This document shows positions 1-35,071 of a DNA stretch of 35,071 bases, one piece after another (within the stretch, counting starts at the first letter, position 1; every line of letters starts with the position of its first letter). The stretch comes from Mariprofundaceae bacterium (lineage in GTDB: Bacteria > Pseudomonadota > Zetaproteobacteria > Mariprofundales > Mariprofundaceae), in contig DQSL01000092.1 in the NCBI GenBank assembly GCA_015663235.1, forward strand, positions 1-35,071, in the 5' to 3' direction. The position numbers and the translations under genes were made by a program. Below the pieces are notes generated by a model. That model saw nothing but the letters and a program-made list of their open reading frames with translations, was not told where the DNA came from and did no database searches.

Positions 1-180
1 ATGCGTAAACGCGGGCATAAAGATGTGGACGTGATTGAAGACATGCAAGCTGCGAAAGCTTGGGCAATGGATGAGTTGAGCCAAGGGCATGTGGTATTGA
101 TGATGGGCGCAGGTTCGATTGGCGCATTGGCGCGTGAATTACGCCAGCAGTTGACTGAGCAACAGGGGGGGGAATCATGA
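1..180 (+). CDS. murC: UDP-N-acetylmuramate--L-alanine ligase, C-terminal end (partial)
   Basis: An open frame runs in from the left edge and ends with TGA at 178-180. Its last residues contain MGAGSIGALARELRQQL, which fits the end of the C-terminal domain of MurC (family form GAGDI..hARxL). MurC adds L-alanine to UDP-MurNAc in the cytoplasm, the first step of the peptidoglycan stem peptide. The stop overlaps the murB start in an ATGA, so the two are translationally coupled. Only about 59 residues are in the window. The identification leans on this short motif plus the position directly in front of murB and ddl, the normal order of the division and cell wall cluster. Confidence 0.85.
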   Translation: MRKRGHKDVDVIEDMQAAKAWAMDELSQGHVVLMMGAGSIGALARELRQQLTEQQGGES

Positions 181-1067
181 TTGATTTTTCGACCTTATCC
201 GACTTTGGCAACATCCAAGCCGATGTTTCGCTTGCATCGCGTACAACATTGGGTGTGGGCGGTCATGCGGCGTGGTTATTCCGCCCATCCGATGAAATGG
301 CATTGATTCAAGCGATGAAAAAAATTCCAGAAGATACTTATGTGTTCCCCATTGGGCGTGGCTCTAATTTATTGATTGCAGATGATGGTATTGATGCTTT
401 GGTTTTGGACTTGGGCGCATTGAATGCGCTACAAACAGATGGTGTGCAAGTGGTTTCGGGTGCTGGTTCGCGCATGAGCAAAATTGCCCAGCGGGCAGCC
501 ACGGCAGGTTTGAGTGGCTTGGAGTTTATGGCAACAGTGCCCGGTGATTTGGGTGGTGGTATTGCCATGAATGCAGGCGCATTTGGGCAACAGGTGTCGG
601 ATGTATTGGTGTCGATTGAAGTATTAAGCCGTGATGGGCAAGTACAAAATATCAGCCGAGATAATTTGGCTATGCAATACCGTTATACGGCTTTACCACA
701 AGGTAGTTTGGTATTGTCGGCAACCTTTAGTTTAGTAAAAAAAGACGCTGAAGAAGTGAAGCAAGCCATGCGGGATATGCGGAGTAAACGCAGTGCAACG
801 CAGCCGCTCAACCTACCTAATTGTGGTTCAGTTTTTAAAAACCCTGAGGGTGATTTTGCAGCGCGATTGATTGAAAGCGTGGGCCTTAAAGGCAAGCAAA
901 TGGGCAAGGCCAATATTTCGGATGTTCATGCCAACTTTATTGTTAATCAAGGTGGCGCAAGTTGCGCGGATGTACTTGGTTTGATTCGTTTGGCAAAAAA
1001 TACGGTGAAACAAGAAACCAATATTGACCTTGAACCTGAAGTAAAACTTGTGGGGTGTACTTTATGA
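177..1067 (+). CDS. murB: UDP-N-acetylenolpyruvoylglucosamine reductase
   Basis: MurB is the FAD- and NADPH-dependent enzyme that reduces UDP-GlcNAc-enolpyruvate to UDP-MurNAc in the cytoplasm. The 296-residue protein shows the FAD-binding N-terminal part (TTLGVGG near 23-29, PIGRGSNLL near 58-66, VPGDLGGGIAMNAGAFG near 121-137). The C-terminal substrate domain has NCGSVFKNP near 215-223, whose serine (218) is the expected proton donor, and LEPEVKLVG near 285-293 with the expected catalytic glutamate. The length and the GSVFKNP form match the short (type II) MurB enzymes. The ATG overlaps the murC stop (ATGA), and the stop overlaps the ddl start in the same way. Confidence 0.97.
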   Translation: MIDFSTLSDFGNIQADVSLASRTTLGVGGHAAWLFRPSDEMALIQAMKKIPEDTYVFPIGRGSNLLIADDGIDALVLDLGALNALQTDGVQVVSGAGSRMSKIAQRAATAGLSGLEFMATVPGDLGGGIAMNAGAFGQQVSDVLVSIEVLSRDGQVQNISRDNLAMQYRYTALPQGSLVLSATFSLVKKDAEEVKQAMRDMRSKRSATQPLNLPNCGSVFKNPEGDFAARLIESVGLKGKQMGKANISDVHANFIVNQGGASCADVLGLIRLAKNTVKQETNIDLEPEVKLVGCTL

Positions 1068-1978
1068 GTAAACTCAACAATAAAAGAATCGCCGTGTTGA
1101 TGGGTGGCGCATCGGCAGAGCGCGAGATTTCATTGCGTTCAGGTCAAGCTGTGTTTGAAGCGTTATCCAGCCAAAGTTTGGATGTAGTGGCTGTGGATTT
1201 AAGCGAAGATAGCCAAACATGGTTCTCACAAATTGAGCAAGCCAAAGCGGATGTGGTATTTATTGCTCTGCATGGCACATATGGCGAAGATGGTTGTATT
1301 CAAGGGTTATTGGATATTATGCAGTTGCCATATACAGGCTCTGGGGTGGCATCATCATCGCTATGTATGGATAAGAAGCTCACCAAATGTGTATTGGATG
1401 ATGTGGGTATTCGCGTACCTGAAGATGTGGTGCTTAAAGGTGATAAACCTTTGACTTATCCTGTATTTGTTAAACCTGTGTCTGAAGGCTCAAGTGTGGG
1501 CTTACATTATATTGAAAATGCAGCGGCTTGGGATGCACTTAAACTTGAGAACTTAAATGGTTGGCTGGTTGAGCAATGTGTGCAAGGTGTGGAAGTGGCG
1601 GTTTCTGTGGTGAATGGCAAAGCTTTGCCACCCGTGGAAGTTGCCCCCAAATCGGGCATGTATGATTTCGCCTCGAAATACACCACAGGTGCAACCGATT
1701 ATTATTGTCCCGCTAGGCTTACTGCAAGCCAGCTAGAACAATGTAAAATTATTTCAGAAAAAACAGCCAGGGTAACACAGTGTTTGGGTGCGCCGCGTGT
1801 GGATTTGATTGTACCTGATATTGGTGCGCCCGTTGTTTTGGAAATTAATACCATTCCAGGCATGACGGCAACAAGCTTATTGCCCAAAGCCGCAGCGGAA
1901 GTGGGCATCAGTTTCTCTACCTTATGTGTGATGATTGTTGAAGCAGCACTAAGTGCGGAGCAGGAGGAAAAGGTATGA
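1064..1978 (+). CDS. ddl: D-alanine--D-alanine ligase
   Basis: Ddl joins two D-alanines with ATP for the end of the peptidoglycan stem. The 304-residue ATP-grasp protein has the N-terminal VLMGGASAEREISLRSG block, the ALHGTYGEDGCIQG block, the ATP-binding VFVKPVSEGSSVG loop, and the C-terminal metal-binding PRVDLIVPD and VLEINTIPGMT blocks, all in family order. I chose ATG 1064 because it overlaps the murB stop as ATGA; a GTG at 1055 in the same frame would add three residues and has no better ribosome site. The gene ends in an ATGA overlap with ftsQ. In DdlB-type clusters this gene commonly sits between murB and ftsQ, as here. Confidence 0.97.
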   Translation: MSKLNNKRIAVLMGGASAEREISLRSGQAVFEALSSQSLDVVAVDLSEDSQTWFSQIEQAKADVVFIALHGTYGEDGCIQGLLDIMQLPYTGSGVASSSLCMDKKLTKCVLDDVGIRVPEDVVLKGDKPLTYPVFVKPVSEGSSVGLHYIENAAAWDALKLENLNGWLVEQCVQGVEVAVSVVNGKALPPVEVAPKSGMYDFASKYTTGATDYYCPARLTASQLEQCKIISEKTARVTQCLGAPRVDLIVPDIGAPVVLEINTIPGMTATSLLPKAAAEVGISFSTLCVMIVEAALSAEQEEKV

Positions 1979-2757
1979 TGTTTTTCTCAAGAAATAAGAA
2001 ACCAAAGGGTAATGTTAGGCGCAATAAACCAGTGGTGAAATCTGTAAAGCGCCCAAGACAATGGTTGCAGCCGTTGCTTCGTGGTGTGGTGATATCTTCA
2101 GCACTGGTCTTGTGTGGTGTTGGGGTGTGGAAGTTGAACGACCAGTTATCCGTGTCGTATTGGGATATTGATGCAGCACCACATGTGCAAGCACAAATTG
2201 AAGCTTATTTAGAACAGCAACCGAACAAAGATTATTGGCATACAAGGGCCGCAAAATTGCAACAAACCTTGATAATTCAAGTGCCAGACATTGCCCAACT
2301 TCAAGTTAGCCGCATCTTGCCTGATGGTTTGCTTATCAAAGCCCAAGCTAGAATTCCTATGGCATTGTGGAAAGATGAACAAGCCCAACAAGTGATGCTA
2401 ATTGATGAAACAGGCATGGCTTATCGCGCTTTGAAGTGGGGAGAAAGCATTGATTTGCCCGTGTTGCGCGCTGAATCCGTGCAGCTTGAAGCAGCCACGC
2501 AAATGTTGCTCACCCTAAACAAGTATGATGTACGAAAGTTGTTAAACCTAAGCGAATTGATTGCAGCAGATAATGGCTGGCGATTAAACTTCACCCAAGG
2601 TGAACAATGGTTTGTCGCGGCGGCAAGCATAGAACATGATGTGACACAAATTCTTAATTTATTGAACAAGCCGCGTTGGGCGCAGGGCAACTGGCGCATT
2701 GATGCAAGAATTCCAGAGAGATGGTTTATCAGACCAGCAAGGCAGGAGATCATATAA
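1975..2757 (+). CDS. ftsQ: Cell division protein FtsQ
   Basis: FtsQ is a bitopic inner-membrane divisome protein that links early and late division proteins through FtsB/FtsL. The 260-residue protein has a strongly basic cytoplasmic N-terminus (many K/R in the first 35 residues), one hydrophobic segment at about 38-54, then a POTRA-like region starting near SYWDIDA and a beta-rich periplasmic part. An AGGAGG at 1962-1967 lies seven bases before ATG 1975, which overlaps the ddl stop; ATG 1978 is a possible alternative. FtsQ sequences diverge strongly, so the call rests on topology plus position between ddl and ftsA. Confidence 0.9.
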   Translation: MMFFSRNKKPKGNVRRNKPVVKSVKRPRQWLQPLLRGVVISSALVLCGVGVWKLNDQLSVSYWDIDAAPHVQAQIEAYLEQQPNKDYWHTRAAKLQQTLIIQVPDIAQLQVSRILPDGLLIKAQARIPMALWKDEQAQQVMLIDETGMAYRALKWGESIDLPVLRAESVQLEAATQMLLTLNKYDVRKLLNLSELIAADNGWRLNFTQGEQWFVAAASIEHDVTQILNLLNKPRWAQGNWRIDARIPERWFIRPARQEII

Positions 2758-3980
2758 TGAGCAGAGAAAATCAAATCATTGTTGGCTTGGATATTGGGAC
2801 AAGCAAAATTGCTTGTATTGTTGCAGAGGCAGCCGCCGATGGGCGTATAGATATTGTCGGCATTGGCACGCATCCATCCAAAGGTTTGCGCCGAGGTGTG
2901 GTGGTCAATATTGAGAGCACAGTCGAATCCATTCGTCTTGCTATTGAAGAAGCGGAGCTGATGGCAGATGTGGACATCAAAAAGGTGTATGTGGGTATCG
3001 CAGGTTCACATATTCGTGGTTACAACAGTCATGGTGTGGTGGCGACAAAAAATGGGGAAGTCACCGAAGAAGATGTGACGCGTGTGGTAGAAGCTGCCAA
3101 AGCGATGAATATCCCAGCAGATCAGCAAATTTTACATGTGCTTCCACAAGAATATATCATTGATAGGCAAGATGGTATTCGTGAGCCAGTGGGTATGAGT
3201 GGCGTGCGTTTGGAAACACGGGTGCATGTGATTACGGGTGCGGTGTCTTCGGCGCAGAACATTATCAAGTGCTGTAATCGTTGTGACTTGGATGTGGCAG
3301 ATATGGTGTTGGAGCAAATTGCATCCAGTGAGTCTGTGCTTAGCCAAGATGAGAAAGATATTGGTGTGTTGTTGGTAGATATTGGTGGAGGCACAACGGA
3401 TTTGGCGGTGTTTATTGATGGTGCGATTCGGCATACGGCTGTGATTCCAGTCGGCGGCGATCATATGACCAATGATTTGGTAGCAGGGCTACGCACATCA
3501 GCCAGAGAAGCCGATATTTTGAAGAAGAAATATGGCTCATGCATGACCTCGATGATTTCAGCAGAAGAAACTGTGGAAGTGCCTCGCGTGGGTGGTCGCC
3601 CACCACAATCCATGCCAAGACAAGTCATGGCGCAATTGCTTGAGCCGCGTATGCAGGAGTTGTTTGAATTGGTGCGCGAAGAGTTAGACCGCTCAGGTTA
3701 TAAAGAGTTGGTGGCAGCAGGTGTGGTACTTACAGGCGGAAGTAGTTTGCTCGAAGGCACACAAGAGCTTGCCGATGAAATATTTGAGTTGCCTGTACGT
3801 ATTGGTCGTCCACAAAACATTGGCGGTTTAGTTGATGTGGTGAGCAGCCCGATTTATGCCACAGGTGTAGGGCTTATCCAATATGGATACCGCTACCGTA
3901 ATGAGCAGGCATGTCGCAATGATGAGAAGCGAAGTGGCGGCAGTATTTTTGCCAATCTTCGACGATGGTTTGGAGGGTAG
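2757..3980 (+). CDS. ftsA: Cell division protein FtsA
   Basis: FtsA is the actin-like ATPase that ties FtsZ filaments to the inner membrane. The 407-residue protein has the phosphate 1 motif (GLDIGTSKIACIV near the N-terminus), the 1C subdomain, the phosphate 2 motif (LLVDIGGGTTDLAVF) and the adenosine motif (VLTGGSSLLEG). It ends in an amphipathic helix (IFANLRRWFGG) typical of the FtsA membrane-targeting tail. I chose ATG 2757, which overlaps the ftsQ TAA by one base and is preceded by AGGAG; the frame stays open further upstream but only inside ftsQ. About 80 A-rich bases separate it from ftsZ. Confidence 0.97.
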   Translation: MSRENQIIVGLDIGTSKIACIVAEAAADGRIDIVGIGTHPSKGLRRGVVVNIESTVESIRLAIEEAELMADVDIKKVYVGIAGSHIRGYNSHGVVATKNGEVTEEDVTRVVEAAKAMNIPADQQILHVLPQEYIIDRQDGIREPVGMSGVRLETRVHVITGAVSSAQNIIKCCNRCDLDVADMVLEQIASSESVLSQDEKDIGVLLVDIGGGTTDLAVFIDGAIRHTAVIPVGGDHMTNDLVAGLRTSAREADILKKKYGSCMTSMISAEETVEVPRVGGRPPQSMPRQVMAQLLEPRMQELFELVREELDRSGYKELVAAGVVLTGGSSLLEGTQELADEIFELPVRIGRPQNIGGLVDVVSSPIYATGVGLIQYGYRYRNEQACRNDEKRSGGSIFANLRRWFGG

Positions 3981-4060
3981 TATGCGCCGACGAACACAAA
4001 ACCAGTTTAAAAGAATAACAAAAAATAAAACAATAAAAAATGAAAGAAAGGGGAAATAAA

Positions 4061-5209
4061 ATGGCTTTTACTTTAGACGATACAGAGAAACAAGTCGCAA
4101 GCATCAAGGTGATTGGTGTTGGCGGCGGCGGCGGTAATGCTTTGAACAATATGATTGAGCAGAACCTGTCGGGTGTTGATTTTATTGCAGCAAACACAGA
4201 TGCACAGGTATTGGGGCGCAGCCTAGCGGAAACACGTTTGCAATTGGGCTCACACAGCACCAAAGGTTTGGGTGCAGGTGGCAAACCTGAAGTGGGTCGT
4301 GAAGCGGCAGAGTCGGATAGGGCGCATATTAAAGAGTTACTTGTAGACACAGAAATGGTGTTTATCACTGCTGGCATGGGTGGTGGCACAGGTACTGGGG
4401 CTGCACCTGTGATCGCAGAAGTGGCTAAAGAAATGGGCATCTTAACGGTTGGTGTAGTGACTAAACCATTTATGTTTGAAGGAAAGCGCCGTATGCGTTT
4501 TGCCGATGAAGGTATTGCTGAGTTGACCAAAGCAGTAGACACTTTGATTACCATCCCCAATCAAAAATTGATTGGTTTGGCAGGCAAAAACACCACCATG
4601 AAAGATACATTTTTGATTGCAGATGATATTTTGTTGCAAGCTGTGCGCGGTATTTCAGATATGATTACCAAACCAGGCTACATCAACGTGGATTTCGCTG
4701 ATGTCACGGCTGTGATGCGTGAAAACCAAGGTTTATCTATGATGGGTATGGGCGCAGCATCAGGCGAAGGCAGAGCTTGCGAAGCAGCCGAAGCTGCAAT
4801 CACCTCACCATTGCTTGAAGAAGTCGATATTCATGGTGCACAAGGTTTGTTGGTCAACGTCACTGCAACTGAAGATTCATTGTCTATGGCTGAATATGAT
4901 GAAGTGATGAACATTATTTATAATATGGTGGATGAAGATGCCAACGTAAACTGTGGTGTAGTCTTTGATGCGGATGCGGGTGATGAATTGCGAGTGACTG
5001 TGGTGGCAACAGGCTTACAAAAACAAACCACCCCAAAACTAGCAACAGTGCAGTCATTACATACACCAAAACTTCCCATTTTGGATAGTGTGCCTATGCC
5101 AGGCTATTCAGTTGGCAGTGGACATGCACAAGCACAAACTGCACCGCAGCAAGCAGCAGCATATGATAATATTGATGTGCCAACTTGGATTCGTCAGCAA
5201 GCAGACTAA
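4061..5209 (+). CDS. ftsZ: Cell division protein FtsZ
   Basis: FtsZ is the tubulin-like GTPase that forms the cytoplasmic Z ring. The 382-residue protein has IGVGGGGGNALNNMI, the FIAANTDAQVL block, the tubulin signature AGMGGGTGTGAAP and the NVDFADV T7-type loop. A short variable linker is followed by the conserved C-terminal peptide IDVPTWIRQQAD that binds FtsA and other partners. Start ATG 4061 follows an AAGGGGA ribosome site; an in-frame ATG at 4040 would add seven residues unlike the family. It closes this part of the division cluster: no lpxC follows, and about 190 bases without a gene lead to an ABC transporter. Confidence 0.98.
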   Translation: MAFTLDDTEKQVASIKVIGVGGGGGNALNNMIEQNLSGVDFIAANTDAQVLGRSLAETRLQLGSHSTKGLGAGGKPEVGREAAESDRAHIKELLVDTEMVFITAGMGGGTGTGAAPVIAEVAKEMGILTVGVVTKPFMFEGKRRMRFADEGIAELTKAVDTLITIPNQKLIGLAGKNTTMKDTFLIADDILLQAVRGISDMITKPGYINVDFADVTAVMRENQGLSMMGMGAASGEGRACEAAEAAITSPLLEEVDIHGAQGLLVNVTATEDSLSMAEYDEVMNIIYNMVDEDANVNCGVVFDADAGDELRVTVVATGLQKQTTPKLATVQSLHTPKLPILDSVPMPGYSVGSGHAQAQTAPQQAAAYDNIDVPTWIRQQAD

Positions 5210-5365
5210 AATTGATTCAGCACCTTACTTTTTTACGTGCCTGGCGTTTAAAAGAAAAGTTCAATCCTCATTTGCAATAAGCAAACTGCGGTATTACTTT
5301 CCTTTTAGCCTAAGTTGCATCAAAAAATGAAGGGCTGAATATGATTTTTAAAAATAAAAAGAGCC

Positions 5366-5394
5366 TTGAATCTTGATTTTGGAGTGCATATATT
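5366..5394 (+). promoter_or_regulatory. Predicted sigma70-type promoter for the gldA-like gene
   Basis: TTGAAT at 5366-5371 and TATATT at 5389-5394 are 17 bases apart. The start codon of the ABC ATPase (5401) lies only six bases after the -10 box, so transcription would begin at or next to the A of ATG. The rest of the 5210-5400 gap holds no hairpin followed by a T run and no gene that I can see. Predicted from sequence only. Confidence 0.55.
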
Positions 5395-5400
5395 TCTGCT

Positions 5401-6339
5401 ATGATTAAAGCTGAACACCTAACACGGATGTACGGCAATCGGTTTGCCGTGAATGATTTAAGCTTTGAAGTGAAGCGCGGCGAAGTCATGGGGCTGCTTG
5501 GCCCCAATGGCGCTGGCAAATCGACGACCATGAAAATGCTCACCTGTTTTCTTCCCCCTTCTTCAGGTGATGCAAGCATTGATGGTTTGAGTTTGGCTGA
5601 GTCGATAAAGGTGCGGCGCTTGGTGGGTTATTTGCCTGAACATGCACCGTCTTATCATGATTTGGATGTTGAAGCTTATTTACAATTCACAGGCAAAATG
5701 CATGGGATTCCATCAGCAACGCGCAAGGACAAAATTGGTGAAATGGCGCGGGCTTGTGGTTTGGAGCAAGTGTTGTATCGTCGTATTGAGGAGTTATCCA
5801 AAGGTTATCGTCAGCGTGTAGGGCTGGCAGCTTCGATGTTACACGACCCGCAATGTCTCATCTTGGATGAACCCACCACAGGTTTAGATCCCAATCAAAT
5901 CATTGAAATTCGTCATTTGATTCGCCGCTTGGGTGAACAAAAAACAGTGCTTTTATCCTCGCATATTTTGCCTGAAGTAGAAGCCGTGTGCGACCGTATG
6001 ATGATTATTGATAAAGGCGAGTTGCAAGCTTTAGGCACATCCGACGAACTCTCCAAACAAGCCCAAGGAGGGGCGTTTGTGTTGGCAACGGTGAAAGGTG
6101 ATGCCAATGTTCTGTTAACACACCTACAAACAACATTGTCAGACATAACTATCGTCAACCAAGAAACATTACCCGATGGTCATACCCAGATTGAAATATC
6201 GCATCCCGAGCCTGATTGTAACCTTGCCGAGCAGTTGTTTTTGGCTGCTGTTGCCAAAGATGTGGTGCTTTTAGAAATACGCAATGCACAAGCCTCGCTT
6301 GAGGATGTCTTCCGAGAACTTACAGGAGGAAAAACATGA
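5401..6339 (+). CDS. ABC transporter ATP-binding protein, GldA-like
   Basis: This is the ATPase subunit of an ABC-2 type exporter. The 312-residue protein has Walker A GPNGAGKST (34-42), the GYLPEHAPSY segment (77-85) where the Q-loop lies, the signature LSKGYRQRV (132-140), Walker B CLILDEP (152-158) and the H-loop SSH (186-188). The YLPE form with a GYRQRVGLA signature is typical of the GldA branch. It is followed, with an ATGA overlap, by a permease and a GldG-like protein, so the set looks like GldA-F-G. In Bacteroidetes these genes serve gliding motility; in other bacteria the cargo is unknown. No ribosome site lies at a useful distance: the nearest GGAG is 16 bases upstream. Confidence 0.9.
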   Translation: MIKAEHLTRMYGNRFAVNDLSFEVKRGEVMGLLGPNGAGKSTTMKMLTCFLPPSSGDASIDGLSLAESIKVRRLVGYLPEHAPSYHDLDVEAYLQFTGKMHGIPSATRKDKIGEMARACGLEQVLYRRIEELSKGYRQRVGLAASMLHDPQCLILDEPTTGLDPNQIIEIRHLIRRLGEQKTVLLSSHILPEVEAVCDRMMIIDKGELQALGTSDELSKQAQGGAFVLATVKGDANVLLTHLQTTLSDITIVNQETLPDGHTQIEISHPEPDCNLAEQLFLAAVAKDVVLLEIRNAQASLEDVFRELTGGKT

Positions 6340-7046
6340 ATGTGGTGATGGCATTATGCCAAAAAGAATGGCGTATTGGTTTGGATACACCGCAAGGTTA
6401 TGTGGTATCGATTGCTTTTTTATTGGCATCGGGTTTTTTCTTTGGCAGCAGCCTTTTCCTTAATGGACAAGCGGATATGCGCCATTGGTTTGCCGTATTG
6501 CCATTGTTATATATCTTTTTTATCCCTGCCATGTCCATGCGACTGCTTGCCGATGAATTGCATGATGGCACATATGAACTCTTGGCAACCATGCCCACGC
6601 GCACCATTGATATTGTGCTAGGAAAATATTTAAGCCTATTGGGACATATCACTTTTTTATTGGTGCTCACGGGTTTGTACCCGTTGACCTTATCGCTATT
6701 GGGAAATCTTGATTCGGGCACAGTGATGGCATCCTTTTTGGGCGCATGGTTGCTTGCAGCCTTGTTTGCAGCGATAGGTTTATTTGCATCATCGCTGACC
6801 AGCCATGCCATGATTGCTTATATTGTAGGGTTGATACTGTTGCTTGTTGTCTTTCTCATGACCCAAGCTGCACCCACCTTACCGATTTTTATGCAAGATT
6901 GGATTGTCATGCTTGGTCCGATTAATCATTATCAAAATATGATGCGCGGTGTGGTATCTTTGGCTGATGTGATGTTGTTTATTGGTTTAACAGTGATTTT
7001 TTTAAGTTTAAGTTGGTTCGCATTAGTGCGTAGGCGGTGGCGGTAA
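6336..7046 (+). CDS. ABC-2 type transporter permease, GldF-like
   Basis: This 236-residue protein is very hydrophobic with about six membrane segments (roughly residues 23-40, 53-70, 102-125, 133-153, 157-178, 210-230). It has the ABC-2 permease pattern PAMSMRLLADELHDGTYELLATMP after the second segment, typical of the GldF/NosY/CcmB-like group. It is the membrane partner of the ATPase in front. The ATG overlaps the ATPase stop (ATGA) and is preceded by AGGAGG. The next gene begins within a few bases. The transported substrate cannot be told from sequence. Confidence 0.88.
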   Translation: MNVVMALCQKEWRIGLDTPQGYVVSIAFLLASGFFFGSSLFLNGQADMRHWFAVLPLLYIFFIPAMSMRLLADELHDGTYELLATMPTRTIDIVLGKYLSLLGHITFLLVLTGLYPLTLSLLGNLDSGTVMASFLGAWLLAALFAAIGLFASSLTSHAMIAYIVGLILLLVVFLMTQAAPTLPIFMQDWIVMLGPINHYQNMMRGVVSLADVMLFIGLTVIFLSLSWFALVRRRWR

Positions 7047-7048
7047 TC

Positions 7049-8614
7049 ATGGCTGACTTACGTTCAACTATTCGTCGTAAAACCTTATTAACCTTATCAT
7101 TTACCTTGGTAGTTGCTGTGCTGCTGTTTGCTGTGGCGCAAGGTTCACATGTGCGCAGTGATTGGAGTGATAACCAAACATCGAGCATTTCATCATCGAC
7201 CAAACAAGTGCTTCAAGATTTGGATGAGCCGATTCAAATTAAAGCCTATTTCACCGCTGGTTTGCCGCAACCTTATGGGCAACTCAAACAATTTGTTGAA
7301 GATACTTTGATGAATTATAGGGATGCAGCAAAGGGTAACCTTGGTTTTGAAATGATTAACCCTGAGGACAACCCCAATACCCAAGCATCTTTGCAAGCCT
7401 TGCAGATTCCTAAGGTGCAAGTGCAGGTGATTGAAGATGACAGGGCGCAAGTGCGCCAAGCATACCTTGCCATTGTCATTGAATATTTGGACAAACAAGA
7501 AATCATTCCAGTGGTGCAAACCGATGCAGGGTTTGAATATTTGCTCACACGAAAAATTAAGAAGCTGACAGGTAAAGGCAAACAAACCATTGCTGTTGCC
7601 ACAGGTTTTGGTGCCAAGTCATCGCAAGAACTACAAACATTGCAGCAACTTTTGCAAGATGATTATGACTTTGTGGATGTTGACTTGGCAGCAGGAAATG
7701 TGCCTGGTGAAATCAAAGCCTTGATTGTGGCTGGTGTGGATAAAAAGCCATCGGAAATGTTTCGCTACCATCTTGATCAATTCCGTATGACGGGGAATGG
7801 GCTACTGGTCTTGGCAGCCAATGTTGAGCCAAATTTACAAATGGGATTCCAAGTTTTGCCCGTGGATAGTTATGCCAATGATTGGTTATTGTCTGACCTT
7901 GGTGTATCGGTGGAGCCTGGTTTGGTGATGGATCAACAAGCCAGTCGTATCACAGTCAATCAACAGCAAGCTGGTTTTGCGTTTCGAACGGTGGTCGATT
8001 TTCCTTTTATTGCAAACATTGTAAACATCAATAAAAACAGTGTGATAACCCAAGGTTTGGAAAGTGTGAGTATGCCATTTCCAGCACCATTATTGTGGGC
8101 AGAGCAAAGTGCGGACAAACAAACTTTGCTCACATCATCGGAGTGGTCGGCGGTACAATCAGGCCCACCTTTTGATGTGAACCCGCTCATCAATATGCGT
8201 GATCGGTTTCAAGGTTTACAACAGTCACCCCAAGCCTTGATGCTGGCGCAAGAAGGGGCAATGATATCTGCATTTAGCAAAGCTTTGGCTGATGGTGCGC
8301 ATATTGCCAGCGTGGAGGAAGGCCGTTTGCTGGTGGCTGGCTCAAGTGCACTATTAGACAACGAATTCATTGATGGGCAAAACACGGTGTTGGTTCTGAA
8401 TATGCTGGATTGGTTAAGTCATGATGAAGCCTTGATTGAATTGCGCTCCAAAGGTGTAACCCAACGACCGCTTGAGCGACTAGAAAAACAAGGTCGCACC
8501 TTCTTTAAAGTGGTGTGGCTGTTTGCTTTACCTGTGTTGCTGTTGATGCTTGCTGGCTGGCGTTGGTTGTATTTACGCAAGCGCAGAAATATGACATGGG
8601 AACAAAACAGATGA
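7049..8614 (+). CDS. GldG-like auxiliary protein of ABC transporter
   Basis: The 521-residue protein has one membrane segment near the N-terminus (TLLTLSFTLVVAVLLFAVAQ), a long soluble part and a second segment near the C-terminus (VVWLFALPVLLLMLAGWRW) followed by KRR. This layout, and the block PIQIKAYFTAGLPQPYGQL, match the GldG/ABC-transporter auxiliary family, whose large domain faces the periplasm. ATG 7049 is preferred; an in-frame GTG at 7037 inside the permease gene is possible. It overlaps the next gene by ATGA. The gene order ATPase, permease, GldG-like, DUF4340 recurs in many proteobacteria and suggests one membrane complex. Confidence 0.85.
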   Translation: MADLRSTIRRKTLLTLSFTLVVAVLLFAVAQGSHVRSDWSDNQTSSISSSTKQVLQDLDEPIQIKAYFTAGLPQPYGQLKQFVEDTLMNYRDAAKGNLGFEMINPEDNPNTQASLQALQIPKVQVQVIEDDRAQVRQAYLAIVIEYLDKQEIIPVVQTDAGFEYLLTRKIKKLTGKGKQTIAVATGFGAKSSQELQTLQQLLQDDYDFVDVDLAAGNVPGEIKALIVAGVDKKPSEMFRYHLDQFRMTGNGLLVLAANVEPNLQMGFQVLPVDSYANDWLLSDLGVSVEPGLVMDQQASRITVNQQQAGFAFRTVVDFPFIANIVNINKNSVITQGLESVSMPFPAPLLWAEQSADKQTLLTSSEWSAVQSGPPFDVNPLINMRDRFQGLQQSPQALMLAQEGAMISAFSKALADGAHIASVEEGRLLVAGSSALLDNEFIDGQNTVLVLNMLDWLSHDEALIELRSKGVTQRPLERLEKQGRTFFKVVWLFALPVLLLMLAGWRWLYLRKRRNMTWEQNR

Positions 8615-9147
8615 AAGAATTGATAGCTGTCATCATTACACTGGGTTTGGTGGCATTGATTGTCACTCAGAATACACCCGAAAATACCTCACAGACCTTG
8701 CCGCTCCTACCCAGCTTTGCGTTAGAGGATGTGGCAGGTTTCAGTGTTTATATCAAGGATAAACCCAAGCTGGAAGCCAAACGAGACGGTGATAAGTGGC
8801 TGTTGGTTGGTCGTGATACACCGACTTATTTGCAAACCAATGTGGTCAGTCAATTGTTGTATGATTTACAAACCATGCAGGTGAAACGCATTGCTAGCCG
8901 TACCCCAGAAAAGTTTTCTCGCTTTTCAGTGTTGGATGTACAAGTGATTTTGCAAGATAAAGAAGGCAAGGTGTTATTGTCTGTGTTTGTGGGTAAACCC
9001 GCTACGGATTTAACCAGCACCTATATCCGTTTGGCAGATGAAAACATGGTAGTAACGGTGGATAAAGTGTTGACGTGGCAGGTCAAACGCACGCAAGATG
9101 CGTGGCTTGAACAAGAAGCTACCACAAAGGATATTCCCACTGAATAA
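8611..9147 (+). CDS. DUF4340 domain protein, partner of the GldG-type transporter
   Basis: This 178-residue protein starts with a single hydrophobic segment (LIAVIITLGLVALIVTQ) that should anchor it in the inner membrane. It continues with alternating beta-rich blocks: KWLLVGRDTPTYLQTN, SRFSVLDVQV, and VFVGKPATDLTSTYIRL. That pattern fits DUF4340, which is commonly encoded behind GldG-like genes. The ATG overlaps the previous stop (ATGA). Its role is not established; a periplasmic structural or substrate-handling part of the export complex is an inference from the operon. The frame stays open upstream, but only inside the previous gene. Confidence 0.8.
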   Translation: MKELIAVIITLGLVALIVTQNTPENTSQTLPLLPSFALEDVAGFSVYIKDKPKLEAKRDGDKWLLVGRDTPTYLQTNVVSQLLYDLQTMQVKRIASRTPEKFSRFSVLDVQVILQDKEGKVLLSVFVGKPATDLTSTYIRLADENMVVTVDKVLTWQVKRTQDAWLEQEATTKDIPTE

Positions 9148-9799
9148 TCAACCCCTACAACTTATTTTATTCGATTGTGATGGCACACTTACCGATTCGC
9201 ACGGCGCAATTGCGCAAGCCATGCAAAAAGCGTTCACTGACCATGATTTAGCAGAACCCGATTACCAAGATGTACTAGGCATTATCGGTTTATCTCTGGT
9301 TGCTGCGGTAGAGAAGCTGGCGCATGATGATTTGGATGAGGCTTTAACAACCAAGCTTTGTGAATCGTATGGTAGCAACTATCGGGCGATGGAGTCCAGC
9401 CTTGCCTTGTACCCCAATGTGATTGAAACCTTGGAAGAACTGGATAGTCGAGGTTATGCCATGGGCGTGGTCACAGGCAAATCAAGTAGAGGGCTCATTC
9501 GGGTGATGGATGTGTTTGATTTACAAAGGTTTTTTCCAGTTTGGCGCACTGCCGATATTTGCACCTCCAAGCCGCATCCTGCCATGGTCAATGAATGTAT
9601 GGCTGAGATGGGCGCGGTGGCTGCCAATACAACGGTGATTGGTGATTCAAGGTTTGATATTCAAATGGCAAATGCAGCAAGTGTACGTTCGTATGGAGTG
9701 TCTTTTGGCGTAGAGCCTGCGCATATATTGAAAGCCGAAGGTGCATTGCATGTGTTTGATAGGTTTGAAGATATTTTGGATAAATACCCTAAGCTTTAA
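9098..9799 (+). CDS. HAD-family phosphatase, phosphoglycolate phosphatase-like
   Basis: The protein has all four HAD motifs: FDCDGTLTD (nucleophile and acid/base aspartates), the threonine of VVTGKSS, the lysine of SKPHPAM, and IGDSRFDIQMA. The helical cap between motifs I and II is of the Gph/phosphoglucomutase-like type, so a small sugar phosphate or phosphoglycolate is a likely substrate. The ATG at 9098 overlaps the DUF4340 gene by 50 bases and has no good ribosome site. A CTG at 9140, preceded by AAAGGA, would give a 219-residue protein starting nearer the usual family position, so the start is uncertain. The 3' end overlaps the convergent oxygenase gene by 11 bases. Confidence 0.85.
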   Translation: MRGLNKKLPQRIFPLNNQPLQLILFDCDGTLTDSHGAIAQAMQKAFTDHDLAEPDYQDVLGIIGLSLVAAVEKLAHDDLDEALTTKLCESYGSNYRAMESSLALYPNVIETLEELDSRGYAMGVVTGKSSRGLIRVMDVFDLQRFFPVWRTADICTSKPHPAMVNECMAEMGAVAANTTVIGDSRFDIQMANAASVRSYGVSFGVEPAHILKAEGALHVFDRFEDILDKYPKL

Positions 9800-10397
9800 G
9801 GCGGAACCAGCCTGCGATGCTGTAGCGGTCTTGTTGTGCAGGTAACACTTCATGCGGAAATTTATCGCTAAGAAATACAACCAAACGATTCATGTGTGGC
9901 ACCACTCTTTGTAAGGGTGTGTCACTTTTATGATCTTGATATATCAAGAGTTCACCACCATCATTTTTGTCCCAGTTTGGGTTGAGATAAAACACAGTTG
10001 TTAACTTGCGGTTAGATTGTCCCTTGAAGGCATCCATATGTCGCATGTAGAAACTTTGTGGTGCGTAGTGGGCAAAGTGTGCTTCATAATTAAATAAACC
10101 CATGAATAGTTGTTGATTTACTGCCAAACGCAGTGTTTCCATCCAAGATAAATACGCTTGTTCGGCTTGGCCATCACCACTTAACCAACATGCTGTATCA
10201 CTGCGGTAACTTTTATCCACGTAGGATGAAGCGCCACGTCCAATGCCCATATCCGTAAAGGCGGATGCGGGTAATTTGGTGATACGTTGGTGAAGACCTT
10301 GGTAGATATGTTTAGGTAGTGCGTTATCCACGATGCAATACCCCTGATCTGCGATGTTTTGTGCGATGTGTTCAGGCGTGGGTGGGGTGTTTGTCAT
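9789..10397 (-). CDS. 2-oxoglutarate/Fe(II)-dependent dioxygenase (SM-20/PHD-like)
   Basis: From ATG 10397 the protein is 202 residues long. It carries the 2OG-Fe(II) facial triad: H and D in RHMDAFKG (about 120 and 122) and H in KFPHEVLP (about 182), with the 2OG-binding arginine in DRYSIAGWFR (about 191). YLNP and GGELLIY are typical core strands. The family hydroxylates proline or other residues in proteins; the target here is unknown. The frame is open up to 10451, which would add 18 residues, but the family-like part begins near QNIADQGYCIVDNALP. It is convergent with the HAD gene and divergent from the metallophosphoesterase. Confidence 0.85.
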   Translation of the reverse strand: MTNTPPTPEHIAQNIADQGYCIVDNALPKHIYQGLHQRITKLPASAFTDMGIGRGASSYVDKSYRSDTACWLSGDGQAEQAYLSWMETLRLAVNQQLFMGLFNYEAHFAHYAPQSFYMRHMDAFKGQSNRKLTTVFYLNPNWDKNDGGELLIYQDHKSDTPLQRVVPHMNRLVVFLSDKFPHEVLPAQQDRYSIAGWFRLKA

Positions 10398-10474
10398 ACC
10401 CCGATGATGGGTTACCGCGTTGATGTAAGCAAGTTTTAAGCTTACGTTCATGCTTTGGGGGTTACGGTCACACC

Positions 10475-11602
10475 ATGATTTGGTTTATGTTGATTGCTTC
10501 GCTGATGTCTGCCTTGATGTCATTTTATGTGGGTTGGCGTATGCACTTGCCCACTTTAACCACCAGAAGACTTGTTTGGGGCTACTTGTTTGTAGTTTGG
10601 CTGCTGTCCACGCTGGCTATGGCTTTGCGCTTGTTTGGCATTATCAATAACACTACGGATATGCTGGCATGGTTTGTGTATCTCAACATGGGATTCTTCT
10701 CGCTATTGTTTATTGTATACATGCTGATTGATATATTTCATGCACTCACCCAAAAAATAAAACCAAGCCCTGAGCGTAGGCAGTTTATGACATCTACGGT
10801 GAGTTTGGGCGTACTTGGTGGCGTTGGTATCACCACAGGCATTGGTTTTGAGCAGGCAGTGGGTGGGGCAATTGTTAAAGAGGTGCAGGTGCCGTTGGGC
10901 AATGTGCCAGAAGCCTTGCAAAAGCTAAAAATCGTCCAGTTCACTGACTTACACATTGGTCCTATGATTAAGCAGGATTATGTGCAGACATTGGTCTTGC
11001 AGATGAATGCTTTGGATGCCGATATGATTGTGATGACAGGTGACTTGGTGGATGGTTCTGTTGCGCGATTAAAAGATGATGTTGCACCACTTGGGCAACT
11101 CAAAGCCAAACACGGCAAGTTTTTTATCACAGGAAACCATGAATACTATTCAGGGGCAGAGGCATGGATAACGGAGATGAAGCGGCTTGGTTTTACGGTT
11201 TTGCTTAATGAACATGAAGTGATTGAAGTCGAGGGTGCGAAGTTGCTGATGGCAGGGGTCACTGATTATCGTGCAGATAGGCATATTGCTTCGCATCAAA
11301 CCAGCCCGAAAAAGGCAATCGAAGGTGCGCCGCAAGTGGATGTGAAAATCTTATTGGCGCATCAGCCCAAAAGTATCTTTGAAGCAACCGAAGTGGGTTT
11401 TGATTTACAGATTTCAGGGCATACGCACGGTGGGCAATACTACCCTTGGAACTTTATTGCCAAAATAGCAAACCCTTATATCAAAGGTTTGCATTTGCAT
11501 GAGGGTAAAACTTGGATTTATGTTTCCCCTGGCACGGGATACTGGGGGCCACCAATCAGGTTGGGTAATAAACCTGAGATTACACTTATTCGCTTGGTTT
11601 AA
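10475..11602 (+). CDS. Membrane-anchored metallophosphoesterase (YkuE/YaeI-like)
   Basis: The 375-residue protein begins with three hydrophobic segments (about 1-20, 34-52, 66-86). It continues with RRQFMTSTVSLGVLGGVG (101-118), which looks like a Tat-type twin-arginine signal, and then a calcineurin-like domain. Metal-binding motifs are FTDLHIG (D158, H160), GDLVDG (D190), GNHEYYSG (N221, H222) and SGHTHGGQ near the C-terminus. The phosphoesterase domain should therefore sit on the outer face of the inner membrane. Relatives of YaeI/YkuE act on UDP-sugar lipids or related phosphoesters; the substrate here is open. The stop overlaps the convergent YbaN-like gene by four bases. Confidence 0.88.
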   Translation: MIWFMLIASLMSALMSFYVGWRMHLPTLTTRRLVWGYLFVVWLLSTLAMALRLFGIINNTTDMLAWFVYLNMGFFSLLFIVYMLIDIFHALTQKIKPSPERRQFMTSTVSLGVLGGVGITTGIGFEQAVGGAIVKEVQVPLGNVPEALQKLKIVQFTDLHIGPMIKQDYVQTLVLQMNALDADMIVMTGDLVDGSVARLKDDVAPLGQLKAKHGKFFITGNHEYYSGAEAWITEMKRLGFTVLLNEHEVIEVEGAKLLMAGVTDYRADRHIASHQTSPKKAIEGAPQVDVKILLAHQPKSIFEATEVGFDLQISGHTHGGQYYPWNFIAKIANPYIKGLHLHEGKTWIYVSPGTGYWGPPIRLGNKPEITLIRLV

Positions 11603-11979
11603 CTTCCCGTGTCATCTTGAAGCCGCCAAAGAAAGAATAAAAGCGTAGCGGCAATGCCAACCAGCATAAGTTGTAAGCCGATACGCTCATGTAATATCGC
11701 AATGGAAATCGAGAAAGTGATAACGATAAGTATAGTAGCGCGCTTTTTAATCGTGCGGCGAACCAGGTGTCGTTTTTCCCAGTCTTTTAATACATCACCG
11801 ATATATTTATTGTTGAGCAGCATCTGATGAAAGCGGGGCGAGCTTTTAGCAAACAGTGCTGCGGCTACAATGATAAACGGTGTGGTCGGAAGAATGGGTA
11901 AAACAACACCAACCAACCCCAGCAATACAAAGAACCAACCAAACAGAATGAAAGCATGATTGGTGATGAGCTTTCTCAT
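11599..11979 (-). CDS. YbaN-like inner-membrane protein (DUF454)
   Basis: The 126-residue protein has a first hydrophobic segment with the family hallmark LVGVVLPILPTTPFIIVAAA, then CFAKSS-like AALFAKSSPRFHQMLL, then NNKYIGDVLKDWE and two further hydrophobic stretches near the C-terminus. These are the conserved parts of DUF454 (E. coli YbaN). The molecular function is unknown. ATG 11979 overlaps the stop of the upstream cupin gene (ATGA), so the two form a coupled pair. Confidence 0.9.
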   Translation of the reverse strand: MRKLITNHAFILFGWFFVLLGLVGVVLPILPTTPFIIVAAALFAKSSPRFHQMLLNNKYIGDVLKDWEKRHLVRRTIKKRATILIVITFSISIAILHERIGLQLMLVGIAATLLFFLWRLQDDTGS

Positions 11980-12302
11980 GTTTGTTGACCACCATAAAAG
12001 ATTGCTAACCAAATGGTTTCACAGCTTGGGTCAGTCCATGATACTTTATGTTTAATATGGGCAGGGATATTGAGATAATCACCTTTGCCAAGCTTGGTTT
12101 CTTTTCCATCTTTAAACGTGATTATTGCAGCGCCTTCAAGCAATAAAACCCATTCATGTTGTGCTTGGTCATACCACCCTGATTCAGGCGATGTATGACC
12201 TTTAGAAACAATACGTTCAATTTTGACATGTTCATTATCTAATAATGTTTTAAACACTTCTTGGGATATGTTAGCGGGTATGTGATTGAAGATATTTGGC
12301 AT
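11976..12302 (-). CDS. Cupin-domain protein
   Basis: The 108-residue protein has a single cupin fold: cupin motif 1 is represented by QHEWVLLLEGAAIITF and motif 2 by GDYLNIPAHIKHKVSW. The conserved histidines in HEW and in PAHIKHKV are the expected metal ligands. Small single cupins of this type (NhaR/EutQ-like leaf proteins) bind metals or small ligands and their roles vary, so no function is assigned. ATG 12302 is preceded by AAAGGTGGG about 12 bases away; the frame continues upstream to 12380 without family-like sequence. It is coupled to the YbaN-like gene. Confidence 0.82.
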   Translation of the reverse strand: MPNIFNHIPANISQEVFKTLLDNEHVKIERIVSKGHTSPESGWYDQAQHEWVLLLEGAAIITFKDGKETKLGKGDYLNIPAHIKHKVSWTDPSCETIWLAIFYGGQQT

Positions 12303-12429
12303 TGTGTAGTCAAACCCACCTTTGTGCACGTGAAATAGTATGGTTTCTTGTTCATTTTTGTACAGACAAAAACGAACCAAAAAGCTGCCCTTTATAAGCT
12401 GCTTTCTCCCTTCGCTATGCCGTCGAAAC

Positions 12430-12461
12430 GGGGCGAAAAGTTTTTTCGCTTACCCCTTTTT
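12430..12461 (+). terminator. Terminator-like hairpin in the argF-cupin gap
   Basis: GCGAAAA (12433-12439) pairs with TTTTCGC (12443-12449) over a three-base loop. A further GGG/CCC pair lies outside it, interrupted by TTA, and TTTTT follows at 12457-12461. Read on the plus strand this looks like an intrinsic terminator, although both flanking genes are on the minus strand. The remaining bases of the 12303-12537 gap show no gene. Confidence 0.4.
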
Positions 12462-12537
12462 CAACAGCAAGACCTCAGCGCAGCTTAACAAAGGGATGAC
12501 CGTCACAGTAAAGATTTTCGTGCTCTCTGTGGTAAAT

Positions 12538-13458
12538 TTAGGTAGAAGTATCCATCAAAAATTCCATCAAAGCTTTTTGGACATGCAGGCGGTTTTCTGC
12601 TTCATCCCACACCACGGATTGATTGCCATCAATCACATCAGCAGATACTTCTTCGCCGCGATGTGCTGGCAGGCAGTGCATAAACAAGGCATCACTGTTG
12701 GCTTGTGTCATAAGTTTACTATTCACTTGGTAGTCTTTAAAGGCTGCTTCGCGGATTTTTTGTTCTTCTTCTTGCCCCATAGATGCCCAAACATCAGTAG
12801 TTACCAAATCAGCGCCTTGCACGGCTTCTTGAGGGGTGTTGCAAAGGTTGATTTTGGCACCTTTGCTGATGGCATGACGTAATCGCATTGCATCGGGTGC
12901 ATAGCCGTTAGGCGTAGCGATATTCAAGGTGTAGCCAAAGGTGACTGAGCCATTCATCCAAGAATGTGCCATATTGTTGCCATCTCCAATCCATGCCACA
13001 GTTTTACTCTTGATTGAGCCACGATGCTCTACAAATGTCATCACATCCGCCAAGATTTGGCAGGGGTGGGTTAAATCGGTTAACGCATTGATGACGGGTA
13101 CGGATGAATATTCAGCAAACTTCTCTACCATGGCGTGGTCAAAGGTGCGAATCATGACCATATCCACCATGCTGGAAATCACGCGCGCTGAGTCTTCAAC
13201 GGGTTCGCCTCTGCCAAGCTGGGTTGTGCCTGAATGCAAGAACAGGGCATGTCCACCCAACTGAAACATACCCGTTTCAAAAGAAACACGGGTGCGGGTG
13301 GATGCTTTATCAAAAATCATGGCTAAGGCTTTGCCAGCTAAGGTGGGGTGGGTTTCACCATTTTTCTGCTTGGCTTTTAGGGCGATGCCGCGCGCTAAAA
13401 TGCTTGTGCCTTCTTCGGGGCTGATGTCCAATAATGTTAAGAAATGACGTAAACTCAT
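12538..13458 (-). CDS. argF: Ornithine carbamoyltransferase
   Basis: The enzyme makes citrulline from ornithine and carbamoyl phosphate in arginine synthesis. The 306-residue protein shows the carbamoyl-phosphate motif STRTR (53-57), HPCQ (131-134), the ornithine-loop type [12 protein letters not shown] and the catalytic [11 protein letters not shown] (from 261). HCLP with the DGNNM loop separates it from aspartate carbamoyltransferase. The ATG overlaps the argD stop (ATGA), giving an argD-argF unit. Confidence 0.97.
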
Positions 13459-14636
13459 AAGTTTAATCCTTCAATACTTTTGCTTAAAATAGCCAAACCT
13501 TCCGTGATTTCTGCTTCGCTGATATTCAATGCAGGCAAAAAGCGCAACACCTGAGGGCCAGCGGCAAGCACCAGCAAGCCGTTGTCCAAACATGCGTTGA
13601 TGATGGGGGCGACTTCGATATTGGCTTTGATGCCAAGCAATAAGCCATCACCACGGACTTCTTCAAATATGGTATAAGTAGCAACTAACTTTTGCAAACC
13701 TGTTTGAAGTTGAGCGCTTCTGGCTTGTACATTGTTGAGTAAGTCTTCTTCTTCCATCACATCAAGTACAGTGAGTGCGACCGCACATGACATAGGATTA
13801 CCACCAAAAGTTGTGCCGTGAGAACCTGCTGAAAATGATTTACCAACGTTATTTGTGGCTAACATTGCACCAATCGGCACACCACCACCCAAACCTTTGG
13901 CAAGGGTGATAATGTCGGGCGAAACACCTGCTTTTTCAAAAGCAAACATGGTTCCACACCTACCAATGCCTGTTTGAATTTCATCAAAAATAAGCAAAAT
14001 ACCATGTTTGTCACACAAAGCACGCACGGCTTCTAAATAGACAACGTTGGCAAGGTTTACCCCGCCTTCACCTTGCAAAGGTTCAAGCATAATAGCTGCG
14101 GTGCTGTCATCAATCGCGGCTTTGAGTGCGTCCAAATCATTGAGAGCTACATGTGTAAACCCAGCAGGTAGAGGGGCAAAACCTTCTTTGACCTTGTCTT
14201 GACCCGTGGCGGCAATAGTTTGCATGGTTCTACCGTGAAAAGATTGTAAAGCTGTGATGATGGTATATTTTCTTTCGCCTTTATCAAAAAAGAATTTGCG
14301 CGCCAGTTTGATCGCCGCTTCATTGGCTTCTGCCCCTGAATTGCAGAAAAATGTTTTACCCAAGCCTGAAAGTTCGACCAGCTTTTTAGCCAGCTCATTT
14401 TGTTGTGGGTTAAAATAAAGATTGGAGCAATGCAACATAGTGACTGCTTGTTCAGTGATGGTTTTGATCAGAGCAGGATGGGCATGGCCCAGCGTGTTCA
14501 CGGCAATGCCAGCCACAAAATCCAAGTATGATTTACCTGCATCATCCCACAGGCGCGCGCCTTGTCCTTTGACAAGGGTGATAGGGAACCGCGCATAGTT
14601 GGGGGTTAAATATTGGGCTGCTTGTTGAGTATTCAT
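13455..14636 (-). CDS. argD: Acetylornithine aminotransferase
   Basis: This class III PLP aminotransferase turns N-acetylglutamate semialdehyde into N-acetylornithine and may also serve lysine synthesis. The 393-residue protein has [15 protein letters not shown] near 97-110, SFHGRT near 132-137, [12 protein letters not shown] near 215-226 (the aspartate holds the pyridine nitrogen) and [10 protein letters not shown] with the Schiff-base lysine at 247. Length and motifs are standard. There is no clear ribosome site before ATG 14636, and a promoter-like pair lies directly upstream, which suggests a leaderless message. Confidence 0.96.
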
Positions 14637-14642
14637 CGGGGG

Positions 14643-14671
14643 AGACTAGGTAGTTTTATGGCAATGCTCAA
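14643..14671 (-). promoter_or_regulatory. Predicted sigma70-type promoter for argD-argF
   Basis: On the minus strand TTGAGC (14671-14666) and TAGTCT (14648-14643) are separated by 17 bases. The -10 box keeps the key T, A and final T but is otherwise poor. It ends six bases before the argD ATG at 14636, so the transcript would start at the start codon. Weak but well placed. Confidence 0.35.
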
Positions 14672-14705
14672 ATATTTGTTCTATCACCGTGACTGATAAT
14701 GAAAA

Positions 14706-15119
14706 TTATTTACTGTTTTTCAGGGTTAATATGTATTCAGGAATAAAATATTTCTTCTCAATGCCAATGCGATGTTCCAATAAGCTCAAGGCTTCAGCAA
14801 TATCCATTTGAAATTTAAAGCGTTTTTTTTCATCGGTATTTGCATCATACTTTTGGATAAGGTCGATAATTCTTTTGCCTTCCGCGTGAGTCTCGCCGAC
14901 ATAGCGGTTCATGGTGCTTTCAAAATGTTTTGCTGTATTTCTTTGTTGAAGAAGTATTTTATTGAGCGCTAGGGATTCTTTGAAATAGACAGCAAGGAGC
15001 TTTTTAGTTTCTGAAAGAAGAATCAACCGTGTTTTAAAGTCAATATGAATACCATACTGTTTCAGATGGATATTTAGCTCTTCGTGCGAGCTCGTTAACT
15101 GTTGTAAATCAAAAAGCAT
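14706..15119 (-). CDS. Hypothetical helical protein, possibly HHE/hemerythrin-like
   Basis: I do not recognise this 137-residue protein with confidence. It looks all-helical and soluble, with no signal or membrane segment. Histidines fall at the starts or middles of predicted helices: SSHEELNIHLKQYG (H12, H18), KHFESTM (H65), GETHAEGKRII (H78) and LLEHRIGIEKKYFIPEY (H116, E121). The last segment resembles the closing helix of HHE domains (H..EE..LFP). The usual full ligand set is not clearly present, so a degenerate or divergent member is possible. It is a lone gene between argD and a cysteine-rich small gene, with AGGGGG 13 bases before the ATG. Confidence 0.6.
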   Translation of the reverse strand: MLFDLQQLTSSHEELNIHLKQYGIHIDFKTRLILLSETKKLLAVYFKESLALNKILLQQRNTAKHFESTMNRYVGETHAEGKRIIDLIQKYDANTDEKKRFKFQMDIAEALSLLEHRIGIEKKYFIPEYILTLKNSK

Positions 15120-15198
15120 AAACCATTACACCCCCTATCTTAAATTTCCCTTTTTAAGTTGTGGCTAACGGTAATGGATGGAGCATAGCTTAGCTGAC

Positions 15199-15212
15199 GT
15201 GACTTGTCACAA
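15199..15212. promoter_or_regulatory. Overlapping palindromes GTGACTTGTCAC / TTGTCACAA
   Basis: GTGAC-TT-GTCAC is a perfect inverted repeat at 15199-15210, and TTGTCACAA (15204-15212) fits a TTGTNACAA palindrome also seen at 25187-25195 and 34664-34672. It lies in the gap between two divergent small genes, 67 bases before the ATG at 15279, in a good position for an operator. No protein can be named. Confidence 0.35.
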
Positions 15213-15278
15213 AGGATATTGGAGTAGTGATTAATTTGTTCAATTTACAGCGTAAGAGGTATGGGTTAATATCGCTTT

Positions 15279-15491
15279 ATGAAGCATATTTGGTGCACAC
15301 GAAAAGGGATAACACACGGGTTTCAAAATGATTTGGTGGCTTGCGTGGCTTGCATCTGCAAAAAGCGCGGCAAGTGTAAACCTTATGCTGAAGTGCCACT
15401 TGTTGAAATAGCTGCGGCGAACCGTGAATCCAGGCGCACAGGACATGGGGTTGCCGAAGATTTACCTTTATTCGAGTCTATGCTGAAGTAG
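15279..15491 (+). CDS. Hypothetical small cysteine-rich protein
   Basis: The 70-residue product is not one I recognise. It has five cysteines in its first half (C6, C22, C25, C27, C33), four of them as CVACICKKRGKC, which could bind zinc or a metal cluster. The second half is helical and charged, with LVEIAAANRESRR. There is no signal peptide or membrane segment. The ribosome site is weak: AGAGG lies about 20 bases upstream, so the start is unsure. The gene stands alone on the plus strand and ends six bases before the convergent hemY stop. Composition resembles a real protein, but the call needs homologues. Confidence 0.5.
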   Translation: MKHIWCTRKGITHGFQNDLVACVACICKKRGKCKPYAEVPLVEIAAANRESRRTGHGVAEDLPLFESMLK

Positions 15492-15496
15492 TTTGG

Positions 15497-16630
15497 CTAC
15501 AGTTTACTGGCCTTTTGATAGCAGACAGTGGCTTCTTCCCATTCGTGGTTTTGTGCCAACCAATCGCCTTTGGTTTGCCACAATAGTGGGCTTGGATTTT
15601 GCTCAAGCATGGCATTGAGCGCATCTTCTGCGATACCTGTTAAATCAGCTTCATGGGCAAGCATCATGCGCAACCAGCGCCCAGCATGGGTGCTTTGAAA
15701 CACAGGTTTATCCAAGCGTTTAAAGTTTTTCAGCGCATCAAAAGCCACGAGCTTGAATGCAGCTTGGGCAATATCCATATCATCATGCTGTTGTAAATAA
15801 TCGAGCAATAAACTTTCTGCCGTTTTGTTATCTGCATTGTTCGTTAAGGCGGTAGTCAGTAGCTTTAGAATATTCGCTTCATTGGGCAACAGGCGATTGG
15901 CTTTACGCAAATGTGCGAGTTCGTTGCTCGAGTCCTTGCTTGCCAAGTTTGCCAACGCTTGGGCAAGTTTGAGTTTAATGTCATTGATGTCTTTGGTTTT
16001 TTGCATCAAAGCTTCGAGCAAGTGAACCTGCTCCGCATATTCACCCATATCCCCAAGCAATTCAGCTTTGCGAACCGTTGCCAGTCTTGCCGCAGGGTGT
16101 ACCGCAAGCCAAGCATCCAAGAAATGCTGGCGCTCGCTGTGGCTTAATTGATGATTATGCTGTGGGTCTGTGGCAAGCCTTGCTTTGAGGGCAATGATAA
16201 GTGGTGCGTCTTTTTCCATGTCAATATTACTATGGTTTTGCGGTTTATCCCATGCTAAGAGTAAAGCTTGGTGCAGCCAGTCGGGGAGAATACCTTTGCT
16301 GCGTTTGAGCAGCTTTTGGCTATGACCTTCTCCTTCATCTACCCATGTGGCTAAGGCTTCTTGCAAACGAAGTGCGCGACGTTTTGTGTTACCGCTGCGT
16401 AAACGTGTCCACAACTGGCGCGGGCTATTGACGCTCAAATCAAATGTTTTTTGCAGCGTCCAAAGCGCACTGAAAACAACAATAATCAAAAGGATAAACA
16501 TGCCAGTTCGCGTTTCAAACAACCAACCAAGCATCTCAATGCGCACGGGTTGGCTGGCAATATCAGGGAACAAAACCAAACCAACAAAAATGCCAATCAT
16601 TGCCAGTAGAACCAACACAATACGCATCAT
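15497..16630 (-). CDS. hemY: HemY-type heme biosynthesis-associated TPR protein
   Basis: The 377-residue protein has two N-terminal hydrophobic segments (about 3-22 and 42-60) and then a long helical region with TPR-like repeats (for example RLATVRKAELLGDMGEYAEQVHLLEAL). This is the architecture of proteobacterial HemY, a membrane protein encoded with hemX and thought to help late heme synthesis; it is not the protoporphyrinogen oxidase that shares the name in Gram-positives. The start ATGATG overlaps the hemX stop; ATG 16630 gives the ATGA overlap and 16627 is the alternative. It is the last gene of a seven-gene minus-strand unit. Confidence 0.85.
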   Translation of the reverse strand: MMRIVLVLLAMIGIFVGLVLFPDIASQPVRIEMLGWLFETRTGMFILLIIVVFSALWTLQKTFDLSVNSPRQLWTRLRSGNTKRRALRLQEALATWVDEGEGHSQKLLKRSKGILPDWLHQALLLAWDKPQNHSNIDMEKDAPLIIALKARLATDPQHNHQLSHSERQHFLDAWLAVHPAARLATVRKAELLGDMGEYAEQVHLLEALMQKTKDINDIKLKLAQALANLASKDSSNELAHLRKANRLLPNEANILKLLTTALTNNADNKTAESLLLDYLQQHDDMDIAQAAFKLVAFDALKNFKRLDKPVFQSTHAGRWLRMMLAHEADLTGIAEDALNAMLEQNPSPLLWQTKGDWLAQNHEWEEATVCYQKASKL

Positions 16631-17754
16631 AATTGCTCCATCCAAGCTTTGGCTTGTTGCTTCCAAGCTTGCTGTGTTTGCTGAATATGGTCGAGCAGCT
16701 CTGCCGAAAGCGAGGTAGAAATACCGTATTGTTCAAGTTGGTAAGCCAAGCTTTCCATATCAGGTAATGACTCCCATTGCCCTTGTTGTAACGCTGTTGC
16801 CAGCGCATCTAGCTCGCTGATTAATGCTTTCAAATCCGCATAAGGGTCTTGGGTTAAATCAAGAGCATATTGCTCAATTTTGCGCAGTTGGAACTGTGTT
16901 TTGAGCCAATCCACCCATGTCATCCATGCGCTTTGGTCTATGTTGTTAGCCTCGGAGACGGTTTCAAGGTCTTGTGCAACTTCTGCAAGTGCTTCGGGAT
17001 GTAGCTTTTCAGCAAGTGTTTGAATGTGTGTAACGACCTCTTGGCGCAGGGTTTGGGTGTCTTGGTTTAAACCTTTGAGTTCAAGCCAAGCTTGCTCAGC
17101 TTGCGCACGGCGTTCTTCATCCAACATAGGCAATAAGCTGATGCTTTTCCAAGCTGCGGCGGCTTTGCTGATGTCAGCGTTAGCAGATGATGCTTGCGCC
17201 AACAGAGCATACATTTGTGCGCTGGTACGTTGTTTGTTTTGCTCAAATTGTTGGTTAAACATTTGATTGATATTCTCTTGCATTATTAGCATTTGTTGCT
17301 GCACGTCTTCAAGTAGGCTGGATATATCAGTCATAGATTCAGCATCTATTACCGAGGGTTGAGCAATGGGTTCTGGTTCAACGGCATCAGTGAAAAAAGG
17401 CATGTCTTCAGCGATGGTTTCAAGCGTTGTTTCATCAGTTTGGACAGGTTCATTCACCAAAGCCGCTGTCGGGTTAGGCATGTTTGGCTTGAAAGATTGT
17501 GTTTGTGGTTGCGATGGTTGGGTTACGGGCTGATGGGTGAAGTCATACCAAGCTTGTTTCCAACTTTCGGCAGTGGATGAGTAGGTGACAAATGCCCAAG
17601 TGCCAACGCCGAGTATCAGCATGAGTATCAAATGAAATTTAAGCCTAGATTTTTTCTTAGGCGTTTCTTCTTCGCTTTGTTTTGTGGTTTCGTTGTCAAA
17701 GCTTGTATCTTCAACCGCTTTGGCATCAAGAATGGTTTTTGTGTGTTCTACCAT
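16627..17754 (-). CDS. hemX: HemX-like inner-membrane protein
   Basis: The 375-residue protein has a charged cytoplasmic N-terminus with KKKSR, one membrane segment (FHLILMLILGVGTWAFVTY) and a long, glutamine-rich helical periplasmic part with coiled-coil character (MQENINQMFNQQFEQNK). This is the HemX layout of gammaproteobacterial-type hem operons. HemX was once labelled a uroporphyrinogen methyltransferase, but no methyltransferase motif is seen here. ATG 17754 overlaps the hemB TAA by one base, with GGAG just upstream; six extra codons to 17772 lie inside hemB. Confidence 0.82.
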   Translation of the reverse strand: MVEHTKTILDAKAVEDTSFDNETTKQSEEETPKKKSRLKFHLILMLILGVGTWAFVTYSSTAESWKQAWYDFTHQPVTQPSQPQTQSFKPNMPNPTAALVNEPVQTDETTLETIAEDMPFFTDAVEPEPIAQPSVIDAESMTDISSLLEDVQQQMLIMQENINQMFNQQFEQNKQRTSAQMYALLAQASSANADISKAAAAWKSISLLPMLDEERRAQAEQAWLELKGLNQDTQTLRQEVVTHIQTLAEKLHPEALAEVAQDLETVSEANNIDQSAWMTWVDWLKTQFQLRKIEQYALDLTQDPYADLKALISELDALATALQQGQWESLPDMESLAYQLEQYGISTSLSAELLDHIQQTQQAWKQQAKAWMEQL

Positions 17755-18734
17755 TATTGCTCCTTCAACCAAGCGGCAACATCCAAAGCATGGTAAGTTA
17801 AAATCATATCAGCACCAGCGCGTTTGAAGCTGAGCATGGTTTCCAAGACTACCCGTTTTTCATCAATCCAACCATTGGCAGCCGCAGCTTTGACCATGGC
17901 ATATTCACCTGACACATTATACACAGCCATCGGTAATTGCGTGGCATCTTTGACGTCGCGGATAATATCCATGTATGCCAATGCAGGTTTCACCATCAGC
18001 ATATCTGCGCCTTCTTCAACATCCAACAAGGCTTCTTTGATGGCTTCACGACGATTGGCGGGATCCATTTGATATTGCGCTCTATCACCAAAAGTGGGTG
18101 TGCTGTCGGCAGCATCGCGGAAAGGCCCGAAATAACCCGATGCATATTTGACAGCATACGACATAATCGGTGTGTTTTGAAATCCTGCGGCATCCAAGCC
18201 TTCACGAATCGCTTTAATCATACCGTCCATCATGCCTGATGGGGCAATGATATCCACGCCAGCCTTGGCATAGGATACAGCTTCTTTTTGTAGGTTAGTG
18301 AGTGTTGCATCGTTATCCACTTCTTCACCATGCAACACGCCACAATGCCCGTGGTCGGTGTATTCACAAAAGCAGGTGTCTGCAATAACTATCATATCGG
18401 GGCAAGCAGCTTTGGCAGCGCGAACAGCGCGTTGCACAATGCCTTCATCATCCCAGCCGCCTGAACCAACTGCATTTTTTTCTGTGGGGATACCAAAGAA
18501 AATAACACCAGGAACGCCTGCATTTTCAACCTTTTGCACCATAGCAGTCACATCGGATAAAGGGATGCGCATCACCCCAGGCATACTTTTTACGTCGATA
18601 GCCGTGTTGATGCCTTCATCGACAAAGATGGGGTAAATCAAGTCGTTTACAGATAATGTTGTTTCGCTCACCATGCGGCGTAAGTTGGCTGTTTTTCTAA
18701 GGCGGCGAGGTCTATGGGTTAAATCAAATGACAT
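17754..18734 (-). CDS. hemB: Delta-aminolevulinic acid dehydratase (porphobilinogen synthase)
   Basis: HemB joins two 5-aminolevulinates into porphobilinogen, the second common step of heme and cobalamin synthesis. The 326-residue protein has the zinc-binding triad in [14 protein letters not shown] (C121, C123, C131), [18 protein letters not shown] with lysine 196, and [11 protein letters not shown] with the Schiff-base lysine at about 249. The three cysteines make it the zinc-dependent type, not the magnesium/aspartate type. The gene is eight bases after hemD and overlaps hemX by one base. AAGGAT precedes the ATG. Confidence 0.98.
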
Positions 18735-18742
18735 TGTTTTCT

Positions 18743-19516
18743 TTATCCTTTTTCATGGTGCGTAAAATAATTATCCAAACCTTTAAGCATACTTTCAAAG
18801 CTCGGTGTCTCGGCGATAACCTGCACACTTAAGCCTAATTTGTCAGCGGCTTTTCGTACTTGTTGACTCATCACCACAACAGTGGGGCGATTGGCAAGCT
18901 CAACATTGCCAATTTTTTGTACATAAAACGCAGCAGTACGCGCACTGCCAAGCAACACGGCATCGATGGTGTTATCTTTGAGTTGTTGGATGATTGCCGT
19001 GGCATCTGTGTTATCCATTTCGGCGCGATAAGTAGGGATGAGATGTGTTTTTACACCCTGTTTTTCAAGATGGTTGAGCAAACAATCTGCCCCTGTTTCA
19101 GCGCGAAAAAAGAAAGCTGTTTGCGGCAAAACGCGGGTTTTATAACCTTGAATTAGCCCTTTTTGAGAGCTTTGTTCTGCCGTCCATGCGGGAGACACAT
19201 TGTATTGTTCAAGGGCTTGGTTTGTTTTATTGCCTACCGATACCACGGTGTATGCAGCTAGGGTATTGGTAAAATCAGGTGCTGTGTTTGCAACTATACC
19301 CACACCATTGGCGCTACTGAAAATGACATCCGTGGTTTGAGGGTTGCTTTCGTTGAGTTGCTCCCATGCGGTTTGAATATTGTTAGGTAAGGGTTGGATA
19401 TGTGAGCAGGCAAGGGAAAAAGGCGTTGCGCCTAACGCAGCTACAAGTGTTGCCGTTGCATGGTTTTGCTCGGCAGTTCGGGTTAATAAAATATTTTTGC
19501 CAAGCAAGTGATTCAT
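18743..19516 (-). CDS. hemD: Uroporphyrinogen-III synthase
   Basis: HemD closes hydroxymethylbilane with inversion of ring D. The family is poorly conserved; here the 257-residue protein shows the typical N-terminal [33 protein letters not shown], the [20 protein letters not shown] block and [16 protein letters not shown] in the right order. ATG 19516 overlaps the cobS stop as ATGA and gives the family's usual length; the open frame reaching 19699 would add 61 unrelated residues inside cobS. hemC is not in the window. Heme and cobalamin genes are joined here in one unit. Confidence 0.9.
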
Positions 19517-20247
19517 AGGCTTAAACACACCCATAAAAGAAGCAAAAGCTCGATCATTTCTATACCTGCTCCCAAGCAATCGCCATTCATGCCTTGGAGT
19601 TTGGTTTCTAAAAACCATTTCCATAACCATAAAACCAGGGGTGCAAACAAAAGCATGGGTGCAAAAATAAGCGATAAAAAGAGCAACACGACAAACCAAG
19701 GCGCGAGATTGATGTCACCTGCCTGTTTGCACCAGCTAGCTAAACCATCGGTGAGTGGAGGTAAACGGTATGCCCACCATGCTCCACCAAGCCTTGCCCA
19801 AGCAGGGATAAGCAAAAGTGGCACCCAAACATCGGCAGAGAATAAAGTGAATAGGGCAACGTATTTGCCCAGGATGAGAATGATAAGGGCAATAACGGCA
19901 AAAGAGGCAATGTGCGGTTCTTTCATCACCGCTAACATTTTATCGTTGTTTGCGGTTTCACTGTGCGAGGCTGCCAAGCCATCAACCAAATCAGCAAGCC
20001 CGTCCAAGTGTAAAAAACCTGTGCTTTTTAACCACAAACAAAGGATAATAAAGGCAACGATTGGGGTGGAAAATGAGGATAAAAGCCAAGTGCTGATATA
20101 AAAGATGAAGCCAAGTGCCAAGCCGACCAGAGGAAACATGGCGAGTTGTGGCACTGCTTTCTTTTTGGCTTGCGGGGCAGGGAAGACGGTTAAAAATCGC
20201 CATGTGGCAATCCATTTTTCTTGGTTGGTGGCTTCTCGATTAGGCAT
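19513..20247 (-). CDS. cobS: Adenosylcobinamide-GDP ribazoletransferase
   Basis: CobS joins the lower-ligand alpha-ribazole to adenosylcobinamide-GDP at the inner membrane. The 244-residue protein is strongly hydrophobic with several membrane segments and has the conserved WRFLTVFPAP start, GFLHLDGLADLVDGLAASH near 80-98, MKEPHIASFAV and QGMNGDCLGAGIEM near the C-terminus. These carry the aspartates of the metal/GDP site. It overlaps the upstream phosphatase by eight bases and hemD by four, so translation is coupled. Confidence 0.95.
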   Translation of the reverse strand: MPNREATNQEKWIATWRFLTVFPAPQAKKKAVPQLAMFPLVGLALGFIFYISTWLLSSFSTPIVAFIILCLWLKSTGFLHLDGLADLVDGLAASHSETANNDKMLAVMKEPHIASFAVIALIILILGKYVALFTLFSADVWVPLLLIPAWARLGGAWWAYRLPPLTDGLASWCKQAGDINLAPWFVVLLFLSLIFAPMLLFAPLVLWLWKWFLETKLQGMNGDCLGAGIEMIELLLLLWVCLSL

Positions 20248-20836
20248 GATGATTCATGAACCATAACATGGGCGGCTCACCTTGCACAAAGGTAATACGC
20301 GACCACGCGGCGTAAGGTATAAACAAGTTGCCCAAATGTTGCGTAGGTATATGAAGCACTTTGCCAAGCAACACGCGAATCACACCACCGTGGGCAACCA
20401 ATAAATGATGCCCACCCGTTTCAATGTTGGCAGCAATATATTTGTCCCATGTTGTAAGCACGCGCTGATGGAAATCAAGAAATGATTCGCCGTTCGGCGG
20501 TGATATTTGGCTGACATCTCGTCTGAAGTTGGGCTCTTTTTTGAGCAATGTTTTAATATCTTGCCCTTCCCAATTGCCAAAATCCATTTCAGCAAAACCT
20601 CGTGCATAAGTAACAGCAAGTTTATCCCTTAATTGTTCAGCCAGCCAAGCGCAACGCTGCAAAGGTGAACTAACGATGTGAGCAATGGGCTCTTGATGTA
20701 TCTTTTTGGCTGCTTTTAGAAGCTGCTCTTTCCCTAAGTTGCTTAAGGGAACATCTGTTGAACCATATAGCTTTCCAGCATCCATGGCTGTTTCGCCGTG
20801 GCGAAGAATATCAATGGTAAGTATAGGTGGTGACAC
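20240..20836 (-). CDS. cobC: Histidine phosphatase, probable alpha-ribazole phosphatase (CobC-like)
   Basis: The 198-residue protein belongs to the histidine phosphatase superfamily: RHGET at 12-16 holds the phospho-accepting histidine, YGSTDVPLSNLGKEQ and SSPLQRCAWLA follow, and LLVAHGGVIRVLL carries the second histidine. Members next to cobS usually are CobC, which removes the 5'-phosphate from alpha-ribazole phosphate or adenosylcobalamin phosphate. A different small phosphoester cannot be ruled out from motifs alone. The start is GTG 20836, six bases after the decarboxylase stop, with a weak AAGGT site upstream. Confidence 0.8.
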   Translation of the reverse strand: MSPPILTIDILRHGETAMDAGKLYGSTDVPLSNLGKEQLLKAAKKIHQEPIAHIVSSPLQRCAWLAEQLRDKLAVTYARGFAEMDFGNWEGQDIKTLLKKEPNFRRDVSQISPPNGESFLDFHQRVLTTWDKYIAANIETGGHHLLVAHGGVIRVLLGKVLHIPTQHLGNLFIPYAAWSRITFVQGEPPMLWFMNHHA

Positions 20837-20842
20837 GCGCAG

Positions 20843-22054
20843 CTATTTACCTTGCTCAATCACAATTTCTAGGGGTTTGGCATGGCTTAAAAAGTCATTG
20901 TTCGACATGGTTAAACCATAAGCACCTGCCAAACCAAACACCGCAATATCACCAATATGCGCTTCTTCAACCAATACATCATTGGCAAGTTTGTCGGCGC
21001 TGGTGCAAAGGGGACCACCAAAATACACTTTTTCTTGTTGCACATATTCTTGTGCTTCAAATAATTTCTCACGACCAAGATTAACGATGTTCATGGGGTG
21101 GTTGATGGCAAGGGCGGCGGGGCGGCGAAAATGATTGATGCCACCTGCGCAAATAACTTGCTTCTTGCCGCGACTTGTTTTGATGTCGATGATTTCTGTG
21201 CAAAACCAACCACATTCTGCAGCCATCCAACGCCCAAGCTCCAGTACAAAATGGCGGTTTTGGAAGTCGTGTTTTGCAATCAAAGCCGATAAACCATCTG
21301 CATACGCTTGCGGGTCGAAATCATTGCCTGTTTCTTCATAATCCACGCCAAAACCACCGCCAAAATCAATGATGTCACATGTGACACCTTGGTATTGCGA
21401 TTCAATGCGTTGCGTTAATTCAAACACCAACGCACAGTTGTGCAGCAAATCATCTACATTCAACACACCACTGGCAGCAAACACATGCAAGCCGTGAAAA
21501 TTGAGTTTATCTAACGCAAGTATTTGCGGCAAAGCGACATCCAACTGTTCTTCATCAATACCGAATTTCTTTGAGCCACCTGAGAAGGTGGTTTGCGCAT
21601 CGTGAATGTCAAAATTGGCGTTGATGCGCAGCAATACATCTTGCGTGGTATTGAGCTTTTCACATAAACCTTGAATACGGTGCGCTTCAACCAAGGATTC
21701 GATATGGATGGTGCGGATTTTATTTTCCACACACCATGTGAGCTCTTCCAAGCTTTTGCCAGGCCCTGTATAAATCAATTGTGATGGCGTGAAACCTGCG
21801 GCAGTTGCTTTGTGCGCCTCACCGAGGCTGGCGATTTCAATGCCTGTTGCGCCTGCTTTTAAGGCTGCGTCTAAAAAGGCGGGGTGCGGGTTTGCCTTCA
21901 TGGCATAAAAGACTTCAACCCCTTGTGGCATCATGTTCTTTAAACATTTGATACGCTTGTCTAAGCGTGTTGTGTCATAAATATAAGCATTGAATGTTGC
22001 GCCACTTTGCGTTTGCTGACGAATCATGTCTTCAATATGTGTTGGAATAATCAT
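20843..22054 (-). CDS. Type III PLP-dependent decarboxylase (DAP/ornithine decarboxylase-like)
   Basis: The 403-residue protein has the alanine-racemase-like barrel of fold type III PLP enzymes. Visible motifs are FYAMKANPHP (PLP lysine 53), HVFAASGVLN, the phosphate loop DFGGGFG (about 230-236), and FGGPLCTSADKLAND with the inter-subunit cysteine (350) of decarboxylases. The block AGGINHFRRPAALAINHP is of the BtrK/siderophore-decarboxylase or exosortase-associated branches rather than standard lysA. Substrate and pathway are therefore uncertain. It is the first gene of the cob/hem unit, which is unusual and could link it to the lower ligand or just to a shared promoter. GGAC lies eight bases before ATG 22054. 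Confidence 0.8.
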   Translation of the reverse strand: MIIPTHIEDMIRQQTQSGATFNAYIYDTTRLDKRIKCLKNMMPQGVEVFYAMKANPHPAFLDAALKAGATGIEIASLGEAHKATAAGFTPSQLIYTGPGKSLEELTWCVENKIRTIHIESLVEAHRIQGLCEKLNTTQDVLLRINANFDIHDAQTTFSGGSKKFGIDEEQLDVALPQILALDKLNFHGLHVFAASGVLNVDDLLHNCALVFELTQRIESQYQGVTCDIIDFGGGFGVDYEETGNDFDPQAYADGLSALIAKHDFQNRHFVLELGRWMAAECGWFCTEIIDIKTSRGKKQVICAGGINHFRRPAALAINHPMNIVNLGREKLFEAQEYVQQEKVYFGGPLCTSADKLANDVLVEEAHIGDIAVFGLAGAYGLTMSNNDFLSHAKPLEIVIEQGK

Positions 22055-22170
22055 AGGCGAAGTCCACCATAAACCAAGCGTTTGACCAAGACTATTTTTT
22101 TATGACATGTTGCATTGAAAGCGTTACGCTACGGCGAAACGAATAAAGATATTGATTGAGGATGTTATTG

Positions 22171-22497
22171 ATGCCCAAAATATTAGATGAATTAACAATT
22201 TCACCCCACAAGCGCCATGTGTTGATGTGCGTGGGTAAATCTTGTGGTGAAAACATGCCATTGCTTAAATTCTTGAAAGAATCAGTCGCAAAAGCAGGTT
22301 TGGCTGAAGGTGAAAATGCTGTGCGTGTGAACCGAGCGGGCTGTTTAGGGGTGTGTAAACAAGGGCCGATTATGGTGGTTCACCCTGAGGGTGTTTGGTA
22401 TGCAGACTTGGATGAAGCCAAGGTGGATAAGATTGTCGAATCGCACTTTAAAAACAATGCACCCGTCACTGAGTGGGTGTTTCATGCGCAGGTATGA
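22171..22497 (+). CDS. Thioredoxin-like (2Fe-2S) ferredoxin
   Basis: The 108-residue protein has four cysteines: C20 and C25 in LMCVGKSCGEN, and C58 and C62 in AGCLGVCKQGP. This pattern with VNRAGCLGVC and the following PIMVVHPEGVWY is typical of thioredoxin-fold 2Fe-2S ferredoxins, electron carriers of uncertain partner. ATG 22171 has GAGG nine bases upstream; ATG 22162 and TTG 22156 in the same frame are less likely. It begins a plus-strand run through sspB, diverging from the decarboxylase across a 116-base gap. Confidence 0.9.
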   Translation: MPKILDELTISPHKRHVLMCVGKSCGENMPLLKFLKESVAKAGLAEGENAVRVNRAGCLGVCKQGPIMVVHPEGVWYADLDEAKVDKIVESHFKNNAPVTEWVFHAQV

Positions 22498-22503
22498 GCC
22501 AAG

Positions 22504-23013
22504 ATGAGCGTTAATTTTGAAGATGCCTTAAAAGCAAAAAAATTACGGGATTATTTCAATGAGCAAGGGCGCATTTATATTGTGGTGGATGCAATATCGG
22601 ATGATGTGCAAGTGCCTGATTTTTTGCGCGGCGACCCAGCACTTCGGCTGGTGTTAAACACGCGAATGCCGCAGCCGATTTACATCCGAGATGGTTTTGT
22701 GGAATCCAACTTTTCTTTTTCGGGTGTGGCGCATCATTGCGTTATTCCACTGGGTCGAATTTGGGCGGCATACGTGCCTGAACAAGACATGGGTTCAGGC
22801 TTGATGTGGGAAGACAGTGTGCCCGAAACGGTGAAGATGGTATTGGAAGCTGTGGACGAGATAGAGCAAGCTGAAAATGTTTCGCCACTGCAAGTTGTGC
22901 AGTCTGCCAAGGTGGGGGAAAGGGCTGAAAAAGAAGAGAAAGAAATGATTAAACCCAGTGGAAGTAAAGATACTAAACGCAAAAATTTTGGGCATCTTCG
23001 GATTGTGAAATGA
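22504..23013 (+). CDS. sspB: ClpXP adaptor, SspB family (stringent starvation protein B)
   Basis: SspB tethers ssrA-tagged proteins to ClpXP for degradation. The 169-residue protein has the start LRDYFNEQGRIYIVVDA, the conserved LVLNTRMPQPIYIRDG and FSFSGVAHHCVIPLGRIWAAYVPE blocks of the ssrA-binding domain. These are followed by an acidic low-complexity linker and a C-terminal LRIVK, which matches the short XB tail that docks on ClpX. The gene is six bases after the ferredoxin and ends in an ATGA overlap with the next gene. Confidence 0.92.
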   Translation: MSVNFEDALKAKKLRDYFNEQGRIYIVVDAISDDVQVPDFLRGDPALRLVLNTRMPQPIYIRDGFVESNFSFSGVAHHCVIPLGRIWAAYVPEQDMGSGLMWEDSVPETVKMVLEAVDEIEQAENVSPLQVVQSAKVGERAEKEEKEMIKPSGSKDTKRKNFGHLRIVK

Positions 23014-23933
23014 AGATGTTTATTGTGGTGCTGACGATGCTTGTTGGGCTACTGTCTGTTACACCATTGCTTGCTGCGGAAGATGATGCGCGTTTTCAAA
23101 TTCATGTGCTTCAAGAAGGTAATAAAGGGTTGACTGTTCAAGAAGCAATGACGCTAGCGTTGCCTGTATTGTGGCAGCGGGTTGTGCCTATGCAAAACCT
23201 TGAAAAAGCGAAGCTTTTACGAGGTGGAACCTCGCTTGTTTTGCAGTTTAAACGGGATAGTCGCGGCGTAAACCTGGTGTTTAACCCAGTGCAAGTGCAA
23301 GCTTATTTGCAACGCAATAATATTGTGATGATTCCTGAGAGTCCTTACTGGAACTTGCAGATTGATGTGCATCGCTTTACCGAATCAGATGTGAACATGG
23401 CAAACGATTTGATAAATTATAGTTATAGTATTTCTGAGGACTTTGGTTTTCATTTGGGCTCGCATGGCAGGAGCTTGAAGCTTGGTTTTTCACAGCTTGT
23501 GGATGCATACGGAGAAGTGCAGTTGCAAGTCGATGTGCAAGGTGCTTTTTCAGCGAATATTTTGTCTGAAACAAAGCAGTTGCCACGAGGTGATTTGAGT
23601 TATCAGCTTCAGTCGTGGGTTGAAAAAACCCTTTTAGAAATTCGTGATGCATACAGCTTAGATTTGATTCAATTTCATGATGATACTTCAAGTATATATA
23701 TAACGGTAACTTCTGATTTAACACTGGCAGCTCAGGTTTCTTTGGAGCAGCTACTCAGCAGGCAACCTGCTGTGAAAGCGGTGATTCCAATGTTGTTGCA
23801 AAAAGAGAGTAAACAATACCGTGTGATTTTAAAAGATGCGGATGACAGTTGGGTTGAGTCTTGGTTTGCATCTTATGGCATGGCTGCGGTGAAGCAGCCG
23901 CAAGGTAGCGCAAGCCAGTGGATGGTTGAGTAG
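23010..23933 (+). CDS. Exported DUF2066-like protein
   Basis: The 307-residue protein begins with a clear Sec signal peptide (MKMFIVVLTMLVGLLSVTPLLAAED), so it is exported. Early ALPVLWQRVVP and later AFSANILSE fit DUF2066, a family of unknown function that in many proteobacteria is encoded just before hda, as here. Roughly: mature part starts near residue 23, mostly mixed alpha/beta, no further membrane segment. It overlaps sspB by ATGA and lies five bases before the Hda-like gene. The family call is moderately sure; the function is unknown. Confidence 0.7.
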   Translation: MKMFIVVLTMLVGLLSVTPLLAAEDDARFQIHVLQEGNKGLTVQEAMTLALPVLWQRVVPMQNLEKAKLLRGGTSLVLQFKRDSRGVNLVFNPVQVQAYLQRNNIVMIPESPYWNLQIDVHRFTESDVNMANDLINYSYSISEDFGFHLGSHGRSLKLGFSQLVDAYGEVQLQVDVQGAFSANILSETKQLPRGDLSYQLQSWVEKTLLEIRDAYSLDLIQFHDDTSSIYITVTSDLTLAAQVSLEQLLSRQPAVKAVIPMLLQKESKQYRVILKDADDSWVESWFASYGMAAVKQPQGSASQWMVE

Positions 23934-23938
23934 GTCTG

Positions 23939-24631
23939 ATGAGTGAGCAACAAACATTGTCACTGGCGTTGGTGCCTAAAATGGACTACGGAAGCTGGGT
24001 GAAACATCAGCAAGCTGAAGATGCTTCAGGCAGGTTAGCGTTGTGGTTGGCTAAAGGTGGTCTTTTGTGGTTGTCATCAGAAGAGGTTGCTGGCAAAAGT
24101 CATTTGATACATGCCGTGTTTCAAGATTCTCCGCAGGTCAAAATATTACCGTTGCATAGGCAAACGTTATCATCGGTGCAGCAACTGAAATTTTGGTTAA
24201 ATGTATGCGATCATTCAGCGTATTGGGTACTGGATTTACCCGCAGGAAGATTGCCTGTCACCCTAGGTCTTGCTGTTTTTCACTTGATTGAGCGGGCAAG
24301 AAGTATGCATAAGTCACTACTAATTGTTTGGCGGTGTGAGGGGGCTGACATGCAGCCGCCCGAGTTAAGTAGCCGTTTATTGATGATGGAGCATGTTGAA
24401 ATTGCTGCCCCGCAAGGTGACCAAGACTTGCAAAAAGTATTGGAGTCGGTGTTAAAAAACATGCAATGGGATATGAAAGAAACAGTGTTGCCCACGCTGT
24501 TGCAATATGTGCCAAGAAAGTTGGACGCATTGTTGGCAGCGATTGAACTTTTGGATGATTACTCTAAAAAACATCAAAAAAAAATGAATGGTTCGTTGGC
24601 TTTAAAAGTGTTGGGCGCGCATAATGATTAA
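23939..24631 (+). CDS. Hda-like DnaA-related protein with degenerate nucleotide site
   Basis: Hda promotes hydrolysis of DnaA-bound ATP after initiation. The 230-residue protein has the size and layout of Hda: an N-terminal part ending in a beta-clamp-contact-like QTLSLAL (5-11), a P-loop region, PPELSSRLLMM (the arginine-finger box, R146) and a C-terminal PRKLDALLAAIELLDDY of sensor 2 type. The Walker A is altered (SSEEVAGKSHL, with the usual GPxG lost but GKSHL kept), and the Walker B position reads WVLDLPAG with one aspartate. ATP binding may be weak or absent. Position behind the DUF2066-like gene supports the assignment. Confidence 0.78.
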   Translation: MSEQQTLSLALVPKMDYGSWVKHQQAEDASGRLALWLAKGGLLWLSSEEVAGKSHLIHAVFQDSPQVKILPLHRQTLSSVQQLKFWLNVCDHSAYWVLDLPAGRLPVTLGLAVFHLIERARSMHKSLLIVWRCEGADMQPPELSSRLLMMEHVEIAAPQGDQDLQKVLESVLKNMQWDMKETVLPTLLQYVPRKLDALLAAIELLDDYSKKHQKKMNGSLALKVLGAHND

Positions 24632-25088
24632 AATAGTTGTTTCGGAACAAATACTTTATCACCGGCGTAAAACGGGCGTGACTTATGCGTATCCGATTTC
24701 AACGGCAAGCAAAGGTGTTGGTAATCAAGAAAACAGCTTGCAAACCCCGTTGGGAAAACATCGTGTTAAACACAAGATAGGTGAAGGGCAGGCTGCTTTC
24801 ACTGCCTTTGTCGCAAGGCAGCCCGCAGGCATATTTACTGAGCAAGATAAAATATTGTGTAGCGATTGGATATTAAGTCGCATTCTTTGGCTGGAAGGTA
24901 TGCAAACAGGCATCAATAAACGTGGTAAAAAAGACACGTTTGAACGCTATATATACATACATGGCACGGATGAAGAAAACAAGATTGGGTCGCCCCACTC
25001 GCATGGATGTATTCGCATGAAAAATGAAGATGTGATAGATTTGTTTGAACATGTTTATTGTGGCGAAACAGTATATATTAAAATTTAG
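24624..25088 (+). CDS. L,D-transpeptidase catalytic-domain (YkuD) protein
   Basis: The 154-residue protein is essentially one YkuD domain: YIYIHGTDEENKIGSPHSHGCIRM carries the catalytic H113, S126, H127, C129 and R131. The N-terminal ISTASKGVGNQENSLQTPLG is the typical substrate-site strand. L,D-transpeptidases cross-link peptidoglycan outside the cytoplasm, yet no signal peptide or membrane anchor is visible; it starts directly with MIKIVV. It overlaps the Hda-like gene by eight bases. Short versions without a signal exist in other proteobacteria and their route to the periplasm is unclear. Confidence 0.88.
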   Translation: MIKIVVSEQILYHRRKTGVTYAYPISTASKGVGNQENSLQTPLGKHRVKHKIGEGQAAFTAFVARQPAGIFTEQDKILCSDWILSRILWLEGMQTGINKRGKKDTFERYIYIHGTDEENKIGSPHSHGCIRMKNEDVIDLFEHVYCGETVYIKI

Positions 25089-25177
25089 CGTGAAGCATTG
25101 GAAACATTATATTTTTTCCTAAGATGGGAAAGGGATGATTTATGCAAACGCTAAATAGCTTTTATAAGCTTCTTATA

Positions 25178-25195
25178 TTGTCTTCATTGTGACAA
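25178..25195. promoter_or_regulatory. Inverted repeat upstream of pdhA
   Basis: TTGTC (25178-25182) and GACAA (25191-25195) form an inverted repeat over eight bases, and the right part holds the 9-bp palindrome TTGTGACAA (25187-25195). It ends 64 bases before pdhA ATG 25260 and could be an operator. I could not place a convincing sigma70 promoter in the 25089-25259 gap; the small AGCTT/AAGCT hairpin near 25157 has no T run after it. Confidence 0.35.
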
Positions 25196-25259
25196 ATAAG
25201 GTTGCGAAGGGAAACAAGTCGGGCATAGTTCGCATTCTAGCAAAGAGATTGGGGATGTT

Positions 25260-26315
25260 ATGACAACCAAAAATCAAGAAGAAAACCAAGCTGGCATTAC
25301 GCAAGAAGGACGCTTTTATAGCGCTGAGCGTTTACATGCTATGCACGATATGATGCTTTATATTCGCCGCTTTGAAGAAAAAGCAGGGCAGATGTATGGC
25401 TTGAAAAAAATTGGTGGTTTTTGCCATTTATGTAATGGGCAAGAAGCTGTGTGTGTAGGTATGGAAGAAGCTTCTGAACCTGCCGACTATATGATGACTA
25501 GCTACCGTGATCACGGGCATATTATTGCGCGCGGTTCAGATCCAACTGCGATTATGGCGGAGTTACTTGGTAGGGCTGGTGGCGTTGTGGGCGGCAAAGG
25601 TGGCTCCATGCACATGTTTGATAAAGAAAAGAACTTTGCGGGCGGCAATGGTATCGTGGGTGAGCAAGTGCCGATTGGTACAGGTTTCGCATTTGCCAGC
25701 AAATACAACGATGATAAACGTGTATCGATTACCATTATGGGTGATGGTGGTGTGAATCAGGGTGCAGTATATGAGTCATTTAACATGGCGGCACTTTGGA
25801 AGTTGCCCGTGGTGTTTGTCATCGAAAACAATCAATATGCTATGGGTACATCATTGAGCCGCGCATCGGCTGAAACACATCTTTATAAACGTGGCATTTC
25901 TTTCAAAGTGCCTGGGATTCAAGTTGATGGCATGGACGTGTTGGAAGTGGAACGCAAAATGGCAGAAGCTTTGGAACATGCGCGTTTAGGTAAAGGCCCG
26001 ATGATTGTGGAAATGATGACATACCGTTATCGCGGACATTCGATGTCTGACCCTGCAACTTACCGTACCCGTGATGAAGTGGATGAATGGCGCTCAGGTC
26101 GTGACCCTATCGTACGTTTGCAAAAGCAAATGATTGAAGCGGGGCTTGCAACAGAAGCTGATTTTAAACAAAAAGATAAAGATATTAAGAAAGAAGTCGT
26201 GGCAGTGGCGAAAGCTGCGGAAGCACAACCTGAACCAGACCTTTCTGCATTGTGGGATGATATTATTACCGATGAAATTCCCAATGCATACCCATATCCA
26301 AGGCAGGTGGGCTAA
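25260..26315 (+). CDS. pdhA: Pyruvate dehydrogenase E1 component alpha subunit
   Basis: This is the TPP-binding alpha subunit of a heterotetrameric E1, which decarboxylates pyruvate and passes acetyl to the lipoyl arm. The 351-residue protein has YRDHGH near 82-87, [10 protein letters not shown], the TPP/Mg motif GDGGVNQG (161-168) ending with NN (190-191), and the flexible loop [15 protein letters not shown]. The pyruvate rather than branched-chain call rests on [10 protein letters not shown] and the complete pdh gene set. GGGGA precedes ATG 25260. It begins a four-gene unit. Confidence 0.95.
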
Positions 26316-26317
26316 TT

Positions 26318-27298
26318 ATGGCTAAGATTACGTATCGTGAAGCATTAAATCAGGCAATGTGCCAAGAAATGGAGCGTGATGAACGCGTATTTCTGATGGG
26401 CGAAGAAGTGGCGGAATACAATGGTGCATACAAAGTATCACAAGGCATGTTGGACAAGTTTGGCCCACGTCGTGTGATAGACACGCCAATTACCGAGTTA
26501 GGTTTTGCTGGGCTTGGTGTGGGAGCAGCGATGGCTGGATTGCGTCCTGTGATTGAGTTTATGACTTGGAACTTTGCGATTCTTGCAGCCGATCAAATCG
26601 TCAATGCAGCAGCCAAGATGAAATACATGACGGGTGGTCAATATGATTGCCCTATGGTCTTTCGTGGTGCTGGTGGTGCGGCGGCGCGTGTAAGTTCGCA
26701 GCATTCCCAAGCCTTTGAAAATTGGTATGCCAATATCCCAGGTTTGAAGGTGGTCATGCCATCCAACCCTGCAGATGCCAAAGGTTTGTTGGCGGCATCC
26801 ATTCGTGACAACGACACTGTAATTTTCATCGAAAATGAGATGAACTATGGTGATATTGGCGAAGTGCCAGAAGGCGACTATATCATTCCTTTGGGCAAAG
26901 CGGATATTAAACGCGTGGGTAAAGATATAACGCTAATTGCACACTCGCGCATGACGGGTTATGCACTGCTTGCGGCTGATGAATTGGCGAAACAAGGCAT
27001 TGATGCCGAAGTGATTGACCCGCGCACCATTCGCCCATTGGATGAAGCAACGATTCTAACATCGGTTGCCAAAACCAATCGGGCAGTGGTGATTGAAGAA
27101 GGCTGGCGATTTGCAGGAATTGGCGCAGAGATTTCAGCGCGAATTATGGAAAAAGGTTTTGATGATTTGGATGCACCAGTTGCGCGTGTAACGGGTAAAG
27201 ATGTGCCGATGCCATATGCAGCAAACCTAGAAAACTATGCATTACCATCTGTTGCTGAAATCGTTGAAGCAGCGCGTGTTGTATGCAACAGAGCCTGA
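26318..27298 (+). CDS. pdhB: Pyruvate dehydrogenase E1 component beta subunit
   Basis: This is the partner of the alpha subunit. The 326-residue protein has [38 protein letters not shown], the pyrimidine domain with IEFMTWN and [12 protein letters not shown], and the C-terminal transketolase domain with [11 protein letters not shown] and [11 protein letters not shown]. These are standard E1-beta blocks. It starts two bases after pdhA and is followed by an 88-base spacer that contains a hairpin repeat before pdhC. Confidence 0.96.
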
Positions 27299-27324
27299 GT
27301 TATTAGATTGATAAATGATTTAAG

Positions 27325-27366
27325 CCACCAAGTCACCAAGGTTTTTCCTTCGTGTTCTTCGTGGTG
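27325..27366. repeat. Intergenic hairpin repeat, copy 1 (before pdhC)
   Basis: CCACCAAG...CACCAAGG is followed after a short T-rich loop by CCTTCGTGTTCTTCGTGGTG, forming an imperfect inverted repeat of about 18 bases per arm. The same element occurs before lpd at 28714-28774. Short arms built of CACCAAG/CTTCGTGG are seen as dispersed intergenic repeats in many proteobacteria; that family link is an inference. It lies between the pdhB stop and the pdhC ribosome site. Confidence 0.7.
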
Positions 27367-27386
27367 AAACCCTAAAGAGGTAAACC

Positions 27387-28700
27387 ATGCCGATTGATAT
27401 TTTTATGACCCAATTATCACCAACCATGACGGAAGGTAAAATTGCGCGTTGGCTGAAAAAAGAAGGCGACACACTTGAATCAGGCGAAGTCATGCTTGAA
27501 GTAGAAACCGACAAAGCAACCATGGAAGTGGAAGTCATTGACGAAGGCATTTTGCATAAAATCATTGCCCCTGAAGGTGCGTTGGTTGTTGTGGGTACGG
27601 CTATTGGTGTGATTGCCGAAGAAGATGAAGAAGTGCCTGCGGATTACGAGCCTGAAGGCAGTGGACAAGAACCAGAATTGGAAACACATGGCACACCTGC
27701 GGCTGTGGAAGCAGAGCCCACGCCAACCGTTGTTCCAGTGCCTGCGGAAGTAGCGCCGCAAGCACCTGTGGATACGGCGGCAGTTGAACGCTCAGCCAAT
27801 GATAAACGCATCAAAGCATCACCTTTAGCCCGCCGTTTGGCGAAACAAAAAGGTATCAATATCGCAGCCATTACAGGCACAGGTCCTAGAGGCCGTATTG
27901 TTAAGGCGGATATTGAAAATGCAGCCAAACGTGGCATCAATTTAGGTGGTGCATCATTTGTTGCACCAACAACAATTCGTCCCATTCCTGCTGGAGCTAT
28001 GCCATATCATGCCGATGAATATGAAGCCATTGAAAACAGCATGATGCGCAAAGCCATTGCGCGCCGTTTAACCGAATCCAAGCAACAAGTCCCACACTTC
28101 TATTTAAGTATTGATGTGGCGATGGATAGGTTGATGGATTTGCGCGCCCAGCTCAATGAAGCTGCTGATGGTGCTTTCAAGTTAAGTGTGAATGATTTTA
28201 TCGTCAAAGCGGTATCCAAAGCTTTGGTAGACGTGCCTGCGGCGAATGCATCATGGGCTGATTCACATACCTATCAACATAAACATGCACATATCTCTAT
28301 TGCTGTGGCGATTGAAGGTGGTTTGATTACACCGATTGTTCGTTTTGCCGAGCAAAAAAGTATTGTTGATGTTTCCAATGAAATTAAAGAATTGGCGGGT
28401 AAAGCTCGCGCTGGAAAATTAAAACCTGAAGAATACACAGGCGGCACATTCTCGATTTCAAACTTGGGTATGTATGGCATCAAACAATTCCAAGCCATTG
28501 TGAATCCACCTGAAGGTGCGATTTTGGCAGTGGGCGGCACAGACGAACGTGCAGTGGCTGAAAATGGGCAAGTGGTGGTCAAAAAAATGATGACCTTAAC
28601 CCTTTCGTGTGACCATCGTGTCGTTGATGGCACGGTAGGTGCTGAATACTTGAACGCATTGAAAAAACACATCGAATGCCCTGCGAGTGTATTGATTTAA
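27387..28700 (+). CDS. pdhC: Dihydrolipoyllysine-residue acetyltransferase (E2 of pyruvate dehydrogenase)
   Basis: E2 is the core of the complex: its lipoyl arm takes acetyl from E1 and passes it to CoA. The 437-residue protein has one N-terminal lipoyl domain (1-80, lipoylated lysine 43 in VETDKATME), an Ala/Pro-rich linker, the E1/E3-binding domain (KASPLARRLAKQKGINI to GRIVKADIE, about 143-178) and the catalytic domain from about 213. The last holds HAHISIAVAIEGGLITPIV, FSISNLGMYGI and the active-site DHRVVDG. GAGG precedes the ATG. Its lipoyl domain is nearly copied at the start of lpd. Confidence 0.97.
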   Translation: MPIDIFMTQLSPTMTEGKIARWLKKEGDTLESGEVMLEVETDKATMEVEVIDEGILHKIIAPEGALVVVGTAIGVIAEEDEEVPADYEPEGSGQEPELETHGTPAAVEAEPTPTVVPVPAEVAPQAPVDTAAVERSANDKRIKASPLARRLAKQKGINIAAITGTGPRGRIVKADIENAAKRGINLGGASFVAPTTIRPIPAGAMPYHADEYEAIENSMMRKAIARRLTESKQQVPHFYLSIDVAMDRLMDLRAQLNEAADGAFKLSVNDFIVKAVSKALVDVPAANASWADSHTYQHKHAHISIAVAIEGGLITPIVRFAEQKSIVDVSNEIKELAGKARAGKLKPEEYTGGTFSISNLGMYGIKQFQAIVNPPEGAILAVGGTDERAVAENGQVVVKKMMTLTLSCDHRVVDGTVGAEYLNALKKHIECPASVLI

Positions 28701-28713
28701 ATATTGAATAAAA

Positions 28714-28774
28714 CACCACCAAGCCGCCAAGCTATCAAGGGAAATCCTTTGTGTTCTTCGTGTTCTTCGTGGTG
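28714..28774. repeat. Intergenic hairpin repeat, copy 2 (before lpd)
   Basis: CACCACCAAG at 28714-28723 pairs with CTTCGTGGTG at 28765-28774 with one mismatch; inside, CAAGG pairs with CCTT around GAAAT. The right arm contains a small internal tandem (TGTTCTTCG twice). It is the counterpart of the repeat at 27325-27366 and shares the following GAGGTAAACCATGCC with it. Confidence 0.7.
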
Positions 28775-28795
28775 AACCTATAAACGAGGTAAACC

Positions 28796-30592
28796 ATGCC
28801 AATTGATGTATTTATGACCCAATTATCACCAACCATGACCGAAGGAAAAATTGCACGTTGGTTGAAAAAAGAAGGCGATACACTTAAATCAGGTGAAGTG
28901 ATGCTTGAAGTGGAAACTGACAAGGCGACCATGGAAGTGGAAGTCATTGATGAAGGCATCATGCATAAAATCATCGCTCAAGAAGGCGATTTGGTGCCGG
29001 TGGGTACTGCGATTGCAGTGATTGCTGAAGATGACGAAGAAGTCCCTGCTGATTACCAACCTGAAAACTTATCAGGTGAAGCGCCAACTACTGATGCACC
29101 CGTTGCAACGCCCCAAGAAGTTGTGGAAACATTGGCTGCTGCACCTTCATCGGATGAAGAACATGAATTAAACCTCAAACCAGCGGGTGTGTATAACCCT
29201 GATGGTGAGTATGACATTGTGGTGATTGGCTCAGGTCCTGGTGGTTATGTGGCTGCGATTCGCGCCGCACAACTGGGTTTGAATGTAGCTTGCATTGAAT
29301 CCACACATTTGGGTGGCATTTGTTTGAACTGGGGTTGTATTCCGACCAAAGCATTGTTACGCACGGCTGAAATCATCAATGTCATTCAACATAGTGGTGA
29401 TGAGCTTGGGCTTGGTATTAGCGAAGCCAAACCTGACTTGGTGAAAGCAGTGGCACGCTCACGTAAAATATCTGCCAAACTTAATGGTGGCATTGGTTTC
29501 TTGTTCAAGAAAAATAAAGTCACCCATATTGAAGGTTATGCTACCTTTGAAGCTGACAACAAATTGATGGTTGAGAAAGATGGCAAGAAAACACGGGTCA
29601 CTGCTAAACATGTGATTGTGGCAACAGGCGCAAGAGCGCGCGCATTCCCGGGCATGGATGTGGATAACGATGTTATCATCACTTACAAACAAGCTTTAGC
29701 ACCAACCAAATTACCCAAACATTTGGTGGTCATTGGTTCGGGTGCGATTGGTATGGAATTCGCATACTTCTACAAAGCGATGGGCTCTGAAGTGACTGTG
29801 ATTGAAGCTGCACCGCAAATCTTACCATTGGAAGATGAAGAGATTTCAAAAGTGGTTGCCCGCTCATTTAAGAAAAATAAAATTAAAATCATCACCAATG
29901 CCATGGTTTCATCTGCAAAAAATGTGGATGGTAAAGCTGTGGTGGAATACACGGTGAAAGATAAAGCACAAACTATTGAAGGCGATATTTGTTTGGTTGC
30001 CGTTGGTGTCGTGGGTAATACTGATAGTATTGGCGCTGAAAACACAGCCATGAAAGTGGAGCGCCAGCAAATTGAAGTGGATGACTACTACCGCACTGAC
30101 CATCAAGGCATTTATGCGATTGGTGATGTGATTGGCGCACCTGCTTTGGCGCATGTGGCAAGCCATGAAGGCATTGTCTGCGTAGAAGCGATTCATGGCG
30201 GCACGCCACATCCTGTGGATTATGGCAATGTACCTGGTTGTACTTATTGTCAGCCTCAAGTCGGTTCATGTGGTAAAACAGAGAAACAATGCAAAGAAGA
30301 AGGTTTGGACATCAAAGTAGGGCGCATGGCATATAGCACCAATGGTAAAGCGATGGGTTTAGCGGAAACAGAAGGTATGGTCAAAACTATCTTTGATGCG
30401 GAAACAGGCGAACTCTTGGGCGCACATATTGTGGGTGCTGAAGCCACTGAGTTGATTGTATCCTTGCAACTTGCGCGCACTTTGGAAACTACGGAAGCAG
30501 AGTTAGCGCATCATATGTTCCCGCATCCAACGTTGTCTGAGATGATTCATGAATCTGTATTGGATTCAGAAGGTAAAGCGATTCATATCTAA
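28796..30592 (+). CDS. lpd: Dihydrolipoyl dehydrogenase with N-terminal lipoyl domain (E3)
   Basis: E3 reoxidises the dihydrolipoyl arm with NAD+. The 598-residue protein is a fusion: a lipoyl domain (1-80, lysine 43), a linker to about 135, and a flavoprotein disulfide reductase. The reductase has the FAD motif VVIGSGPGG (142-150), the redox pair C176/C181 in GGICLNWGCIPTK, the NAD motif VVIGSGAIGMEFA, GIYAIGDVIG and the C-terminal HPTLSE with the catalytic histidine. Lipoyl-E3 fusions are known in several bacterial groups. An unusual cluster of four cysteines (C482, C485, C492, C499) lies in the dimer domain. A terminator follows 27 bases after the stop. Confidence 0.96.
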   Translation: MPIDVFMTQLSPTMTEGKIARWLKKEGDTLKSGEVMLEVETDKATMEVEVIDEGIMHKIIAQEGDLVPVGTAIAVIAEDDEEVPADYQPENLSGEAPTTDAPVATPQEVVETLAAAPSSDEEHELNLKPAGVYNPDGEYDIVVIGSGPGGYVAAIRAAQLGLNVACIESTHLGGICLNWGCIPTKALLRTAEIINVIQHSGDELGLGISEAKPDLVKAVARSRKISAKLNGGIGFLFKKNKVTHIEGYATFEADNKLMVEKDGKKTRVTAKHVIVATGARARAFPGMDVDNDVIITYKQALAPTKLPKHLVVIGSGAIGMEFAYFYKAMGSEVTVIEAAPQILPLEDEEISKVVARSFKKNKIKIITNAMVSSAKNVDGKAVVEYTVKDKAQTIEGDICLVAVGVVGNTDSIGAENTAMKVERQQIEVDDYYRTDHQGIYAIGDVIGAPALAHVASHEGIVCVEAIHGGTPHPVDYGNVPGCTYCQPQVGSCGKTEKQCKEEGLDIKVGRMAYSTNGKAMGLAETEGMVKTIFDAETGELLGAHIVGAEATELIVSLQLARTLETTEAELAHHMFPHPTLSEMIHESVLDSEGKAIHI

Positions 30593-30618
30593 GTCGGATC
30601 AGACTGAAGTATTCACTT

Positions 30619-30645
30619 AAAAAGGCTACCAATGGCAGCCTTTTT
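30619..30645. terminator. Rho-independent terminator of the pdh operon
   Basis: AAAAAGGCT (30619-30627) and AGCCTTTTT (30637-30645) form a nine-pair stem over a nine-base loop, with TTTTT closing the plus-strand side and AAAAA the other. It serves lpd from the left and, being symmetrical, can also end the minus-strand gene at 30680-30871 coming from the right. Confidence 0.9.
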
Positions 30646-30679
30646 GTTGGGTGGTATTATGTATTATATATACGGGCAG

Positions 30680-30871
30680 TTATATGCCGAAGTAGGAAAT
30701 ATCAATGTCTTCAAATTCAACGAAGTCGATGTTCATATTGATAAATTGGGGAGGGTGTTGCGTTTGAATACTTTTTGCCCCCAACATAAACTGCTCTTCT
30801 AAAGCAGATGTTGCTTGTGCAAGCTGTTCTAAATCAGCTTGAACATGTTCTAAAGTAGTGTTGTTAGTCAT
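30680..30871 (-). CDS. Hypothetical small acidic protein
   Basis: The 63-residue protein is not recognised. The N-terminal half is a helical, coiled-coil-like stretch (HVQADLEQLAQATSALEEQFM); the C-terminal part is acidic and aromatic, ending FVEFEDIDISYFGI. No signal peptide or membrane segment is seen. The start overlaps the stop of a tiny upstream frame (TAATG), and there is only a weak GGTG site before it. The gene ends 34 bases from the shared terminator at 30619-30645, which fits a real transcript from the right. Confidence 0.5.
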   Translation of the reverse strand: MTNNTTLEHVQADLEQLAQATSALEEQFMLGAKSIQTQHPPQFINMNIDFVEFEDIDISYFGI

Positions 30872-30966
30872 TATTCACCATCCATGTTTAGTCTGCGCAC
30901 ACTCTCTTCTGCAAGTGTGACATAATTGTAACTTTTTGCACCATTTAATTTGGGATTATATTGCAT
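30871..30966 (-). CDS. Possible tiny gene upstream of and coupled to the 63-residue gene
   Basis: The 31-residue frame (start near 30966) ends in SYNYVTLAEESVRRLNMDGE and its TAA overlaps the next ATG by one base. The frame is part of a longer antisense frame running up to 31377, but only this last part lies outside the lipoprotein gene and looks protein-like. There is no good ribosome site, and a TATAAT at 30955-30960 on the minus strand would start transcription inside it, so it may only be leader sequence. Confidence 0.25.
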   Translation of the reverse strand: MQYNPKLNGAKSYNYVTLAEESVRRLNMDGE

Positions 30967-30991
30967 GATTACCCAATCAGGGAGTTGCCAC

Positions 30992-31465
30992 ATGAAACGT
31001 ATTGTATTGTTTATACTATTAAGCTTAGGGCTGACAGGTTGCCAGTCAGGTATTATTGAGAAACTGGTCAAAGCACCTGAAGTCAAAAGTGTACAATTGA
31101 AATCATTTTCAGCCCAAAACAAAACAATCACGTTTGATGTTGGCTTGTTTAACCCCAACAGTTTTTCACTACCTATTGATGGTTTTAATGGTGGTGTTAC
31201 TTTGAATGGTTTGGATGTTGGAAGGTTTGCAGCGACCACTGAAACAAGTTTAGCTGCCCAAGAAACACAAACGATTTCACTGCCGATTACTTTAGATGCC
31301 GAAGCTTTTGGGCGCGCAGCGCGAAGTGTGCTTAGCGAAGGCAAGGCGCTGTATAACTTTAATGGCGGCGTAGACACATCGGTGGGTCAAGTGCCATTTT
31401 CGCAAGATGGTGAGTTGTCGATGCAAGATATTATTAAGACTTTGATGCCTTCGTTTGCTTTTTAG
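30992..31465 (+). CDS. LEA/WHy-type lipoprotein
   Basis: The 157-residue protein has a lipoprotein signal (RIVLFILLSLGLTGC, lipobox LTGC at 13-16) and then a single beta-sandwich domain. KSVQLKSFSAQNKTITFDVGLFNPNSFSLPIDG is the typical first half of the LEA type 2/WHy domain (water stress and hypersensitive response), with the NPN motif. In plants and bacteria such domains are linked to desiccation and other stress. After cleavage it would sit lipid-bound facing the periplasm. GGGAG lies seven bases before ATG 30992. TATATT (30957-30962) could be its -10 box; the -35 is weak. Confidence 0.88.
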   Translation: MKRIVLFILLSLGLTGCQSGIIEKLVKAPEVKSVQLKSFSAQNKTITFDVGLFNPNSFSLPIDGFNGGVTLNGLDVGRFAATTETSLAAQETQTISLPITLDAEAFGRAARSVLSEGKALYNFNGGVDTSVGQVPFSQDGELSMQDIIKTLMPSFAF

Positions 31466-31537
31466 CAACCGTGAGTTGAATCACTGTCAGCATGTAGTCA
31501 CGCTAGTAAGCTTCAAGCATACGATTGGAGGTATTTT

Positions 31538-31753
31538 ATGAATACTTTTCGCGCACGTAAAATTGCAGAAGCTTTTTCACCCATCAACTCTTTTGGGGTA
31601 CAAACAACTGAGCAAGGTGTCTTGGTAAACTACCTTAATAATCATGCTTATTTTGAAACAGAAGATAAGTTTTGGGTATTTGCTTTCAAACTTGCCCAAG
31701 TCAATCATGAAGAAGGGCAAGTTGCTGAAATTGAAGCAGAATTCATTGCCTAA
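31538..31753 (+). CDS. Hypothetical protein, 71 residues
   Basis: I do not recognise this protein. It starts MNTFRARKIAEAFSPINSFG and contains GVLVNYLNNHAYFETEDKFWVFAFKLAQ, suggesting a small mixed fold with aromatic residues; no signal peptide or membrane segment. A strong GGAGG site lies 8 bases before the ATG and codon use matches the neighbours, so the gene is probably real. Its TAA (31751-31753) overlaps the stop of a convergent small gene. It follows the LEA-type lipoprotein by 72 bases. Confidence 0.75.
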   Translation: MNTFRARKIAEAFSPINSFGVQTTEQGVLVNYLNNHAYFETEDKFWVFAFKLAQVNHEEGQVAEIEAEFIA

Positions 31754-31929
31754 TCAAAACTAAATTCTGATAATAAGTCACTTTCTTCGTCGAAGTCACC
31801 CGTCATTCCCGTGTCTTCGTGAATTGTGTTTGCATCCAGCAAATGAGCCAAATCATCAAAAGGAATATGATGGTTACGTTGGCTTAACCATTCCAACATT
31901 TCTTTTGGATTTTCTACGTGATTGAACAT
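31750..31929 (-). CDS. Hypothetical small acidic protein, 59 residues
   Basis: This gene is easily missed because it is only 59 codons long. It has an excellent ribosome site (GGAGGTGTTGCC before ATG 31929), runs MFNHVENPKEMLEWLSQRNHH, then HIPFDDLAHLLDAN, and ends in the acidic tail TGDFDEESDLLSEFSFD with TAG at 31752-31750. The tail resembles in style, not in sequence, that of the 63-residue neighbour. It overlaps the convergent 71-residue gene by four bases (CTAA shared by both stops). A palindrome at 31978-31993 lies upstream. Function unknown. Confidence 0.7.
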   Translation of the reverse strand: MFNHVENPKEMLEWLSQRNHHIPFDDLAHLLDANTIHEDTGMTGDFDEESDLLSEFSFD

Positions 31930-31977
31930 GGCAACACCTCCAATATGTGGGATATGTTATGTTCTGAATATGGTAGG

Positions 31978-31993
31978 ATTATGACATCATAAT
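31978..31993. promoter_or_regulatory. Palindrome upstream of the 59-residue gene
   Basis: ATTATG-ACAT-CATAAT is a perfect inverted repeat with six-base arms, and ATCATAATGAT overlaps it. It lies 49-64 bases before ATG 31929 on the minus strand, between that gene and the rpoH stop. It could be an operator; CATAAT may also serve as a -10 box on the plus strand. Confidence 0.35.
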
Positions 31994-32045
31994 GATTATT
32001 TGTTGTGAATTTTTATTGGCTGTGCGCGGTATGCCTTGGTGGTTC

Positions 32046-32924
32046 TCAAGTCATTGTTGCTCTAAGTTTTTTCATTGCGCGGGCTTCAAGTTGGCGCACG
32101 CGCTCAATGCTGATACCCAATTCACCCGCTAAATCTTTTAACGTGTCAGGCTCTTCGCTTAAATGACGGCGCGTAATAATCAATCTATCTCTATCGGAAA
32201 GATGCGACATTGCATCATGTAACTGGTTGCTTTGATGGCTTTTCCAATCGGCATTAATCACTTGTTCTTCAGGGTGCAAATCAGGAGACGGCAATGCCAT
32301 CACCATGCTTGTGCCTTCTTCACTTTCACTGTCTAAAGACATATCGCGTTGCAAAAATGAACTGGCAATATTTTGAAATTCAGAGCCTGTGATACCATAT
32401 TCATTGGCAACTTCTTCATCCAGACGACCTTCAATGGCAGCAATGGCATGTTTGGCTTTTTTTAAGCCTGAAAAAATGCGCCGTTGCATTTTGTTCGTGC
32501 CCATTTTGACAATGCTCCACGACTTTAAAATATAGTCATGAATGGCAGCGCGAACCCACCATGATGCGTAGGTCATTAAACGAAAACCACGGCTTGGGTC
32601 AAAGCGATGAATGGCTTTCATCAAACCAATGGTTCCCTCTTGAATCAAGTCCATTTCAGGAAGTCCAAAGTGGCGATACTCACGCGCAATGGCAGCAACG
32701 GCATGAAGGTTACCTAGAAGCAGGCGTTGGGCAGCTTGTAAATCTTTGTCCTCTGTCCATTTTTTGGTGAGTTCTGCTTCTTCTTCACGCCCTAATTTTT
32801 CAATTTGGCGAAGTTCTCTATACCACATGTCCAACGGCGAAAGCTCATCACTGCGGTAGCGGGCTACACTTTTGGCTTTGCCTGCAACAGGTATAGGCAG
32901 TTGGTCATTGTTTGTTTTGGTCAT
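32046..32924 (-). CDS. rpoH: RNA polymerase heat-shock sigma factor RpoH (sigma32)
   Basis: The 292-residue protein has region 2 (AREYRHFGLPEMDLIQEGTIGLMKAIHRFDPSRGFRL) with the TYASWWVRAAIHDYILKSW promoter-melting helix. It is followed by the RpoH-box-like KMQRRIFSGLKKAK (E. coli form TKAQRKLFFNLRK) and region 4 ending ERVRQLEARAMKKLRA. The AIHDYILKSWSIVKMGTNKMQRR stretch and that box separate RpoH from RpoD and RpoS. A near-consensus promoter ends eight bases before ATG 32924 with no ribosome site, so the message may be leaderless; an internal start at residue 33 is the alternative. Confidence 0.93.
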   Translation of the reverse strand: MTKTNNDQLPIPVAGKAKSVARYRSDELSPLDMWYRELRQIEKLGREEEAELTKKWTEDKDLQAAQRLLLGNLHAVAAIAREYRHFGLPEMDLIQEGTIGLMKAIHRFDPSRGFRLMTYASWWVRAAIHDYILKSWSIVKMGTNKMQRRIFSGLKKAKHAIAAIEGRLDEEVANEYGITGSEFQNIASSFLQRDMSLDSESEEGTSMVMALPSPDLHPEEQVINADWKSHQSNQLHDAMSHLSDRDRLIITRRHLSEEPDTLKDLAGELGISIERVRQLEARAMKKLRATMT

Positions 32925-32932
32925 AAGTTATC

Positions 32933-32961
32933 ATTTTATGGGTTCAGCCTTAAAAATTCAA
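32933..32961 (-). promoter_or_regulatory. Predicted sigma70-type promoter of rpoH
   Basis: On the minus strand TTGAAT (32961-32956) and TAAAAT (32938-32933) are 17 bases apart, close to consensus. Only eight bases separate the -10 box from the rpoH ATG, so transcription would begin one or two bases before it. The promoter lies in the 45-base gap behind the stop of the NAD(P)H-hydrate gene. Confidence 0.6.
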
Positions 32962-32969
32962 GGGTAAAT

Positions 32970-34496
32970 TTATTGGCGATAGGCTTTTACTTTATCGGCA
33001 ATGATGGCTAAAAGCTGTCCTGCTTTAAACCAATCAGCACTTTCACCAGCAAGACTATGCAATGCAACACCTGCGGGGACTGCAATGTCAGGCTCAACAC
33101 CTTGCGCCAACAAGCCGCCAAGCACACCTGCCAACACGTCACCCGTGCCTGCCGTGGCAAGATTGGGCGAACCATAAGGATTTATCCACAAGTGTTTATC
33201 GGGCGAAGCAATCACACAACGCGCCCCTTTGAGCACCACCCATACCTTAAGCTTTTCAACCAAATCAAGTGTAGCTTGAATTCGATCAGCCTGAATATCT
33301 GTATTTGTTGTGTTGAGTAGCCTTGCAGCTTCGCCAGGGTGGGGCGTGAGCACGGTTAAACCTTTCCGCTGCTTTAGAGCGCTTTGAAGCGCTTCATCTC
33401 GTGAGATTAAGTTAAGCGCATTGGCATCCAGCACAATAGGTTGCTCGGACTGCATGATTTGTTGTAATCGTTCACCTTGTTCATCTCCCCAGCCAGGCCC
33501 TGCGACAATGGCACTGTGTTTGTCCCAAGGTGCAATGCTTTCAGGGTGTACCATAGTTTCTAAAGATGCAGCAGCCACAATGGGATACACATCATCAGGA
33601 CATGCCAAGCTGATAACCCCGGTTCGCACGGCTTGCGCGCCTTGGGCAACCAATGTTGGTGCGCCAGTGTATCCTTTGGAGCCACCAAATACCCAAAGGT
33701 GTCCGCAAAATTGTTTGTAGGCATCCACAGGGCGAGCGGGGAAAGCTTCACGGATAATTTCTTTATCATTAAGCAGGCTTTGTTCGACAAGAAAAGGGTA
33801 AGCTTGCATCATGTTCATCATGGTTGATTGATGGATGCCAATCGGCGCAGGGGGTAACATCAAGCTACCTTGCTGCTTGCCATCTTTGAGCCAATGCCCC
33901 CATTTATAGGCTGCAATAGGTAGCGTGATGTCAGCTTGGACAGCAGCACCTTGAACTTCGCCAGTATCGGCATGAATGCCCGATGCAATGTCCACGGAAA
34001 GCCTTGGGCAGTGCGCTTGATTGATGATTTGGATGGCTTGGGCATACCAACCTGTGATGGGTTTATTTAAACCAGTGCCGAAAATAGCATCAACAACCAA
34101 CACGGAGCGTTTTAGCCAACTTTGCAACTTATTAGCGTCTTCTGAATGGGTGAGTGGTCGTATTTTCACGCCAATTTTGAGTGCAAGTTCAAGCTGATGT
34201 TTGATGTCACCTTGCATACTGTCTAGGGAAACCAATGGGATAACAGTGATAGGCACGTTGGCAATGCGCAACAACCTAGCAGCGACCAAACCATCACCAC
34301 CATTGCTTCCCGAACCAATGATGAAGACAATGCGCCCGCTATCCAACTTGTGTTTTTGGCAAGCCCTAGCCAACGCTAGACCTGCTTGCTCCATCAATAT
34401 GAGGCTGGTGATGGACTTCTCTTGCATGGTTTTTTGTTCTGCTTGGCGCATTTGTGCAGTCGTTAGAATGGGTTTATAGAATTGTTTAATGGTCAT
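32970..34496 (-). CDS. nnr: Bifunctional NAD(P)H-hydrate epimerase / ADP-dependent dehydratase
   Basis: This enzyme repairs hydrated NADH/NADPH made by heat or glyceraldehyde-3-phosphate dehydrogenase. The 508-residue protein fuses an N-terminal YjeF_N epimerase domain (GSGSNGGDGLVAARLL; VDAIFGTGLN; VDIASGIHADTGE) with a C-terminal carbohydrate-kinase-like dehydratase (VAGPGWGDEQG, LDANALNLIS, VLTPHPGEAARLL and NLATAGTGDVLAGVLGG). ATG 34496 has a GGAGG 9 bases upstream; the open frame to 34568 is not family-like. Its neighbour downstream is rpoH, which may be chance or may link repair to heat stress. Confidence 0.95.
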   Translation of the reverse strand: MTIKQFYKPILTTAQMRQAEQKTMQEKSITSLILMEQAGLALARACQKHKLDSGRIVFIIGSGSNGGDGLVAARLLRIANVPITVIPLVSLDSMQGDIKHQLELALKIGVKIRPLTHSEDANKLQSWLKRSVLVVDAIFGTGLNKPITGWYAQAIQIINQAHCPRLSVDIASGIHADTGEVQGAAVQADITLPIAAYKWGHWLKDGKQQGSLMLPPAPIGIHQSTMMNMMQAYPFLVEQSLLNDKEIIREAFPARPVDAYKQFCGHLWVFGGSKGYTGAPTLVAQGAQAVRTGVISLACPDDVYPIVAAASLETMVHPESIAPWDKHSAIVAGPGWGDEQGERLQQIMQSEQPIVLDANALNLISRDEALQSALKQRKGLTVLTPHPGEAARLLNTTNTDIQADRIQATLDLVEKLKVWVVLKGARCVIASPDKHLWINPYGSPNLATAGTGDVLAGVLGGLLAQGVEPDIAVPAGVALHSLAGESADWFKAGQLLAIIADKVKAYRQ

Positions 34497-34618
34497 AGCA
34501 CCGCCCTCCACGTTGGTGATTTGAACGAATGAAGTTAATGGTTTGCGACATAAATAGCCACATATCAAAAAATAACGATATAAAATAATATGTTACATGA
34601 TAATTTGATAGGTTTACC

Positions 34619-34647
34619 TTGCTAAAACGACTCAATAAGTGTATAAA
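34619..34647 (+). promoter_or_regulatory. Predicted sigma70-type promoter for the YiiX-like gene
   Basis: TTGCTA (34619-34624) and TATAAA (34642-34647) are spaced by exactly 17 bases, the best promoter-like pair in this gap. The transcript would begin near 34654 and carry AAGGAGG (34685-34691) before the start codon. The palindrome TTGTAACAA lies between the start site and the ribosome site. Confidence 0.6.
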
Positions 34648-34663
34648 GTAAAACTTACCCTTT

Positions 34664-34672
34664 TTGTAACAA
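34664..34672. promoter_or_regulatory. TTGTAACAA palindrome between promoter and start
   Basis: A 9-bp palindrome of the TTGTNACAA form seen at 15204-15212 and 25187-25195. It lies just after the predicted transcription start of the YiiX-like gene, a typical position for a repressor site. Confidence 0.3.
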
Positions 34673-34697
34673 GTGTTCCTGAATAAGGAGGTTGTTT

Positions 34698-35012
34698 GTG
34701 GTGAAAATTAAAATATTGCTTAATCGTATCATGCATCGCGTAGAAGCGAGGGTGGTGGGTTGGTTATTGCATGAAAAGAAACGGGTTTCATTGCCGCTTC
34801 AAGATTTTCATCATATGTGTGAGGCATTACAACCTGCGGACGTGCTTCTCTTCAAAGGAAGAACGAGAATTGGACATGTTATTAGTGTGATCACACAATC
34901 GTATTGGACTCATGCTGCATTGTATATTGGTCGCTGCTCCGATTACCCTGAAAACTCAAAAACATTGGCACTTATTTGTCAAGTCCCGTCTGTTTATAGA
35001 CCTTTTTCTTAA
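34698..35012 (+). pseudogene. YiiX-like permuted papain-fold hydrolase, disrupted by insertion
   Basis: The reading frame starts at a GTG (34698 or 34701) after a strong AAGGAGG. Its family-like part ALQPADVLLFKGRTRIGHVISVITQSYWTHAALYIGR resembles YiiX/NlpC-P60-type permuted papain-fold enzymes, with the WTHAALYIG histidine. After about residue 85 (DYPE, around 34950) similarity stops and the frame runs through unrelated sequence to a TAA at 35010-35012. On the opposite strand that sequence encodes the tail of a transposase, so the gene is cut by a mobile element. The expected nucleophilic cysteine downstream is missing from this fragment. Confidence 0.7.
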
Positions 35013-35071
35013 CCAAATCAGGGTGGCTTTGTTGCCACTTTTTCATGGCATCTATGGGTGCGGCGTGTTGC
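34972..35071 (-). mobile_element. Transposase, C-terminal end of an insertion sequence (partial)
   Basis: A minus-strand frame enters from the right edge and ends with TAA at 34974-34972. Its residues HAAPIDAMKKWQQSHPDL, then VKKKVYKQTGLDK, match the typical close of DDE integrase-type transposases (the TPI.AL..WQ..P.LF.K.VYN..GLD pattern of IS481- or IS3-like elements). The exact family cannot be fixed from 33 residues. The insertion end must lie between about 34940 and 34971; TG at 34949 fits a typical IS end. Confidence 0.65.

Follow-up and report, generated by a model that had tools for sequence, protein, structure and literature searches.

Concerted evolution of the lipoyl domains of E2 and E3 in the pyruvate dehydrogenase of Zetaproteobacteria, most likely by recurrent gene conversion

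In the window analyzed here, which is the whole stretch of 35,071 nucleotides of contig DQSL01000092.1, the genes pdhA, pdhB, pdhC (E2) and lpd (E3) of the pyruvate dehydrogenase (PDH) are consecutive (cf. Table 1), and both E2 and E3 begin with a lipoyl domain (LD). How did two different enzymes come to carry nearly the same domain, and what keeps the copies alike? A sequence-only reading of this DNA had proposed that a recent segmental duplication of a unit comprising a hairpin, a ribosome site and the LD gave E3 its own swinging arm, with the hairpin as a possible recombination site, and that gene conversion might keep the copies similar. The named relatives of the E3 gene belong to Ghiorsea and Mariprofundus, and the source of the window is a Ghiorsea-like zetaproteobacterium. 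A Pfam search placed PF00364 at residues 7-76 of E3 (E 1.3e-15), followed by a complete enzyme body (Pyr_redox_2 and Pyr_redox_dim) that is matched by chains 3ii4, 1dxl and others at residues 137-598. Another E3 gene sits side by side with a lipoyl-bearing E2 of its own on contig C85 of the same genome, which suggests that the PDH is the complex served by the LD-bearing E3. The lipoyl-lysine motif is preserved in each LD, and purifying selection on both is strong; therefore, both are most likely lipoylated swinging arms, as judged from sequence, and the one on E3 would take part in active-site coupling.

The two copies are as similar as had been claimed. The first 90 residues of E2 and E3 differ at nine positions (81/90 identical), and the DNA forms a direct repeat (27374-27656 and 28783-29065) of 283 nt that is 86% identical without gaps. 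The changes are mostly synonymous (dN 0.056, dS 0.85), and the likeness stops at about codon 90. The 13-mer GAGGTAAACCATG has two exact matches in the 1.81-Mb genome, and these are the E2 and E3 starts, so the ribosome site is indeed shared. The hairpins agreed with the earlier description only in part: both are real, folding at -15.7 kcal/mol (E2) and -21.4 kcal/mol (E3), but they differ in length and are 79% alike over 42 nt.

Table 1 Features of the PDH locus; positions are those of the window unless a genome and locus are named
Feature	Position	Strand	Basis or remark
pdhA, E1 alpha subunit of pyruvate dehydrogenase	25260..26315	+	Pfam E1_dh, E 7e-106
pdhB, E1 beta subunit, without LD	26318..27298	+	Pfam Transket_pyr, Transketolase_C
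Hairpin 5' of E2, belonging to an intergenic repeat that is dispersed and variable	27322..27366	+	Fold z -5.2; survey of relatives
E2 ribosome site and ATG, GAGGTAAACCATG	27377..27389	+	Exact 13-mer
pdhC, E2 dihydrolipoyl acetyltransferase: LD, E3-binding domain, catalytic core	27387..28700	+	Pfam Biotin_lipoyl, E3_binding, 2-oxoacid_dh
E2 LD, ETDKATME lipoylation motif	27387..27656	+	Repeat alignment, Pfam, residue comparison
Hairpin 5' of E3, distinct from the E2 hairpin and of greater length	28713..28775	+	Fold z -3.7; relatives
E3 ribosome site and ATG, GAGGTAAACCATG	28786..28798	+	Exact 13-mer
E3 LD, ETDKATME motif, putatively homogenised partner of the E2 LD	28796..29065	+	Repeat alignment, Pfam, LD tree
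lpd, E3 dihydrolipoyl dehydrogenase with N-terminal LD	28796..30592	+	Pfam Pyr_redox_2, Pyr_redox_dim, Biotin_lipoyl
LD-less PDH E2	G038 L164:1856-2782; G040 L120:1519-1692		Right after pdhB

The comparison was extended to 118 LDs from 63 zetaproteobacterial genomes, 55 of which supplied both copies. All 118 could be aligned gap-free from the same start residue, with the TDKAT motif intact and in register. Monophyly of the E2-LDs was rejected (delta lnL 339, AU p 4e-52). In the tree, where many branches are weak and the alignment is short (261 nt), the starred branches force at least 10 label changes, and the E2 and E3 LDs of one genome are sisters in G026 (100/96), G020 (100/100), G008 (97/83) and others. 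The pattern depends on the distance between genomes: pairs at a catalytic distance below 0.06 always grouped by gene (100%), whereas beyond 0.15 by-genome grouping reached 98-100% and by-gene grouping fell to 0-2%. The by-gene grouping at short distances shows that the test carries no bias towards grouping by genome. Paralogues are thus closer than orthologues beyond a catalytic distance of 0.15 and not within Ghiorsea. Furthermore, the LD distance within genomes stayed at about 0.18 (0.17-0.22) while that between orthologues climbed from 0.06 to 0.28, and a flat paralogue distance against a rising orthologue distance characterises paralogues undergoing a reset from time to time.

The best-surviving alternative, though an improbable one, is that no exchange took place and that the same selection, imposed by common partners and lipoylating enzymes, together with shared codon bias kept the copies alike. 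Purifying selection on the LDs is indeed strong, and the protein constraint is real, E2 and E3 LDs being already 80% identical across genomes. However, synonymous codons at shared residues matched in 62% of cases within a genome, compared with 47% expected from its own codon usage and 50.5% across genomes; the excess was found in 54/55 genomes against the codon-usage expectation and in 53/55 against the cross-genome value (p about 1e-10). The rejection of E2 monophyly held within the low-GC3 (p 8e-4) and middle-GC3 (p 3e-42) groups of genomes and at the protein level (p 7e-4). Hence composition was ruled out as the cause, by the codon-usage expectation and the GC-matched trees, and the by-gene grouping of close genomes likewise speaks against likeness without exchange. 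Concerted evolution of the E2 and E3 LDs, with recurrent gene conversion as its most likely cause, best explains the LD tree, the GC-matched trees, the synonymous excess and the distances across the class, which bears out the suggestion that conversion keeps the copies alike.

The synonymous excess ends at the LD end. Upstream of the start codon, likeness across the class is weak and extends over about 30 nt (p 0.003), and in G017 both genes are preceded by one and the same unusual ribosome site. Conversion would accordingly be confined to the LD, at times including the ribosome site, and since the E2 and E3 catalytic regions fall into separate Pfam families, only the LD could exchange. For conversion tracts, which the sequence-only reading had recommended looking for, the signal was modest: the longest-run test gave a combined p of 1e-4, but single genomes reached p<0.05 in 6/55 cases, against 3.7% in cross-genome controls, and the genome of the window was not among them (p 0.49).

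Several genomes deserve separate mention. The two in which E2 and E3 are unlinked and both LDs are present disagree, G020 being homogenised and G039 not. G020 has E2 on C21 (L163) and E3 on C11 (L100), at least about 17 kb apart, and its LDs are sisters with full support; either conversion acted over that distance or the genes moved apart afterwards. The fragmented assemblies of G024 and G033 (L158-L161) break within the LD, and in G024 the contig ends on the E2 side and the E3 side have 24 identical bases in common. Breaks at this place are to be expected if identical stretches occur in the two copies; the observation is compatible with recent identity but may have arisen by chance. Conversion from E2 to E3 in G008, hinted at by the tree, was not significant (AU p 0.23).

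To date the LD on E3, 78 genomes of the class were searched for the E3 subfamily of the window, with a cut-off of E <= 1e-180. The subfamily was matched in 66/78, and every member with a complete start carries the LD, while the nearest E3 relatives outside the class do not. This result also bears on a second alternative, less probable still, in which E3 lost its LD and regained it several times by new fusions from the adjacent E2. Such fusions would yield the same tree, and the E2 and E3 genes are usually adjacent; however, no LD-less intermediate was seen among the start-complete genes of the class, the gap-free register of all LDs speaks against it, and the tract signal, albeit modest, lies inside the LD. 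The duplication is ancient, older than the family and probably also than the divergence of f1 and f3 in the order. Within the 13 Ghiorsea genomes, the LDs separate cleanly into an E2 clade and an E3 clade (support 100/99), the very outcome that the sequence-only reading had named as refuting its recent duplication; the E2-LD of G000 is nearest to that of G009, its E3-LD to those of G006/G011, and the copies in the window are not closer to each other than to the orthologues of relatives. A recent segmental duplication of hairpin, ribosome site and LD in this lineage, attractive in view of the DNA identity, the common ribosome site and the similar hairpins, is therefore refuted by this by-gene clustering and highly improbable also given the class-wide LD-bearing E3, the dS between the two LDs, and the different or missing hairpins of close relatives. 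What stands of the proposal is that E3 has its own LD, copied at some point in the past from or to that of E2.

The hairpin fared no better as a component of what was duplicated. Hairpins of the same kind are present at another, unrelated locus, between cysK-like and moeB-like genes (L071:1453-1519 and 2363-2436). Intergenic hairpins of the type CCACNAAG..CTTNGTGG occur at both PDH sites and at L071, and sister species have different hairpin sequences at the same site (CCACCAAG or CCRCAGAG types), from which the element seems to have been replaced in place. At the same two sites, relatives have this hairpin, another one, or none. An element of the pattern CCRC..GTGG, which is loose and can miss degenerate copies (e.g. 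in G006), was found at both genes in 15 genomes, at one in 15 and at neither in 25, with corresponding LD identities of 0.827, 0.800 and 0.811; strict hairpin patterns found few copies, and an Rfam search with the hairpin gave no RNA family match. Homogenisation is thus equally strong without the element, and since the hairpin-free G026, G020, G035 and G096 are among the clearest homogenised genomes, the hairpin is not needed for recombination, contrary to the role first assigned to it.

Taken together, we consider it very likely that an old duplication was followed by recurrent, LD-confined gene conversion in Zetaproteobacteria, with both arms most likely lipoylated. In the PDH operon of this class, E2 and E3 each have an N-terminal LD, and since the duplication the two LDs would have been re-homogenised repeatedly within genomes of separate lineages, so that the copies seem younger than they are. 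In the genome of the window, the last homogenisation would be older than the Ghiorsea core species.

In two genomes, G038 (98% complete) and G040, E2 has lost its LD and begins directly at the E3-binding domain, starting 27 and 8 bases, respectively, after pdhB. The LD-bearing E3 of G038 is unlinked to E2 (L104:3909-5450) and accounts for one of four PF00364 matches in that genome. Of the remaining ones, a frame of 400 residues with an additional match to the E2 core is probably an E2 that serves a different complex, a 167-residue frame is probably AccB, and a weak match in a 246-residue frame is probably GcvH. E3 thus carries the only LD found in G038 that is specific to the PDH, and the E3 arm is probably the sole PDH arm of this genome; its LD-less E2 makes it testable whether an arm on another subunit can serve the PDH. 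An LD-bearing E3 was not found in G040, perhaps for lack of sequence. G028 (93% complete) has an LD-bearing E3 (L108:53-1858) whose LD branch is among the longest, and no match to PF00198 (E2 core) was found in this genome.

Outside Zetaproteobacteria, the best LD matches were often tandem pairs, which by frame length and order are read as an LD-bearing E1 beta and an LD-bearing E2; with E1 beta as query, the matches include records of Sinorhizobium, Paracoccus and Novosphingobium whose annotation is PDH E1 beta. The textbook case of an LD on E1 beta is Zymomonas. E1 beta and E2 LDs appear homogenised within genomes of the alphaproteobacterial type (L233-L250). In 17 genomes with such LDs, E2-LD monophyly was rejected (AU p 4e-6), and synonymous matches amounted to 68%, against 55% expected and 54% across genomes. 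In Alphaproteobacteria, too, the PDH thus has a second LD beside that of E2 with the same concerted pattern, but on E1 beta instead of E3, and by these sequence criteria the two architectures behave alike. It is an even chance that wherever a PDH bears LDs on two subunits, recurrent conversion keeps them interchangeable and one can take over the entire function, as in G038, where E3 has the sole PDH-specific LD found.

An LD-bearing E3 as such is an already known kind of protein. It is cited for Neisseria meningitidis (P64k) and Alcaligenes eutrophus/Ralstonia (PdhL) in a paper that also places the LD of the Mycoplasma hyopneumoniae PDH on E3 (PdhD) (PMC7873978). P64k and PdhL share the N-terminal position of the LD with the E3 of the window. 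Nevertheless, the body of the latter is nearer to LD-less E3 (3ii4, E 3e-109; 1dxl, E 3e-100) than to P64k (1bhy, E 7e-65; full-length LD-bearing 5u25, E 7e-70), and since its nearest relatives outside the class also have no LD, the zetaproteobacterial fusion probably arose independently of the Neisseria/Ralstonia type. G038 has its PDH LD on E3 as M. hyopneumoniae does, whereas most Zetaproteobacteria keep LDs on both E2 and E3, and only G038 and perhaps G040 are similar to the mycoplasma. Concerted evolution of the LD is a different matter: we found no report of it, nor any paper that connects lipoyl domains with it or with gene conversion, in a search that most subscription journals lay outside. 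The case is a warning against dating duplications by similarity and provides a natural clock for bacterial conversion. As in other duplicated genes that evolve in concert, paralogues of the same genome are more alike than orthologues; in contrast to the usual duplicates, it is here one small module that is kept alike, class-wide, in two enzymes of one complex that are unrelated apart from it and whose remaining parts diverge in the normal way.
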